This document shows, piece after piece, positions 1-59,530 of a stretch of 59,530 nucleotides of DNA; the stretch's first letter is position 1; each line of letters starts with the position of its first letter. The notes beneath the pieces were generated by a model that was not told where the DNA came from, did no database searches, and saw only the letters and a list, made by a program, of their open reading frames with translations. The stretch is taken from assembly GCA_947479085.1 (NCBI GenBank), contig CANJYB010000025.1, positions 1 to 59,530 on the forward strand, in the 5' to 3' direction. Position numbers and translations under genes: made by a program. The stretch comes from Bacteroidota bacterium. Lineage in GTDB: Bacteria > Bacteroidota > Bacteroidia > 2-12-FULL-35-15.

Positions 1-2097
1 ATATTTGATGTAGGCGGAGCTGTTACAACAATAGATTATAACAACAGCGAAGTAGTATATTACACCTCTTCTTCTTATGGAAGTGCATTACCAGCAAATG
101 GAGCAGGGTTTGTAAGTTATACCGGTCAAAAGTTTAATTACTGGATGAACATAACCTGCGGCTCAGGTGGTGGTGGAAACACTATTACATGTGCAGCAAA
201 TACAAACTCTTTTTGTACTGGTAGTTCTGTTTCGGTAGCTTATACTGCCACAGGAACATTTACTTCAGGAAATACATTTACGGCTCAATTGTCTGATGCA
301 AACGGAAGTTTTGCTGCTCCGGTTTCTATCGGTTCAGTAAGTGCTCTCACAAGCGGAAGCATTGGTGCAACATTACCTAACGGTACTGCAGCAGGAACGG
401 GATACAGAATCAGAGTGGTTAGCAGTAACCCTGCTACAACCGGTTCTGATAACGGAACAAATATTACTGTAAATGATTTACCAGTTGGTTCAGCATCTAA
501 CATTACGGTTTGTAACGGAGATCCCAGCAACCTGCCATTAAATTCTTCATTAACCGGAACCAGTTTTAGCTGGACATCCGCAGTAACTTTAGGCTCAATA
601 ATAGGTAATGGTTCATGTCCATCCGGTTGCGGAACCACTATTGCCGATGTATTGACCAACTTAGGAAACGTTCATGGAACTGTAGATTACACCATTACAC
701 CAATTTCTGCAGAAGGTTGTGTTGGTTCTCCATTTACTTCAGCAGTAACGGTAGGTGCAGCACCTGCACAACCAGTAATTACCGGCCCATCAGTAGTATG
801 TTTATTAAATACAGCCATTTATTCAGTAGCAGCAGTGCCTGAAGCAACCACTTATACATGGACCGTACCAACAGGAGTAACAGGAATGACTATTACTTCA
901 GGTCAGGGAACCAATACCATTCACGTAAACATATCAGCGGGGACTGTTGTTGGAAATGTAACCTGTACCGCTTCCAATTCATGTGGAAACAGCACAACAG
1001 CTATAATGGCTGTAACTAAAAAACCATCTGTGCCGGGACCTATCTCTGGTCCAAGTTCAGTTTGCGGACAGTCTACGGCAGCTTATTTCATTGCACCGGT
1101 ATTTGGGGCAACTTCTTATACATGGATAGCACCTGCTGGAATGACTATTACCTCCGGTCAGGGAACCTTAGCTATAACTGTATCAATGACAACCACATTC
1201 ATTTCCGGTTTATTAAAAGTATCAGCTGTAAATGCTTGTGGAAATATCCCGGGAACAGCATTGCTTGTAACTGGTAATGTTCCCGGAATGCCTCTTTCTC
1301 TTTCTGGTCCTGCCAATGTTTGCGGTATTACTTCAGCTACCTATTCGGTACCAGCAGTGGCAGGAGCTACTGGGTATAATTGGACAGTTGTTGGAGCAGG
1401 AACTATTGTAGGTTCAAATACAGGAACATCTGTTACCGTTGCATTAACAGGAACTTCAGGAGGAAGTATTTCCTGTCAGGCTACTAACGTTTGCGGAAAC
1501 GGAACAGCAAGAACAGTTAACCTTGTAGTAACCTCGCCTCAACCAGCTGCTATTTCAGGTCCAAACAGCATTTGCGGTTCTACTTCGGCTACTTATTCTG
1601 TTCCTTCCTTAGGTGTTGGATATACTTATAATTGGAGCATTACACTTCTTGGTTGGAGTATAACCTCCGGTAATGGAACAAACTCTATAACTATAAGTGG
1701 TCCGGCTACAGGAACAACTTCATCCGGATTGGTTAAGGTAACTTCATCTAATACATGTGGAATGACAAGTGCTTTCAGAACAATGTCTGTTTCTTATTGT
1801 CATGATGCAGTTGGAATGAATAATAGTATCAGTTCTAAAAACACCTTCTTCGGTTTATATCCTAATCCTGCTACTTCAGATTTTACAATTGATGTAACAT
1901 CGGAAATGGATAAGGAAATAACCATTGAGGTATATGATGTATTAGGTAACCTGGTAATTAATGCAAAACATCAATTGGTAAGCGGAACAAACAGTATGAA
2001 AACCAATATCCAGGATTTCGAAAACGGAATGTATTTCGTGAGATTATTGGATGTTGATTCAAATGTTCTTTATTCACAGAGGGTGATTAAACAGTAA
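1..2097 (+). CDS. T9SS-sorted PKD-like repeat protein, 3' part
   Basis: The reading frame is open from the first base, so the 5' end lies outside the window; the ATG at 145 is internal. The visible 698 residues are Gly/Ser/Thr-rich with repeated Ig/PKD-like modules of about 80-90 residues. Each carries a 'GPSSVCG / ATYSVPAV / YTWTVP / SGQGT' pattern and paired Cys, as in Bacteroidota surface adhesins. The last ~80 residues form a type A T9SS sorting domain: 'YPNPATSDFTIDV', then 'IEVYDVLGNLV', 'FENGMYFVRL' and a basic 'RVIKQ' end. I infer a secreted or cell-surface adhesin anchored after T9SS export; the ligand is unknown. A strong terminator follows 15 bp after the stop. Confidence 0.9.
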   Translation: MFDVGGAVTTIDYNNSEVVYYTSSSYGSALPANGAGFVSYTGQKFNYWMNITCGSGGGGNTITCAANTNSFCTGSSVSVAYTATGTFTSGNTFTAQLSDANGSFAAPVSIGSVSALTSGSIGATLPNGTAAGTGYRIRVVSSNPATTGSDNGTNITVNDLPVGSASNITVCNGDPSNLPLNSSLTGTSFSWTSAVTLGSIIGNGSCPSGCGTTIADVLTNLGNVHGTVDYTITPISAEGCVGSPFTSAVTVGAAPAQPVITGPSVVCLLNTAIYSVAAVPEATTYTWTVPTGVTGMTITSGQGTNTIHVNISAGTVVGNVTCTASNSCGNSTTAIMAVTKKPSVPGPISGPSSVCGQSTAAYFIAPVFGATSYTWIAPAGMTITSGQGTLAITVSMTTTFISGLLKVSAVNACGNIPGTALLVTGNVPGMPLSLSGPANVCGITSATYSVPAVAGATGYNWTVVGAGTIVGSNTGTSVTVALTGTSGGSISCQATNVCGNGTARTVNLVVTSPQPAAISGPNSICGSTSATYSVPSLGVGYTYNWSITLLGWSITSGNGTNSITISGPATGTTSSGLVKVTSSNTCGMTSAFRTMSVSYCHDAVGMNNSISSKNTFFGLYPNPATSDFTIDVTSEMDKEITIEVYDVLGNLVINAKHQLVSGTNSMKTNIQDFENGMYFVRLLDVDSNVLYSQRVIKQ

Positions 2098-2111
2098 GAA
2101 TTAATTTTATT

Positions 2112-2158
2112 AAAAGAACACCCCCTTCCGGAATATCGGGAGGGGGTGTTCTTTTTTT
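2112..2158 (+). terminator. Rho-independent terminator of the adhesin gene
   Basis: A 17-bp arm beginning AAGAACACCCCCTTCCG pairs with CGGGAGGGGGTGTTCTT with a single G-U wobble. The loop is short and a run of T follows. The A-rich 5' side could make it work in both directions. Confidence 0.9.
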
Positions 2159-2191
2159 AAGAATGCTGAAATTATTCAATTTAATATTAGG

Positions 2192-2373
2192 GTACCAAAC
2201 TTTCCGGGAACAGTACCGAACCATTCGGTAATTGTACCCGACTGTTCGGGAATAGTAACGAAAGATTCGGTAAGTGTCCAGAACTTTCCGGAACCTATAC
2301 CGAAAAGTTCGGTAAGAGTCCCGAACTTTCCGGTAACACTCCCGAACTTTTCGGAACTCTTACCTAAAAGTAC
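2192..2373. repeat. 21-bp palindromic repeat array A
   Basis: About 8.7 tandem units start at 2192, 2213, 2234, 2255, 2276, 2297, 2318, 2339 and 2360, exactly 21 bp apart with no indels. The consensus is GTACCGAANNNTTCGGTAA plus two bases. The core CCGAANNNTTCGG is dyad-symmetric, and changes in one arm are often matched in the other. No ORF covers the array. It lies between the adhesin terminator and the DUF4290 promoter. Confidence 0.9.
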
Positions 2374-2637
2374 TATTTTAACAAATATTCAGTTTAACTA
2401 ATTAAATAATAATTAGTTATGTTAATTTTATTTTTGGGGAGAAAAAACAAATAGATTCATTTGCTGTATTATGAAATTCAGAATTACTAAAAATGGACTT
2501 ATTGATGTTCTATGTAAATAAATAGGAATACAAATTGACTTTTTTTAAATGATAGATTGAATAAAAAAATGAAAACACGTCTATTTTATATTCGGGGAGT
2601 GATGTTTTTTAAATAATTAAATTAAAAAAATAATTTA
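2374..2637. other. AT-rich intergenic stretch with one inverted repeat
   Basis: No credible gene is present. A perfect 9-bp inverted repeat (AACTAATTA-N5-TAATTAGTT) lies at 2396-2418 just after array A. The remainder is AT-rich with only very short open frames. Confidence 0.5.
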
Positions 2638-2645
2638 TACCTTTG
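2638..2645 (+). promoter_or_regulatory. Bacteroidota -7 element (TACCTTTG) for the DUF4290 gene
   Basis: TACCTTTG matches the Bacteroidota consensus TAnnTTTG exactly and lies 23 bp before the ATG at 2669. The upstream -33 region is AT-rich without a clear TTTG box. Confidence 0.65.
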
Positions 2646-2668
2646 CCACTTAAACTATATAATTAATA

Positions 2669-3337
2669 ATGGAATACAATACCAGCCTGCCGCACATGAT
2701 TATTCCTGAATATGGAAGAAATATTCAGAAAATGATTGACTTTGCTAAAACGGTTAAAGACAGAACAGAACGTAATAAAGTAGCACAATCTATCATTGAT
2801 GTAATGGGCCAACTGAACCCTCATTTGCGCGACATTACCGATTTTAAACATAAACTATGGGACCATTTATTTATCATTTCCGGTTTTAAGTTGGATGTGG
2901 ATTCTCCATACCCAATGCCTACAGCAGCTACATTTATGACCAAACCTGACCGGATAAAAATTCCAAGTCAGAAAATAAAATACAAGCATTACGGGAAAAT
3001 AACAGAGGATGTTATTGCAAAAGCATCGCAATATCCAGAAGGTCCTGAGAAAGATTTATTGGCAGAAGTTATAGCCAACTTAATGAAACGTTCTTATTTA
3101 ACCTGGAACAGAGATACCGTAAGCGACCAAACCATATTAAGCCAGATGGAAGAACTGTCGCATGGTAAACTGGAATTGAAAGACCCAATGGCTTTGAAAA
3201 GTACGCAGGCCATCATTCCTCGTTTGTTAACCAATCAGGTTATTAAAAAACCGTCAAATCCAGCTTTCCGTCCAAAAAATAACGGAGGCTCGGGAGGAAA
3301 CAACAACCCCAATAACAAGTTCAAACGTAAGTTTTAA
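2669..3337 (+). CDS. DUF4290 family protein
   Basis: This 222-residue soluble protein starts MEYNTSLPHMIIPEYGRNIQ, the typical N-terminus of the Bacteroidota-specific DUF4290 family. Continuing features are 'VMGQLNPHLRDITDFKHKLWDHLFII' spread over residues ~50-75 and a low-complexity Gly/Asn/Lys tail. There is no signal peptide or membrane segment, so it is probably cytoplasmic. The molecular role is unknown. The family is often found directly upstream of murA, as here, but a terminator separates the two genes. The start is supported by the -7 element at 2638. Confidence 0.85.
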   Translation: MEYNTSLPHMIIPEYGRNIQKMIDFAKTVKDRTERNKVAQSIIDVMGQLNPHLRDITDFKHKLWDHLFIISGFKLDVDSPYPMPTAATFMTKPDRIKIPSQKIKYKHYGKITEDVIAKASQYPEGPEKDLLAEVIANLMKRSYLTWNRDTVSDQTILSQMEELSHGKLELKDPMALKSTQAIIPRLLTNQVIKKPSNPAFRPKNNGGSGGNNNPNNKFKRKF

Positions 3338-3360
3338 TTTATAAATAAAAAATACAACAG

Positions 3361-3392
3361 CAGCCTCGGAAATCCGGGGCTGTTTTTGTTTT
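3361..3392 (+). terminator. Rho-independent terminator after the DUF4290 gene
   Basis: CAGCCTCGG pairs with CCGGGGCTG (one G-U) around an AAAT loop, followed by TTTTTGTTTT. Confidence 0.85.
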
Positions 3393-3502
3393 ACCTAATT
3401 AACAAACCATAGTTGGTAAAATATCAATATTCCTTTTTTTTCAATTCGCTTTTATTTCGTACTTCGTAAAGTAATATATATGTACTTAATACATTTAAAT
3501 AA

Positions 3503-4807
3503 ATGAGCGTATTCGAAATAATTGGAGGCAAAAAATTAAAAGGAGAAATTATTCCCCAGGGGGCCAAAAATGAGGCTTTACAGATTCTTTGTGCTGTTTT
3601 GCTTACTCCCGAAAAAGTAGTAATCAGTAATATCCCTGACATAGTGGATGTAAATAAACTGATTGATTTGCTTCGCGACCTTGGAGTGAAGATTGAAAAG
3701 ACAGGTCATGAAGAATATACTTTTCAGGCAGATAATGTGGATGTGGATTATCTGAACTCTGAAGAGTTTAGAAAGAAAGGAGGAAGCCTGCGTGGTTCCA
3801 TTATGATAGTAGGTCCTTTGCTTTCGCGTTTCGGGAAAGGATATATACCAAAACCAGGAGGAGATAAAATAGGCAGAAGAAGGCTGGATACTCACTTTAT
3901 AGGTTTCCAGGCTTTAGGTGCAAAATTTATTTATGATGATACCAATGACTTTTACAAAGTAGAAGCAGATAATTTAAAAGGTTGCTATATGTTGCTGGAT
4001 GAAGCATCTGTAACTGGAACTGCCAATATTTTAATGGCTGCCGTATTGGCAAAAGGGATTACCACTATTTACAATGCAGCCTGCGAGCCTTATATACAGC
4101 AGCTTTGCAAAATGCTGAACAGGATGGGGGCTAAAATTACCGGAATAGGTTCTAACCTTCTTACTATTGAAGGAGTAGAATATTTGACAGGAACCACTCA
4201 TCGGATGCTGCCTGATATGATTGAGGTGGGAAGTTTTATCGGTATGGCTGCCATGACACAGTCAGAGATAACCATTAAGAATGTAAATTTTGAAGCATTG
4301 GGAGTAATTCCTTCTGTATTTCAACGTTTGGGAATAAAACTGGAATTGAAAGGAGATGATATTTTTATACCTGCCCAGGATAATTATGAAATAGATACTT
4401 TTATTGATGGTTCTATCCTTACCATATCCGATGCTATCTGGCCAGGGTTCACTCCCGATTTGTTAAGTATAGTATTGGTAGTGGCTACTCAGGCCAAAGG
4501 AACAGTATTGATACACCAGAAAATGTTTGAAAGCCGTTTGTTCTTTGTAGATAAACTGATTGATATGGGAGCCCAGATTATTCTTTGCGACCCACATCGT
4601 GCCACGGTGATAGGATTGAACCGACAACATTCCCTGAAAGGTATATCCATGACATCTCCTGATATACGTGCCGGAGTATCTCTTTTAATTGCGGCTTTGT
4701 CAGCTAAGGGAAAGAGTACCATTCATAATATTGAGCAGATTGACAGAGGTTATCAGAACATAGATACCCGTCTGCAAAAACTTGGCGCAGAAATTGTAAG
4801 AAAGTAG
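3503..4807 (+). CDS. murA: UDP-N-acetylglucosamine 1-carboxyvinyltransferase
   Basis: MurA transfers enolpyruvate from PEP to UDP-GlcNAc, the first committed step of peptidoglycan synthesis in the cytoplasm. The 434-residue length and N-terminus 'FEIIGGKKLKGEI..GAKNEAL' fit the EPT family, including the Lys-Asn active-site pair near residues 22-23. The active-site loop reads 'KPGGDKIGRRRLDTHF', placing Asp121 where E. coli has Cys115 (GGCTIG). Asp at this position is active and fosfomycin-insensitive in Mycobacterium and Chlamydia MurA. The Arg/Asp region 'DLL..' and the C-terminal 'DIRAGVSLLIAALSAKG' are also typical. The gene stands alone after a terminator and runs into the promoter of the next gene. 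Confidence 0.95.
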   Translation: MSVFEIIGGKKLKGEIIPQGAKNEALQILCAVLLTPEKVVISNIPDIVDVNKLIDLLRDLGVKIEKTGHEEYTFQADNVDVDYLNSEEFRKKGGSLRGSIMIVGPLLSRFGKGYIPKPGGDKIGRRRLDTHFIGFQALGAKFIYDDTNDFYKVEADNLKGCYMLLDEASVTGTANILMAAVLAKGITTIYNAACEPYIQQLCKMLNRMGAKITGIGSNLLTIEGVEYLTGTTHRMLPDMIEVGSFIGMAAMTQSEITIKNVNFEALGVIPSVFQRLGIKLELKGDDIFIPAQDNYEIDTFIDGSILTISDAIWPGFTPDLLSIVLVVATQAKGTVLIHQKMFESRLFFVDKLIDMGAQIILCDPHRATVIGLNRQHSLKGISMTSPDIRAGVSLLIAALSAKGKSTIHNIEQIDRGYQNIDTRLQKLGAEIVRK

Positions 4808-4815
4808 TATCTTTG
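4808..4815 (+). promoter_or_regulatory. Bacteroidota -7 element (TATCTTTG) for the thioredoxin-like gene
   Basis: TATCTTTG begins at the base after the murA stop codon and lies 41 bp before the ATG at 4856. A TTG 23 bp upstream could act as the -33 box. Confidence 0.6.
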
Positions 4816-4855
4816 TCATCAATAATGAGTTTAAATTAACCCAATACCAACGAAA

Positions 4856-5401
4856 ATGAAAAAATCAAATATTTTAATTGTACTGGCAGCTGTTTCAGTT
4901 CTTGCATTTGGATTTGCAAAAAACAAACAAGCTACCGGGGTAGTAACCGGCACTAATATAGGAAACAAAGCTCCTGAGTTGAAATTTAAAAACCCTCAGG
5001 ATAAGGAAATAGCCCTTTCTTCTTTAAAAGGAAAAATAGTTTTAATCGATTTTTGGGCTTCCTGGTGCGGACCATGCAGAATGGAAAACCCAAATGTGGT
5101 GATTGCATACAATAAATACAAGGATACTAAGTTCAGTAAAACCGCAAAAGGATTTACTGTAATGAGCGTATCTCTTGATCAGAAAAAAGAAGCTTGGATA
5201 GCAGCAATTGCAAAAGATGGTCTGGTTTGGGAAAACCACATGAGTGACCTTGGAGGATGGCAATCGCAACCAGCTGCTTTATATGGTGTTCAATCCATAC
5301 CAGCACCTTTCTTAATTGACGAAAATGGAATTATTGTTGCAAAAGGACCCGAAATTCGTGGACCAGGTTTGGAAGCAGCTTTAGAGAAATTGAAAAAATA
5401 A
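4856..5401 (+). CDS. TlpA/ResA-like periplasmic thioredoxin-fold protein
   Basis: The protein has 181 residues, with an N-terminal hydrophobic segment (about 5-20) that looks like a signal peptide without a lipobox Cys. The thioredoxin fold carries 'FWASWCGPCRME', with redox Cys71 and Cys74 in a CGPC motif. The later cis-Pro region 'YGVQSIPAPFLID' is present. The AhpC/TSA-Redoxin lead-in 'GNKAPELKFKNPQDKEIALSSLKGK' is typical of TlpA. It probably acts as a thiol-disulfide reductase in the periplasm, for example in cytochrome c maturation or repair. It has its own promoter and terminator, so it is likely monocistronic. Confidence 0.9.
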   Translation: MKKSNILIVLAAVSVLAFGFAKNKQATGVVTGTNIGNKAPELKFKNPQDKEIALSSLKGKIVLIDFWASWCGPCRMENPNVVIAYNKYKDTKFSKTAKGFTVMSVSLDQKKEAWIAAIAKDGLVWENHMSDLGGWQSQPAALYGVQSIPAPFLIDENGIIVAKGPEIRGPGLEAALEKLKK

Positions 5402-5425
5402 GTAGATTATTTTACTTTTCATAAC

Positions 5426-5459
5426 AAAAAGACAGAGTTCGAAAGGATTCTGTCTTTTT
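5426..5459 (+). terminator. Rho-independent terminator after the thioredoxin-like gene
   Basis: AAAAAGACAGA and TCTGTCTTTTT form a perfect 11-bp stem with a 12-nt loop and a T-run. Confidence 0.85.
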
Positions 5460-5491
5460 ATTTGAAGTTTCAATGTCAATTTGTCTTAATC

Positions 5492-5519
5492 TGCCAGATG
5501 GCAAATTAATTGAGAGGAG
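5492..5519 (+). promoter_or_regulatory. Palindrome and strong Shine-Dalgarno upstream of grpE
   Basis: TGCCAGATGGCA (5492-5503) is a dyad with 5-bp arms located 25 bp before the grpE ATG. It could be an operator for the grpE-dnaJ heat-shock pair. It is not a CIRCE element. GAGAGGAGGGG at 5511-5521 is a strong Shine-Dalgarno sequence, which is uncommon in Bacteroidota, and it fixes the start at 5528. Confidence 0.4.
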
Positions 5520-5527
5520 GGGACTAA

Positions 5528-6103
5528 ATGAAAAACATTAAAAACATATTTAAGAAAATGAACAAAGAAGAAAACGAAATTACAAACGAACAAACATCTG
5601 CTAACGAAGAGCAAATTCCGGTAAGTGAAACATCTGAAGAAAACGAAAAAGATAAGGAAATAGCAGATTTGAAGTTAAAACTGGCTGAACAAAACGATAA
5701 GTTTCTGCGTCTGTACTCAGAGTTTGATAATTTCAGGAAGCGAACCGCAAAGGAAAAAATAGAATTGATACAGTCGGGTGGAGAAGATATTTTTAAAAGT
5801 ATTCTTCCTATTCTTGATGATTTTGAAAGAGCTATAAAATCGAATGCGGAAACTAAAGACATAGTTGCAGTGAATGATGGTGTTAATTTGATTTACAATA
5901 AATTAAAATCAACGCTAATGCAAAAGGGATTGGAGGAAATGAAGAGTCATGGGGAGGTTTTTAATGCTGATATTCACGAAGCGATTACAAATATTCCTGC
6001 TCCTTCTGAAGAACATAAAGGTAAGGTATTGGAAGAAATGGAAAAAGGATATAGCCTGAACGGAAAGATTATTCGCTTTGCGAAAGTAATTATTGGTCAA
6101 TAG
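5528..6103 (+). CDS. grpE: Nucleotide exchange factor GrpE
   Basis: GrpE releases ADP from DnaK in the Hsp70 chaperone cycle. The 191-residue protein has an acidic, Glu/Lys-rich disordered N-terminus (1-50). A long helix follows with 'AEQNDKFLRLYSEFDNFRKR', the GrpE dimer/coiled-coil signature. The C-terminal beta domain contains 'FNADIHEAITNIPAPSEEHKGKV' and ends 'GYSLNGKIIRFAKVIIGQ', close to the family signature 'GY.l.drvLRpA.V.V'. The start is set by the strong Shine-Dalgarno 5-15 bp upstream. It is followed after 65 bp by dnaJ on the same strand without a terminator, so the two are probably cotranscribed. Confidence 0.96.
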   Translation: MKNIKNIFKKMNKEENEITNEQTSANEEQIPVSETSEENEKDKEIADLKLKLAEQNDKFLRLYSEFDNFRKRTAKEKIELIQSGGEDIFKSILPILDDFERAIKSNAETKDIVAVNDGVNLIYNKLKSTLMQKGLEEMKSHGEVFNADIHEAITNIPAPSEEHKGKVLEEMEKGYSLNGKIIRFAKVIIGQ

Positions 6104-6168
6104 TCATTGGTTCATTAGTCGTTACTTAAAAACAATTTAACAATAAAGCAATTTAGCTATTTAATTAA

Positions 6169-7338
6169 ATGAGTAAAAGAGATTATTACGAAATATTAGA
6201 AGTTCCAAAAACGGCAAGTGCGGAGGAGATTAAAAAAGCTTACCGCAAAATGGCTATTAAATTCCACCCTGATAAAAATCCGGGTGATAAAGCTTCGGAA
6301 GAAAAATTTAAAGAAGCGGCAGAGGCTTACGAAATATTGAGCGATGCTACCAAAAAGCAAAAGTACGACCAGTTTGGTCATGCCGGTGTGGGCAATAATG
6401 GTGGTTTTGGAGGTGGAGGTGGCCAGGGTGGCGGTTTTGGTGGAATGAATATGGAGGACATCTTCAGCCAGTTTGGGGATATTTTTGGAGGTCACTTTGG
6501 CGGTGGCGGTGGTTTTGGAGGTGGAGGCGGAAGAGGCCGAAGGGTAAACAGGGGTTCTAACCTAAGGGTTAAAGTAAAAATGACCCTTGAAGAGATAGCT
6601 AACGGAGTAGAGAAAAAAATTAAAGTAAATAAATACGTTACCTGTAAACCCTGCAAAGGAAGTGGGGCAAAAGATGGTTCGGCAATGAATACCTGCCCTA
6701 CCTGTAAAGGAAACGGACAGGTGACCCGTATGACACAAACCATATTGGGTGCCATGCAAACCAACAGTACCTGCCCAACCTGTGGAGGTGAAGGACAAAC
6801 GATAACTGATAAATGTACTCATTGCCATGGAGACGGAATAGTAAAAGATGAAGAGGTAATCAGCATTAACATACCAGCCGGAGTGGGCGAGGGGATGCAG
6901 CTTTCGGTAGGTGGAAGAGGTAATATGGGTGCAAGAGGTGGAGTGGCAGGGGATTTAATAGTGGTGATAGAAGAAACCGAACACGAATTGCTGAAACGAG
7001 ATGGTATGCATTTGTTTTACGATCATTTTATCAGTTTTCCGGATGCTACGCTTGGAACAAGCATTGAAGTACCAACAATAGATGGTAAAGCTAAAGTAAA
7101 GATAGATGCAGGAACGCAAAGCGGTAAAGTGCTTCGTTTGAAAGGAAAAGGATTGCCTGATGTAAATAGTTACGGACGTGGTGATATCCTGGTAAATATT
7201 AATGTATGGACTCCGCAGAACCTTACTAAGGAAGAAAAGAAAGCGCTGGAAGAACTAAAAAGTGCTGAGAATTTTATTCCTAAACCTAACAGAAAGGATA
7301 AGGGTTTTTTTGAAAGGATGAAACAGTATTTTGAGTAA
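6169..7338 (+). CDS. dnaJ: Chaperone DnaJ
   Basis: A complete type I Hsp40 of 389 residues that stimulates DnaK ATPase and delivers substrates. The J domain (1-70) has His33-Pro34-Asp35. A Gly/Phe-rich linker follows (about 75-125). The zinc-binding domain has four CxxCxGxG modules ([32 protein letters not shown]). The C-terminal substrate-binding domain reads '[20 protein letters not shown]' and '[12 protein letters not shown]'. It lies downstream of grpE; dnaK is not in the window. A terminator follows. Confidence 0.97.
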
Positions 7339-7360
7339 AATATTTTTTGGTTAGTAGTAT

Positions 7361-7396
7361 ACCTCCAGGGCTTTTGAGCTTTGGAGGTTTTTTTTT
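7361..7396 (+). terminator. Rho-independent terminator after dnaJ
   Basis: ACCTCCA...TGGAGGT with an inner GCT/AGC pairing forms an imperfect hairpin, followed by nine T residues. Confidence 0.8.
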
Positions 7397-7469
7397 GGTT
7401 ATTGTTAGTTTTTTTACCACATAGAATTATAGGAACATAGGAAAAGCTGATAGGGAAGTTGCTTTTTTG

Positions 7470-7658
7470 GGAAATTGAAATTTCCTTAATGTTGCGGAAC
7501 TGTTCCTTAACGTTGTGGAGGTTTTCCTTAACCTTAAGGAACGGTTTCTTAAGGGTACGGAACGGTTCCTTAGGCTTACGGAACTTTTCCTTAAGCTTCC
7601 GGAACTTTTCCGAACTAGTTCGGAAAAGTTCCGAACAGGTTCGGAAAGGAGGGGTAAA
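7470..7658. repeat. 21-bp palindromic repeat array B
   Basis: About nine units start at 7470, 7491, 7512, 7533, 7554, 7575, 7596, 7617 and 7638, all 21 bp apart. The consensus is near TACGGAACNNTTCCTTAAG, with a dyad core GGAAC-N-GTTCC. The last units drift to CGGAAAAGTTCCG, and inverted symmetry is kept while the sequence changes. The sequence differs from array A, but the period and architecture are the same. Confidence 0.9.
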
Positions 7659-8120
7659 GCCTCTGAAAGGCAATGATTATGGTAGGAATGGAGGATTTTG
7701 GGGTGTGTAGTCATGAGGTAAAAACACCTCATTCCCGAATGGCTTGGGACTTTTGGCCCTGGCCCATCTCTTTGAAAGAAGGAGAGGGGAGCCATGGTGT
7801 TACGAATTTGGTTTAAGAGATTGCTTCGTTCCTCGCAATGACGGATTTGATTTAGAGAGTATAAACTTAAAGGTTGGACAGGGCGATGAGGTGGCTACCT
7901 GCGCCCGACCCGCGCGAAGTATCCTTTTTTTTTGTTGGACAGGTATGAAGGGGGTAGAACCTTCAAACCCCTTACGAACGGGATTCGGAGGGAGGAGGTG
8001 ATGAAAAAAAAGATCCCGCGTGTGGGCGGGTAGACATTTTAAAACGAAGAGGTAAACTTCCCGCCCAAATTAGATACACTCTGTGACCGATGAATTATTT
8101 TTATTGTTTTTTTATTTAGA
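7659..8120. other. Gene-free patchwork of short dispersed-type repeats
   Basis: There is no credible coding region. Composition is more GC-rich and heterogeneous than the neighbours. Visible pieces include a hairpin ATGAGGT-N6-ACCTCAT near 7711-7730. GATTGCTTCGTTCCTCGCAA near 7819, with ATTGC/GCAAT arms, is of a kind I recognise as a dispersed intergenic repeat in many bacterial genomes. GGGCGGG/CCCGCCC inverted segments lie around 8024-8066. It looks like repeated insertion or degradation of non-coding elements. Confidence 0.5.
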
Positions 8121-8140
8121 GGGTGCAAAATTTTGCACCC
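8121..8140. repeat. Perfect 20-bp palindrome
   Basis: GGGTGCAAAATTTTGCACCC is a perfect self-complementary 20-mer 42 bp before the ABC ATPase start. It may be a dispersed intergenic palindrome or a regulatory hairpin or operator. Confidence 0.7.
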
Positions 8141-8181
8141 CTACTTTATTATTATATTTGCAGACTTATAAATGTAATGGT

Positions 8182-9129
8182 ATGAATATTTTATCGGCAA
8201 ATAATATAGTGAAGCGGTATGCGAGCCATACGGCATTGAATGATGTGACGGTGGAGATTCCGAAGCAAAGTATTTTTGGTTTGCTGGGGCCTAACGGGGC
8301 TGGTAAGACTTCGCTTATCAGGATTATTAACCAGATTACGGGTCCGGATAGCGGGGAGTTGTTTTTTGAGGGTGAAAGGCTGACGCAAAAGCATGTGGAG
8401 CAGATTGGTTATTTGCCGGAGGAGCGGGGGTTGTATAAAAAGATGGCGGTGGGTGAGCAGGCGCTGTATCTGGCTCAGCTGAAGGGAATGAGTAAGCAGG
8501 AGGCGAAGAGAAAGTTGAAGGAATGGTTTGAGAAGTTTGAAATTGATGCATGGTGGAATAAAAAGGTGGAGGAGCTTTCGAAAGGTATGCAGCAGAAGGT
8601 GCAGTTTATTGTTACTGTTTTGCATGAGCCTAAGTTGTTGATTTTGGATGAGCCGTTTAGTGGTTTTGACCCGATTAATGCGAATTTGATTAAGAATGAA
8701 ATTTTGGATTTGAAGAAGAAGGGGAGTACTGTTTTGTTTTCGACTCATAATATGGGTAGTGTGGAGGAGCTTTGCGATAATATTGCGTTGATTAATAAAT
8801 CGAAAAAGGTGCTGGATGGTTCGGTGAGGGAGATCAGGAAGCAGTATAAAACGAATATTTTTGAGTTGGAGTTTTCGGGTAATATGATGGGTTTTACGAA
8901 TGCTATGTGGACAGGGGCTGAGCTGTTGGACCATACTACGGATGGGGAGCATAATAAGGCGAAAGTAAAATTGCTTGGTAAAACTACTGGCAATGACTTG
9001 CTGCAGGCGATTATTCCGGTGGCGCAGATTCAGTCTTTTAAGGAAATGGTGCCGAGTATGAATGATATTTTTATTAAGGTGGTGGGTGAGGAAAATGCGG
9101 ATGGAACGCAGAGTAATTTTACGGAGTAA
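8182..9129 (+). CDS. ABC transporter ATP-binding protein (NatA-like)
   Basis: A 315-residue ATPase subunit. Motifs in order: Walker A 'GPNGAGKTS', Q-loop region 'GYLPEERGLYKKM', signature 'LSKGMQQKVQ', Walker B 'LLILDEPFSGFDP', and H-loop 'FSTHNM'. A DUF4162-type C-terminal region follows (about 225-305). It pairs with the permease 70 bp downstream as a NatAB-like exporter; the substrate is unknown. I use the ATG at 8182 because the frame upstream crosses the 8121 palindrome and has no family similarity. Codon use is striking: frequent GCG, CGG, GGG, ACG and TTG, unlike the AT-ending codons of its neighbours. Confidence 0.92.
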   Translation: MNILSANNIVKRYASHTALNDVTVEIPKQSIFGLLGPNGAGKTSLIRIINQITGPDSGELFFEGERLTQKHVEQIGYLPEERGLYKKMAVGEQALYLAQLKGMSKQEAKRKLKEWFEKFEIDAWWNKKVEELSKGMQQKVQFIVTVLHEPKLLILDEPFSGFDPINANLIKNEILDLKKKGSTVLFSTHNMGSVEELCDNIALINKSKKVLDGSVREIRKQYKTNIFELEFSGNMMGFTNAMWTGAELLDHTTDGEHNKAKVKLLGKTTGNDLLQAIIPVAQIQSFKEMVPSMNDIFIKVVGEENADGTQSNFTE

Positions 9130-9135
9130 AATAGT

Positions 9136-9165
9136 CACCACAGATTTCACAGATGAACACAGATT
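9136..9165. repeat. Short CACAGAT direct repeats between ABC genes
   Basis: CACAGAT occurs three times at 9-10 bp spacing (about 9140-9164) in the 70-bp gap between ATPase and permease genes. Similar 'CACAGATTTCACAGAT' strings are common intergenic filler in environmental bacterial genomes. Confidence 0.5.
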
Positions 9166-9199
9166 CGTTATTAGTTTAAATTCTTAATTCGTAGTAAGC

Positions 9200-10537
9200 A
9201 TGAGTAAAATATCATTAATAATAAAAAGGGAATATCTTTCGAGGGTAAAGAAAAAGTCATTCCTTATAATGACTATTTTGGGGCCGGTATTATTTGCCGG
9301 AATTTTTGTTGTTCCTATTTGGCTTTCGACACAAAAGCCGGATAAACAAACTTTTGAGGTAATTGATGAAAGTCATTTACTTATAAATCTTATTCCTGAA
9401 AAGGAGGGAATTATTCATTTTGATTATCCGCCCATTACTTTGAAAGAGGCACAAACAGGGTTTTACGATACCAAGTATGATGCTATTTTATGGATACCAC
9501 CACAACTGATGGAGCAACCGGCAATAAAGATTTTTTATAAGGATAAGATAGGATTAACCACTACCGAATACATCAGCAGCACTATTTCGTCTATGTTGTA
9601 TAACATTATGATGGTTCAGAATCATGTGGATGTAAACCTTATTAAGGATGCTCAGCAAAAATCTCAATTTACTCTTATTACAGAGAAGTATAAGGAAAAT
9701 GGCAAATCGGAAAAAACAAATGTGGGGGTCAATTTTGCAATTGGTTTGGTGGCTTCCATTTTGATTTACTTTTTCATATTTTTTTATGGTGTTCAGGTAA
9801 TGCGGGGTGTGATGGAAGAAAAATCGAACCGGATTGTGGAGGTGATACTTTCGTCTGTAAAACCGTTTCAACTGATGATGGGAAAAATAATTGGAATTGC
9901 ATTGGTAGGTCTTACTCAGTTTCTGCTCTGGATTATTCTTACCTCTTCTATTACGACTGTTTTGAGTGCTACGGTATTGAAAGGAGTTGATATGAAACAA
10001 ATTCAACATAAGGAAGAAATAATAAGAAAAGGGGAAAACCTGAATTATAAAGACATGAAAAAGATTGAGCAGAATCAATTGTTTGAGGGGCTTGATGCAT
10101 TGAAATCAATAAACTTTACCCAAATTCTGTTATGTTTTTTATTTTACTTTTTAGGAGCTTATCTTTTATATGCTGCATTGTTTGCGGCTGTGGGGTCGGC
10201 TGTGGATAATGAAGCCGACACGCAGCAATTTATGATGCCTATTACCATCCCACTCATTTTGGCAATGTTTGTTTCAACATTTGTAATGAGTAACCCTGAT
10301 AGCAGTATCGGTTTTTGGTTTTCCATTATTCCTTTTACATCACCTATTGTTATGATGGCAAGACTTCCGAATGGAGGAGTGCCTTTATGGGAACTTCTTT
10401 TGTCCATGAGTTTATTGGTGGTGACATTTATTCTGATGACCTGGCTTGCTGGCAGAATATACCGTACCGGAATATTGATGTATGGAAAAAAAGTAACATG
10501 GAGAGAGTTGGGCAAATGGCTTTTTTATAAAGCATGA
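9200..10537 (+). CDS. ABC-2 type permease (NatB-like)
   Basis: A 445-residue membrane subunit that partners the ATPase upstream. An N-terminal transmembrane helix (about 20-42, 'SFLIMTILGPVLFAGIFVVP') is followed by a large extracytoplasmic domain (about 45-175). Five or six C-terminal helices begin near residue 178 ('VGVNFAIGLVASILIYFFIF'). 'VMRGVMEEKSNRIVEVILSSVKPFQLMMGKI' spans the conserved ABC-2 coupling region of NatB/CcmB-like permeases. Its stop overlaps the next start by 4 bp (ATGA), which suggests translational coupling with the Ppx/GppA gene. Confidence 0.9.
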   Translation: MSKISLIIKREYLSRVKKKSFLIMTILGPVLFAGIFVVPIWLSTQKPDKQTFEVIDESHLLINLIPEKEGIIHFDYPPITLKEAQTGFYDTKYDAILWIPPQLMEQPAIKIFYKDKIGLTTTEYISSTISSMLYNIMMVQNHVDVNLIKDAQQKSQFTLITEKYKENGKSEKTNVGVNFAIGLVASILIYFFIFFYGVQVMRGVMEEKSNRIVEVILSSVKPFQLMMGKIIGIALVGLTQFLLWIILTSSITTVLSATVLKGVDMKQIQHKEEIIRKGENLNYKDMKKIEQNQLFEGLDALKSINFTQILLCFLFYFLGAYLLYAALFAAVGSAVDNEADTQQFMMPITIPLILAMFVSTFVMSNPDSSIGFWFSIIPFTSPIVMMARLPNGGVPLWELLLSMSLLVVTFILMTWLAGRIYRTGILMYGKKVTWRELGKWLFYKA

Positions 10538-11466
10538 GGATAGCCATCATTGATTTAGGTACTAATACGTTTAATATTTTGATTGTTAAAATAAATCATG
10601 CGAAGTCGTTCGCGCATTTATACCAATCAAAAATTTCAGTGAAACTGGGTGAAGGAGGGATAAACAAAAATTACATTGAACCTCTTCCTTTTGAAAGAGG
10701 TATTGAAGCATTGAAAACCTATAAGGAAACCATGGAACGGTTTTATGTAGAAAAAGTATATGCTTTTGCTACATCCGCCATCAGAAGTGCATCTAACGGC
10801 AAGGAGTTTCTGGCAAAGGCAAAAGAGGAAACAGGAATTGATGTGACAATGATTTCGGGAGATAAGGAAGCAGAGTTGATTTATTACGGTGTGCGAAATG
10901 CGGTAAAGCTGACAGAAGAAACTTCTTTAATTATTGATATTGGGGGAGGAAGTACGGAGTTTATTATTGCAAATAAAAAAGAGATATTCTGGAAACAAAG
11001 TTTTTTATTGGGTGCGGCCCGTTTGCTGGAAATGTTCAATCCATCTGACAGGATTACAGATATTGAACATAAGGCCATTGTAAATTATCTTTCTGGAGAA
11101 TTAAAACCTTTATTGGAAGCCGTAAAAAAATATCCAATAACTGAACTGATAGGTTCTTCCGGGTCTTTTGATTCGTTGGCTGAAATGATTGTTCATAAAT
11201 TTTATACTCCAAAAATTTTAAAGAATAAAACGGAGTATGTTTTTGAGATAAATGATTTTAAGCACATTTATGAAATGATCATAAAATCAAATAAAGAAGA
11301 ACGATTGAACATGAAAGGATTGATAGAGATGCGGGTGGATATGATTGTTATTTCGAGCATCATTGTTGATTTTATCATTGAATCTTTTTCGATAACCAAA
11401 ATGAGATTGTCTACTTATGCATTGAAAGAAGGAATGCTGGATGAAATTATGAATTCTAAATTATAA
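10534..11466 (+). CDS. Ppx/GppA family phosphatase
   Basis: A 310-residue ASKHA-fold enzyme of the exopolyphosphatase / pppGpp phosphohydrolase family. 'IAIIDLGTNTFNILIV' is phosphate loop 1. 'ATSAIRSASNG' follows, and 'SLIIDIGGGSTEFII' is the second loop with the catalytic-site Gly-rich motif. 'ELIGSSGSFDSLAEM' is the third nucleotide-binding loop. At about 300 residues it has only the two Ppx/GppA subdomains and lacks the C-terminal HD-like domains of E. coli Ppx. Sequence does not separate polyphosphate from pppGpp as substrate. It overlaps the permease by 4 bp and is followed 20 bp later by a response regulator. Confidence 0.9.
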   Translation: MRIAIIDLGTNTFNILIVKINHAKSFAHLYQSKISVKLGEGGINKNYIEPLPFERGIEALKTYKETMERFYVEKVYAFATSAIRSASNGKEFLAKAKEETGIDVTMISGDKEAELIYYGVRNAVKLTEETSLIIDIGGGSTEFIIANKKEIFWKQSFLLGAARLLEMFNPSDRITDIEHKAIVNYLSGELKPLLEAVKKYPITELIGSSGSFDSLAEMIVHKFYTPKILKNKTEYVFEINDFKHIYEMIIKSNKEERLNMKGLIEMRVDMIVISSIIVDFIIESFSITKMRLSTYALKEGMLDEIMNSKL

Positions 11467-11486
11467 ATAAATTTCAGATATAAATT

Positions 11487-12653
11487 ATGGCAAAATTATT
11501 AATCATTGACGATGAAAAAAGTATCCGCAAAACATTGCGTGAAATACTTGAATATGAAAAATATGAAGTGGAAGAGGCAGCAGATGGGATGGAAGGCTTT
11601 GCATTGATACAGAAAAACAAATACGATATAATTCTTTGCGATATTAAAATGCCAAAGATGGATGGCATAGAATTGCTGGACAAAGTAATCCAACTTTCTA
11701 TCGATACACCGTTGGTAATGATTTCCGGGCACGGTAATATAGAAACAGCTGTGGAAGCGGTTAAAAAAGGTGCATTTGACTTTATTGCAAAACCACTTGA
11801 TCTGAACAGGTTGTTGGTAACCATTCGCAATGCGATGGATAAGTCGACATTAGTAACCGAAACCAAAGTATTGAAGAAGAAAGTCAGCAAGACTTTTGAT
11901 ATGGTTGGGGCATCCAAAGCCATTACCCAGATTCAGGAAATGATAGAACGGGTGGCTCCTACCGATGCTCGTGTATTAATAACGGGGGGCAATGGAAGCG
12001 GAAAAGAATTAGTGGCCCGTTGGCTTCACGAAAAAAGTAACCGTTCAGCTGCTCCATTAATAGAAGTTAATTGCGCAGCCATACCCAGCGAACTGATAGA
12101 GTCAGAATTGTTCGGGCACGAAAAGGGTGCTTTTACATCGGCCATTAGTCAGCGTAAAGGCAAGTTTGAACAAGCCGAAGGAGGAACCATTTTTTTAGAT
12201 GAGATAGGAGACATGAGCCTTTCTGCACAGGCAAAAGTATTGCGAGCTTTGCAGGAAAATAAAATTACACGTGTGGGTGGTGAAAAAGAAATTAAAGTAA
12301 ATGTACGTGTGGTAGCTGCTACCAATAAAGATTTGCAAAAGGAAATTGCAGCTGGAAATTTCAGAGAAGATTTATACCATCGCCTTTCTGTTATTCTTAT
12401 TCATGTTCCATCGTTGAACGAAAGAAAAGAAGACATCCCTTTGCTGGCGGAACATTTTTTGAAAATGATTTGTGAGGATCATGGGATGCCGCTTAAATCA
12501 TTCTCTAAAGAAGCAATGAAGGAGCTTCAGAAAATAAACTGGACCGGAAATATCCGCGAATTTCGCAATGTGGTAGAACGACTTATCATACTCTGCGATA
12601 AAATTATTACTGATAAAGATGTGTTGGCTTATGCCCGGCCACTCAAAGGGTAA
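11487..12653 (+). CDS. Sigma-54-dependent response regulator lacking the HTH domain
   Basis: NtrC-type activator of 388 residues. The receiver domain (1-118) has acidic residues Asp8/Asp9, phosphoacceptor Asp52 and Lys102. The AAA+ domain (about 138-375) has Walker A 'GGNGSGKE' at 167-174 and Walker B 'GGTIFLDEIGD' at 232-242. The sigma-54 loop reads GAFTSA (214-219) instead of GAFTGA. The protein ends about 15 residues after the AAA+ domain and has no Fis-type HTH, so it cannot bind an enhancer by itself in the usual way. It may act from solution or with a partner. No sensor kinase is adjacent. Confidence 0.92.
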   Translation: MAKLLIIDDEKSIRKTLREILEYEKYEVEEAADGMEGFALIQKNKYDIILCDIKMPKMDGIELLDKVIQLSIDTPLVMISGHGNIETAVEAVKKGAFDFIAKPLDLNRLLVTIRNAMDKSTLVTETKVLKKKVSKTFDMVGASKAITQIQEMIERVAPTDARVLITGGNGSGKELVARWLHEKSNRSAAPLIEVNCAAIPSELIESELFGHEKGAFTSAISQRKGKFEQAEGGTIFLDEIGDMSLSAQAKVLRALQENKITRVGGEKEIKVNVRVVAATNKDLQKEIAAGNFREDLYHRLSVILIHVPSLNERKEDIPLLAEHFLKMICEDHGMPLKSFSKEAMKELQKINWTGNIREFRNVVERLIILCDKIITDKDVLAYARPLKG

Positions 12654-12703
12654 TTTATAAATTCTTTAATTTCCCTAAAACAGAAGCATGTATTAACATG
12701 ATT

Positions 12704-12752
12704 AACCAACAAAAAAAGGAAAATTACTTTTCCTTTTTTTGTTGGTTTTGTC
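12704..12752. terminator. Bidirectional terminator between convergent genes
   Basis: A perfect 20-bp inverted repeat (AACCAACAAAAAAAGGAAAA around TTAC) has runs of A and T inside the arms. It serves the response regulator on plus and the YfhO gene on minus. Confidence 0.85.
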
Positions 12753-12807
12753 TTTTACCTAAGCTCCCAAATTCAAAATGAAATGAGGAGTATAATAGTT
12801 TAGATAA

Positions 12808-15333
12808 CTAATCTTTCTTCTTTTTAAATACCATAAAAAGAGAACCTCCGATAAATCCAAATAATAATAAACAGGAAGCAATAGAAATTTTTTCCGCAGT
12901 AAAATATCTTGTCGGTTCAAATTTGAATTCAATAGTATGTTTACCTGCCGGAACACGCATTGCACGCAATACCCAGTCGGCACTAAAGTGAGGAGCTGGT
13001 TTACCATCCACATAAGCGTTCCATCCATCTTTATAATAAATTTCAGAAAACACAGCCAGTTGTTCCGATGCGGTATTCGATTCATAAGTTAAATCGTTGG
13101 CTTTATAATCCGTCAGTTTTATAGATGCTGAAGGGTCTGGTTTTGGAGCAAATCCTTCAATTTCTGATTTGTTGCGTTCATCCACTACTATGCTTGTTCC
13201 CGGGTTAATTTTCCCGACAATTTGTAATTCTTCGTCTGCATTTTTTGCCATTTTAATATCATTTACAAACCAGGCATTTCCCAATGCGTATCTGTTTTGA
13301 ATAGGAGCAGCTTCTTTATTATAAATAAGATAACGCATATTCAACATGTTTAATACCCCCTGGCGCGCAAAAGTAGCACGTATGGAGGAATCGGTAGGAG
13401 ATGTTCTTAAAGTAGTGATGATGTCCTGTATGCTGTTTTGAATATGGGCATCTATCAATTCCTGGTAACGTCTAAGCTTGGCTGCATGGTAACCACCTAT
13501 TGATTTATGAAAATAAGAAGTGCTTGCATCGTTAAAAGGACCCTCTTTTCCAAGGTCAATATTTAATACCCTGTAGTCCGGGTCTTTGTCTTCCAGTATG
13601 GCCAAATCGGCTGCACTTGCGGTGTAAGGATTGGCCGCTTCATGTTTTGCAGTAAAATTTTTATCATTCAGATAGGTCTTGTCTACCTGTGCTAAATCAA
13701 AAAACAATAATAATCCAAGAACAGGAATCAATATTCCTTTTTTAATAATTGATTTGAAATACATCCAAACCAATGCCGCGGCAACAGTAATAAAAAAGAA
13801 ACTACGAATGGCTTCTCCTTTAAATATTATTTCGCGAACATGTTGTAAGGCATCGGTAGCTTCATTGAATTGGGTGATCTGTCGGTTTTCCTGTAGTGTA
13901 AAAAAATCTGTTAGTGCTCCGGGCATTAAATAATATAAAAGCGACAACCCTCCTGTTAACCCAAAGGAAATGAAAAATACATTTTGAACCGATATTTCCT
14001 TTTTTATAAAAGCGAGCTTTATTTTTTGTTTAAATAAATCCGGTGTTTTAATTATTTTATCTAAAGCGAGGATAGCTAATATAGGAATGGCCACTTCAGC
14101 CATTACGAGTATCATAGATACAGCTCGGAATTTATTATATCCGGGAAAATGATTGAAGAAAAATTCGGTAAGTCCCATGAAATTTTTACCCCACGATAGG
14201 GTGATGGAAAGAATGGTAATGACTAACAGGGCCCATTTCATTCGTCCTTCAACTATAAAAAGCCCTAATACAAAAAGAAAAACAATTATAGCTCCTGAAT
14301 AAGGGGATGTGGTGAAAGGTTGGTCACCCCAATATTGAGGTTGCTGAGCAAGATTTTTTGCCAGTTCTGGATCCATTCCCTGTAATTCCTTCATCACATT
14401 TTTGTTTTCAGCTACTCCAATACTTGATGAACGACCTTTAAATCCGGGTATCATCAGGGTCATGGTTTCCGAACGGCCCATGCTCCATTGTGTTGCATAA
14501 TCTATATCTAACCCTGAAGTTTGATTTGATTTTTCTTTCCCAGAAGCTTCTGTTAGTTCAGAAGGACCACGAATAGTGGTTTTTGCATATTCATAGGTAT
14601 TCCAAAGGTTGGTTATATTACATCCAACCGCCAGCACACCAACAATAATAAACAGAGCAAAACTTTTTACAATGTCCATGTATTGTATTTCTTTAATTTT
14701 TGCTACCCATTCAAATATTACATAAACCATTAAAAACAAAACAAGATAATAGGCTATTTGCGGGTGGTTACAAAGTAATTCAAGTGCCATAAAAAGTCCG
14801 GTGATGGCAGCACCTAATAAATATTTCCCCCTGCAAATAAGTATAACTCCTGCAAATACCGGAGCCATATAACCAATAGCCAATGCCTGGGTATTATGTC
14901 CGGCATCAATAACTATTAAAAAGAAAGCTGAAAATCCAAATCCGATGGCTCCTACAATACTTAGCCATTTGTCGACTTTTAAAACGAGAAGTAAAATAAA
15001 GAAACCAAGCATATAAGAAAAAATCATATTGGCAGGCGTAGGGAACCATAACATAAAAACACTTCTTATTGGGGTAATCAGGTTGGCAGGATAACGTATA
15101 GCAATCTGGTAAGCGGGCATACCTCCAAACATCGAATTGGTCCACAGAGGTTCTGAATGATATTTATCGCGAAAGTCGTTAATTTCTTTTGCCATACCTT
15201 TGTTCTGAACCATATCGCTTTGCACAATCACCTTTCCTTTTAACAAAGGGGAAAGATAACCGAACGTTAACACAATAAAAATTACTATTCCGGTAAGGAT
15301 AGGCAAAATGGATTTCAGATTGATGTTCTTCAT
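12808..15333 (-). CDS. YfhO family membrane protein
   Basis: A very large polytopic membrane protein (841 residues from the ATG at 15333) with about 12-14 hydrophobic helices and extracytoplasmic loops. 'VIVQSDMVQNKGMAKEINDF' and 'WTNSMFGGMPAYQI' near the N-terminus are typical of YfhO-family proteins. These are GT-C-like membrane proteins linked in Firmicutes to glycosylation of cell-wall polymers. The C-terminal soluble part carries 'YYKDGWNAYVDGKPAP' and 'VPAGKHTIEFKFEP', standard for this family. A TTG start at 15357 would fall inside the -7 promoter element, so the ATG 24 bp downstream is preferred. The glycosyltransferase role is inference from family. Confidence 0.85.
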   Translation of the reverse strand: MKNINLKSILPILTGIVIFIVLTFGYLSPLLKGKVIVQSDMVQNKGMAKEINDFRDKYHSEPLWTNSMFGGMPAYQIAIRYPANLITPIRSVFMLWFPTPANMIFSYMLGFFILLLVLKVDKWLSIVGAIGFGFSAFFLIVIDAGHNTQALAIGYMAPVFAGVILICRGKYLLGAAITGLFMALELLCNHPQIAYYLVLFLMVYVIFEWVAKIKEIQYMDIVKSFALFIIVGVLAVGCNITNLWNTYEYAKTTIRGPSELTEASGKEKSNQTSGLDIDYATQWSMGRSETMTLMIPGFKGRSSSIGVAENKNVMKELQGMDPELAKNLAQQPQYWGDQPFTTSPYSGAIIVFLFVLGLFIVEGRMKWALLVITILSITLSWGKNFMGLTEFFFNHFPGYNKFRAVSMILVMAEVAIPILAILALDKIIKTPDLFKQKIKLAFIKKEISVQNVFFISFGLTGGLSLLYYLMPGALTDFFTLQENRQITQFNEATDALQHVREIIFKGEAIRSFFFITVAAALVWMYFKSIIKKGILIPVLGLLLFFDLAQVDKTYLNDKNFTAKHEAANPYTASAADLAILEDKDPDYRVLNIDLGKEGPFNDASTSYFHKSIGGYHAAKLRRYQELIDAHIQNSIQDIITTLRTSPTDSSIRATFARQGVLNMLNMRYLIYNKEAAPIQNRYALGNAWFVNDIKMAKNADEELQIVGKINPGTSIVVDERNKSEIEGFAPKPDPSASIKLTDYKANDLTYESNTASEQLAVFSEIYYKDGWNAYVDGKPAPHFSADWVLRAMRVPAGKHTIEFKFEPTRYFTAEKISIASCLLLFGFIGGSLFMVFKKKKD

Positions 15334-15354
15334 ATTTATGGTTTTATTAGGTTG

Positions 15355-15362
15355 CAAATATA
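15355..15362 (-). promoter_or_regulatory. Bacteroidota -7 element (TATATTTG) for the YfhO gene
   Basis: TATATTTG on the minus strand fits TAnnTTTG and lies 21 bp before the chosen ATG. It excludes the upstream TTG as the start. Confidence 0.6.
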
Positions 15363-15521
15363 ATGTAATAAGTAAAATGTATCTTTATAAAGTTTTTTAA
15401 CGAGATTTTTTTATAAATCCTTTACTATTCAATAGCTTAACGCTATTGGAATATAATTTTTAAAATAATCTGTATCTTTTTTCAAATTTAGCGTTATGAT
15501 AACAAATCCGGTAAAAAATTA

Positions 15522-16091
15522 ATGGTAGAAAACAGGAAATATCATCTTACTGATAGCGGCATATCACTCGAGCAGAGCAAAGTGGAAGCCGCAAAGAAAA
15601 ATCCTGCACTGTTTGCAGATCTTTACGATAAATATTTTGAACCTTTATTCAGATATATTTATCAGCGGCTGGATGATAAAGAGCAAGCATTTGATACCAC
15701 CCAGCAGGTTTTTTTAGTGGCAATGAATAATTTAAAAAAATACGAATACCGTGGACTCCCATTTTCATCATGGCTTTTCAGAATAGCTAAAAGCGAATTA
15801 AGTAATTTATACAGAAATGATAAAGCAAACAAGACAGTAAATATTGATTCAATAAAAATTTATGACATCATAGAAGAAATCCAGGAATCAAGAATTGATA
15901 CCTACCACGATAAAGTAGTTGATATTATCTCCAAAGAGCTTAATGAAGATGATTTGCAACTTATTGAAATGCGTTTTTTTGAAAACCGTTCATTTAAGGA
16001 AATGGGAGAAATACTGGAAATAACTGAAAATAATGCAAAAGTAAAAACCTACAGAGTATTAGATAAATTAAGAACTTATTTTAAAAAATAA
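15522..16091 (+). CDS. RNA polymerase sigma factor, ECF type
   Basis: A 189-residue sigma-70 family factor. Region 2 (about 30-95) has 'FADLYDKYFEPLFRYIYQR' and 'AFDTTQQVFLVAMNNLKKY', followed by 'FSSWLFRIAKSELSNLYR'. Region 4 (about 130-185) has 'LQLIEMRFFENRSFKEMGEI' and then 'NAKVKTYRVLDKLR'. There is no region 3, as in ECF factors. The membrane protein gene 29 bp downstream has a short cytoplasmic tail and one transmembrane helix and may be its anti-sigma partner. A weak -7-like TATCTTTT lies near 15473. Confidence 0.9.
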   Translation: MVENRKYHLTDSGISLEQSKVEAAKKNPALFADLYDKYFEPLFRYIYQRLDDKEQAFDTTQQVFLVAMNNLKKYEYRGLPFSSWLFRIAKSELSNLYRNDKANKTVNIDSIKIYDIIEEIQESRIDTYHDKVVDIISKELNEDDLQLIEMRFFENRSFKEMGEILEITENNAKVKTYRVLDKLRTYFKK

Positions 16092-16120
16092 ATCTGAACG
16101 CATGAATAAAAATTACAAAA

Positions 16121-17830
16121 ATGAAACGAAAAATTAATATTAACCGTCCGGAAATAAGCCCGGAGGAAATTTCAAAACGAAAAGATTTTGATACGGTTTT
16201 GAAACACCACACAGGAGCAACCAAACCTTTTTTTAAGAAACCTTTATTTTTATCCTCGGTAACATTTGTTGCAGCTGCAATTATAACATCAGTTGTTCTT
16301 CTTACAAAAAATTCAAACCCTATAGTGGAGAATGAACAACCAACTAAAAAAATTGATAGTATTGCTTTGCTTACTTTTTATAAAAATGAAGAAGCAAAGC
16401 CTTGCATTAATCCTCCTTTAAAAGAGGTAAATGTAAAATATACCATCTATAAAGTGGTGGCAGAAAAAGGAGCAACCCTTGATTTTAAGACCGGTTCTAA
16501 ACTTACTTTTCCGGCAAATGCATTTGTTGATGAAAATGGAAATCCTCTGAAAGGAGAGGTTGAGTTGCGCTACAGGGAATTTCATGATGCGGTTGATTTT
16601 TTTGTCTCCGGTATTCCAATGACTTATGATAGTGCCGGAATAAAATACCAGTTTGAATCAGCAGGAATGATTGAGATACTGGCTTATAAAGAAGGAAAGA
16701 AAGTGGATATGGCAAAAGACAAATCCATTAATGTGGAAATGGCATCGGATTATAAGGGCACTGAGTATAATCTTTACAAACTGGATACGCTTCATAATAA
16801 CTGGTCATGTTTAGGGAAAGATAAAGTGGTAAGCAATTCGGCTGCTAACTTTTCTAAAAATGATACAGTTAAAATAGTAAAATTGGAAGAAACTCCTGTA
16901 TTTAAAAAAATAGAAACTAAAAAGGAGGTTGTTAAAAAAGAAAAGGAAACTGCTATTGCTGCATTGCCTAAACCGATTTCAGAACCAAGAAAACCTGTGC
17001 AGGCAAAAAAGGAAAAGCATACCTTTGATATTGCAGTAGACCCTAATGAATTTCCTGAATTAGCAGTATATAAAGGAGTTTGGTTTGAAGTGGGCGATGA
17101 AAACAAGGATTTCAGTCCTTCCTCTTATGATATTATCTGGGATGATGCAGCTTTAAAGGAAGGAACCAAAAAGGGTGAGAATTATCTTTTAACGCTTAGC
17201 AAAGGGTTGAAAAACTTAAAGTTGATTGTTTATCCTGTTTTTGAAGGCAAGAGTTATGAAACGGCAAAAAAGGAATACGATAAAAAATTCGATAAATATA
17301 ATGCCGTTATTGAAAAACGAAAAACAGAGGAAAAAAGAATTGAAGAAGAATATCAGGCAAAAATGGTTGCTTTAAAAAAACAACAAGATGAACTGAAGGA
17401 GAAATGGAAACAAGAGGAGGCGAATAGGTTTAAAACAATGGATACCCAGGAAAAAGTAAGACGTATGTTTGCCATCAATAGTTTTGGGGTATTTAATAGT
17501 GATTGTGGCAAAAGCTATCCTCAGGGAGTTCTTTGCACGGCTAACCTTGTCGATTCTAAAAATGAAAACCTGATGTGTTATGATATATATTTAGTTGACA
17601 AAGCAAGAAATGCCTTATTTAGTTTTTATAAAAATCCGGTAACCCAGTTTTCCTTTAATCCTCAATCATCTAATATGCTATGGACAGTGGAAGATGGAAT
17701 ACTTTACTGGCTGAAACCCGAACAATTTAAAGATATTAAAGACAATAGTGCAATTGCCAATTTGAAGATGAATAAGGTGGATGAGAAGTTTACCACAGTA
17801 GAAGATTTGAAAGCATATTTTAATTTTTAG
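16121..17830 (+). CDS. Single-pass membrane protein, candidate anti-sigma partner
   Basis: 569 residues. A 40-residue basic N-terminal cytoplasmic segment ('RPEISPEEISKRKDFDTVL') precedes one transmembrane helix (42-62), then a large extracytoplasmic part. Residues ~105-200 contain a beta-rich module with 'GSKLTFPANAFVDENGNPLK' and 'EVELRYREFHDAVDFFVSGI', a pattern I associate with Bacteroidota proteins encoded beside ECF sigma genes. A Lys/Glu-rich linker and a helical stretch (about 395-445) follow, then a C-terminal domain. The topology and the adjacent sigma gene suggest a sigma-factor regulator or envelope sensor. I see no recognised anti-sigma zinc motif. Confidence 0.6.
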   Translation: MKRKININRPEISPEEISKRKDFDTVLKHHTGATKPFFKKPLFLSSVTFVAAAIITSVVLLTKNSNPIVENEQPTKKIDSIALLTFYKNEEAKPCINPPLKEVNVKYTIYKVVAEKGATLDFKTGSKLTFPANAFVDENGNPLKGEVELRYREFHDAVDFFVSGIPMTYDSAGIKYQFESAGMIEILAYKEGKKVDMAKDKSINVEMASDYKGTEYNLYKLDTLHNNWSCLGKDKVVSNSAANFSKNDTVKIVKLEETPVFKKIETKKEVVKKEKETAIAALPKPISEPRKPVQAKKEKHTFDIAVDPNEFPELAVYKGVWFEVGDENKDFSPSSYDIIWDDAALKEGTKKGENYLLTLSKGLKNLKLIVYPVFEGKSYETAKKEYDKKFDKYNAVIEKRKTEEKRIEEEYQAKMVALKKQQDELKEKWKQEEANRFKTMDTQEKVRRMFAINSFGVFNSDCGKSYPQGVLCTANLVDSKNENLMCYDIYLVDKARNALFSFYKNPVTQFSFNPQSSNMLWTVEDGILYWLKPEQFKDIKDNSAIANLKMNKVDEKFTTVEDLKAYFNF

Positions 17831-17831
17831 T

Positions 17832-18497
17832 ATGAATTTTTTTTATTGCAGGTGTACATTTTTATTTCTTTTCATAATTAATAGTGCGCTTTGGTCTCAA
17901 ACGGATTCCATACCAAAGCATAAAACCATCAAAGTTTTCAGGCCCAATGACTCCACATATATAAAGGCATTTACCGATTTTTTTGTTTATTATGATAATC
18001 CAGGAAGTGCATTAACCTATAGGGATTATGTCATGTTTATTCATCGTTATTCTTCTGCCCGCAACTCAGAGCGTTTAAAGATAACAGATACAAGGCCTAA
18101 AGGAAACGCTGCTCTACCATTTGATTATACTTTTTATTTTCAAAACAATCATTTTACAAAAGATATAAAAATGAGAAAACAGGAAACAGATACTGTCAAG
18201 TTACTTGTTTATGTTTCCAATAAAGGGGGTGTAAATTATATGGATTTAGCTCCAATGGAAGTCTCGGGTAATAGATTGCGAGTCTATAATATGGATAGAA
18301 CAGAATACAAAGAAGATGTAGTTCATCTAAAAACACAAAACGCATTCAAAGAATTATTGAATAGCAAATGGGAGCCAGCCATAATTGCGGCATTAAGAAC
18401 TCATCCATCTAAAAGAAAAAATAAATATAAAGTTACAAATGCTTATTCTGAGGGAATATTAACAATTATATATTCTTCGTATCCCATCCTTAATTAA
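17832..18497 (+). CDS. Secreted protein of unknown function
   Basis: A 221-residue protein starting one base after the preceding stop codon (TAGTATG), so almost certainly cotranslated. An N-terminal hydrophobic signal ends near 'NSALWSQTDS'. The mature part is mixed, with 'FRPNDSTYIKAFTDFFVYYD' and 'LRTHPSKRKNKYKVTNAY'. I do not recognise the family. It is the third gene of the sigma factor unit. Confidence 0.65.
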   Translation: MNFFYCRCTFLFLFIINSALWSQTDSIPKHKTIKVFRPNDSTYIKAFTDFFVYYDNPGSALTYRDYVMFIHRYSSARNSERLKITDTRPKGNAALPFDYTFYFQNNHFTKDIKMRKQETDTVKLLVYVSNKGGVNYMDLAPMEVSGNRLRVYNMDRTEYKEDVVHLKTQNAFKELLNSKWEPAIIAALRTHPSKRKNKYKVTNAYSEGILTIIYSSYPILN

Positions 18498-18711
18498 TAA
18501 CGTTTTTTTAAATGAACAATTTTAATTGAATTTTGTATAACCTGCCATTATGTGGTTTGGTGGAAAAATCCAATAGGTTTACCGAAAATCATTTCTCATT
18601 TCATCCAAATTTCTAAACCTGAAACTGCACTATATATGGCTTTCCGGGTAATAGTTATTAACAAATGACCTATTTTTCAACAATTTAGCAAAAAAACAGG
18701 CAAAATATTTG

Positions 18712-18740
18712 TTTGGAATATTGATTTTATCGTATTTTCG
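18712..18740 (+). promoter_or_regulatory. Promoter for the HU gene
   Basis: TTTG (18712-18715), 17 bp, then TATTTTCG (18733-18740). The -7 box has one mismatch to TAnnTTTG. It lies 42 bp before the ATG. Confidence 0.5.
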
Positions 18741-18782
18741 TAGTGATAATTAAATAAAGTATTAATCTAAAACAAAAACAAC

Positions 18783-19058
18783 ATGAACAAAGCAGAATTA
18801 ATTGATGCAATCGCAGCAGAATCTAAATTAACAAAAGCAGACTCTTCAAGAGCTCTTGAAGCATTTGTTAATGCAACAACTAAAGCACTTAAAAAAGGTG
18901 ACAGAGTTGCGTTAGTAGGTTTTGGTTCTTTCTCTGTTTCTAAAAGAGCAGCAAGAAATGGCCGTAACCCTCAAACAGGTAAAGCGATTAAAATTGCAGC
19001 TAAAAAAGTAGCAAAGTTTAAAGCTGGCGCTGATTTAGCAAAAACAGTTAACAAATAA
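18783..19058 (+). CDS. HU family DNA-binding protein
   Basis: A 91-residue nucleoid protein. 'MNKAELIDAIAAESKLTKAD' is the helical dimerisation part, 'GDRVALVGFGSFSVSKRAAR' the beta core, and 'NGRNPQTGKAIKIAAKK' the DNA-binding beta arm with the intercalating Pro. It is a standard-length HU homodimer type that bends DNA without strict sequence specificity. It is monocistronic, with its own promoter and a strong terminator. The 21-bp arrays elsewhere have a period matching two helical turns, but I have no evidence that HU reads them. Confidence 0.96.
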   Translation: MNKAELIDAIAAESKLTKADSSRALEAFVNATTKALKKGDRVALVGFGSFSVSKRAARNGRNPQTGKAIKIAAKKVAKFKAGADLAKTVNK

Positions 19059-19072
19059 TTTTTGTTTACTGA

Positions 19073-19115
19073 AAAAAACTCCGCCTCTGATTCGGTTCAG
19101 AGGCGGAGTTTTTAT
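19073..19115. terminator. Strong terminator after the HU gene (bidirectional)
   Basis: AAAAACTCCGCCTCTGA pairs perfectly with TCAGAGGCGGAGTTTTT around TTCGGT. It also suits the minus-strand gene ending at 19122. Confidence 0.92.
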
Positions 19116-19121
19116 TTTATT

Positions 19122-19568
19122 TCAGTTCGGTTCTGTTTTTATTTTACCAATTTTTGGATAGTTAGTTGAATCCTTGGAAGGCACAGATTTAAGAGTGTCT
19201 GTTATATATACTTCACCTTGCGTGTGTTCTGTTATAACCACCCCGCTTATTAGTTCACATTTGGGATTATTCGTTGCTTTTTGAACAGGTTGGCTGATTA
19301 TTGTATCTCCCAATAGTATTTTCTCTTTCACCTTGTTTGTATCAGTTATGCCTGAAATTTTTTTAGCACTATCTTTTTCGAGAGGGGCTATTGCTATTTC
19401 TCCTACTGTTCTTCCGCTAAACGTATTGCAGCTGAACAAACTGGTTCCGAATGCCAGAAGTAAAGCAATTAAAAACTTTTTGGCATAAGAAAGGTTTCCC
19501 GGAAGCTGATAAAAAGGGATTTCAATTCTTATTTTTTCTTCCGGTTGCTCATTCAGTTGAGTACTCAT
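19122..19568 (-). CDS. Downstream half of a gene split by an in-frame TGA
   Basis: 148 residues: a basic/acidic lead-in with 'IRIEIPFYQLPG', a hydrophobic segment with 'FLIALLLAFGTSLFSCNTF' (about 31-50), then a Ser/Lys-rich tail. It lies in the same frame as the 61-residue ORF at 19578-19763. The joined reading is '...ASNKKI-stop-GRFMSTQLNEQ...'. Family members I know from Bacteroidota continue through 'CGRF' at this point and then into a membrane segment, so this looks like the C-terminal half of one protein. It could still be translated separately from its ATG. Its function is unknown. Confidence 0.6.
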   Translation of the reverse strand: MSTQLNEQPEEKIRIEIPFYQLPGNLSYAKKFLIALLLAFGTSLFSCNTFSGRTVGEIAIAPLEKDSAKKISGITDTNKVKEKILLGDTIISQPVQKATNNPKCELISGVVITEHTQGEVYITDTLKSVPSKDSTNYPKIGKIKTEPN

Positions 19569-19577
19569 GAATCTCCC

Positions 19578-19763
19578 TCAAATTTTTTTGTTGGAAGCTT
19601 CCAATAAAAATTGTTGTATTTCATCATTTGATTGGTGGCTAAAGTCAATAACTGTTTTGCAACATTTACCGCAAAATGAACCTTGTTCATTGGGCGTCAT
19701 GGTATTCCAATCTTCATGACAGGGTTTTGGAATGCTTATTTTAAGTTGATTTTCTGAATTCAT
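19578..19763 (-). CDS. Upstream half of a split gene: small Cys-rich N-terminal domain
   Basis: 61 residues containing 'PKPCHEDWNTMTPNEQGSFC' and 'GKCCKTVIDFS', a Bacteroidota domain that usually forms the N-terminus of a longer membrane protein. Spaced Cys residues suggest metal binding. It stops at TGA (19578-19580) exactly where the family normally has Cys (CGRF). The frame then continues open into 19122-19568. Either the gene was inactivated by one base change (TGY to TGA), or the stop is read through. Confidence 0.65.
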   Translation of the reverse strand: MNSENQLKISIPKPCHEDWNTMTPNEQGSFCGKCCKTVIDFSHQSNDEIQQFLLEASNKKI

Positions 19764-19829
19764 ATTAATAGAGTTTATTAATAAGATGCAACAATCATTA
19801 AAATTCCATAAAGAGCATGAAAATTAATT

Positions 19830-20384
19830 TCAGGAAGGAAGTGTTTTGAATTTTTCTAAAGTAAGTTCCCAAAGTAAAACTGATTGTTCAAAGTTTAATG
19901 AGCCCGGAATGGTAATATATTCCTTAACAAAATTAAATCCAATCTTTTTGAGAGTTTTGTTTGGTGGAGGATTTAAAGCATAAGGCTGGCAATAAATTTT
20001 TTGTAGTTTCAGGTTTTCGAAAAAATAGGGGAGGGTCATTTTTACAAATTCTGCTCCAAGTCCTTTTTTTCTGATGGTCTTATCCCAGATGTGCAGGTGC
20101 ATAAAGGCTTCTTTTCCATAACTAATAGGATTTGTATTGGAGTGCCCTATGGGTTGATTATTCAATAACCAAATGATGCAGTAAGATTGTTTGTGTCGCA
20201 AAGGCATGTTAAGTTGTCCAAGCAAACTTTGAGTTAATGATTCTTTGGTTGGTATTTTTTTCAAATCTACCCCCATTGCAAGCAACGATAAAGAATCTGA
20301 TTCCAGCCAATAACTTACAATCAGTTCAATATCCTCCTTTTGTAATTCTCTTACCGAAAGGATATCCTGGTTGTTGGCTGTCAT
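19830..20384 (-). CDS. GNAT family N-acetyltransferase (RimJ/RimL type)
   Basis: 184 residues with the order of the RimJ/RimL-like GNAT fold: 'VRELQKEDIELIVSYWLESD' at the N-terminus, beta strand 'SYCIIWLLNNQPIGHSNTNP', acetyl-CoA region 'DKTIRKKGLGAEFVKMTLPY' with a Gly-x-Gly-like pyrophosphate loop, then 'KIYCQPYALNPPPNKTLKKIGFNFV'. The acceptor is unknown. It stands apart from its neighbours, with no clear promoter. Confidence 0.85.
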   Translation of the reverse strand: MTANNQDILSVRELQKEDIELIVSYWLESDSLSLLAMGVDLKKIPTKESLTQSLLGQLNMPLRHKQSYCIIWLLNNQPIGHSNTNPISYGKEAFMHLHIWDKTIRKKGLGAEFVKMTLPYFFENLKLQKIYCQPYALNPPPNKTLKKIGFNFVKEYITIPGSLNFEQSVLLWELTLEKFKTLPS

Positions 20385-20459
20385 GGACAGATAAAGTGAA
20401 ACTAAAGGTGAAATGATTTTAAAGAGAAAGAATATTACTTAAAAAGCCAAAGCAACTTT

Positions 20460-21080
20460 TTAACCTACCCGAATAATCGTTTTTTCTTTTACTTTATGCT
20501 CCAGGTCTTTTATTTCCTGCAGTAAATGAATCTTTACCTTATTGATGGCATTTTCTACCACTTCAATAAGTTTCTCAAATACCTCTTCAATGGTTTCATC
20601 AGGGGTTCCTTTTTTGGATACACGTAGTTCCATACCTAGGTCTACCGATATTTTATGTGTAGTGTTTTTACTGAGTATTTCTTCTATAGCTTCCAAAACG
20701 TTTTCACCATTTATGCTGGCATAGGAAGAAGTTATTTTGCGGGAAGCATTAAAAATTACGCTTAGGGTAAAACTTTTTTTGTCTTTTTCTATAAGCAATT
20801 CGCCTTCATCTTTTATTATTCCATTCATTATAGGGGTGCTGAACTTTATGGAAGTAATCAGGTTTTCAGGAAAGCATTTGCAGGGAACGGCAAGTAATAA
20901 GGCAGCAAAATTGCCTTTATGATCTTTACCTACTTTTATTTGTGTGTTGGTATCGTAGGCTATTTTATCCGTTTTTTCATCAATGTAAAGCGAATAATAA
21001 TCATTGCCAACCTTGTCTTTTAAGCCAGATGGCCGTAATTCTAATTTAGGTAATTTTACTTTTTCGGCTTCTTTTTTCAT
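20460..21080 (-). CDS. Hypothetical cytoplasmic protein
   Basis: 206 residues, charged, with no signal peptide or membrane segment. Visible stretches: 'NDYYSLYIDEKTDKIAYDTN' near the N-terminus, a central mixed region with 'NFAALLLAVPCKCFPENLIT', and a Lys/Glu-rich helical C-terminus likely to be a coiled coil (about 165-205). I do not recognise the family. A good -7 element lies 23 bp upstream. Confidence 0.65.
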   Translation of the reverse strand: MKKEAEKVKLPKLELRPSGLKDKVGNDYYSLYIDEKTDKIAYDTNTQIKVGKDHKGNFAALLLAVPCKCFPENLITSIKFSTPIMNGIIKDEGELLIEKDKKSFTLSVIFNASRKITSSYASINGENVLEAIEEILSKNTTHKISVDLGMELRVSKKGTPDETIEEVFEKLIEVVENAINKVKIHLLQEIKDLEHKVKEKTIIRVG

Positions 21081-21102
21081 TGTTTATTTCCAGAAATTTT
21101 TG

Positions 21103-21110
21103 CAAAGGTA
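21103..21110 (-). promoter_or_regulatory. Bacteroidota -7 element (TACCTTTG)
   Basis: TACCTTTG on the minus strand, 22 bp before the ATG at 21080. Confidence 0.6.
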
Positions 21111-21225
21111 AGTTTTTTTTGAAAACAGTGGTTTTTTTGTAAAAATTGAGGACTAAATAGGTTGTTAAGAGATAGTTGGCAGGGCAATTTTCACCTTAAA
21201 ATCAAGGTGCTTTTGAGATTTTAAT

Positions 21226-21711
21226 TCATTCTCCCCCTAAAACCATATCGTATCTATGCATTCCTTCAGCATAGGAATTCAATGTTATTTTTGTGGTCAC
21301 GAAACCAAACTTCTCAAAAAAAGGATAAGAATACTGAGTAGTATCCACTACTACCTGTGCTGTTGGATAAAGTTCTTTAATTAGTTTTAAGCGGTGAACC
21401 AATAACTTTTCTCCAAAGCCTTTTTTATGAAAATCATTATGAACCAGTCCCCAGGCAAGCGAAACAATATTATTGTTTTCCTTATCTCCAAAACCTCCGC
21501 AACCCAAAACTTTATTTCCCGATTCTATAACATAATAATAAGCTATATTTTGGCTTTTATCATTTATATTTTGAACTGCAAGTTTATCCAGAAACTTTTC
21601 AAACAGTTCAGTTTCTCCAACGGTAAAATACTTTGGAACATTGCTTTTAAAAGCAATTAAGCAAGATTCTTTATCATCTTCGGTATATTCCTTTATTGTT
21701 GTTTTCATCAA
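21226..21711 (-). CDS. GNAT family N-acetyltransferase
   Basis: 161 residues. 'VIESGNKVLGCGGFGDKENN' gives strands 3-4 and 'LAWGLVHNDFHKKGFGEKLL' carries the Q/R-x-x-G-x-G-like acetyl-CoA loop (HKKGFGEKL). 'VVVDTTQYSYPFFEKFGFVT' is the conserved end of the fold. Two consecutive ATG codons open the frame. The substrate is unknown, with small-molecule or N-terminal acetylation both possible. Confidence 0.85.
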   Translation of the reverse strand: MMKTTIKEYTEDDKESCLIAFKSNVPKYFTVGETELFEKFLDKLAVQNINDKSQNIAYYYVIESGNKVLGCGGFGDKENNNIVSLAWGLVHNDFHKKGFGEKLLVHRLKLIKELYPTAQVVVDTTQYSYPFFEKFGFVTTKITLNSYAEGMHRYDMVLGGE

Positions 21712-21866
21712 ATGTTTTTTTACTCTTATTTTTTGTTGAGAATTGATAAGTAATTCACAACTGCCTATTGCTTCGCTACTTTATAATGTGCTTTGTCTTC
21801 ATGCGTTTTCAGAACTAAGAAGGAGAGTGCAAGCAAAAGGAGATTTCTTTTCATAGGTTTTTAATT

Positions 21867-22196
21867 TTAATTTTCAATTTCCAAATAAGGTTTTACAGCT
21901 GTTTCCAGCGATAAGATTAATTCTTCGTCCATGTATTGGTATTCATCCGGAATATCAAGCACAATGATTTTATTTTTATCATAGTGTTCCCTGAATTGTT
22001 CTTTTATAATATCTCTATGTTTGTATTCCATTACAAATATAATATCTGCCCAAATAAGTTGTTTCCCGGTTAGCTTTACTCTTGCATCCTTATCCGTTCC
22101 GGCAGATTTTACCTGGTGATTTGCATCGTTCCTGAAAATGGTTTCTGCTGTTCGGCTTCGCCATTTATTTTTACTGCAGACAAAAAGGACGTTCAA
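21867..22196 (-). CDS. Low-molecular-weight tyrosine phosphatase-like protein
   Basis: 109 residues. The N-terminus 'MNVLFVCSKNKWRSRTAE' contains the P-loop CX5R (Cys7 to Arg13) followed by Ser, the LMW-PTP active site. 'IIFVMEYKHRDIIKEQF' and 'IIVLDIPDEYQYMDEEL' follow; the latter carries the candidate general-acid Asp. It is shorter than classical LMW-PTPs (about 150) and matches a compact bacterial subfamily. It lies 8 bp after the upstream gene (22205-22726), so probably one transcript. Confidence 0.8.
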   Translation of the reverse strand: MNVLFVCSKNKWRSRTAETIFRNDANHQVKSAGTDKDARVKLTGKQLIWADIIFVMEYKHRDIIKEQFREHYDKNKIIVLDIPDEYQYMDEELILSLETAVKPYLEIEN

Positions 22197-22204
22197 TGTT
22201 TTGT

Positions 22205-22726
22205 TTAATAATTTATTTTTAATTCAAATGTAGTCAGGTCGAATTCAAAATCAACATTATTTTTATACTGATTTTCTGAAGATGCCAACTCTCCGATTGC
22301 CTTGTTCCCTGTTTGTTTTTTGAAGTAAATACCGTCTATTATAGTGTCCGGTCTTATTTCCTTTAAAACTCCTGTATCATTTAAAACATAAATACTGTAA
22401 AAGGTTCCAAGCACAAAGTAATCAGGGTTAGAAGTCCGGATAGCACTATCTATTAAAGGATTTCCGTCAAGGGCAATAATTAATTTCTTTTCATCAAGGT
22501 CAATAAGATATCCCTTTCCGCCAGCAACAATTAAACTCTTAGTATTCTCTTTATTTATTAAAGTAAAAGAAAGTCCACTCAGAGATTCCATTGAAAAGCA
22601 ACCAGCCCATTCCTCAAAATTATTGTCAGTAAATTTAACCCAAAGCTGTGAATTAAAGCTTTCTCCAAAATGACTTTCAGTAAATTCTCCTGATGTTGGA
22701 ATTATTTTTAATATCTCTGCGCTCAT
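22205..22726 (-). CDS. Hypothetical protein
   Basis: 173 residues, no signal peptide, predicted all-beta. Stretches such as 'ESHFGESFNSQLWVKFTDNN', 'SLIVAGGKGYLIDLDEKKLI' and 'YFVLGTFYSIYVLNDTGVLK' suggest a small beta-propeller-like or immunity-like fold. I do not recognise the family. It is sandwiched with 6-8 bp gaps between a secreted protein gene and the tyrosine-phosphatase-like gene. Confidence 0.6.
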   Translation of the reverse strand: MSAEILKIIPTSGEFTESHFGESFNSQLWVKFTDNNFEEWAGCFSMESLSGLSFTLINKENTKSLIVAGGKGYLIDLDEKKLIIALDGNPLIDSAIRTSNPDYFVLGTFYSIYVLNDTGVLKEIRPDTIIDGIYFKKQTGNKAIGELASSENQYKNNVDFEFDLTTFELKINY

Positions 22727-22732
22727 ATTATA

Positions 22733-23149
22733 TTATCTACTCTTAGCATAATCAATTTCATACCTTCTGCCATTAAGAATAATATTAGAACTAAAACTTT
22801 CACCATTTGCTTTGCGAAGGCCTATGCATAAATATGAATCGCCTTCCCAATGGTAGAACCCTGTTATGTATTCTTCCTTTGTTCGCATTATCAAAGGATA
22901 ATGAATTAAGGTATCTCCCAAAAGCTTGTAAAAGTGAATGGAATGGGTAATGATGGTATCTCCTGCCTTATCAGCCATTCTAAAAAATTTAAACTCCTTG
23001 TCAACATTATAAGCTACAGAAGTATCTGAAGGAAGCAGATTTTCAACCACCTTTATGGGTAGAACAGAAGTTGCACTGCCACGACATTGAGCAAAAGAAT
23101 GGAGAGTTAAAGAAAAGGAAATAAGTATTAATAGGATAGTGTGTTTCAT
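22733..23149 (-). CDS. Secreted hypothetical protein
   Basis: 138 residues with a clear signal peptide ('TILLILISFSLTLHSFAQC', cleavage near residue 20). The mature part is a small beta-rich domain with 'HSIHFYKLLGDTLIHYPLIM' and 'GFYHWEGDSYLCIGLRKANG'. There is no recognised motif. It is the first gene of the three-gene run ending at 21867. Confidence 0.6.
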   Translation of the reverse strand: MKHTILLILISFSLTLHSFAQCRGSATSVLPIKVVENLLPSDTSVAYNVDKEFKFFRMADKAGDTIITHSIHFYKLLGDTLIHYPLIMRTKEEYITGFYHWEGDSYLCIGLRKANGESFSSNIILNGRRYEIDYAKSR

Positions 23150-23233
23150 TTTTATTTATTTTTCGTATTAAATTTTTCCATTCGGAATGCCGGAGAAACA
23201 TTAGTGAATTCATAAAAGGAAGAAGTGTACTTT

Positions 23234-23989
23234 CTAAGAAAAATTAATATTATTTTCTGTTAAATTTCTTTTTTCTAATTTTCGAGCTTCAATAAGACTT
23301 TTTATTGGGTCTAGAATAGGTGAGGTTTTGGAATACTCTGCAATTTGTTTTAGTTCATCTTTTGATTGAATATCAATATAGGAAAATATATTTTTCATTT
23401 GTATAATGAAATTATCAGTTATTGTATAAGCTAATAGATATTCTTCTTTGTTTATCTGCATTGGAGTTTCGAGTTTGTCAGAATAATCAACATAAAAACC
23501 ACTATTCTTCTTCATGTTTGCTTGGTCCCACCAATCCAACATTTCAGGCAATCCTTTGAAAAGAATTTGTATCTGTTTTTCATCTTTAGAAATAAGCGCT
23601 TTTTCCTTTTCGGTATATTCAATTTCTGTTTCTGGATTATTTAATTGTTCTTTCATTTTAGCAGCAGCTTCTAATATCGGTTCAATTAATGTATATAATA
23701 GATTTAAATGAACTGCAAGTTTATGTCTAATTATATGGTCTGTGAAGTATAAGTGAATGGATGGTATATTTCTGAGATTTATTCCTATTGATTGCAATCG
23801 CAAGAGAAATCCTTTTATTATTTCTTCCGTTCCAAGGACAAGATGAGAAATCGCAATCCCATATTTACCAATTTCAGCAATTGCTTTAGAAGATTCAAGA
23901 TGATCACTTGCATTAATAATAGCCTCTTTAAATGCGATTAAACATTGGTCGTCTTTAAGCAGTTTCAAAAGGTTTCTTTCTTTATTCAT
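23234..23989 (-). CDS. AbiV-like abortive infection protein
   Basis: 251 residues, mostly helical and cytoplasmic. The N-terminal region (about 15-85) reads 'AFKEAIINASDHLESSKAIA', 'GKYGIAISHLVLGTEEIIKG', then 'HIIRHKLAVHL'. This resembles the AbiV pattern of repeated Ala/Asn helices, G-x-YG-A, an EE-x-x-K-motif and a later His-x-x-Lys. AbiV in Lactococcus blocks phage translation and replication through the phage protein SaV. The C-terminal part is unlike anything I know. The call rests on motif spacing, so it is moderate. It stands alone, divergent from the LuxR gene. Confidence 0.6.
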   Translation of the reverse strand: MNKERNLLKLLKDDQCLIAFKEAIINASDHLESSKAIAEIGKYGIAISHLVLGTEEIIKGFLLRLQSIGINLRNIPSIHLYFTDHIIRHKLAVHLNLLYTLIEPILEAAAKMKEQLNNPETEIEYTEKEKALISKDEKQIQILFKGLPEMLDWWDQANMKKNSGFYVDYSDKLETPMQINKEEYLLAYTITDNFIIQMKNIFSYIDIQSKDELKQIAEYSKTSPILDPIKSLIEARKLEKRNLTENNINFS

Positions 23990-24061
23990 TTTATATAATT
24001 TGCGTCACCTCAAAAATACCCTTTTTCCCCACCCCACAAAAAATAATTTCTCAAAAATTTG

Positions 24062-24089
24062 TTTGTGTTTTCAAATATTTATACATTTG
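24062..24089 (+). promoter_or_regulatory. Promoter for the LuxR-type regulator
   Basis: TTTG (24062-24065) and TACATTTG (24082-24089), 16 bp apart, 73 bp upstream of the start at 24163. Confidence 0.5.
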
Positions 24090-24162
24090 TTCTATATAAA
24101 CCAAATAAAGCAACGGCACATGATAAAACGACTACTTTTTTTTAATCCTAAATTTAACTCAA

Positions 24163-24900
24163 ATGGGAAAGATAAGAGTAGGTGTTGCCGAAAGCGAAAC
24201 CATAGTACGCGAAGGTTTAATAGCGTTACTTAAAAACTCCAAAAAATACCTGGTCACCTTTGATGTGGAAACTACAAAGGAGGCTGTTAAAAGAATCGGT
24301 CAGCGAAAGACCGATGTGGTGCTTATTGGCTTCGAACAGCCTTTTATTATGCAGGTGCAGCTGATAAGTGAAATCAAGAAAAGACAACCGGAAATACGAA
24401 TTATTATGCTGGCCGCAGATGTAAGCATGATAATACTGAAACAACTGCAGGCTGCAGGTTTGGATGCAATGATATTTCGAAAAACTTCTTTCACCAACCT
24501 GGACAATGCCATCAGTAATGTGATGGAATACGGTGAGTGGTTTGACGATGATGAGTTTAATTTCCGAATGATGAAAAATGAGCAGGATGAGGAAAAATTT
24601 AACCTTTGGAGCAAAATGGTAATTACGGAACGCGAAAGGGAAGTGATGCTGCTGATTTGCGATGGGATTACCAATAAGGAAATAGCTGATAAATTATTTA
24701 TTGACGAACGCACGGTGGAAACCCACCGGGAACATATTTTTGAAAAAGTACAATGTAAAAATGCAGCAGAGCTTTCTGTATTTGCAGTAAATATGGGTTT
24801 TATTGATTTGCTGGATAAAAAGCCTAAAAACATCGAAAATCCGAATCCCGTAAAACCCAGGACCATTGTGGATTTTAACCGATTGTTAGGCTACTTTTAA
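24163..24900 (+). CDS. LuxR/NarL-type regulator with degenerate receiver domain
   Basis: 245 residues. The N-terminal receiver-like domain (1-125) keeps the fold pattern ('IVREGLIALLKNSKKYLVTF', 'AAGLDAMIFRKTSF' with the conserved Lys). The acidic pair is replaced by Ala-Glu-Ser (9-11), and the phosphoacceptor Asp is Gly56 in 'DVVLIGFEQP'. It therefore probably does not respond to phosphorylation. The C-terminal HTH (about 155-215) is intact: 'ITEREREVMLLICDGITNKE' and 'DERTVETHREHIFEKVQCKN'. No kinase is adjacent. A palindrome typical of LuxR-type operators lies 18 bp after the stop codon, upstream of array C. Confidence 0.88.
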   Translation: MGKIRVGVAESETIVREGLIALLKNSKKYLVTFDVETTKEAVKRIGQRKTDVVLIGFEQPFIMQVQLISEIKKRQPEIRIIMLAADVSMIILKQLQAAGLDAMIFRKTSFTNLDNAISNVMEYGEWFDDDEFNFRMMKNEQDEEKFNLWSKMVITEREREVMLLICDGITNKEIADKLFIDERTVETHREHIFEKVQCKNAAELSVFAVNMGFIDLLDKKPKNIENPNPVKPRTIVDFNRLLGYF

Positions 24901-24918
24901 ACAAAAATGCCCTTAAAT

Positions 24919-24966
24919 ATCCGTAAAAATACGGATTGACACCCCTTGTTTCCTGAACTACTTTTG
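24919..24966 (+). promoter_or_regulatory. Operator-like palindrome and promoter upstream of array C
   Basis: ATCCGTA-AAAA-TACGGAT (24919-24936) is a perfect 7-bp dyad. TTG at 24936-24938, 20 bp, then TACTTTTG at 24959-24966 match the Bacteroidota -33/-7 spacing. The dyad ends at the -33 box, the classical position for an activator. Transcription would cross array C and reach the gene at 25320. The same palindrome occurs at 51256. Confidence 0.65.
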
Positions 24967-25042
24967 TCTCGTTCTTTGATAAAGGTAAAACCTGAAACTG
25001 AAAAAAGTTATTCGAAATCCTGAAGGGATTCCTGTTTTTGAC

Positions 25043-25231
25043 TTCCTGGCGCCAGGGAAGGCTAAACTGGCTCCCTGAAATGATAAACTGGCGCTCTGAA
25101 AGAGTAAACGGGCTCCCTGAAATGATAAACTGGAGCTCGGAAAGAGTAAACTGACTCCCTGAAATGCTAAACTGGCGCCCGGAAGAATAAAACTGGCGCT
25201 AGGAAGGAGTAAACTGGCGCCCTGCCAGGTT
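25043..25231. repeat. 21-bp repeat array C
   Basis: Nine units at exact 21-bp steps (25043, 25064, 25085, 25106, 25127, 25148, 25169, 25190, 25211). The consensus is AAACTGGCGCCCTGAAA plus four bases. Alternate units end in ATGAT or AGAGT, so there is also a 42-bp higher-order pattern. The first unit contains the perfect palindrome CCTGGCGCCAGG and the last a CTGGC/GCCAG hairpin. It lies in the predicted 5' leader of the gene at 25320. No ORF spans it. Confidence 0.9.
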
Positions 25232-25319
25232 TTGGGAATGAATAACTTAATTTCGTACTAATTGTACTTTTTTTAAAGAAGGAGAATTCAATTAATTATT
25301 AACAAAAAAAAACAAAAAA

Positions 25320-25946
25320 ATGCCTAGAAAACCGAAGATTAATACCAACTTCGATGATGAAAGCGAAGATGATTTTTACAAAAGTGTAAAACTCATGAAG
25401 CAACTGTTGACAGCCAACAGTGCTGATTTCACCGGGTTACCTATTGCAATGAACGCTTTTGGTACATTGATAGTAACTTTTGACGATAAACGCACAGCAG
25501 CGATTTATCCCGGCAAAGGAGCCGATACATCAGCTGCACGAACTGCGCTTCAAACCGCAGTGACTACTAATGGAGTTTGGCTCAATACATTTTGCAACGG
25601 AAATTTAACGCTGATTAAAAAAACGGGTTACCCGGTTGCAAAAGAATCTGAAGCACAAGGAAAACTGGAAGCTTCCGTTTTAACTTTAACTTTTTTAAAA
25701 GTGGCGGGAATTCTTGGGTTTTTAATTTCTCATGTTCCTGGAAAGGCCTTAAGATATGGTACCATGTACACTTTGGCCGATACTCCGGATAACAATCCCG
25801 CTAATTGGACTTTTTATTATGCAGCACAAAGAGATGGAGTAATAGGAGGTTTGGAAAGTAAAAAGGATTATAAAATGGTTTCATTTGCAATGGGTACAGA
25901 TAAAGATATTACATACAGCGACCCTGTGGTGATGTCGGCCCAGTAA
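25320..25946 (+). CDS. Helical + FnIII-like protein of unknown function
   Basis: 208 residues, no signal peptide. After an acidic N-terminus, residues ~20-120 form helices with 'KLMKQLLTANSADFTGLPIA' and then 'ARTALQTAVTTNGVWLNTFC' and 'GNLTLIKKTGYPVAKES'. The C-terminal half (about 130-208) resembles a small FnIII-like beta domain ('NPANWTFYYAAQRDGVIGGL', 'SFAMGTDKDITYSDPVVMS'). I know this architecture as a multi-copy Bacteroidota protein without assigned function. The gene at 52780 has the same layout. A decayed relative lies at 44815-45000. It has a long predicted leader containing array C and an A-rich stretch just before the ATG. Confidence 0.75.
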   Translation: MPRKPKINTNFDDESEDDFYKSVKLMKQLLTANSADFTGLPIAMNAFGTLIVTFDDKRTAAIYPGKGADTSAARTALQTAVTTNGVWLNTFCNGNLTLIKKTGYPVAKESEAQGKLEASVLTLTFLKVAGILGFLISHVPGKALRYGTMYTLADTPDNNPANWTFYYAAQRDGVIGGLESKKDYKMVSFAMGTDKDITYSDPVVMSAQ

Positions 25947-25985
25947 AACTATCAAGAAGTTAACAGTTCATGCCTGTTCAACCAT

Positions 25986-26031
25986 CCCCTGTCGGAAAAT
26001 TCCTGAAAAGGAACTACCGGCAGGGGTTTTT
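25986..26031 (+). terminator. Rho-independent terminator
   Basis: CCCCTGTCGG pairs with CCGGCAGGGG (one G-U), followed by TTTTTGTTGTT. Confidence 0.85.
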
Positions 26032-26096
26032 GTTGTTGAAAAACAGGGGTATAGAATGCCAATTTGCAGGCATAAAGGTTTATTATTACTTTTGTC

Positions 26097-26104
26097 GGCT
26101 TTTG
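26097..26104 (+). promoter_or_regulatory. Bacteroidota -7 element (TACTTTTG)
   Basis: TACTTTTG lies 70 bp before the ATG at 26175; no obvious -33 box. Confidence 0.45.
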
Positions 26105-26174
26105 GGAACAAAAATTGTAAGGTAGCGGGGAAGTTTAAAAGCAGTGCATTGTTTTTTTTATTTGAAACACATCA

Positions 26175-28187
26175 ATGAAAATAAAATATAATTTATTACT
26201 CGTGCTTTCTGTTCTATTGTTTTCGGGCTATTCGGCCCTGGGGCAGTTCAGTTTAAAAGTGGAAGGAACGGTGAAAGAAAACGGAAATGGAGTGGGCGGG
26301 GCTACTGTAAAGCTGGTGACAGACGAAACACAGGCCACCAAGGAAACCACCACCAGTTCGTCCGGTAGTTTTTCGTTCAGCCTGAAAGCCAGCGAAGAAT
26401 ACAGCATTTATGTTACCAAGGAAGGATACATTAAACCTAAAATATCGTATTCCACCATCGGGTTTTCGGACGAAGAAGCAAAAAAATTTAAAGGAAGTGC
26501 CACAGTGGATGTGGAAATATTTAAACTTCCGGAAGATGAAAAGCTAAAGGCAAAAATAAACGAGGCGTTTGAAAAGCCGATGATGAGTTATTTTTATAAC
26601 GCTGATAAAAGCGCCCTGGAGCCGGATGATGAAGGAAATGCTTCGATGCAAAAGGAATATGCCGACATGCTGGCCTTGGCCGATGATTTCAGAAACAGGT
26701 CCATCCCTATTGATACCAAATACAACAATGCCATGGCCAAAGGCGACAAAGCCTTTAACCTGAAAGATTACGAGGCGGCCAAAGATGGGTATAACGAGGC
26801 ATTGACTTTTAAACCCACCGAGCAAACCCCTAAAACAAAAATAGCAGAAGCAGAACGCTTAATAGCCATGGCTAAAGATAGCGAACGATTAGCGAAAGAA
26901 AAAGCAGCTGCTGATTTTGCAGAAAAAGAAAGGTTAGCAAAAGAAAAAGCATTGGCAGATGCAGCAGAGAAAGAGCGGTTAGCAAAGGAGAAAGCAGATG
27001 CAGCTTCATTGGCAGAAAAAGCAAGACTGGCCAAGGAAGCTGAAATGGCGGATGCCAAGGAAAAAGCAAGACTTGAAAAAGAAAAAGCAGATGCTGCATT
27101 GGCAGAGAAAGCAAGATTGGCCAAAGAACAGGGTGATTTAGCGGCTGCTGAAAAAGCAAAACAGGATAAGGAAAAGGCTGATGCTGCTGAAAAAGCAAGA
27201 CTTGCCAAAGAAGCTGAACTGGCCGATGCCAAAGAAAAAGCACGACTTGAAAAGGAAAAAGCAGATGCTGCATTGGCAGAGAAAGCAAGAGTGGCGAAGG
27301 AAGCCGCTGATGCAGCAGCAGCCGAGCGCGACCGCCTTGCAAAGGAAAAAGCTGATGCTGCTGAAAAAGTAAGACTTGCCAAAGAAGCTGAACTGGCTGA
27401 TGCTAAAGAAAGAGCAAGGTTAGAAAAAGAAAAAGCAGATGCTGCATTGGCAGAGAAAGCAAGAGTGGCGAAGGAAGCCGCTGATGCAGCAGCAGCCGAA
27501 CGCGACCGCCTGGCAAAGGAAAAAGCTGATGCTGCTGAAAAAGTAAGACTGGCCAAGGAAGCAGAACTGGCTGCAAAAGCAGAACAGGCACGATTGGATA
27601 AAGAAAAAGCTGATGCTGCAATTGCAGAGAAAGCTAGATTGGCAAAAGAAAAGGCAGATGCTGAAGCAGCCGAACGCGACCGCTTAGCAAAAGAAAAAGC
27701 CGCAGCTGATGCGATAGAAAAAGCAAGACAGGTAAGAGAAAAAGCAGTAGCTGACTCGATTGAAAAAATCCGTTTGGCAAAGGAGTTGGTGGAAAAAGCA
27801 TATAACGATAAGTATAACGGCTACCTTAACCGTGGCGATTCGGCCATCACTGCCAGCAATTATGAGTTTGCAAAAGTGGCCTTTAACGAAGCCATTAAAA
27901 TGAAACCGAATGAGGCGTATCCGAAAACAAGGTTAACCGACATTGAAACCATGATAGCCAATGATGCTTTGTTTAAAAACGAACTGGCTAAAAAATATCC
28001 GGTGGGTGTTACCGAAGAAAAGGTGAAGGAAGGTAACCTTAACATCACCAGACGTATTGTGGTTATTGGTAATAAAGGTTATTTGTACGAGAAAAAAGAA
28101 ACTACTTTTGGTGCCGTGTATTACGCTAAAGACGGAGTAACCATTACCGAAAAAGAGTTTAATAAAGATACAGAAGTAAAGAAATAG
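26175..28187 (+). CDS. Secreted coiled-coil protein with carboxypeptidase-like N-domain
   Basis: 670 residues. Signal peptide (1-23, ending 'YSALGQF'). A carboxypeptidase-regulatory-like beta domain (about 26-115) reads 'VEGTVKENGNGVGGATVKLV' and 'TTTSSSGSFSFSLKASEEYS'. A TPR-like hairpin (about 190-235) reads 'GDKAFNLKDYEAAKDGYNEA'. A long Ala/Lys/Glu-rich TolA-like coiled coil (about 236-535) follows with 'AEKARLAKE' repeats. A second TPR-like hairpin (about 555-595) has 'RGDSAITASNYEFAKVAFNE', then a C-terminal domain. It probably acts in the periplasm as a spacer or scaffold. There is no T9SS domain. A 174-bp tandem repeat lies inside. Confidence 0.8.
   Translation: MKIKYNLLLVLSVLLFSGYSALGQFSLKVEGTVKENGNGVGGATVKLVTDETQATKETTTSSSGSFSFSLKASEEYSIYVTKEGYIKPKISYSTIGFSDEEAKKFKGSATVDVEIFKLPEDEKLKAKINEAFEKPMMSYFYNADKSALEPDDEGNASMQKEYADMLALADDFRNRSIPIDTKYNNAMAKGDKAFNLKDYEAAKDGYNEALTFKPTEQTPKTKIAEAERLIAMAKDSERLAKEKAAADFAEKERLAKEKALADAAEKERLAKEKADAASLAEKARLAKEAEMADAKEKARLEKEKADAALAEKARLAKEQGDLAAAEKAKQDKEKADAAEKARLAKEAELADAKEKARLEKEKADAALAEKARVAKEAADAAAAERDRLAKEKADAAEKVRLAKEAELADAKERARLEKEKADAALAEKARVAKEAADAAAAERDRLAKEKADAAEKVRLAKEAELAAKAEQARLDKEKADAAIAEKARLAKEKADAEAAERDRLAKEKAAADAIEKARQVREKAVADSIEKIRLAKELVEKAYNDKYNGYLNRGDSAITASNYEFAKVAFNEAIKMKPNEAYPKTRLTDIETMIANDALFKNELAKKYPVGVTEEKVKEGNLNITRRIVVIGNKGYLYEKKETTFGAVYYAKDGVTITEKEFNKDTEVKK
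27171..27518 (+). repeat. 174-bp in-frame tandem repeat
   Basis: Two nearly identical 174-bp (58-codon) units at 27171-27344 and 27345-27518 begin GAAAARGCTGATGCTGCTGA. A partial third copy starts at 27519. It encodes the Ala/Lys/Glu coiled coil, so copy number would change rod length without shifting frame. Confidence 0.85.
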
Positions 28188-28208
28188 GGGAGAGGAAATA
28201 GATAAGGA

Positions 28209-28243
28209 ACCATCAATGTTGGAATAACGTTGGTGGTTTTTTT
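28209..28243. terminator. Terminator between convergent genes
   Basis: ACCATCAATGTT pairs with AACGTTGGTGGT, partly through G-U, around GGAAT, then seven T residues. Confidence 0.7.
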
Positions 28244-28248
28244 ATGGC

Positions 28249-28869
28249 TTATTTTAAAATATAAAAAGGATGTCTTTCATTGTATTTCCGGAGGAGCACA
28301 AAAATAACATCTGCTTTCTCTCTTTTTTTCATAGCCATAAATTTGTTGTAGAGTTCCTCGTCATTCTTCAATAGCTCTTCCATATTCTTTACATTAAAAT
28401 CATAAACTTTATTGGTTTTCGTATCATACACAAACTGGCGGAGTTCTTCGTAGGTACTTGGCATTCCCATCGGGTCGGGCATTCCGGTGGAACAGGTAAC
28501 AGAGGAAGTGAAATAGCATAAAGTACCAATGGTATTCAGTTTATTAAATTGTTTGTTGAAATTGACATATACGGAACGGTTGCGGCAATAGCCCCAAAGA
28601 GTTGAAGATTCAACCTTTTGAGTATTACCTGCAGCATCTTTTATCTCTATAAATTTCTGGTCGGTTACTTCGGTTAAAAAGTCAAGCTGTGTTTTCGGAT
28701 AGCTGGAAACAATGGCAGAAACAGGGATAGGAAGGTTATGTTTAAACTGATAATAGGTCAGGTAAACGCCTTCTTTAAAATCAAATTCATGCGAATAGGC
28801 AATGGAATCTTGCTGTGCACGGCCTGCAACAGAAGTAATTAAAAGGAAAACAAAAATCAGTTTTTTCAT
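28249..28869 (-). CDS. Secreted hypothetical protein, last gene of dlt-like operon
   Basis: 206 residues with a signal peptide ('LIFVFLLITSVAGRAQQ'). The mature part contains 'DFKEGVYLTYYQFKHNLPIP' and 'STLWGYCRNRSVYVNFNKQF', a pattern I have seen in small Bacteroidota envelope proteins. No function is assigned. Its start overlaps the stop of the DltD-like gene by 4 bp, so it is translationally coupled and probably serves the same pathway. Confidence 0.65.
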   Translation of the reverse strand: MKKLIFVFLLITSVAGRAQQDSIAYSHEFDFKEGVYLTYYQFKHNLPIPVSAIVSSYPKTQLDFLTEVTDQKFIEIKDAAGNTQKVESSTLWGYCRNRSVYVNFNKQFNKLNTIGTLCYFTSSVTCSTGMPDPMGMPSTYEELRQFVYDTKTNKVYDFNVKNMEELLKNDEELYNKFMAMKKREKADVIFVLLRKYNERHPFYILK

Positions 28870-29819
28870 TTATCCAGGCATTCGTTTTTAATGTACTTAC
28901 CTAACTCTTCTGCAAAAATACGAGAACCATTCAAATTAAGGTTCAATGCCGACATAAAATTTTCACGGGAATCGGCAATTTTCAGGTTGTCAAATTGTTT
29001 GTAAACAATGCCATATTGCTTTGCAACTCCTTTTATACGTTCCACTATTTCCTCTCGGTTGGGCAGGTATTGCAATGATTCCTTAAGCACCGGTGATTCG
29101 AACAAATATACTTTTGTACCTTTTTGTTGTGCCAGTTCTATTATTTTATCCAGGCACTTTTCTCGCTTCGGGCTCCATTTAAACCGGTACCCTTTTGGAT
29201 AAAGTTGTATAAATTTCTCCAGGTGATTGTCCCACTTTACCTGTATGGGAGGTTCGTAACCATCCGGAAAATGAGGTAAGGTGCGATTGGTAAAATAATG
29301 TTTCAAACCCTGCAAGGCATCAAAATTAACCTTACTGGAGTAATAACCGTATTTCATAAACGGAATACCGATCCAGTAAAAGTAGGCTGAATCATTTTCC
29401 TTTACCACCTTGTCCACTTCGGCATCACCAATAAATTCAGTAAACCGGTAGGTATTAAAAGTATTGTAGTTCTCGTCCATCGACTCAGGTGTAACGAACA
29501 GGAAGAGCAATTTGGGCGGAACATTATTTTTCAGGTAAAAATAAAGATGAAGATAATTATCCGCAAAATCGGAATGGCTCAAGGCAAGGTTGTATGATTT
29601 TAAACCCGTTTGCTTATCAAGAATGGCAGGAGAAATGAACCATAGCGGTTCGCATGGACCATGAATTAATATGTCGGCATTAATTGTTGCTCGTTGCACA
29701 TAGGCTGCTTTCAGGTTGCAGTTATGAGTAAGCGCAAAGTCGTACAACCGGCTTATGCCAATAAGCAGCAGCCAGAGTACGGCAAGAGAAATTAATATTT
29801 TAAGAAATGTATTTTTCAA
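28866..29819 (-). CDS. DltD/SGNH-like protein of the dlt-like operon, degenerate active site
   Basis: 317 residues. An N-terminal membrane anchor (about 7-26) precedes an extracytoplasmic SGNH-like domain, as in DltD and other MBOAT partners. Where the family has GSS with the nucleophile Ser, this one reads 'IHGPCEPLWFISP' (Cys56). Near the C-terminus, where D-x-x-H-L-N is expected, it reads 'ALNLNLNGSRIFAEELG', so the catalytic His appears to be Asn. 'SYNLALSHSDFADNYLHLYF' and 'LLFLFVTPESMDENYN' match the fold. It may use Cys chemistry, or be a non-catalytic partner of the MBOAT protein encoded 20 bp upstream. Confidence 0.7.
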   Translation of the reverse strand: MKNTFLKILISLAVLWLLLIGISRLYDFALTHNCNLKAAYVQRATINADILIHGPCEPLWFISPAILDKQTGLKSYNLALSHSDFADNYLHLYFYLKNNVPPKLLFLFVTPESMDENYNTFNTYRFTEFIGDAEVDKVVKENDSAYFYWIGIPFMKYGYYSSKVNFDALQGLKHYFTNRTLPHFPDGYEPPIQVKWDNHLEKFIQLYPKGYRFKWSPKREKCLDKIIELAQQKGTKVYLFESPVLKESLQYLPNREEIVERIKGVAKQYGIVYKQFDNLKIADSRENFMSALNLNLNGSRIFAEELGKYIKNECLDK

Positions 29820-29839
29820 TTATTAATAAATAAATCCAT

Positions 29840-31255
29840 TTAAAACTGCATATAAATAAATCGTGTTCCACTGTTAAATATGCCAAATACCATTATTAAC
29901 AGCATTATCAGAACAACATAAAGTATGGAATAATTTTCCTTTAAAGCCAATCGGTTTATTTTTTTCTCAAATAATAAAACAAATAGAGCAATAAAGATAC
30001 TTGTAAAAAAATTAAATTCATCTACCTGGTGTCCGCCAACAGCAAGCGGAGCGATGTATCCCGAAAGCCAGTCGGCAGGAATAAAATGGGTACAACTGTT
30101 TTTTATTAAATGAATGGCTTTCTCTACCGATTCAGCCCGAAAGAAAATATTGGAAAAACAAACCGCATTAAAAACCAGGAATACGGTGAATGATTTATAA
30201 AAAATGTTGTTGAACTTTTCGGATAAATTAAGACGGCTCCGTTTGGTTAATAATTCGAAACTAAGGTAAAATACATGGCACAATGCCCAGCAAATAAAGG
30301 TAAAACCTATCCGATGCCATAACCCAGAAAGAATAAAAGTAACGGCAATACCTGCCAATGCTGCATACTTTTTATAATCGCGCAACCGGTAAACTAGCGG
30401 ATAATAAATGTACTTGGTAAACCAGGCGATGAGTGAAATATGCCATCTTCTCCAGAATTCGGTAACCGAAGAAGAGCGCAAAGGAGTATCGAAATTTTCT
30501 TTTAATTCAAAGCCCAACATTTTAGCAGCTCCCATGGCCATATCCGTATAACCTGAAAAATCAAAATACATTTGAATGGTAAATAAATAAGCAGCCGTAA
30601 TGGTGGTGATGCCTGCATAATCCGAATTAAAATCAAACACCGAACTGACAGCAGCCACCAGCCGGTCGGCAATTACTATCTTTTTAAACAAACCAAGTAA
30701 CAACCTTTTGAAACCAATTATTAAATCAGATTTAGTAATGGTTACTGATGAAATGCGCGGCAGGAATTCGTTTGGTAACATTACTGGCCCGCTGATTACC
30801 TTCGGGAAAAAACTACAGTACAACAGGTAATTGATAAGGCTGCTTTCGGACTGAATTCTTTTAAACCTGACTTCGGTGATGTAAGCAATGTTTTGTAAAG
30901 AATAAAAAGATAAGCCCAATGCAATAAAAAAATGAGTAAAGCTGAATTGAAATCCTGAAATGGAAACACCCAAACCGTTCGTGATTTTGCTGAAATAATT
31001 AAATAATAAGATGGCAGAAATATTAAGGAAAAGGGCTAAAACATACAACGACCGATTAGCAATTACCTTTTTTGCAAGGAAAAAGTTAAGCAGACTGAAC
31101 ACCACTAAAGTAATTAAGGATTCGATATTGTAATAACCAATAAATAAGAAACTGGCAGCAACAAGCAGTGTGGCACGAAGGGATTTCGAAATAAAATAAT
31201 TGATGAAGACAACAATGAACAGGAATAAAAAAAACAGGGGAGAGTTTAGTGTCAT
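29840..31255 (-). CDS. MBOAT family O-acyltransferase (DltB/AlgI-like)
   Basis: 471 residues with about 11 membrane helices. MBOAT signatures are 'QMYFDFSGYTDMAMGAAKML', 'NFDTPLRSSSVTEFWRRWHI', and the catalytic-region histidines in 'GLWHRIGFTFICWALCH' (His314 and His327). It moves an acyl or aminoacyl group from a carrier across the inner membrane onto an acceptor. In DltB the donor is D-Ala-DltC. Here an ACP gene (30 bp upstream) and an adenylation enzyme gene precede it, giving A-C-B-D order. The transferred group and acceptor are not shown by the sequence. Confidence 0.92.
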   Translation of the reverse strand: MTLNSPLFFLFLFIVVFINYFISKSLRATLLVAASFLFIGYYNIESLITLVVFSLLNFFLAKKVIANRSLYVLALFLNISAILLFNYFSKITNGLGVSISGFQFSFTHFFIALGLSFYSLQNIAYITEVRFKRIQSESSLINYLLYCSFFPKVISGPVMLPNEFLPRISSVTITKSDLIIGFKRLLLGLFKKIVIADRLVAAVSSVFDFNSDYAGITTITAAYLFTIQMYFDFSGYTDMAMGAAKMLGFELKENFDTPLRSSSVTEFWRRWHISLIAWFTKYIYYPLVYRLRDYKKYAALAGIAVTFILSGLWHRIGFTFICWALCHVFYLSFELLTKRSRLNLSEKFNNIFYKSFTVFLVFNAVCFSNIFFRAESVEKAIHLIKNSCTHFIPADWLSGYIAPLAVGGHQVDEFNFFTSIFIALFVLLFEKKINRLALKENYSILYVVLIMLLIMVFGIFNSGTRFIYMQF

Positions 31256-31285
31256 CGGTTAAATTATTTCCTGCCTGCCCTGTAC

Positions 31286-31498
31286 TTAAATTAATTTTAA
31301 AATATCAGCCACCGAATTGAACATCATTACCTGATCAAATGTGAATTTAACTTTAAACTCTGCTTCTATTTCGGCAATCAATTGGAGGTGTGTAAGAGAA
31401 TCCCACATTTTAATATGGCTTGCAGAAGTAGATTGGGTAATGATCAGGTTATCATCTTCAAACACCTTGCGAAATACCTGTTGTAATTTTTCTAACAT
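31286..31498 (-). CDS. Acyl/aminoacyl carrier protein (DltC-like)
   Basis: 70 residues with the phosphopantetheine site 'WDSLTHLQLIAEIEAEF' at Ser34. It carries the activated group from the adenylation enzyme (4 bp upstream) to the MBOAT protein (30 bp downstream). Length and the W-D-S-L motif are typical of stand-alone carriers such as DltC. Confidence 0.92.
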   Translation of the reverse strand: MLEKLQQVFRKVFEDDNLIITQSTSASHIKMWDSLTHLQLIAEIEAEFKVKFTFDQVMMFNSVADILKLI

Positions 31499-31502
31499 TG
31501 TT

Positions 31503-32993
31503 TTATTTACTTAAAAGTAATAATTCATTTCTATCCACTTTCTCATTTATGTTGAGCGGGAATTTTTCAACAGCAACAATTTCCTGCGGAATCATATAAT
31601 CGGGCAGGAGGGAGGCCAGTTGTTGTTTTATGCTTTTTTCATTTATCTCCTTTGTTTCAATAAAAGCAACAAGAGCGTTAATTTTATTTTCTGTTTTTCT
31701 GTTCAGCACAATCGTTTTTTTTCTGATTAAAGATTCCAGAGCAAATTCAATTTCGCTGAGTTCAATCCGGAAACCGTTTATCTTCACCTGGCTATCCGTC
31801 CGCCCGTGAAATATAAGATTACCATTGCTGTTCATGGAAACCACATCCCCCGTTTTATACCATCTTTTATTGTCTTTTTCAATAAACTTCATTTCGTTTT
31901 TATTGTTCAGGTAATTGGAAATTATCTGTGTTCCGGTACAACAAAGCTCACCTTTTTCGGTGCTGTTGTTTTCTTCATCCACTATCATTATTTCGATTCC
32001 GTCAAATGGTTTTCCAAGCGGGACAATGCCATTGACAGACTCTTTAGCGGCATCCGTTTCGTTGAACGGGTAATGTAAAAAGACAATGGTGGTTTCGGTT
32101 GGCCCATAAAAATTTTCAATTTTCCCGTTCGGCATAGCTTTTCCCCAAAGCACAGCAAGAGGATAGTATAAGGCATCGCCTGAAAAAATACTGAAACGCA
32201 AATCAGGCAAAGTAATTTCGGTTAAATAATTTTTAATATAACTGAGTATGGTAGGTACCATACTTACCACAGTTATTTTATGTTGTTTTAGCATTTGAAT
32301 AATGGTGGTAAACTTTACCCCTTTATCAGGAACAGCATAACAGCAAGCGCCAACCAGCAAAGGCATATAAAATGAAAAGATGGAAACATCAAAAGTTAAT
32401 TCATATACCTGCAGAAACCTGTCGTCTTTGTTAAAGTCATAATTTTTTAAGTAATAGTTAAAAAAATAATTAACGTTGGCATGAGTTAGCGGCACACCTT
32501 TAGGTTCACCGGTGGTTCCGGAAGTGAATAATATGTATGAATAAGGCTGAGTGACTTTTTGGAAATTAGATGGAATGGAGAAATGTGCCTTTGAATTAAA
32601 TTCAGTTATTATAACTTTTGTTTCTGAAAATTCTTTCAGGTCTTCATTTTCTGAGGAGGAAAGAATGAGTTCCAATCCGCATTGTTGTATAATGTTTTTA
32701 TTTCTTGAAAAAGGAAATTTTCCGTTTATCGGAACATAGGCAGCACCATATAAACCTATAGCTATGCAGCTAGCATAAGTGGTAACATCGTCATTGCAAT
32801 AAACACCAATTTTTTCATGGATTTTATCAGTTGGAATCCGGTTATAAATGGTTAAAACGATTTGCAGTAAATCTTCATAAGTGTAAAAGGAATCATTTAT
32901 AAAAAGTGCATTTCGGGATTTAAATTCGGAAGCACTGGTAATAAAATGACGGGCAAGAGGAAGATTAATGGCAGCAGGTGTTGTAATATTCAT
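31503..32993 (-). CDS. AMP-binding adenylation enzyme (DltA-like)
   Basis: 496 residues, ANL superfamily. Core motifs: A3 'YILFTSGTTGEPKGVPLTH', A5-like 'NFYGPTETT', A7 'YKTGDVVSMNSNGNLIFHGR', A8 'VKINGFRIELSEIE', and the C-terminal catalytic Lys in 'PLNINEKVDRNELL'. It activates an amino or carboxylic acid with ATP and loads it on the neighbouring carrier protein. A-domain style and operon order suggest a DltA-like amino acid ligase, but substrate residues cannot be assigned by eye. It is first gene of the operon. Confidence 0.9.
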   Translation of the reverse strand: MNITTPAAINLPLARHFITSASEFKSRNALFINDSFYTYEDLLQIVLTIYNRIPTDKIHEKIGVYCNDDVTTYASCIAIGLYGAAYVPINGKFPFSRNKNIIQQCGLELILSSSENEDLKEFSETKVIITEFNSKAHFSIPSNFQKVTQPYSYILFTSGTTGEPKGVPLTHANVNYFFNYYLKNYDFNKDDRFLQVYELTFDVSIFSFYMPLLVGACCYAVPDKGVKFTTIIQMLKQHKITVVSMVPTILSYIKNYLTEITLPDLRFSIFSGDALYYPLAVLWGKAMPNGKIENFYGPTETTIVFLHYPFNETDAAKESVNGIVPLGKPFDGIEIMIVDEENNSTEKGELCCTGTQIISNYLNNKNEMKFIEKDNKRWYKTGDVVSMNSNGNLIFHGRTDSQVKINGFRIELSEIEFALESLIRKKTIVLNRKTENKINALVAFIETKEINEKSIKQQLASLLPDYMIPQEIVAVEKFPLNINEKVDRNELLLLSK

Positions 32994-33056
32994 TTAATAA
33001 AAACATTTGCGGTAAATTTCGCAATAATTTCATAATACTTGTAAAATAATATATCT

Positions 33057-33064
33057 TATCTTTG
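33057..33064 (+). promoter_or_regulatory. Bacteroidota -7 element (TATCTTTG)
   Basis: TATCTTTG with a TTG at 33039-33041 upstream, 25 bp before the peptidase ATG at 33090. Confidence 0.65.
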
Positions 33065-33089
33065 ACGAAGATAAAAGCATTTCAACAAT

Positions 33090-35261
33090 ATGAAAAAAAC
33101 ACTACAATTAATTGTTATTTGCCTGTTTATGGCATCAACTGTCTTGGCTCAAGGGACACATGATTTGGAACTTTATAAAACATTTCATAAAAAGGAACTT
33201 ACCAAAGATAAAATTCTTGATATTCTTGTTCAAGGAAATATTGATGTAATTAAGCAACTTGTAATATCAGCAGGAGGAACTTTTCAATATTCTGCCGGTG
33301 ATATTGCAAAGGTTAGTCTGAGCATTGAAGGGATAGATAAAATAAGTGGCAGTAATGCTATTGAGCGAATTCAAACGATTGCACATTCTGCTCGTCCGCT
33401 GAACGATACCATGTTAAGAAACAGTAATGTTATCCCGGTTCATTCCGGTCAGGCTCCACTTGCACAAGGTTATAATGGGGCAGGAGTTGTTGTTGGTCTG
33501 ATAGATACCGGAATTGATTTTACGCATGGAGATTTTAAAGATAGTTTGGGTAACAGCCGTATAAAGTTTTTGTGGGACCATAATTTAAGTGGTGCACCTC
33601 CAGCTGGGTTTGCCTATGGGAGAGAATTTACAAATGCTAACATTGATGCAGGTCAGGCCTCCGCTTCTACAGATTATGCGTTTTTGGGACATGGTACTCA
33701 TGATGCAAGTATTGCTGCAGGTAATGGGCTTGCTTCCAATTCGTATAAAGGGGTTGCTCCTAAGTCAGATATCATTATGGTTGCTCTCAATTTTGGAAGT
33801 GCACAATCTTCTGTAGTAGATGGAGTTCAATATATTTATGCAAAGGCATTGGCAATGGGTAAACCTTGTGTTATAAATATAAGCATTGGAGGACAAATAG
33901 GCGGGGTTGGAAATTCATACAGTTCCCATGACGGGAAGGACTTGGAAGCACAATTGATCAATAATCTGATGAACGCTCATACAGGTCGAACTTTGGTAGC
34001 TGCTGTTGGTAATGATGGGGGAAATCCAATTCACCTTGGTTATACTGTAACAGCGGACACTAACTTTACAATGTTTACTCTTGCTTCTGCTTCTACCGGA
34101 ATTGATTTGCAATTGTATGGGAGCGTAACAGATTTATCTAACGTTAGTTTTTCAATTGGTGCAGACCAGATGTCACCTTCTCACTCTTTCAGAGGAAGAA
34201 TAAACTTCTCAACGGTTTTACCTTTAAACGTGTTAAGAAATGATACACTTTATAACAATGGAAACAGGATAGGGGTTATCCAGTCAAGAGCAACTTTGGC
34301 AAGTGCAGGTGTTTATGAAATGGAGTTTGTTATTGTACCTGATTCAACGACCTATAACTGGAGATTAATTACCACAGGTTCGGGTAAATTTGATTTATGG
34401 AGTGGTGATTTTTATAATGGAGTTCTGCCTTCGGTTTCAACAATGCCTGATATAGTTTTTTATAAATCACAGGATGCTCTGCAAACGGTCTGCAGCAGCT
34501 TCCAATGTCTTGATGATGTAGTAACTGTTGGAGCTTATGTTAACCGAAGAGGATTGGTTGATTATAATAATGTTTATGTTTTTAATCCCAATGCTTCTGT
34601 AGGAGTTCTCTGCAGTTATTCAAGCAATGGCCCTACCAGAGATGGCAGAATAAAACCGGACATTACTTCTCCCGGAGATTTTCTTGCTGCAGCAGGTGTA
34701 TTGGCACTTATCCCTAGTTATTATCTAGCCAACGGCTTGTTCGACCAGGTTACTGTGGATGCAAAGCACGTCACCGCAAGTGGAACTTCTTCAGCGGCTC
34801 CTTCTGTTGCAGGAATTGCAGCATTATATTTGCAAAAATATCCAAATGCAACAGCATTGCAGGTCAAAAATGCAATAACAGCTTGCGCCACACAGGATCA
34901 GTTTACGGGAAGTAATTTACCGGATAATTTTTGGGGATATGGGAAAGCAAATGCGTTTACAACTTTAACGGGTTGTAATAGTATTGGAGTAGGAAACCTT
35001 GATGCCCTAAATAATTCTTTACTGATTTACCCTAACCCTTCCGGAAGTGGAAATGAAATAAACATTTCAATTTCAAATTATAAGGGAAAGGATAAAACAG
35101 AATTGAAAATATACAATACAATTGGTGAATTGATAAAAGTAGTAAATGTTTCCGGTTCTTTGATTCAATTATCGGGAGCTATCCCTTCCGGTATTTATTT
35201 TTGTGACCTGATAGTTAATGGAAACAAAATCACTACACAGAAATTGATAATTTTAGAATAG
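33090..35261 (+). CDS. T9SS-secreted subtilisin-like serine protease (S8)
   Basis: 723 residues. Signal peptide (1-20, 'MASTVLAQG'). The propeptide runs to about 120. The S8 catalytic triad is Asp139 ('GLIDTGIDFTHGDF'), His201 ('LGHGTHDASIAAG') and Ser566 ('SGTSSAAPSVAGIAALYL'), with the oxyanion Asn region 'AAVGNDGG' near 305. A large insert lies between His and Ser (about 310-475). The C-terminal ~80 residues are a type A T9SS sorting domain ('LLIYPNPSGSGNEINISI', 'LKIYNTIGELIKV', 'GIYFCDLIVNG'). It is an extracellular or surface protease, and substrates are unknown. Confidence 0.93.
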   Translation: MKKTLQLIVICLFMASTVLAQGTHDLELYKTFHKKELTKDKILDILVQGNIDVIKQLVISAGGTFQYSAGDIAKVSLSIEGIDKISGSNAIERIQTIAHSARPLNDTMLRNSNVIPVHSGQAPLAQGYNGAGVVVGLIDTGIDFTHGDFKDSLGNSRIKFLWDHNLSGAPPAGFAYGREFTNANIDAGQASASTDYAFLGHGTHDASIAAGNGLASNSYKGVAPKSDIIMVALNFGSAQSSVVDGVQYIYAKALAMGKPCVINISIGGQIGGVGNSYSSHDGKDLEAQLINNLMNAHTGRTLVAAVGNDGGNPIHLGYTVTADTNFTMFTLASASTGIDLQLYGSVTDLSNVSFSIGADQMSPSHSFRGRINFSTVLPLNVLRNDTLYNNGNRIGVIQSRATLASAGVYEMEFVIVPDSTTYNWRLITTGSGKFDLWSGDFYNGVLPSVSTMPDIVFYKSQDALQTVCSSFQCLDDVVTVGAYVNRRGLVDYNNVYVFNPNASVGVLCSYSSNGPTRDGRIKPDITSPGDFLAAAGVLALIPSYYLANGLFDQVTVDAKHVTASGTSSAAPSVAGIAALYLQKYPNATALQVKNAITACATQDQFTGSNLPDNFWGYGKANAFTTLTGCNSIGVGNLDALNNSLLIYPNPSGSGNEINISISNYKGKDKTELKIYNTIGELIKVVNVSGSLIQLSGAIPSGIYFCDLIVNGNKITTQKLIILE

Positions 35262-35267
35262 ATTTCC

Positions 35268-35525
35268 ATGCAAAAGAGTTTAAGAGTTTTTGGTTTTTTA
35301 TCTATTGGTTTCGGGAGTATTGCAGCATTATTATGTCTGTTCCCATTAGGAATATTTTTTGCTGTTTTTGCTGGTTTTCTTGGAATGCTTTCTTCCACTG
35401 TCTATATATTTGTTGGTAGCCGCTACCAGATAGATTCTAAAAAACTTACTCCAGGCTTAATAGGAATCGCTTTAAGTTCAATACCAATCGTATTAATTGT
35501 AATTGCCAATTTTACTCATCATTAA
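35268..35525 (+). CDS. Small three-helix membrane protein
   Basis: 85 residues with three hydrophobic segments (about 5-24, 28-50, 62-82) and no recognised motif. It lies between the protease stop (6 bp) and the prenyltransferase start (5 bp), so probably cotranscribed with ubiA-like. 'LSSTVYIFVGSRYQIDSKKL' is the hydrophilic loop. Function unknown. Confidence 0.7.
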   Translation: MQKSLRVFGFLSIGFGSIAALLCLFPLGIFFAVFAGFLGMLSSTVYIFVGSRYQIDSKKLTPGLIGIALSSIPIVLIVIANFTHH

Positions 35526-35530
35526 TTATA

Positions 35531-36406
35531 ATGTCATCATCTTCAAAAACGATTACTAATTATTTATCATTAGTAAAATTCAGTCATACCATATTTGCTT
35601 TACCTTTTGCCATTATTGGGTATTTTCTGGCAATTACATTTACTCATGCTCCCTTCGATATTAAATTATTTGCATTGGTAATTTTATGTATGGTATTTGC
35701 AAGGAGTTCAGCCATGGCCTTCAATAGATATATTGATAGAAAGTATGATGAAAAAAATTCAAGAACTGTTATACGTGAAATTCCAGCGGGAGTGATTAAA
35801 CCAGGCAATGCATTGGCATTTGTTATCATCAGCAGCCTCTTATTTGTTGCCACTACTTACTTTATCAATTCTCTTTGTTTTTATTTATCTCCCATTGCTT
35901 TGGCATTAATTTTAGGATATAGTCTTACCAAGCGGTTCACTGCTTTATGCCATCTTATTTTAGGAGTTGGTTTGTCATTAGCCCCTATAGGTGCTTACCT
36001 TGCAGTCACCGGCAAATTCGATTGGTTGCCCTTATTCTTTTCTTTTGCAGTTTTATTCTGGGTTTCGGGTTTCGATATTATTTACGCATTGCAGGATGAA
36101 GAGTTTGATAAATCTCAGAATTTAAAATCCATTCCGGTTTGGTTGGGCAAAAAGGGAGCTTTGATGCTTTCAAATTTGTTACATATTGTAAGTGCTTCGT
36201 TTATTATTTACGCAGGTTTTTATGCTCATTTTAATTTTTGGTACTGGATTGGTGCATTTCTGTTCGTTGGGTTGCTTATATACCAGCACTCTATTGTAAA
36301 ACCAAACGATTTAAGTAAAGTGAATCTTGCTTTTGCCACCACTAATGGTATAGCAAGTGTTTTGTTTGCTATATTTGTTTTAATAAACCTTGCTTTATTA
36401 AAATGA
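35531..36406 (+). CDS. UbiA family prenyltransferase
   Basis: 291 residues, about nine membrane helices. First Asp-rich motif 'NRYIDRKYDEKNSRT' (Asn65, Asp69, Asp73) and second 'FDIIYALQDEEFDKSQNLKS' (Asp182, Asp189, Asp193) bind prenyl diphosphate through Mg2+. In Bacteroidota these UbiA-like enzymes usually belong to menaquinone synthesis, often the futalosine-pathway prenyltransferase MqnP. No other quinone gene is nearby, so the aromatic substrate is an inference. Confidence 0.9.
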   Translation: MSSSSKTITNYLSLVKFSHTIFALPFAIIGYFLAITFTHAPFDIKLFALVILCMVFARSSAMAFNRYIDRKYDEKNSRTVIREIPAGVIKPGNALAFVIISSLLFVATTYFINSLCFYLSPIALALILGYSLTKRFTALCHLILGVGLSLAPIGAYLAVTGKFDWLPLFFSFAVLFWVSGFDIIYALQDEEFDKSQNLKSIPVWLGKKGALMLSNLLHIVSASFIIYAGFYAHFNFWYWIGAFLFVGLLIYQHSIVKPNDLSKVNLAFATTNGIASVLFAIFVLINLALLK

Positions 36407-36468
36407 TTGTTTTGACAATGAATCAATAGTATGATTTGTTCGATCCATATTTTAAAATACTTTCGTAA

Positions 36469-37899
36469 ATGAGTTCTTCCTTGTCTGAAAAACAATCAAA
36501 AATAAATTTCATTTGCAATTCACTTTTATTTCTCTCTTCCGTTTCCTTCCTTTTTTTTTATTTAATACTTAGTTATTTTAACAGGCCAGCTTTCGATGAT
36601 TTTATTGGGATTTATTTTGCTGAAGGGAAAAGTATTTTTCAATACGTAAGTGAAATGTATTTAACTATTAGCGGGCGATGGATAAGTTGGGCTTATATGT
36701 ATTCTGTCATTTCTTCAGCAAGTTCCTTCCAGGGGATGTACACATACTTTTTTATTTATTATATTTTTACTCTTGCAATCTTAATTTATTCTTTCAATCA
36801 GATAATTCAAGCTTTTTTTGTTAGATTATTTAACATTTCTATTTCTTTTAAAATATCTCTTGTTTATAGCGTTCTTTTTTTGGCATGTTTCTACTTTTTT
36901 ACTTTTCAAAATATAGAAACATGGTGGTATATTGGTGCAAGCTTTATGTACCTTCAGGGTATTGTTTTCCTTTTGTTAGGCATTGCTCTTTTGTTGAGGA
37001 AAAAAAAGACGTTTATTCATTATTTTCTTATTGTTTTTAGTTTCATTTATGCTGGCTCTTGTTATGAGGTGTATTCCTTAATAATCTGTTTCCTTTTTGT
37101 TAGTCTGATTATTTATTTCCTGTTGAAGAATAAGAAAAATTGGAAATCTTTAAGAGAACACTGGTTTTTTAAAGGATTTCTAATAGCCTTTATTTCAATG
37201 AGTGCATCTTCCTTAATATGTGTATTTGCTAAAAGTAATCTTGACAGGAGCAATGATTATAAATTTGATCTGGCAAGAAAATCCTTAGGTTCCGATTGGA
37301 GCGTTATTTTAAATTTTTTAGGTGAAAATAAACTTGCAGTCGCAATTCTTTTGGCGATGGTCTGGTTTATAGTAGGGATTAATATTAAAAATCACACCCT
37401 TTCAAATAGAAATAATGAATTGATAAAAGCGACATTTAAGTTTTCTCTGTTTACTCTTTTTAGCTCAGTGCTAATTACTTATTTATTTCAAAAATTGTTT
37501 CTATACGATTGCCTGATACCTTCGAGAGGATGGGCATTTACCAGCATAGCTCTTGCATTTTTTTGCTGTTTCTCTTTTCTTTTAATAGGTTATTTTTTTT
37601 CAATTAATATTATTCTTCAAAATGCCATTAAGGTTTTGATTCCTGTCATAGTTTTTACTGTATTGACTTACAATTTAATTAACCAATATAAAATTACCAA
37701 TGTATATTCGGAAAAGTATGATGCATTAATAGATTCTTTTTTAGATGCAAAAAAGAACAATAACAGAGAAACCTTTTATATGGAAAAACTTCCGGATTCA
37801 GGTATGTTAATGCAACTTGATATGGAAGATGATTCGCATGACCCAATATTCCTGAAAAATATCTTAGGTCTTGATTTTGAAATTAAAGTGAAACAATAG
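36469..37899 (+). CDS. Polytopic membrane protein (DUF6056-like, possible GT-C)
   Basis: 476 residues with about 11-12 hydrophobic segments. Early in the protein 'FNRPAFDDFIGIYF' gives an acidic pair just after helix 1, and 'YLTISGRWISWAY' follows. These resemble DUF6056 and some lipid-linked glycosyltransferases (GT-C), in which an Asp-Asp motif in the first extracytoplasmic loop is catalytic. A soluble C-terminal tail (about 420-476) contains 'NNNRETFYMEKLPDSGMLMQ'. Activity is unproven. It converges with the metalloprotease gene with only 7 bp between stops. Confidence 0.65.
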   Translation: MSSSLSEKQSKINFICNSLLFLSSVSFLFFYLILSYFNRPAFDDFIGIYFAEGKSIFQYVSEMYLTISGRWISWAYMYSVISSASSFQGMYTYFFIYYIFTLAILIYSFNQIIQAFFVRLFNISISFKISLVYSVLFLACFYFFTFQNIETWWYIGASFMYLQGIVFLLLGIALLLRKKKTFIHYFLIVFSFIYAGSCYEVYSLIICFLFVSLIIYFLLKNKKNWKSLREHWFFKGFLIAFISMSASSLICVFAKSNLDRSNDYKFDLARKSLGSDWSVILNFLGENKLAVAILLAMVWFIVGINIKNHTLSNRNNELIKATFKFSLFTLFSSVLITYLFQKLFLYDCLIPSRGWAFTSIALAFFCCFSFLLIGYFFSINIILQNAIKVLIPVIVFTVLTYNLINQYKITNVYSEKYDALIDSFLDAKKNNNRETFYMEKLPDSGMLMQLDMEDDSHDPIFLKNILGLDFEIKVKQ

Positions 37900-37906
37900 T
37901 GTAACT

Positions 37907-39061
37907 TTAATTTTTTACAAATTTTTGATTGATTTGAGAATCAAAAGAATTAACTGTTATGAAATAGATACCTTTAGTTAAGGTTGAAATATCATTGCTA
38001 AAGGTTTTCCCTAAGTCCATTAAAGTTTCACCCAAGATGTTTTTTACCAGGATACTTTTAATCTTATCTTTAGGTATGGATGTGGCAATATATAAAATGT
38101 CATTACTTGGATTAGGATACACTTCCAATTGATTATTTACTGAACTAAATTCATTAACTCCTAAGCTCGGATTAATAGTCCATCCAATATCTTTAAGAAT
38201 ACCAATACAGATAGGGCCAGGGTTATGAAGAGCATAAGCAGGATTGCCATTCGGTGTCATCAGTTCGTTTACATTACCTGCGGGATAAGTAGCCTCATTT
38301 AAATGTGTGATGCTGGAACCAAGTGTAAATGAAGCCGGGGCATAAATTCTTGGTTTAACGCCTCCATTAGCTGCCATTGCATTTGCTCCGTTAAAATAAA
38401 CACTATTGCTTTTTAACTTTGGTGATAGGGTAGTGGAGGGGTTCGGAAAGGAATCCAATTGCTGATTGGTACCACTAACAAGGAACTCATCAAACACGGA
38501 AGGCAATGTATCCAGGTTTGGCCAAGGAAAGGCTTGCACCAGGTTATAAAAATCTGCACTACGTAACATTCCAAAAGAACCAATTCCAGAAGAATCTTTT
38601 GCAAGGCTTAGAAAGCCAAGCCCGTGACATAATTCGTGAAGTACAATAGTAGCCAAATCATACTGCCCGGCAGGAACTGTTCCTGAGGTTCCGCAATACC
38701 AGTTAACTGTGCTGTTAAGAAACATTTCCACATCAGGTACTCCTACATTTAATTCTGTGCCTGCAATTGAATTGGCCAATGAGGTAGCATACCATCTATC
38801 TGTCATGGGTGCTCCTGCGAAATTTTTTATTCCGTTCGGGAAAGTAATACCCAAGGTGCCTGCAGGTAAAAGTTGGAGATGAGCTGTTACTTTTATTGGC
38901 ACAGACGATACTACTGTATTTGCCCATATATCAGCAGCATATTGATAGGCTGTTTGTGCTTGTGTTGTAAAACCATTATAGGTTATGTTGAAAGTTGCAG
39001 TTTGAGCTTTTAACGTATTTATAAAACATAAAGCTATTATGAAGGAGTAAATTTTTTTCAT
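37907..39061 (-). CDS. T9SS-secreted zinc metalloprotease-like protein
   Basis: 384 residues. Signal peptide (1-20, 'LCFINTLKAQT'). A metzincin-like zinc site 'TIVLHELCHGLGFLS' (His142, Glu143, His146) is preceded by 'YQYAADIWANTVVSSVPIKV'. Paired Cys such as Cys123 suggest disulfides. The C-terminal ~75 residues are a T9SS type A domain ('NQLEVYPNPSNDILYIATSI', 'LGETLMDLGK', 'LTKGIYFITVN'). It is probably an extracellular peptidase; the third zinc ligand is not certain by eye. Related in design to the secreted subtilase 3-5 kb upstream. Confidence 0.85.
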   Translation of the reverse strand: MKKIYSFIIALCFINTLKAQTATFNITYNGFTTQAQTAYQYAADIWANTVVSSVPIKVTAHLQLLPAGTLGITFPNGIKNFAGAPMTDRWYATSLANSIAGTELNVGVPDVEMFLNSTVNWYCGTSGTVPAGQYDLATIVLHELCHGLGFLSLAKDSSGIGSFGMLRSADFYNLVQAFPWPNLDTLPSVFDEFLVSGTNQQLDSFPNPSTTLSPKLKSNSVYFNGANAMAANGGVKPRIYAPASFTLGSSITHLNEATYPAGNVNELMTPNGNPAYALHNPGPICIGILKDIGWTINPSLGVNEFSSVNNQLEVYPNPSNDILYIATSIPKDKIKSILVKNILGETLMDLGKTFSNDISTLTKGIYFITVNSFDSQINQKFVKN

Positions 39062-39171
39062 TGGAATATTTTTTTGGAAAAGTAATAATAATTTGGGAAG
39101 GAAGAATGCAGATTTAAAAATTTATAACTGTACCTATTTTAATTTGCATCCTTATTTTATTTAACGGAAAT

Positions 39172-39203
39172 AAAAAAAGCCCGGCACCTAAGTGCCGGGC
39201 TTT
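39172..39203 (-). terminator. Terminator ending the copper-region transcript
   Basis: GCCCGGCAC and GTGCCGGGC form a perfect 9-bp stem flanked by AAA/TTT. On the minus strand it is followed by a T-run and lies 19 bp after the stop of the small Cys-rich gene. Confidence 0.88.
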
Positions 39204-39221
39204 GTTATAGAAGCGAACTTT

Positions 39222-39374
39222 CTATTTGCCGTTCTCACAGCATGGGCTTCCAGGATAGCAACATGCTTTACCTGGTGCACAGCAATCGTTTGCTTTTTTT
39301 GTTGTGCCGCTTGCAAACACAATTGTACCTGCTACTAATGATAGTGCTACGATACTTAAAACTATTTTTTTCAT
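39222..39374 (-). CDS. Small secreted Cys-rich protein
   Basis: 50 residues. A signal-like N-terminus reads 'KKIVLSIVALSLVAGTIVFA' (2-21). The mature peptide of about 28 residues contains seven Cys, mostly paired: 'DCCAPGKACCYPGSPCCENG'. Paired Cys in such a short exported peptide at the end of a copper gene run suggest metal binding. The start follows a 33-bp gap after 39408-39776, and a terminator follows directly, so it is probably the last gene of the transcript. I have no family name for it. Confidence 0.7.
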   Translation of the reverse strand: MKKIVLSIVALSLVAGTIVFASGTTKKANDCCAPGKACCYPGSPCCENGK

Positions 39375-39407
39375 ATTATTTAATTTTTAATTGATTTATT
39401 AATGATT

Positions 39408-39776
39408 TTAACTGAAATTAATTCTTGTTTTAAAAGTGGAACTGATTTCCGGAGGATGAAAACAATCAGAAGTAAAAAAGGAAACGAGATTGTTTTCTGG
39501 TTCTGATGTAAAAGTTTTAGCATAAACTGAATTTTTAAATTCAAGTATGGTTTGCACCGGATTAAAAACAAAACAACAGGTACACATCCCGAAAGGATTA
39601 CAAACTCCATTGTCACAACAATTGTTCATATTCCTTTTATTGTCTGGAGATGTTTTGTGTTTACAACATGCATGTGTTTCCGATTGTTGATTTAATGAAT
39701 CATAAACCCTTGCTGCAACTGGTTGGACAGTTAGCAAACAAATATAAATGGCAAGAAGTAAAGATGATATTTTCAT
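39408..39776 (-). CDS. Cys-rich secreted protein of the copper region
   Basis: 122 residues. Signal peptide (1-22, 'LLAIYICLLTVQPVAARV'). A Cys cluster follows: 'ETHACCKHKTSPDNKRNMNN', 'CCDNGVCNPFGMCTCCFVFN' (about 35-70), ten or more Cys. A 'CFHPPEIS' motif near the C-terminus recalls the PP end of HYC_CC_PP-type proteins encoded further along this cluster. A metal-binding role in the periplasm is inferred from composition and neighbours. Confidence 0.7.
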   Translation of the reverse strand: MKISSLLLAIYICLLTVQPVAARVYDSLNQQSETHACCKHKTSPDNKRNMNNCCDNGVCNPFGMCTCCFVFNPVQTILEFKNSVYAKTFTSEPENNLVSFFTSDCFHPPEISSTFKTRINFS

Positions 39777-39832
39777 TGTCTTTTTTAACTGCTTTTAATA
39801 CTCAATAATAATGCCAATGCTGCTGCCTTTGT

Positions 39833-40057
39833 TTATTTCTTTACCACTTTTGTTAATTCCATATCACACTTGATACAGGTGCCTTCTTTGTCTGAAATTA
39901 CTTCCGGATGCATTTCGCATTGATAGTAGGCATCACCTGTTTTTATTTTTGTTGTGTCAACGGCCATGCTTTGGTTAGTCACCGCAGGGGAAGTTGAATT
40001 AGTGCACCCGGCTAATAGTAAACCAATAGTAACTGATAGTACCGCAATTTTTTTCAT
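39833..40057 (-). CDS. Heavy-metal-binding domain lipoprotein
   Basis: 74 residues. 'KKIAVLSVTIGLLLAGCTNS' is a lipoprotein signal with lipobox LAGC (Cys18). The mature domain 'YYQCEMHPEVISDKEGTCIK' plus 'CDMEL' carries the Y-x-C-P/E-M-H-P...C-x-x-C-x-M-x-L pattern of the heavy-metal-binding domain found in CusB/CopA-type copper systems. It is probably an outer- or inner-membrane anchored copper buffer. It lies 6 bp downstream of the 40064-41512 gene. Confidence 0.88.
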   Translation of the reverse strand: MKKIAVLSVTIGLLLAGCTNSTSPAVTNQSMAVDTTKIKTGDAYYQCEMHPEVISDKEGTCIKCDMELTKVVKK

Positions 40058-40063
40058 TTTTTT

Positions 40064-41512
40064 TTATTGTTTAATTAATTTTTGTGTAAAGACTGTTTTA
40101 TTTGTTTTGAATTGAACAGAATAGATACCCTTGCTTAATGCTGAAATATCCAACTGTATAGAAGACGTATTGTTTATCAATTTATTGATAACAGTTTCTC
40201 CCAATAGATTTACCACATTTAGTTCACCGGTTGCTCCCTGATATATAAAATTTATAATTATAGTATTGTTTGCTGGATTAGGATAAATGGTAAAAGGATT
40301 TTCTTCCTTTACTTCATTTATACCTGTAGTTGTAAATGTTCCCATCCTGTATTTTACAGTTCCTGATGCATCATCTTCCCATACTACAAAAACTTTTCCA
40401 TTTCCAACTGCAACGTCCGCATTGGTCACGTCATTTAAATCCACAGTATCATACATTGCCGGAAACCCGTTTAAAATATTATCTGTAAATAAAATAGGTA
40501 GTTCAGCACTACCTGCTACAAATTGTTCCCAAACTATAGCTGCTGCATTTCCATTTGAAGCTATTCTTGGAAAGTTCTGTTGGGTTAATCCGGCTATGTT
40601 TCCGGTCAATGTAACTCCGGGAGAACCTGACATACCTGTTATAGATGATTTGCTTAAATAGGTTCGGTTGGTTCCGCTGGCTCCATTCATAAATGTTGAA
40701 TACAATGTATCTCCTATTATTACTCCATCCGGACCGGTTGAAGGGCAAGACATCAACATCCAGTTTTGCTGATCTATATTCATTCCACCGGAAAAACTAT
40801 TTCCGGAATTAGTTGAAATTCCTGCCCAACTATCACGAATATTACTATTGTTATCTCTGTATAGCATTGCCACTGTGTTTCCGGAAGAAGTAATTGTTCC
40901 CGGACAACAATCGCATACGGTTGAACTCATACTGCTCCAGCCGCTTGCTTTATGGTCGATGGAAAAAGAACTTCCAAAGTTAACAGACTTTGCCACTACC
41001 CATCTTGCGGCTCCAAAGGAAGCATCGAATTTCATAAACCCTACTATTGGATTTCCTGATGCATCAGTAGTAACAGCAGGAAAACGGGAAATACTATCTG
41101 CAATATTATCTATCTGAACTGGTGTTGAAAAGGTCATTCCTCCATTAAATGAACGAACACAAAAAATATGGCAAGTATCTGAAGCTTCCGGTGATTGTTT
41201 ATAGACCACATAGACAGTGTCCCCATGGCTTGCAATGTCAGGACCAAACCAGGAGACACCCGCTATAGTAATATTCATGGGGTTTAACATAACAGGAGTT
41301 GTAAACGAAGTTCCATTCCAACGGGAAAACATAGCGCGACTGGAATGATGCCAAACTAAAAGCGGATTTCCACTTCTGTCAAGTGCTATCCTTGGATGGT
41401 CGTTTCCCGAAGCCGATGTGGAAACATTCATACCCATTCCCCAGGTGATTCCACTTTGTGCAGAAATTTTTAAAGAAAAAAGAATAAACAGAAGGCCAAT
41501 TGTTCTTTTCAT
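40064..41512 (-). CDS. T9SS-secreted beta-propeller (sialidase/BNR-like) protein
   Basis: 482 residues. Signal peptide (1-18, 'LLFILFSLKISAQSG'). A six-bladed sialidase-like propeller follows, with BNR/Asp-box-like stretches 'IALDRSGNPLLVWHHSSRAM', 'SFNGGMTFSTPVQI' and 'STNSGNSFSGGMNI'. A 'VCDCCPG' Cys cluster lies near residue 198. The C-terminus is a T9SS type A domain ('FTIYPNPANNTIIINFIY', 'LNVVNLLGETV', 'LSKGIYSVQF'). There is no evidence of glycosidase activity; the Cys cluster and location suggest a surface copper-related or binding protein. Confidence 0.82.
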   Translation of the reverse strand: MKRTIGLLFILFSLKISAQSGITWGMGMNVSTSASGNDHPRIALDRSGNPLLVWHHSSRAMFSRWNGTSFTTPVMLNPMNITIAGVSWFGPDIASHGDTVYVVYKQSPEASDTCHIFCVRSFNGGMTFSTPVQIDNIADSISRFPAVTTDASGNPIVGFMKFDASFGAARWVVAKSVNFGSSFSIDHKASGWSSMSSTVCDCCPGTITSSGNTVAMLYRDNNSNIRDSWAGISTNSGNSFSGGMNIDQQNWMLMSCPSTGPDGVIIGDTLYSTFMNGASGTNRTYLSKSSITGMSGSPGVTLTGNIAGLTQQNFPRIASNGNAAAIVWEQFVAGSAELPILFTDNILNGFPAMYDTVDLNDVTNADVAVGNGKVFVVWEDDASGTVKYRMGTFTTTGINEVKEENPFTIYPNPANNTIIINFIYQGATGELNVVNLLGETVINKLINNTSSIQLDISALSKGIYSVQFKTNKTVFTQKLIKQ

Positions 41513-41517
41513 GTTAG

Positions 41518-43215
41518 TTATTGTTTTATAAATTTTTTGGTTACTGTTTTATTATTTGTTTTTAGCTGGATAAAATATATTCCTTTTGCCAGGCCGGAAA
41601 TATCAAACGAGGATTGTTCCGTATTGATTTTTGACTGGAAAACTTTTTCTCCTAATAAGTTGAGGATATTAATTTCGGAGAAACTATTTCCTTTGTTTAT
41701 TCTAACATTTAAAACTACTGCTGCAGGGTTTGGATAGAATGAAAAATCATTTTCTCCTTTTATTTCATTGATACCAACAAATGCAGAAGAATCGAGCACA
41801 ACAAAGTTTCCCATCATCCCATCATCTTCGTGCATCAATATATGGCAATGAAACATGTAAGGAGTTATTGAATCAGTAAAATCAGTAAACTTAGTAATGA
41901 ATCGTAAAGAATCTCCTGAAGGAACCAATACTACATCTTTCCTTCCCATTTCACCCGGATCGGGAACCATTCCATTTCTATCCAGAATAAAAAACTGGAC
42001 GTCATGTATGTGAAATGGATGCGCTACCATCGTTTCATTTACTAACTTCCATACTTCTACACTTTTTATTGGAATTTTATAATCTATCCTCATCATATTA
42101 AACGAACTATCGTTAAAATAAAACGGACCATCCATTACCATTGCGCTGTCTGCTGTAAATCGAATGGTGCGTGTATTGTTCGCAGATACTTCAGGGTAAG
42201 GATTATTGGCGGTTAATACTGAAGGTATTGTTGTTACCGGGTTTGCTGTTTGAGTTCCCACATTTATTTGAAGAATATTAAAATCTATTCCATTTATTGG
42301 GCTATCCATTGGCGGATTTCCGGGAGGCATTGGCATAGTTGGTCCACCTTGTACACCCATAGGGAGTTCAGAAGCATAACTCATCAGGTGTATTACCTGT
42401 CCTGTCATTCCAGTAAGGTTAATTATTATTTCTGCTCTTTCTCCCGGTGCCAGTCTTACTCTTGTTGTTAAATAAGGTGTATCCAGCAATCCTCCATCGG
42501 AAGCAATCTGGTAAAACTGCATATTACCGGTAAAACCAAAATTAAAGCTTCGTTCTCCCGAAGCATTCAGCAACCGCATTCTTACCATTTGTGCAGGTGC
42601 AGCCAGGTAAGGATTAATGGTTGCATTAACCAGGATAGTGCTATCCTGCATTCCTCTTGGCATGGCTTGGTTAAGCGAATCGTATTGCTGCGACTGCACT
42701 ATTATTGGAAAATCATCAATGCCATATTTTCTTGGAAGCACCAGTGCTGATTCAATATTGTCTCTCACTATAATCAAACCAGCTGCTCCTTTTATGGCTT
42801 GTTCAGCTGTCTTCATATCTGTATGCGGATGATACCAATAGGTAGCTGCATTATCAAGAACTGTAAACTGAGGATGCCAGCTCATGCCCGGCATTATTTC
42901 AGAATAAGGCCCCCCGTCCCAGATGGCAGACACATGCACTCCATGCCAGTGAACGGTGGTGGTATCGTTCAAAGAATTGGTAACATTGATATTAATAGCG
43001 GTTCCTTTATTAAAAATTAAAGTGGGCCCTAAATAATGGTTGGAATTAAATGCATACGTATGCGATATAGCTCCGGGAAAAAACTGAACACTATCTTCGT
43101 GCATATTCAGGTTATAATTCGGACCAATAAGTGTATCAGGAATAAACAATGCATTTTGTCCGGATACGGATAACAATTTGACACTTAAAAATAATAAAAC
43201 GACAATTTTTTTCAT
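41518..43215 (-). CDS. T9SS-secreted multicopper oxidase
   Basis: 565 residues from the ATG at 43215 (weaker starts lie 6 and 15 bp upstream). Three cupredoxin domains with ligand motifs 'TVHWHGVHVS', 'YWYHPHTDM', 'MVAHPFHIHDVQFF' and 'MFHCHILMHEDDGMM', which contains the type 1 site His-Cys-His with an axial Met. It oxidises Cu(I) or organic substrates with O2 (CueO/laccase/bilirubin-oxidase type). A T9SS type A domain ends the protein ('FSFYPNPAAVVLNVRI', 'INILNLLGEKVF', 'LAKGIYFIQL'), so it is exported to the surface. It lies 5 bp upstream of the propeller gene. Confidence 0.93.
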   Translation of the reverse strand: MKKIVVLLFLSVKLLSVSGQNALFIPDTLIGPNYNLNMHEDSVQFFPGAISHTYAFNSNHYLGPTLIFNKGTAININVTNSLNDTTTVHWHGVHVSAIWDGGPYSEIMPGMSWHPQFTVLDNAATYWYHPHTDMKTAEQAIKGAAGLIIVRDNIESALVLPRKYGIDDFPIIVQSQQYDSLNQAMPRGMQDSTILVNATINPYLAAPAQMVRMRLLNASGERSFNFGFTGNMQFYQIASDGGLLDTPYLTTRVRLAPGERAEIIINLTGMTGQVIHLMSYASELPMGVQGGPTMPMPPGNPPMDSPINGIDFNILQINVGTQTANPVTTIPSVLTANNPYPEVSANNTRTIRFTADSAMVMDGPFYFNDSSFNMMRIDYKIPIKSVEVWKLVNETMVAHPFHIHDVQFFILDRNGMVPDPGEMGRKDVVLVPSGDSLRFITKFTDFTDSITPYMFHCHILMHEDDGMMGNFVVLDSSAFVGINEIKGENDFSFYPNPAAVVLNVRINKGNSFSEINILNLLGEKVFQSKINTEQSSFDISGLAKGIYFIQLKTNNKTVTKKFIKQ

Positions 43216-43238
43216 ATACATTATTACCAACCCATATT

Positions 43239-43260
43239 CCCCTTCCCAATAGGGAAGGGG
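43239..43260. repeat. Perfect GC-rich hairpin between copper genes
   Basis: CCCCTTCCC-AATA-GGGAAGGGG is a perfect 9-bp stem in the 58-bp gap between two minus-strand genes. It lacks a T-run on either side. It may be an attenuating or mRNA-stabilising hairpin, or a dispersed repeat. Confidence 0.6.
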
Positions 43261-43273
43261 AGGGTACGGCTAT

Positions 43274-44161
43274 TTACTCTTTTATAATTTTTCTGCTGAT
43301 GATTCCTTCTTTTGTAATAACATTTACCATGTAGTTTCCTTTTGGTAAATCGCTTACATCAAGCAATGTTTTTGATGTAGCAGTTATTCCTTCTGATTTC
43401 TTAACAGTTTTTCCCAACATATCAGTTACCTGAATAGCTACTTTCTGGTCTTTTAACACTGATAAATCAAGGGTTACTTTTTCGGAAGCAGGGTTAGGGA
43501 AAATACTTATGTTTGCATCAAAATAGTTTTCGCCAATGCTTTGTGTCCCGGTAAATGCAAGGGCATCTACCCATAAATAATCGTTTACAGCAGGAGTAGT
43601 TCCGCTTGCAGCTAAAGTAATAATGCAAGTATCAGGCATTCCACTATCAGTATAAGAAAGAGGAATATTAAAATTAGCCCAGCTCATTGCCATGCCCGAT
43701 AATACGGAATGTGCGGAAGCAACGGTAACTCTCATATTATTTGCATTATCCCAGCGGGTTAATTTAACATCCACAAACCCCTGGCTGCTTCCATAAATCA
43801 TGTGTTGCCATTTACCTGATAAAAAAGCTGGTCTGGCTGCAAATGCAAAACCCGATTGAGGCTGCATAGTAGTAGTATTAATAGTTCCGCATACTGCGAT
43901 GCCTGGAACCACATTTGCTCCCACCATCTTTGACGTTAATTTCATATAAGAAGTACCAGCTGCACCCGGTGTTCCTTTTTCGCAGGTGTAAACACTCATG
44001 GCTGTTGTCATGTCATTCAGAACACTCCACGAATCAGGATTGTTATAAGTTCCGCCACCCATACTGGTCCAGGTTTCAAAACCTGCGTTGGGAATAACTT
44101 GTGCCTTGGAAATGGTAACTACCATAGTCAAAGCAATAATAGTGTAAATTGTTTTTTTCAT
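43274..44161 (-). CDS. T9SS-secreted PCMD-like protein
   Basis: 295 residues. Signal peptide (1-20, 'IIALTMVVTISKAQV'). 'IPNAGFETWTSMGGGTYNNP' opens a beta-sandwich domain like the PCMD/carbohydrate-binding domains of Bacteroidota. 'AAASGTTPAVNDYLWVDALAFTG'-like strands end it near residue 208. The C-terminal ~75 residues are a T9SS domain ('ISIFPNPASEKVTLDLSV', 'IQVTDMLGKTV', 'LPKGNYMVNV'). It is probably surface exposed; the ligand is unknown. Confidence 0.8.
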   Translation of the reverse strand: MKKTIYTIIALTMVVTISKAQVIPNAGFETWTSMGGGTYNNPDSWSVLNDMTTAMSVYTCEKGTPGAAGTSYMKLTSKMVGANVVPGIAVCGTINTTTMQPQSGFAFAARPAFLSGKWQHMIYGSSQGFVDVKLTRWDNANNMRVTVASAHSVLSGMAMSWANFNIPLSYTDSGMPDTCIITLAASGTTPAVNDYLWVDALAFTGTQSIGENYFDANISIFPNPASEKVTLDLSVLKDQKVAIQVTDMLGKTVKKSEGITATSKTLLDVSDLPKGNYMVNVITKEGIISRKIIKE

Positions 44162-44300
44162 TTTTTTTGTTTTTAATTATTGGAATTGTTTAGTTTAAAT
44201 TTTAAATGATAAGATAACTCATAAACAGAATTACACAACCGGTAAAACTATTTAAATGGAAAAGAAGCAATTGTGGTAAATACAACTGCCGATTAATAAA

Positions 44301-44696
44301 TTATATAAGGAATACGCTGTTTAAAATGTAAACGGGTTGTTTACACCTTATCAGAGGAGAATGATTAAAAAAAGAAGACTGTACTGTCGGATATAATGGC
44401 GATTGAGAAAAAGACAACTGGGGAATTAAAAAATTATCTAAAGAAATTTTTTGAATAGAAACCATTTTTGTTCCTGCACTTAACCCATTGTCTAAGGTTT
44501 TAACTGAAAAAGATTTTTTGCTGCAGCAGGAAGATTTACTTTTTTGGGTTTTGTGTTTGCATTTACATTTCTTATTTAACTCTACTCCAAACACAATGTA
44601 GGAAGTATTGCCCATGCATTTGTGCACTGTAACCAGTATGCCCATAGCCGATAAGCTAAACACAAAGGCAAGAAATAAGGCAAATACTTTTTTCAT
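44301..44696 (-). CDS. HYC_CC_PP-type Cys-rich exported protein
   Basis: 131 residues from the ATG at 44696. Signal-like N-terminus 'KKVFALFLAFVFSLSAMGIL', then 'VTVHKCMGNTSYIVFGVEL' (the H-x-C motif) and a Cys/Lys cluster 'KKCKCKHKTQKSKSSCCSKK'. It resembles the Bacteroidota HYC_CC_PP family, which I associate with copper clusters. An ATG at 44714 overlaps the -7 element TACCTTTG and would give six extra residues, so I prefer the later start. A paralogue lies at 48114. Confidence 0.7.
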   Translation of the reverse strand: MKKVFALFLAFVFSLSAMGILVTVHKCMGNTSYIVFGVELNKKCKCKHKTQKSKSSCCSKKSFSVKTLDNGLSAGTKMVSIQKISLDNFLIPQLSFSQSPLYPTVQSSFFNHSPLIRCKQPVYILNSVFLI

Positions 44697-44701
44697 CAAA
44701 G

Positions 44702-44709
44702 CAAAGGTA
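44702..44709 (-). promoter_or_regulatory. Bacteroidota -7 element (TACCTTTG)
   Basis: TACCTTTG on the minus strand ends 5 bp before the chosen ATG at 44696, implying a very short leader or leaderless mRNA. Confidence 0.5.
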
Positions 44710-44731
44710 TACATAAATTAAATACAACCAT

Positions 44732-44765
44732 AAAAAAAGCTTCGCTTTTTTGCGAAGCTTTTTTA
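44732..44765. terminator. Bidirectional terminator
   Basis: AAAAAAGCTTCGC and GCGAAGCTTTTTT form a perfect 13-bp stem around six T residues. It separates the HYC_CC_PP-type gene from the repeat region and MCO operon. Confidence 0.88.
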
Positions 44766-44814
44766 TGATATTAATCACTACTTTTTTAACACTTGTAAAT
44801 ACCCGATTTTAAAT

Positions 44815-45000
44815 TTACAAAGGGCGCGCAGTTATCGGGTGGCTATACGTTAAGTCGGTGGAGGTACCCATTGCAAATGAAGCAAATTTATATTTTTCAT
44901 CACTTGTCAAATCAATAATACTGCCATCGCGATGAGCCGAATAGTGATTTTTTGTTTGTTTTCGGATGCCATTGTTATTTGTTTTTAAGTAAATGTATAT
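44815..45000 (-). pseudogene. Remnant of a 25320-type helical/FnIII-like gene
   Basis: A minus-strand frame without a start codon encodes about 61 residues. Its end matches the C-terminus of the protein at 25320: 'KFASFAMGTSTDLTYSHP' against 'KMVSFAMGTDKDITYSDP', preceded by 'HYSAHRDGSI' against 'YYAAQRDGVI'. The frame is closed upstream by TAG at 45001-45003, and the helical N-terminal half is missing. Array D begins about 40 bp upstream in the gene's own orientation, as array C does for the intact gene. This is a decayed copy that kept its association with an array. Confidence 0.75.
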
Positions 45001-45041
45001 CTAACTGTTTTTTAAAAGACTAATTTTTTATCCTTTTCAGG

Positions 45042-45218
45042 TTCGCTGATTGCCTAGGTATTCTTTTCTTAAACAAACTTGCCCTCGCTGACCGGCTAAC
45101 TATGTTTTTCTTTTATTTTATCTGCCTCGCTGAGTGGCTAACTACAAATTTCTTTACATTTTTCGACCTCGCTGACTGCCTAGATACAAATTTCTTTAGA
45201 AATATCGAGTTAGGCAGT
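45042..45218. repeat. 42-bp (2 x 21) repeat array D
   Basis: Four units of a CCTCGCTGACTGCCTA-like core are spaced exactly 42 bp apart (CG of TCGCTG at 45044, 45086, 45128, 45170). They alternate with T-rich 26-bp spacers (TACAAATTTCTTTA). The last core, ACTGCCTA, pairs with TAGGCAGT at about 45211-45218 in an inverted repeat with an inner AAATTTC/GAAAT. The period is twice that of arrays A, B, C and E. It lies directly upstream of the 44815 remnant. Confidence 0.8.
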
Positions 45219-45346
45219 AATGATTTTCAACACTTTAGCAATTTTACCCCTCCATCTGCCCCTTTTTGTTTTTTTAGTTTCAGAGATTAAATACCTGCCC
45301 ATGGTGGGGGATTTTAGCATATCAGAAATTCCGATGGAAAAGTCTT

Positions 45347-47476
45347 CTAATAAGTAAATGTTATTCCGCCACCTGCACCAAAATGAGAATCGTAATTTGC
45401 TGAAAGCGACAGGCGTTTAATTACAATATAGCGTAATGCAATTTCATATTCGAAATCAGAATTCCAAACAGCATCCAGCCGAAGGCGGTTGTTTAATGCC
45501 AAATCGTTTCTCGCAATCTGAAAACGAAGATGACCAGTATGATCTATTCTTAAATCGGTTTGAATAAAAAAGGGTAACAAATATTGTACACCGAAAGTAG
45601 CCACCGCCCTGTTGTTTGGCGAATCAGGAGTGTTTGCTTCCATCTCCAGGTGTTTGTCACTATGTTGCATTAAGGTTCTGATGTCGCTACCAATGTAAAC
45701 TTTAAGGAATTGCCGGGTACCAAAGTATCTTGCAAAACGAGTTTCACTTTCAAAACTACCCATATAGTTTATCATGCCCATCGCCTCCAAATTATAATTC
45801 CTGTTCATCAGCATTAACTTTGGAAACACCCCGTTCGACTGGGCAGCAATGTAAGTGGAAAAATGCCACATACTCTCGTCTTTGCTAAACTTATGCCACG
45901 AGTTTTTTATCTCAGCCACTTCTTTATTAGGAACAGAATCAGGATTCGAGAACACACGCCCCATTCCCGACATCATGTGATAAAGTATATGGCAATGAAA
46001 AAACCAGTCGCCAGCATAATCGGGTGCAAACTCTATGGTATCAATTTCCATAGGCATTATGTCCAGTACGTTTTTAAGTGGCGCATATTCTCCCTGCCCG
46101 TTAATCACTCTGAAATAATGGCCATGCAGGTGCATCGGGTGGCGCATCATGGTTTGATTGCTTAAAATGATACGAACATTTTCTCCTTTATGAATTAATA
46201 TTTTTGAAGTATCGCCAAGGGTGGTATTATTGATGCTCCATTGGTAGCGGTTCATATTACCGGTAAGGGTAAAGTTTAAAACTTTTTCCGGCCCTTTGGG
46301 CAAAGTAGTTTTAAATGGAGAACGCAACATGGAATAGTTGAGGGTAGGGATAGTACCGTTTTCAATTTCCTTGTACATTACCATATTCATATCCATTTTC
46401 TGGTTGCTCATTTGCATACCCATAGCATCCATTGTTCCGTTAAACTTCATCATCGAGTTCATCATTTTCATTCCCTCAAAATAATTTAATTTTGGAAGTA
46501 CCGGGGCAGGAACTTTGTTGCCATTTCCCAGCCACAGCGAAGAGGAGCGGGTGCGGTCTTCGGTAGTTGCTTTAAATTCGTAAGCATTGTTTTCAGGTAG
46601 AGTAACAATAACATCATATATTTCGGCCACTGCTATCAGCATCCTGTCCGTTTCCACAGGTAACACATCCTGCCCGTCTGAAGCAACAACAGTAATTTTG
46701 CTGCCTGCAAACTGTAGCCAGAAGTAAGTAGAAGATGAACCATTAATAATTCGTAGTTTAATTTTATTCCCGGCCTTTAATTCAGGAAGACTTTGTTCAT
46801 TAGCCCCGTTGGTAAGAATTGCATTGTAATACACATCACTCACATCCATTGCAAACATTCGTTTCCATTCGTTCTCTAATTTGGATTTCAAATATCCTTT
46901 AACCAAAGCTTCACCATAATTCTGTGTAGATCCTTTTTTTATTCCATACCAATCATTTGCTAATTTCAAGGAGCGCAAAACTTCTTTTGGTTTTTCATTT
47001 GTCCAGTCGCTTAATAAAACTACATATTCAGGAATCGTATCCTTTACTTTTTTATGAATGATCAATGCACCATAAAGACCTGCCTGTTCCTGCAATTCGG
47101 TATGCGCATGATACCAGTACGTTCCATTTTGCACCAATGGGAATTTATAGATATAAGTGCTATGCGCCTTTATGGGAGCCATTGTAAGAAAGGGTACCCC
47201 ATCCTGGTTGTTTGGTAAAATCAATCCATGCCAATGGATGGAAGTTTCCCTTTTCATCAAATTGTGAACAACCATAAGGGCAGTATCTCCTTCGGTAAAT
47301 GTCAGGGTTGGCCCCGGTATCTGGCCATTCACGGCAATTGCTTTTACATTTCTTCCCGAATAATTTACTGTAGTATCATTTACATATAAATCATATCGCA
47401 CCAATTTCTGCGAAAAGCATTTATAAGGGAATGGAAAAAAAGCAAATAAGGCAAAGAAAAGGAGCGCTATTCTCAT
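45347..47476 (-). CDS. Multicopper oxidase fused to a CopB-like outer-membrane domain
   Basis: 709 residues with a signal peptide (1-22). CopA/PcoA-type oxidase: 'SIHWHGLILP' (His81, His83), 'YWYHAHTELQ' (His123, His125), a Met-rich copper segment (about 336-367, 'MKMMNSMMKFNGTMDAMGMQ'), 'RHPMHLHGHYF' (446-453) and 'FFHCHILYHMMSGMGRVF' with type 1 Cys495, His500 and Met505. From about residue 565 the sequence changes to a CopB-like beta-barrel: 'FESETRFARYFGTRQFLKVY' to 'YDSHFGAGGGITFTY'. It probably oxidises Cu(I) in the periplasm and tethers to the outer membrane. It overlaps the upstream DUF3347 gene by one base. Confidence 0.9.
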   Translation of the reverse strand: MRIALLFFALFAFFPFPYKCFSQKLVRYDLYVNDTTVNYSGRNVKAIAVNGQIPGPTLTFTEGDTALMVVHNLMKRETSIHWHGLILPNNQDGVPFLTMAPIKAHSTYIYKFPLVQNGTYWYHAHTELQEQAGLYGALIIHKKVKDTIPEYVVLLSDWTNEKPKEVLRSLKLANDWYGIKKGSTQNYGEALVKGYLKSKLENEWKRMFAMDVSDVYYNAILTNGANEQSLPELKAGNKIKLRIINGSSSTYFWLQFAGSKITVVASDGQDVLPVETDRMLIAVAEIYDVIVTLPENNAYEFKATTEDRTRSSSLWLGNGNKVPAPVLPKLNYFEGMKMMNSMMKFNGTMDAMGMQMSNQKMDMNMVMYKEIENGTIPTLNYSMLRSPFKTTLPKGPEKVLNFTLTGNMNRYQWSINNTTLGDTSKILIHKGENVRIILSNQTMMRHPMHLHGHYFRVINGQGEYAPLKNVLDIMPMEIDTIEFAPDYAGDWFFHCHILYHMMSGMGRVFSNPDSVPNKEVAEIKNSWHKFSKDESMWHFSTYIAAQSNGVFPKLMLMNRNYNLEAMGMINYMGSFESETRFARYFGTRQFLKVYIGSDIRTLMQHSDKHLEMEANTPDSPNNRAVATFGVQYLLPFFIQTDLRIDHTGHLRFQIARNDLALNNRLRLDAVWNSDFEYEIALRYIVIKRLSLSANYDSHFGAGGGITFTY

Positions 47477-48024
47477 TATTTTATTGAATCCTTAATGCTC
47501 CCGCACTCCATCATTTTTTTACCATAATATGGATTTTTTATGCCGGTAGAATTACTTATCCATCCAGCCTTGGCCATTGGGCAATAATCAAAGTAAGCAG
47601 CATTCCCATTGTTGGCTTTAAAAGCCTTTACTATAGAAAACATATTATCAGATAGTGTTTGAAAATGGGCACGACTATTTTTAATATCCGAGGCATTGTT
47701 TAATTTTTCAGCATCTGAAACTAATTTGGGTTGCAATGACATATAATACGAATGCTCTGCAGTTGTCATTTTATTCATATCCACCTTTTCAATTGCCTTC
47801 TTGAATTCTTTGGCAGCGGCCAATGCTTCCACATTGTTATCTGCCACAAGGGCATCTTTTATTTTGTAGTAATCCATTAGCAGGTTATTTACCTGCATTT
47901 TTACCTCTTCATTGGTATTATCAAATACAGGAGTTTCTGATGTTTTATTTTTTGCTTTTGATTGAGCATTAACATTTATGGTTATAAAGGCTAATATATA
48001 AATAAGGAATTTAATCTTTTTCAT
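47476..48024 (-). CDS. DUF3347 domain protein (copper-associated)
   Basis: 182 residues. Signal peptide (1-20, 'FLIYILAFITINVNAQS'). A four-helix DUF3347 domain: 'LLMDYYKIKDALVADNNVEA', 'AAKEFKKAIEKVDMN', 'LSDNMFSIVKAF', and the conserved C-terminal Cys motifs 'YFDYCPMAKAGWIS', then 'NPYYGKKMMECGSI'. DUF3347 occurs at CusB-like efflux proteins and copper clusters. CPMA and M-E-C-G probably bind copper. The stop codon overlaps the ATG of the MCO-CopB gene (TAATG), so the two are coupled. Confidence 0.9.
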   Translation of the reverse strand: MKKIKFLIYILAFITINVNAQSKAKNKTSETPVFDNTNEEVKMQVNNLLMDYYKIKDALVADNNVEALAAAKEFKKAIEKVDMNKMTTAEHSYYMSLQPKLVSDAEKLNNASDIKNSRAHFQTLSDNMFSIVKAFKANNGNAAYFDYCPMAKAGWISNSTGIKNPYYGKKMMECGSIKDSIK

Positions 48025-48113
48025 TTTTATTTTTTTTTAGTAAGGTGAATTTAAAAGGTACTTACTGAATAAACAGTAAGTACAAACTATTGAAATAGGT
48101 TGGAAAAATTAAA

Positions 48114-48497
48114 TCAAATAAGAAAAGTCCTGTGGAATAAATAAACGGGTCGTTTATATATTGGAGGAGGAGAATAATTAGCGGTGTAAATTAATACCTT
48201 ACTGTTAGGAACTAATAAATCTACGGAAGGATAGGTAGAATTTAATACCTTTTCAAAACTGTTGCCGGGAACAGAAAAGAGTTTTGAATCTTTTTGGTTT
48301 TCTGTTATTTTAAAAGAAAGGTTAAAATCTTTGCAACAATTATGTGTTGTTTTTCTACCACACTTGCATTTCTTTTTGCTAACAGAGTTTAAAAAAGTAA
48401 AACTCCATGTTTTTCCACATTTATGTATGTTTACCGAAACACCTATGGCAGGAATAAGGTAAAGAAAGATAAGAAGTATAAGGGTAATTCTTTTCAA
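48114..48497 (-). CDS. HYC_CC_PP-type Cys-rich exported protein
   Basis: 127 residues if started at TTG 48497, which gives 'KRITLILLIFLYLIPAIGVS' as signal; an earlier TTG at 48515 also exists, and no ATG is available. Then 'VNIHKCGKTWSFTFLN' and 'KKKCKCGRKTTHNCCKDFN' give the H-x-C and CC motifs. 'SPPPIYKRPVYLFHRTFLI' is the PP-type C-terminus shared with the protein at 44301. It is probably a copper-responsive periplasmic or membrane protein at the head of the copper operon. A good -7 element lies 20 bp upstream. Confidence 0.7.
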   Translation of the reverse strand: MKRITLILLIFLYLIPAIGVSVNIHKCGKTWSFTFLNSVSKKKCKCGRKTTHNCCKDFNLSFKITENQKDSKLFSVPGNSFEKVLNSTYPSVDLLVPNSKVLIYTANYSPPPIYKRPVYLFHRTFLI

Positions 48498-48517
48498 TTC
48501 TATTGTTTTTAACAATA

Positions 48518-48525
48518 CAAAGGTA
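48518..48525 (-). promoter_or_regulatory. Bacteroidota -7 element (TACCTTTG) for the copper operon
   Basis: TACCTTTG on the minus strand, 20 bp before the TTG at 48497. It would transcribe 48114, then perhaps 47476 and 45347. Confidence 0.55.
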
Positions 48526-48689
48526 GTGAATAATTTTTCTTATAACAGGTTGTTTATATTTTGGAATTCAAATCATTAAATGATGCAAAGGATTTATGGA
48601 ATAATGTAACTCCTAAAAAGTAAAATCCGCTGACCTTTGCAATAAAATAATAATGAATTTAACTGAAAGTAAATAAAACAGAAAATCAT

Positions 48690-49478
48690 ATGAAAAAAAC
48701 TTCGAAAAAAGCAACTTCTAAAAAAGCAACAACTAAAGCTCCGGCAAAGAAAGCTGCAAAAAAAGCAACAGTAAAAAAATTGCAAACAAAAAAGGCAGCA
48801 AAGAAATCAATAGCTCCAAAGAAATCTACAGTTGCCAAGAAACCAAATTTGGCAAAGAAAACAACAATGCCAAGGAAAGCAACAGAAACAAAGAAAGCAA
48901 CTTTAGCAAGGAAACCAATTGCTGCCAAGAAGTTAACAGTTGCAAAAAAAGCTACAGTTAGAAAGAAAGCAACAGTAAGAAAGAAACCAATTGCTGCAAA
49001 GAGGTCAACAGTAGCAAAAAAGGTAACAGTTGCAAAAAAGGCAACAGTTAAGAAAGCTGCAAAAAAAGTTGTAACTCCGAAAAAGAAGGTAACTTTAAAA
49101 AACAAAAGCACTTCGAAAGTGCAAGTACCTGCAAAAAAATCAGCTGTTAAAAAGCCTGTAATTAAAAAAGCATCAGCACCTGTAAAACAAAAAATTGTTA
49201 ATCCGGAAATGCCAAAAGATGAAACTGTTAATGTTAAAAAAAATGAATCGGAGATGACGCCTCCTCCTGTTGATTCAACAATACATGGAGAAGATATGCA
49301 TTTTATTCCGGAGCACATTGCATCTCATCCTATTACACCATCCGAAGCACATAAAATGGAAAACATATTTCACCATAAAGAAGAAGTTGCTTTTCATCAG
49401 GAAAAAGAAAAGATAAAAGCAGCTAGACCTTCCCGGAAAAATTTGAAAATGAACTTTAGAATGAAGGGTAGAAGATAA
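48690..49478 (+). CDS. Histone H1-like Lys/Ala-rich protein
   Basis: 262 residues. Residues 1-165 are almost only Lys, Ala, Thr, Val and Pro in degenerate repeats such as 'KKATVRKKATVRKKPIAAKR' and 'KKAAKKVVTPKKKV', as in bacterial histone H1-like (Hc1/AlgP-like) proteins. The C-terminal part (about 170-262) differs: acidic, then 'EDMHFIPEHIASHPITPSEA' with several His, ending in a basic 'RPSRKNLKMNFRMKGRR'. It probably binds DNA or RNA nonspecifically. The His-rich tail beside a copper cluster is a curiosity only. Monocistronic with a strong terminator. Confidence 0.8.
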   Translation: MKKTSKKATSKKATTKAPAKKAAKKATVKKLQTKKAAKKSIAPKKSTVAKKPNLAKKTTMPRKATETKKATLARKPIAAKKLTVAKKATVRKKATVRKKPIAAKRSTVAKKVTVAKKATVKKAAKKVVTPKKKVTLKNKSTSKVQVPAKKSAVKKPVIKKASAPVKQKIVNPEMPKDETVNVKKNESEMTPPPVDSTIHGEDMHFIPEHIASHPITPSEAHKMENIFHHKEEVAFHQEKEKIKAARPSRKNLKMNFRMKGRR

Positions 49479-49550
49479 ATAAATTAGTTTTGTAACTAAG
49501 TATGGTGTTCTGTAGAGCCTAGAATAAAAGGGTTTTAAAGCAACAAAGCA

Positions 49551-49596
49551 AAACAAAAAAGACTTAAAGGTATTAGCCTTTAAGTCTTTTTTGTTT
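49551..49596. terminator. Bidirectional terminator between convergent genes
   Basis: A perfect 20-bp inverted repeat (AAACAAAAAAGACTTAAAGG around TATTAG) with built-in A and T runs. Confidence 0.92.
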
Positions 49597-49612
49597 GGTT
49601 AAACAGTATTGT

Positions 49613-50737
49613 TTATTTAAGAATATTAATTTTAATGGAAGATGCCTGATTACCTACATTCAGCTTTACAAAATAGCAACCATTTACTAATTCTTTTTCA
49701 TCAATAGTAAGTGTATGTTTTCCAGCTGCCATTTGTTCAGCTGCAATAGCATATACTTTTTTACCTAATAAATTATATACCTCCAATCCCGCTTTGTCCG
49801 AAACTTTCAGTTCGAAACTAATGGTGGAAGAAGAGGAGGAAGGATTAGGATAAGCTGCTAATTTAAAATCTTCATTATTGTATTTTTGAATTCCTGAAGG
49901 GTCAGATAATTCGTATGCAAAAATAGAAACACCCTGATCGATTCCACCAAGTGTTTTTTGTCCGGATACCATAGAGTTAGTAATAAATGCCCCACCAGCT
50001 ATACCTGTGTTACTTCCTCCTGCAAGATCTAACTGTGTATCATGAACTAATCCGGTAGGCACACCTGCCATTGTTAATTGTGTTAGAATGGCACTTGTAC
50101 CTGCTGCCCCTTGATCGTAAGCCCATAAATATGGACCACCAGTGGAATAAGGGTCATAAGCCATTCCATATATACCGGTCAGGCCATGTGTTGCTGCCGT
50201 AATTGCAGATAAAGTAGCTCCGCTTAAGCTTACTGCGGTAATATCGGTTGCAAAAGTTCCGGTCCATATACCTCCAGCACCTGCATTAAGTGTTGGGTCA
50301 TAAGCTACATAACGACAGTTGGTGACTGAGGTGGTAATGGAGGAAATTACTGTTTTAGTAACCGGGTTAACTTTATAAATAATATTAGTATTTGCCCCAA
50401 TATAAATATTGGTTCCATCTGTAGAAATACCTCTCGTTCCTGTTATGCCTGCAATAACAAAAGGACTTCCGATAATAGCACCTGAAGCATTTAGGGTCCA
50501 TAAGGAATCTACGCCCCATCGGGAAACCCATAATTCAGTACCTGTCCAACAGGCACCAGCTAAACCAGCTGCAATTGCAGTTGGAGGAGTGTCGAGTTGA
50601 ATGTTCCATAAAGAGCGCTCGGAAACCACCGTTGGAATACCTGAAGCGGAAGGAGGTGCAACTTCGTTAAAATTTTGCTGAGCAAAATGTGAGGAAGTAA
50701 TTGCAAGCAAGGAAAGAGATAGTAATGTTTTTTTCAT
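49613..50737 (-). CDS. T9SS-secreted beta-propeller (NHL/SMP-30-like) protein
   Basis: 374 residues from ATG 50737. An upstream in-frame ATG at 50770 coincides with the -7 element TAAATTTG, so it is rejected. Signal peptide 'KTLLSLSLLAITSSHFAQQN'. Propeller-like repeats: 'TELWVSRWGVDSLWTLNASG', 'GTNIYIGANTNIIYKVNPVT', 'GIYGMAYDPYSTGGPYLWAY'. The T9SS type A domain at the end reads 'LAAYPNPSSSSSTISFEL', 'LEVYNLLGKKVYAI' and 'LVNGCYFVKLN'. Extracellular; function unknown. Confidence 0.85.
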   Translation of the reverse strand: MKKTLLSLSLLAITSSHFAQQNFNEVAPPSASGIPTVVSERSLWNIQLDTPPTAIAAGLAGACWTGTELWVSRWGVDSLWTLNASGAIIGSPFVIAGITGTRGISTDGTNIYIGANTNIIYKVNPVTKTVISSITTSVTNCRYVAYDPTLNAGAGGIWTGTFATDITAVSLSGATLSAITAATHGLTGIYGMAYDPYSTGGPYLWAYDQGAAGTSAILTQLTMAGVPTGLVHDTQLDLAGGSNTGIAGGAFITNSMVSGQKTLGGIDQGVSIFAYELSDPSGIQKYNNEDFKLAAYPNPSSSSSTISFELKVSDKAGLEVYNLLGKKVYAIAAEQMAAGKHTLTIDEKELVNGCYFVKLNVGNQASSIKINILK

Positions 50738-50767
50738 AGTTTGTTGGTTTAAGTTGTTTATACGTTT

Positions 50768-50775
50768 CAAATTTA
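50768..50775 (-). promoter_or_regulatory. Bacteroidota -7 element (TAAATTTG)
   Basis: TAAATTTG on the minus strand, 30 bp before the ATG at 50737. Confidence 0.6.
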
Positions 50776-51020
50776 ATAAAAGTTTTAAGTAAACTAAATA
50801 AATTCAAGGTTTTGTATTACAAATATTCGCACATATTCCACTTCTAAAGTTTCCAGGTTTCTTTTTTATCCTTTCCTTGTCTCTTAAAATAGTGAACGTT
50901 TTGCGCGAAATTTTGGATAAAGGAAATACAAATAAATGAGATTGTCAATGCCCCTGTTTTTTTGGTAAAAACTTATTTCAATTTTTTTCGGGCCTTTCAG
51001 GAGATTTACTGTTAAAAAGC

Positions 51021-51110
51021 CTACCGGAATCGGGTAGAAAAATACCGGAATTGGGTAGAGCCGAAAAGGGCTGAATTTTGCTCAAAAACCTATTTAGGTG
51101 GTTTGGGTAG
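51021..51110. repeat. Short 21-bp repeat array F
   Basis: CTACCGGAATCGGGTAG (51021-51037) recurs 21 bp later as ATACCGGAATTGGGTAG (51042-51058). Degenerate dyads AGCC-N6-GGCT and ACCTATTTAGGT follow near the next two expected phases. Two clear units and perhaps two decayed ones. Confidence 0.6.
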
Positions 51111-51255
51111 AAGGAAAAAAAGAAGCAAATAGAGTAGGGGAAAGGGTAAAATGCGGAAAATACAGGTTCTTCAAAAGTCAAAACGCTTGTAACCTATATT
51201 GATATTGGCTTGTAGAGGAATTGGAGGTTATATAACATCAAAAAAGGATATATTT

Positions 51256-51273
51256 ATCCGTAGAAATACGGAT
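51256..51273. promoter_or_regulatory. Operator-like palindrome upstream of array E
   Basis: ATCCGTA-GAAA-TACGGAT, the same dyad as at 24919. A weak -7-like TATATTCC begins 22 bp after it (51295), close to the 23-bp geometry at 24919. CTTTTGTC, which also occurs in the promoter at 24961, lies further down at about 51350. A repeat array follows in both places. Confidence 0.5.
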
Positions 51274-51409
51274 AGGAAGTGAATTTCATACGCTTATATT
51301 CCGCTTTTTTTAATTGGCAGTTTTTTGGGTAAAACAGCAGATAACTTATCTTTTGTCCCTGGATGAAGAAGCAAACTTTAAAGCAAAATTTTTCTGTAGA
51401 GCACATACT

Positions 51410-51680
51410 GAACTCAGTGGAGCACATCGTGAACTCAGTGGAGCACATTGCGAACTCAATGGAGCACATCGTGAACTCAATAGAGTATATCGTGAACTCA
51501 GTGCAGCACATCATGAACTCAGTGCAGTACATCGTGAACTTAGTGGAGACATCATGAACTTAGTTCAGCACATCGTGAACTTAGTGCAGCACATCGTGAA
51601 CTCAGTGGAGAACATCGTGAACTCAGTCTAGCACATCTTGAACTCAGTCTATGATGTCTTGAACTTAGTCCGGGGGAGGG
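51410..51680. repeat. 21-bp repeat array E
   Basis: Thirteen units of GAACTCAGTGGAGCACATC plus two bases start at 51410, 51431, 51452, 51473, 51494, 51515, 51536, 51556, 51577, 51598, 51619, 51640 and 51661. All steps are 21 bp except one of 20 bp (unit at 51536). Each unit has the small dyad ACT-N-AGT. Because 21 bp is seven codons, three frames stay open and read as heptads such as VEHIVNS; the 20-bp unit breaks each of these frames. Confidence 0.92.
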
Positions 51681-51707
51681 TATCTCCTAAACTAACAGCC
51701 CGAAAAA

Positions 51708-51848
51708 ATGAAAATTATACAGTTGCTTTTCTCGGCTTTATTCAATACAGTATTGCTTTACAGCACTGAACTGGCAGCTATGAAAAACAATAAGCTGGGA
51801 AGCACTAATTTTTTTACTTTCCTTTTTTGGGCTTTTTATTGCCGTTAA
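51708..51848 (+). CDS. Possible small hydrophobic protein after array E
   Basis: A 46-codon frame from ATG 51708 begins 'MKIIQLLFSALFNTVLLYST' and ends 'STNFFTFLFWAFYCR'. It would have two hydrophobic segments. It follows array E in the same orientation as the palindrome/promoter-like sequence at 51256. There is no homology that I recognise and it may be chance. Confidence 0.25.
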   Translation: MKIIQLLFSALFNTVLLYSTELAAMKNNKLGSTNFFTFLFWAFYCR

Positions 51849-51858
51849 GTTTTTTTTT

Positions 51859-52179
51859 TTAGCCTCTGCTTTTTCCTTTTTTTTGCTGTTCAGCAAGTTC
51901 ACGTTCCTGATCCTTTTTTGCCTGCTTTTCCAGTTTGCGTTTTTCTTTTAATAAACGTTCCGCTTCGTCAAACTGAAAAAGTTTTTCAATAATGTACTCT
52001 TCGGTAAAAGGGCAATGTGCTGCCAGGTCTTTTGCCAATATACAATCGGAATATGGATTTTCCATATCCTTGTGAAACACTTCCATTTTTAACTTGGCGG
52101 TGTTGTGGCTTACAAAAAACAGTATTTCCAGGTCGCGGACGTATACTATTTCTCTTTTAAAATAATTTTTCAAATCCAT
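51859..52179 (-). CDS. Hypothetical cytoplasmic protein with basic coiled-coil tail
   Basis: 106 residues. The N-terminal half reads 'MDLKNYFKREIVYVRDLEIL' and 'MENPYSDCILAKDLAAHCPF'. The C-terminal 45 residues are Lys/Glu/Gln-rich ('AERLLKEKRKLEKQAKKDQE') and likely helical. No signal peptide and no known family. It is oriented against array E and the downstream gene. Confidence 0.5.
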   Translation of the reverse strand: MDLKNYFKREIVYVRDLEILFFVSHNTAKLKMEVFHKDMENPYSDCILAKDLAAHCPFTEEYIIEKLFQFDEAERLLKEKRKLEKQAKKDQERELAEQQKKGKSRG

Positions 52180-52779
52180 TTTTATATAGTTCTCCCTGGT
52201 TTATTATACAGGCAATCTCTATGCAAGGCTTAGCGACATTGCCGGAAGTTCCTGGCTGCAAAACAAGGAGATTAAATTTTGCACAGGAATTCCCTTTTTT
52301 AATTAATTCAAATGGCTTTTAAATAAAAACCATATATAGATAACGCAGAAATGTTTAATTTATTGTGTAAAATTTTAAAATAATTGAAAATAAAAATTTC
52401 CGGTTATTTATTTCAGCAATAAATATTATATAAATTATTAACCTCAATACACTCAGAACACTTATCAGTTCTGATTTTGGGACACTGTTGTATTAGTAAT
52501 GAAACTAATTTGGGGATGTCGTTTCAATTATTTATTAATACAAATATAAATAATTTATTTGATAGCAACTGATTTTTTGCTTATCAGGATGAATACTCTC
52601 AAAATTCATCAAATTTCTCAAATTTCTCAATTTTCTCAGTTTATAGCAATTTTATATAAAAAATATAAAATTCGATTAGTTTTAAAAACGTATTGTCCAT
52701 AGGGCATTTAAGACAGAAATTTGTAAATACTTTTACAGTATAAATTATTTTTTAATTATTAATTCTAAAAAAAATTGAA
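52180..52779. other. AT-rich 600-bp intergenic region with inverted and direct repeats
   Basis: No coding region. Visible: inverted repeat CAGAAC-N8-GTTCTG near 52456-52475, ATTAGT-N6-ACTAAT near 52493-52510, and a 9-bp direct repeat CAAATTTCT (three imperfect copies near 52606-52634). A weak -7-like TACTTTTA lies near 52729 before the gene at 52780. Confidence 0.45.
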
Positions 52780-53658
52780 ATGAAAAAGAAAAAAATGACC
52801 GTAGCATTTATGCTGCAAAGAGAAAAAGTAAAGAAGCAATGGATAAAAGAAATGAAGGAATTACATCCTGAAATTTTACATATCGAATTGCTTGCAATTA
52901 TGAAAACTGCAGAGGAGGCTGCGGAGGACAAAAAAAAGAAGTTAAAACAACTAACGGCAAAGGAGCAGGCCGCCATTAAAAAAGAAGTAGGTATTTTACA
53001 TGCCAACCTAATGGCATTACCTCCGTTTCCTTTCGAAAAAATTGTGCCTGCACCGGGCATTAGTTCTTTAAATGCAGCAAAATTGTATTTATATGTTAAT
53101 GATAAATATCCAAAAATCCAGGCTATGCCTGAATTTGCAGCCTGTTCGCCAACCGTACTTTATGTAAAAGCCATTTCTGATGCACTGTATCCTTATGCCA
53201 TGGAGAACGGAAGAAAAATGAGTGGTTCTGATTTGGAAACACGTGATACTTTAACAGCACAATGTAAGGAGCAGTTTCAATTAATGATGTTGAGTTGCGC
53301 ATTGCTTGCTTCGGGTAATAAAGCGCTTTTTCTGCTTACCGGAGTAGCCTGCAAACGGAAAGGAGTGAAACGTAATATTCAAAAAACGCCTCCGAATTTT
53401 AAACTGGACACAAACAAAGGCGTTGGACGAATCGGGGTGGTGATTGAAAAAGTGGAATTTGCAGAAAATTACACGGTTTTTTATGGTCCGAAAGTATATG
53501 ACAAAGCAACATGGAATTCACAAACGGGAGGCCTTCGTCAGGTAATAGAAGACCAGGTGGCAGGTGCTGAATTAAATGTTATAGTTCGTGCAAATGGTAA
53601 AGGTGGCTCGTCTACTGATAATTCGAATCCTCAGAGTAGAGTGGTGCCTCATAATTAA
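52780..53658 (+). CDS. Helical + FnIII-like protein, second family member
   Basis: 292 residues, no signal peptide. A Lys-rich helical N-terminus (1-75) precedes a helical domain with 'NDKYPKIQAMPEFAACSPTV' and 'CALLASGNKALFLLTGVACK', laid out like residues 20-120 of the protein at 25320 (x-GN-x-x-L...TG-x-x-x-x-K). The C-terminal beta region is FnIII-like ('GVVIEKVEFAENYTVFYGPK', 'AGAELNVIVRANGKGGSSTD'). Sequence identity to 25320 is low; the relation rests on architecture. Function unknown. Arrays E and F lie 1.1-1.7 kb upstream. Confidence 0.65.
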   Translation: MKKKKMTVAFMLQREKVKKQWIKEMKELHPEILHIELLAIMKTAEEAAEDKKKKLKQLTAKEQAAIKKEVGILHANLMALPPFPFEKIVPAPGISSLNAAKLYLYVNDKYPKIQAMPEFAACSPTVLYVKAISDALYPYAMENGRKMSGSDLETRDTLTAQCKEQFQLMMLSCALLASGNKALFLLTGVACKRKGVKRNIQKTPPNFKLDTNKGVGRIGVVIEKVEFAENYTVFYGPKVYDKATWNSQTGGLRQVIEDQVAGAELNVIVRANGKGGSSTDNSNPQSRVVPHN

Positions 53659-53678
53659 GAACAAGGATTATTTTAAAT

Positions 53679-53716
53679 AAAAAATCTGTTACATGTGTTT
53701 GTGACAGATTTTTTTT
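53679..53716. terminator. Terminator between convergent genes
   Basis: AAAAAATCTGTTAC pairs with GTGACAGATTTTTT around ATGTGTTT with one mismatch/wobble. Confidence 0.85.
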
Positions 53717-53781
53717 ATCTAATTATTAGATTGAATCTTAAATTTATTTGATTAAAGTTTGAAATCCTGATTGAAAAAAAA

Positions 53782-56109
53782 CTATTGCTTTACCAGTTTG
53801 GATGTAAAAGTGGAGGCAGAGGTAACAAGCCTTATAAAATATACACCTTTGGCGTATTTGCTAAGATTGATGGTATATTTATTTTTTCCTTTTTTGTTTT
53901 CAATACTTTCGCTGAAGACCATTTTTCCATGGGTATCAGTAATTTTTAACAAGGAAGGCAAATCATCATGCAAGGTGTACATAATTTCTGCGATATCATG
54001 TGCAGGGTTAGGCACAATTGTAAATGCATCGTTTCCTTTGTCAATAACTACCGGCACCAGACTCGAATATTCGTAGTGACCATTAAAATCAGTTTGTTTT
54101 AACCTATAGTAATAAGTACCCGTTTTTACATCAGGGTCATTCAATGAATAAGATAAAACGGAAGAACTGTTTCCTCCTGGGGCAGCACTTTTAACCAGCC
54201 CTATGTTTTTATAGGTAATTCCATCTATGGTTCGTTCAACTGTAAAATAATCATTGTTGGTTTCGGAAGCAGTGCTCCATTTGGTATCCACTGATTTGCC
54301 ATTATAAATTGCATCAAAATTTAATAACTCAATGGGCAGAGGGCAGTCGGATACTGTAAAATTAAAATTGGCGGTTTGTGCTGTCCCGCAGGCATCGGTT
54401 ACCGTAGCGGTATAGGTAAAAGTTCCATTAACACTTTGATTTACTACCAAGGTAGGAGAGGCGGTGGCTCCGGGATTCCAGGAATAGGAATAGGAGGGGA
54501 CACCATACAAAGCTGCCGGGTCGAGCGTACTGTTCACCCCGCAACTTCCGGTAATATTCGAAGTGCCACTACCGGCCACATTACCAAGCACTTCCAGCGT
54601 ATGAGCCTGTATGGTCACCGACCAACTATTAAGGTGGGCGCAGGTATTGGTGGCATAGCTACAACTTCCGCAGGTAGCACCTGTGCATCCAAACTGGTTA
54701 AGAAAAAAAGTAAACGTAATATTCTGTGCTGAACAGGAAGGAGGAATACAGGTAGCCATGCTTGTACATCCACTGGAACCAAATGGAAGTGCAGGATTCC
54801 AGGTTCCTAAAAAATTACAACCAAGGCATCGCCATATAGTTCCAGGTGCTCCGGCAGGGGTGGCTCCTCCGCAACTGGAAGTAATGTAAACCTGGTCTTT
54901 ATCAAGTCTGCAATTTTGTGCTCCAGCACAACCACAGGCATTACTTGTATTGGTGATATTCCATGAAGCAGAAAAATCGGTACATGTGGCTCCTCCAGGA
55001 ACTGAAACAACCAATGCATTTGCACAGGTGGCAGGAGATATGGCCGCTCCTATAGTATTTGCGGCAGCATTAAAAGCTCCGTAGGTTACTATCGGGTCAA
55101 CTGTTAAAGGATACGTAATTCCTGCATTATTAAAAACATCAGCATAAACATTTATATCAAGGGCGTTTTCAGAGAAAGTATAATAACCATTCAGTTCCAG
55201 TTTGTCGTGGGCGTTATCAGTAATGTTTACCTGTCCGTAGATATATTGCGACTTCCCACTTTTATCATTAATGGAAATATCGCCAAGAAATCCTTTGGCT
55301 TCCATTTTCCCAGTTCCTTTGCCTATAGTATATTCTTCGGGCAGTTTAAGTGAATCGGTAAAAACAATACGACTACTACCCGGTCGGGAATGAAGAAGAA
55401 TAAAATTGCTTTTGATGGTATGTTCAGAAAACTGAATAATCATGTTTATTCCTGGAAAAATATTATTTACAAGTATTCCATTATCTCCAACGGTATAGTT
55501 TTGCCAGTTGGCAGTATATGCTATTGGGGTTCCGTTGGTATCGTATTCCAGCATAGAAAAATGATTAAACCCGAAAGAGTTTATTCCATCATTCATGGTA
55601 GTTGTTTTTTTATCAATGTCTAAACCGCAAGCCAAAGGTTGTTGTGATGCTTCAAAATGTTTTGCATCAACTTTTTTAAGTTGAGGGTCAATAGAAAGCC
55701 AGTTGCCTTTTTTTAAATAATTGATGGGTAATGATGATTTTTGTAAATAAATAACAGAAGGGTTATCCTGGTCCCTGAAAAACCTTTCGTGTGCAGTACG
55801 TTTTTCAATTTCTTCATAAACATTTTGTAAGTCTGAATCAAATGGCATAAAACCAAAATCAGGATTGTTTTGATTTGCTTTAGGGACATATTTTGCTGCA
55901 AGTGTTTTACTATAAATTTTGCGATTAGTAATCGAAGAATAATTTTCGCAGGAAATGAATTTTAAACCATCATTTTCTAATGTTGTGTCTACATGCGAAA
56001 TAAATTCTTTTGCCACAGGAGTTGAAACATCCTTCTGTGCAGTTGACAAAAAAGGATAAAGCAGAAGTGTTATTAAATACGGAACGAAGAGCAGAAAAAC
56101 CTTTTTCAT
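53782..56109 (-). CDS. Large T9SS-sorted surface protein
   Basis: 775 residues from ATG 56109; a TTG/ATG-type extension to 56133 adds eight residues before the signal and is unlikely. Signal peptide 'KVFLLFVPYLITLLLYPFLS'. The N-terminal half (about 30-350) is a beta-rich domain with 'PLACGLDIDKKTTTMNDGIN' and 'NGYYTFSENALDINVYADVF'. A Cys-rich segment (about 365-480) has 'NTSNACGCAGAQNCRLDKDQ', then a PKD/SprB-like repeat ('GVPSYSYSWNPGATASPTLV') and an FnIII-like region. The T9SS type A domain closes it ('FTIVPNPAHDIAEIMYTL', 'YAKGVYFIRL'). Confidence 0.85.
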   Translation of the reverse strand: MKKVFLLFVPYLITLLLYPFLSTAQKDVSTPVAKEFISHVDTTLENDGLKFISCENYSSITNRKIYSKTLAAKYVPKANQNNPDFGFMPFDSDLQNVYEEIEKRTAHERFFRDQDNPSVIYLQKSSLPINYLKKGNWLSIDPQLKKVDAKHFEASQQPLACGLDIDKKTTTMNDGINSFGFNHFSMLEYDTNGTPIAYTANWQNYTVGDNGILVNNIFPGINMIIQFSEHTIKSNFILLHSRPGSSRIVFTDSLKLPEEYTIGKGTGKMEAKGFLGDISINDKSGKSQYIYGQVNITDNAHDKLELNGYYTFSENALDINVYADVFNNAGITYPLTVDPIVTYGAFNAAANTIGAAISPATCANALVVSVPGGATCTDFSASWNITNTSNACGCAGAQNCRLDKDQVYITSSCGGATPAGAPGTIWRCLGCNFLGTWNPALPFGSSGCTSMATCIPPSCSAQNITFTFFLNQFGCTGATCGSCSYATNTCAHLNSWSVTIQAHTLEVLGNVAGSGTSNITGSCGVNSTLDPAALYGVPSYSYSWNPGATASPTLVVNQSVNGTFTYTATVTDACGTAQTANFNFTVSDCPLPIELLNFDAIYNGKSVDTKWSTASETNNDYFTVERTIDGITYKNIGLVKSAAPGGNSSSVLSYSLNDPDVKTGTYYYRLKQTDFNGHYEYSSLVPVVIDKGNDAFTIVPNPAHDIAEIMYTLHDDLPSLLKITDTHGKMVFSESIENKKGKNKYTINLSKYAKGVYFIRLVTSASTFTSKLVKQ

Positions 56110-56316
56110 GGTATTCTTTTTTAATAAAACCAACTTCCTTAAAAAAGTAAGTTCAAAAAAGCTGCTAATTACTTAACAGTGGATGGTTTTACATAGCACA
56201 AATTTAAAAATAATTATTTAATAAAACTAAATTCACTGTATAATACTTAAACACATTTATTTGATCGAAATAAGAAAGCACCCCGAATAACATAAATCCC
56301 AGAACATATAACAAAT
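56110..56316. other. AT-rich intergenic spacer
   Basis: No gene seen. It lies between the start of the 53782-56109 gene and the terminator of the repeat adhesin, and must hold the former's promoter, but no clear TAnnTTTG is visible. Confidence 0.4.
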
Positions 56317-56350
56317 AAAAAAACCTCCCCTGGTGGAGGGAGGTTTTTGA
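56317..56350 (-). terminator. Terminator of the C-terminal repeat adhesin gene
   Basis: AAAAACCTCCC and GGGAGGTTTTT form a perfect 11-bp stem. On the minus strand it follows the stop at 56417 by about 70 bp. Confidence 0.8.
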
Positions 56351-56374
56351 TTATAAAAACAGAAGCGATACAAA

Positions 56375-56405
56375 CCCTGCCTGTTGCCGAAGCAACAGGA
56401 CAGGG
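56375..56405. repeat. Hairpin CCTGTTGC-CGAA-GCAACAGG
   Basis: A perfect 8-bp stem with a CGAA tetraloop, extended by CCCTG/CAGGG across a one-base bulge. It lies between the adhesin stop and its terminator. I recognise it as like short dispersed intergenic hairpins of environmental Bacteroidota. Confidence 0.6.
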
Positions 56406-56416
56406 AAAGGGGTTAG

Positions 56417-59400
56417 TTATTTAATTATTACCGCTCTTTGATTATAAACATTTGTATCAGTAGTTAAACGGATGAAGTAAATACCCGATTTAAGCTCGTC
56501 TACATTGAAATTAACACTGTAGTTTTCGCCTGCATTGGCTCCACCGTTGTAAATCCTGTTAATCAAATCTCCATTTACATTGTACACTTCCACTGTTACT
56601 TTTGAATCGTAATTTAATGAGTATTCAATGGTAGAGTTATCAATCATCGGATTAGGATATACTTTTAAGTTTCCTCCTAAATCAGGAGTAGCAGTATTAT
56701 CCTGGTTATCCATAGCTATTGGAGAATGACCTGCAACGGCAGGACAAGCTAGGTTTCCGTTGTTCACAGTTCCGTTGTCATAGTTTTGATTCACCATATC
56801 AATTGCTGCATTTACATCAGAAGGAGAATACGTAGAACATCCGCCCAATGCTTTGTTTCCTTCAACCAATAACTGATTAACAGTCATTCCTGCAAAGGTT
56901 CCGTTGGTTATAACCAGGTTTCCTAAAGCAATGGTTGATGAAGAGAAAGCCGCATTGTTGGCATCAAAAGTTACATTTAATTTCAGAGCTACCACTTGTC
57001 CGGCTAATGTATTATTTACATTTGTTGGATTCAAAATGTTACTACTGTTTGTTAATGCAGCCGGAGTACCAGAAGATGGCAGGAAATTATCCACAGCCAA
57101 AGCAGATGACAGTCTGATAAAACGACCGCATGCACCTATTACTAAACCTGAAGGGAAAGATGCAGCAAAGTTAGTATTACGGTAACATCCCCAGTTATTT
57201 CCACTACAGTTTGCACCCCAGCCACCTTGTGTAACTGTTGTAAATCCCTGACAAGCATTCAACTTAATCTTAACGGTTCCGCTTACAGAGCATCCTTTAG
57301 CATCCGTTACAGTAACTGTATAAGAACCGACAGAAAGAATTGCTGTAGCAGTAGTTTGAACAGGGTTGCTGTTCCAGCTATATGAATATGGAGCAGTTCC
57401 ACCAGTTACAGAAGCGGTTGCAGATCCAGTTCCTCCATAAGTTGTAGCATTAACCACATTTATAATTGAAAGTGCAAGGGCATTTGGCAGAGATATAGTT
57501 ACTGTTCCAGTTGCAGCACATCCTGAAGTAGTAGTCACAGTTACTGTATAAGTACCTGCACCTAAGTTAGAGATAGTAGAAGTAGTTGCACCAGTTGACC
57601 AAAGTATAGAACTACCAGCAGCAGAAACTGTACCAGAACCATTGTGACCACCGTTACAAGATACGTTGGTTGAAGAAATGCTTACAACCGGTAGTGGATT
57701 AACAACAATATTGATTGTATTAGAATTTGCATGACATCCGTTTGCATTTGTTCCAACTACTGAGTAGCTACCAGAAGCGTTTACAGTAATTGAAGCTGTA
57801 GTAGCACCGTTTGACCATAAGTAAGAAGTACCACCGGTTGCAGTTAAAGTAACTGAACCACCAGCACATAATGTAGTTGATCCGCCAGCCGTGATAGTAA
57901 CCACAGGCAATGGATTAACAACAACATTGATTGTATTGGAAGTTGCATGGCATCCGTTTGCGTTTGTTCCAACTACTGAGTAGCTTCCTGATGCGTTTAC
58001 AGTAATTGAAGCTGTAGTAGCACCGTTTGACCATAAGTAAGAAGCACAACCTGCAGCAGTTAAAGTTACAGAACCGCCAGCACAGAATGTTGTAGGTCCA
58101 CCAGCAGTGATAGTAACAACCGGAAGAGGATTAACAACAACATTGATTGTGTTAGATGTATTAGTACAACCGAAACCACAAGTACCAACTACTGAATAGT
58201 TACCAGAAGCAGATACTGTTATAGAAGCAGTAGTAGCACCATTGCTCCATAAGTAACTAACACCACCTGTAGCAGTTAAAGTTACAGAACCACCGGCACA
58301 GAAAGTTGTAGGACCGTTAGCAGTAATTGCTATTGAAGGCAATGGAACCGTAGTTACAGCAACAACATTTGAACCGGAAGTACAACCATTAACATTAGTA
58401 CCTGTTACAGAATAAGAACCTGAAGCATTAACTGTTATAGAAGCAGTAGTTGCGCCATTGCTCCATAAGTAAGAAGTAGCACCTGTTGCTGTTAAAGTTA
58501 CTGAACCACCGGCACAGAAAGTATTAGGGCCGTTAGCTGTTACAGCAACAGTTGGTAAAGGATTTACAGTTACAGTAATTGCATTAGAAGCATTGTTACA
58601 ACCAAAAGCACAAGTACCAACTACGGAATAAGAACCAGAAGCAGAAACTGTGATAGAAGAAGTAGTAGCACCATTGCTCCATAAGTAACTTGAACCACCG
58701 GTAGCAGTTAAGGTAACCGAACCACCAGCACAGAATGTGGTAGGGCCGTTAGCTGTAACAGCAATAGTAGGTAAAGAAATCACATTGACAGCGATAATGT
58801 TTGAACCAGCGTTGCAACCATTTCCATTAGTACCAACCACAGAATAAGAACCTGAAGCATTTACAGTGATGGAAGAAGTTGTTGCTCCGTTAGACCACAA
58901 GTAAGAAGTAGCACCTGTTGCAGATAAGGTAACTGAACCGCCAGCACAGAAAGTAGTTGGTCCGTTTGCAGTTACAGCAACATTAGGAATAGGATTAACT
59001 ATTTTAGAAACAATGTTAGACTCTCCTGTAAAAGAAGAACAACCAGTGCTACGAGAACAACGTAAATAGTATGTTGATTGGGTAATTGTTCCAGTAGGAG
59101 CATAACTAGGTCCATTAGCACCTGGAATTACCACCCAACCACTGTTACCATTATTTACCACGTTAACAGTGTTCCATAACCATACATACTGAACAGTACC
59201 TAAACCACCAGAAGGGTTAGCAATACTAACAATAGTAGAAGGAATATAAGGTCCGCAATGAGCTTCATCATTTCCGATAGAACCAGGGTTAGTAACCTGA
59301 CAACAAACCGGACGAGCAATAGAAACAGGAGCAGAAGTTGCAGAACAACCATTAGCATCGGTAACAGTTACTGAATACGTACCATCACCTAGACCTGAAA

Positions 59401-59530
59401 TGCATTGTGTAGAAGCACCATTGGACCATGCATAAGTAAATGCACCAGAACCACCGTTAGCATTAGCACATAAACTTCCGTCTAAACCACTATTGTTACA
59501 TGTTGGCTGAGAAATGTTATTGATAGAAAC
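56417..59530 (-). CDS. T9SS-sorted adhesin with tandem PKD-like repeats, 5' end outside window
   Basis: The frame stays open from 56417 to the window end, so the gene is truncated there; the GTG at 59161 is internal. The visible 1037 residues contain an SprB-like module near the truncated end, then six PKD/Ig-like repeats of about 72 residues ('TFCAGGSVTLTATG', 'YLWSNGATT-SITV-ASGSYSVVGT'). SprB-like modules follow ('CNGGHNGSGTVSAAGSSILW', 'ATASVTGGTAPYSYSWN'), then a Cys-containing domain ('CQGFTTVTQGGWGANCSGNN') and a T9SS type A domain ('LKVYPNPMIDNSTIEYSL', 'VEVYNVNGDLI', 'LKSGIYFIRL'). A gliding or adhesion surface protein is likely. Confidence 0.92.
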   Translation of the reverse strand, partial: VSINNISQPTCNNSGLDGSLCANANGGSGAFTYAWSNGASTQCISGLGDGTYSVTVTDANGCSATSAPVSIARPVCCQVTNPGSIGNDEAHCGPYIPSTIVSIANPSGGLGTVQYVWLWNTVNVVNNGNSGWVVIPGANGPSYAPTGTITQSTYYLRCSRSTGCSSFTGESNIVSKIVNPIPNVAVTANGPTTFCAGGSVTLSATGATSYLWSNGATTSSITVNASGSYSVVGTNGNGCNAGSNIIAVNVISLPTIAVTANGPTTFCAGGSVTLTATGGSSYLWSNGATTSSITVSASGSYSVVGTCAFGCNNASNAITVTVNPLPTVAVTANGPNTFCAGGSVTLTATGATSYLWSNGATTASITVNASGSYSVTGTNVNGCTSGSNVVAVTTVPLPSIAITANGPTTFCAGGSVTLTATGGVSYLWSNGATTASITVSASGNYSVVGTCGFGCTNTSNTINVVVNPLPVVTITAGGPTTFCAGGSVTLTAAGCASYLWSNGATTASITVNASGSYSVVGTNANGCHATSNTINVVVNPLPVVTITAGGSTTLCAGGSVTLTATGGTSYLWSNGATTASITVNASGSYSVVGTNANGCHANSNTINIVVNPLPVVSISSTNVSCNGGHNGSGTVSAAGSSILWSTGATTSTISNLGAGTYTVTVTTTSGCAATGTVTISLPNALALSIINVVNATTYGGTGSATASVTGGTAPYSYSWNSNPVQTTATAILSVGSYTVTVTDAKGCSVSGTVKIKLNACQGFTTVTQGGWGANCSGNNWGCYRNTNFAASFPSGLVIGACGRFIRLSSALAVDNFLPSSGTPAALTNSSNILNPTNVNNTLAGQVVALKLNVTFDANNAAFSSSTIALGNLVITNGTFAGMTVNQLLVEGNKALGGCSTYSPSDVNAAIDMVNQNYDNGTVNNGNLACPAVAGHSPIAMDNQDNTATPDLGGNLKVYPNPMIDNSTIEYSLNYDSKVTVEVYNVNGDLINRIYNGGANAGENYSVNFNVDELKSGIYFIRLTTDTNVYNQRAVIIK
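57689..58996 (-). repeat. Six tandem 216-bp coding repeats in the adhesin
   Basis: Nearly identical units of about 216 bp encode the 72-residue PKD-like modules. Two flavours differ at the end of the module: one ends with a single Cys ('VNGC' type), the other with a Cys pair ('TCAFGC' type), arranged partly in alternation. The last two units are the closest pair, which suggests recent duplication. Confidence 0.85.

Follow-up and report, generated by a model that had tools for sequence, protein, structure and literature searches.

A truncated gene and its tandem repeat array in a Bacteroidota contig are a decayed copy of a conserved gene/array module

The remnant and its array

A truncated gene lies beside a short tandem repeat array in a contig that also carries an intact gene of the same family behind another array, which raises the question of whether array and gene are linked. 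The window, the whole stretch of DNA analysed, comprises the 59,530 nucleotides of contig CANJYB010000025.1 of a Bacteroidota bacterium. Its features relevant to the question are the following.

44815..44972, minus strand: truncated family gene, start region and last ~43 residues, in different frames (tblastn, profile; best relative L010)
45030..45215, minus strand: array D, 42-bp period, immediately 5' of the remnant (TRF 45083-45198, score 132; 64% identity at lag 42)
25320..25946, plus strand: intact gene of the family, encoding 208 aa with a helical N-terminal part and a fibronectin-III sandwich, both predicted (structure model)
25063..25224, plus strand: array C, 21/42-bp period, ending 96 bp before the 25320 gene (TRF, lag test)
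24163..24900, plus strand: LuxR-type response-regulator-like gene, 5' of array C (Pfam GerE 2.9e-18, Response_reg 3.6e-9)
2198..2354, unstranded: array A, 21/42-bp period, without a family match within 1.5 kb (TRF)
7482..7647, unstranded: array B, 21-bp period, without a family match within 1.5 kb (TRF)
51399..51669, unstranded: array E, 21-bp period, without a family match within 1.5 kb (TRF)

A tblastn search of the window with P0001, the product of the 25320 gene, recovers P0001 itself and a single clear match at 44946-44833 of the minus strand (55% over 38 residues, E 1e-8); the next-best match has an E of 0.35. A profile of 29 family members hits the same place with an E of 2.4e-12. The sequence-only reading, which had recognized here a remnant of the carboxyl terminus of the 25320 protein, is borne out by both searches. 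The remnant retains an ATG at 44972 followed by a short start, has lost its middle, and continues with a C-terminal part in a different frame up to a stop at 44815. Its closest relative among the 58 family proteins is L010 of another genome, G034 (70% over 43 residues); it therefore belongs to another family branch and did not arise recently from the 25320 gene.

Array D was correctly placed directly upstream of the remnant, in the remnant's own orientation. TRF delimits its period of 42 bp at 45083-45198, and over 45030-45215 the identity is 64 and 56% at lags 42 and 84, values reached by 0/500 shuffles. Array C has identities of 70, 82, and 74% at lags 21, 42, and 63 (0/500 shuffles). The two arrays had been proposed to share a period in multiples of 21 bp: the 42-bp period of array D agrees with this, but D has no 21-bp sub-period, its 14% identity at lag 21 lying under the 28% expected by chance. 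They also differ in sequence, as claimed, with a profile similarity of 0.38 compared to 0.30 in shuffles. Together, the remnant and array D (44815-45215) form a decayed example of a conserved gene/array module. Arrays A, B, and E have neither a family gene nor a remnant within 1.5 kb.

Other repeats are found in the window. The gene 3' of the intact family gene (26175-28187, plus strand) carries long coiled-coil-like tandem repeats of 45-174 bp, and a large protein gene at 56417-59161 (minus strand) has 216-bp tandem repeats inside. The segment 48690-49478 (plus strand) codes for a 262-aa lysine/alanine-rich repeat protein, which we take to resemble histone H1/Hc1-like DNA-binding proteins.

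Arrays upstream of the gene family

Arrays called by TRF with periods in multiples of 21 bp (score and length of at least 60) are found within 700 bp upstream of 48 of the 58 family members and of 15/297 control genes (p 5e-36). The controls are other genes of the window's own genome, G000, counted when no gene intervenes; dropping that condition gives 16/297. The own genome alone has an upstream array in 19/25 members. In a first set of 31 loci, from which two remnants and one locus with too little upstream sequence were left out, all 28 intact members beat all 200 shuffles at lag 21. Ordinary upstream regions are thus not the norm in this family, and the functional or evolutionary link suspected from two pairs in one window receives strong support.

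The ten members without an array call are heterogeneous. Seven of them (L003, L023, L052, L053, L211, L222, and L179, the last a 433-aa ORF and doubtful member) have a weak signal above 200 shuffles at lags 21/42/63, L067 has a period of 20 bp, and L212 and L226 have neither an array nor a lag signal upstream. The median array length is 201 bp, possibly clipped in genomes that are mostly draft or MAG assemblies, and a typical array ends ~100 bp before its gene, distances being rough as the most upstream ATG was taken as the start. The arrays of L213, L216, and L219 lie 530 bp or more from the gene. At L032, a 303-aa protein of a different kind (335-1246, minus strand) has an array 289 bp upstream. 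Small proteins of other families made only of a fibronectin-III (FN3) domain were also inspected: L180 and L192 have no array, while L181 is borderline (lag 63 reached in 0/100 shuffles, no TRF array). Small protein families besides the FN3-like one may be array-linked too. The association of array and gene, which is seen in several families of the phylum, is well supported; we infer the function of the arrays below. Searches of an open-access library turned up no description of this association.

The protein family

P0001 (208 aa) belongs to no Pfam, NCBIfam, or PHROG family, none of the FN3 models of Pfam and NCBIfam match it at E<=10, and nine more members or related proteins give no hit above a Pfam family's cut-off. 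The AlphaFold2 model of P0001, computed with 29 relatives, has helices up to residue 100 and an FN3 sandwich at residues 121-206 (pLDDT 88.8, pTM 0.53). The matches listed by Foldseek for this model against the PDB are FN3-type domains (best E 4.8e-5), and the fold search including the helical part returned nothing besides FN3. The family proteins are thus predicted to combine a helical part with an FN3 β-sandwich fold. FN3-like proteins are near neutral, with median net charges of +1 and +3.5 in two sets, and their charge does not suggest direct binding to DNA.

Relatives of P0001 are present in 9/59 near genomes, its own counted. The wide profile A3 detects 28 places at E<=0.1 in the own genome, including the remnant and fragments at contig ends, and it also finds full-length members in a small number of other families within the phylum. 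It is positive in 23/395 genomes, many of these hits being FN3 stretches within long proteins. The named close relatives are Bacteroidetes MAGs. Collections of phages, plasmids, and viral contigs hold no relatives of P0001 or A2, and a phage, plasmid, or viral origin is rejected on this basis.

Sequence turnover and duplicated modules

Every array has a private repeat unit. Unit similarity is near background in most pairs of members; in the 16 pairs with more than 60% protein identity, units exceed the 95% level of unrelated arrays in only 38%, and most pairs have unrelated units even at 66-76% protein identity. Four duplicated pairs localize this divergence: identity is 83-93% in the upstream flank and 80-93% on the gene side, compared to 64-74% for the arrays between them. 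Array identity is 72% in L028/L030, 74% in L209/L210, 64% in L012/L019, and 72% in L065/L066, against 63, 72, 66, and 65% after shuffling, and is at the shuffled level in two of the four pairs. The array regions of L065/L066 align without gaps, their units having changed in concert, although a small upstream ORF stayed nearly unchanged. The duplicated segment of this pair is ~2.45 kb long, with sharp ends, and finishes 5 nt past a stop codon.

Whole-module duplication is found at L065/L066, L028/L030, and L209/L210, which upholds the duplicating half of the earlier idea of a mobile or duplicating unit; a simple mobile pair of array and gene is disfavoured, as 18/25 arrays stand alone (see the next section). 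That array and gene move as one cassette, whose leftovers are the decayed copies and lone arrays, appears unlikely to us. The sharp-ended duplicated segments and the patchy distribution over 9/59 genomes speak in its favour. So do six contig ends of the own genome that fall within family genes (C13:1, C23:1, C38:1, C49:1, C9:1, and the C12 end), suggesting that near-identical copies break the assembly. Remnants in both G000 and G015 fit it as well; that of G015 (C15:67356-67487, minus strand; L018, L174) keeps the family C-terminus with no array beside it. Also in its favour, the G015 locus syntenic to that of array D, with its multicopper oxidase gene, has no family match, and the ORF before the array-bearing family gene of L057 (131-745, plus strand) matches IS200-type transposases (Y1_Tnp, E 5.8e-9; a hit of the A5 scan assigned to L057 by sequence). 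However, an array sequence largely unrelated between sister copies cannot be a sequence-defined mobile end, and private arrays leave no common recombination site. Inspection of the ends of the four duplicated pairs by eye or BLAST revealed no shared ends. Neither a target-site duplication nor a terminal repeat in common was established, nor was any signature of a transposase or target site. The lack of relatives in the phage, plasmid, and viral-contig collections and a regulator-array-gene order kept in three genomes also argue against a cassette.

Arrays away from the family

A 400-kb sample of the own genome contains 20 arrays of 21-bp-type period, 19 of them intergenic, and 3 intergenic arrays of other periods. 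The 19, which include a few family-linked arrays, extrapolate to ~200 per genome. Of 25 arrays (20 from the sample and 5 from the window), 18 have no family match within 1.5 kb, and several lone arrays sit between convergent genes. Given the 18/25 without a match, we reject the view that lone arrays derive from family genes that have died.

Arrays nevertheless follow the family at the level of genomes. Family-negative relatives, defined by no P0001 match at E<=1e-3, have 0 intergenic arrays in 657 kb from 15 genomes (335 kb from five and 322 kb from ten); one array, in G024, overlaps coding sequence. At least one array occurs in the sample of 9/13 positive genomes, sampled on contigs carrying family genes, and four have none (p 1e-4). 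The intergenic region after pyrG illustrates the turnover of arrays. There, G000 and G005 have a common spacer that leads to the same TonB-receptor-like gene; both carry an array in it, and the two array sequences are unrelated. G015 also has an array after pyrG, and none is found there in the positive genomes G004, G014, and G012 nor in nine negative ones. The strongest unexplained facts of this system are the abundance of lone arrays and a sequence turnover specific to each array.

Period, symmetry and upstream genes

Array periods are mostly 21 bp, with 20 bp in L067 and 20.5 bp in L209 and L210. This range fits about two turns of B-DNA and does not fit codons. Inverted-repeat (dyad) symmetry of the units, measured against permuted unit columns, is present at p<=0.05 in 22/49 arrays (combined p 3e-20), comprising 13/27 gene-linked arrays and 9/22 others; mirror symmetry, used as control, gives a z of -0.03. 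Several units are loopless palindromes, a form that would favour a dimeric DNA-binding protein over a hairpin.

It is doubtful that the arrays are functionless by-products of slippage and gene conversion which came to lie before these genes. Their abundance genome-wide, 19 intergenic arrays per 400 kb, and their rapid turnover are what such processes would give, and no binder would be needed; the strong placement bias toward one gene family, the fixed period combined with dyad symmetry, and the scarcity of other-period intergenic arrays (3 in the same 400 kb) are at odds with it. A reading of the array as RNA, or as a peptide of heptad repeats (21 bp equalling 7 codons), seems very unlikely to us: at least one frame is open in 43/49 arrays (null 38.8), with a mean of 2.20 open frames versus 1.69, and the dyads would form small hairpins, but dyad symmetry coupling the strands may account for the excess of open frames, an Rfam search of the window finds no family, and the periods of 20 and 20.5 bp break every frame, for which heptad coding is rejected as a general reading.

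A protein binding the arrays might be encoded next to them. The order of regulator, array, and gene at the array C locus, with its LuxR-type regulator, is kept in G004 and G005, where the regulator is 32-37% identical and PyrG 95-96%. LuxR-type homologues elsewhere have an array at 0/21 loci. In 34/57 family loci the array is immediately preceded by a co-directional ORF of 50 aa or more, and many of these small ORFs look HTH-like by eye. The 34 ORFs were scanned as two Pfam sets, 23 judged less spurious by eye and the 11 remaining (for the latter, the best 25 of 30 families). Among the matches listed, at least 9/34 have a DNA-binding Pfam domain at E<=0.05 and 25/34 are without. At E<=1.8e-5 the count is 6/34, three of the six being orthologues, against 0/33 control ORFs (p 0.013; 34 were drawn and one family member excluded), for which the best 25 of 53 families were seen, so that weak HTH matches are possible there. 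A neighbouring regulator is thus the feature of a subset and not the rule. We reject the idea that each array serves an HTH gene beside it as operator, as Pfam backs 9/34 and NCBIfam and profile comparison rescued no others. A Bacteroidetes-type promoter between array and gene is found at 3/54 loci at p<=0.1, about chance, and a Gibbs search picked up only a weak word resembling TTTTGG, close to the end of the array (information 9.5 versus 8.0 in shuffles).

Proposed role of the arrays

The reading we favour, with a probability of roughly 0.45, is that the arrays are phased sites for a dimeric protein which controls the downstream gene, and that their sequence turns over in concert. The module would consist of an array (median ~200 bp), with repeats about two helical turns apart (20-21 bp), placed ~100 bp before a gene for a putative helical and FN3 protein. 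The array would act in cis as DNA, presenting dyad-symmetric sites in a row on one face of the helix, and a dimeric protein might occupy these sites cooperatively to control the downstream gene. Where the gene just upstream is of LuxR, sigma-region-4, or LytTR type, as at a minority of loci, it is the obvious candidate for encoding the binder. Selection would act on the spacing, while the base sequence would drift and be homogenized within the array to give each locus its own version. Counting against gene control are the absence of a promoter signal, regulators that are not the rule, the array-less L212 and L226, the L065/L066 pair, in which the units changed beside a nearly constant upstream ORF, and the near-neutral charge of the FN3-like proteins. 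It also does not account for most arrays, since 18/25 are apart from the family and several lie between convergent genes.

Comparison with known systems

In plasmid iterons and ParR/parC-type centromeres, direct repeats spaced by about two turns lie upstream of a gene, and a single protein binds them along one helix face, recognizing a single conserved unit. The 20-22-bp direct repeats described here resemble them; unlike them, units vary by locus, and we noticed neither a Rep nor a Par gene next to the arrays. Compared to phase-variable VNTR promoters, the promoter signature between array and gene is at chance level. Compared to MITE and REP-type elements, whose copies share terminal inverted repeats or sequence, array units are private (ends inspected by eye or BLAST in the four duplicated pairs).

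BrickBuilt of Porphyromonas gingivalis, a minisatellite-bearing MITE, shares with our arrays the phylum Bacteroidota and intergenic direct repeats of ~23 nt; its copies are defined by common terminal inverted repeats and leader and tail segments (PMC4596501). Our arrays differ by their individual units, and no shared ends were found. The tandem repeats of archaeal Borgs are the nearest published phenomenon found. Their description reports many arrays per genome, a unit unique to each array, quick turnover, and intergenic units of ~20 nt, as seen here; it also reports perfect units of varied length, about half of them in ORFs, carried by extrachromosomal elements (PMC9879509). Our units are imperfect (TRF percent matches mostly 55-98), 19 of the 20 arrays in the 400-kb own-genome sample are intergenic, and the period is fixed at 20-21 bp in arrays tied to one protein family.

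Eukaryotic satellite DNA keeps its unit length while the unit sequence changes fast and in concert. The arrays behave likewise, although they are short, bacterial, and placed before genes of one family. We give limited credence to a wider proposal, a bacterial satellite-DNA system in which the FN3-like proteins, or else a partner confined to the genomes that have them, would coat or rewrite phased 20-21-bp arrays across the chromosome. The register would be kept and the sequence would be private and fast-changing, so that duplicated modules could be addressed one by one or could no longer recombine among themselves.

The near-obligate pairing links an undescribed protein family to DNA conserved in spacing and not in sequence. 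If the arrays are bound, they would represent a new kind of regulatory or chromosome-organizing element; if they are rewritten, they would provide a bacterial model for the concerted evolution of satellites.
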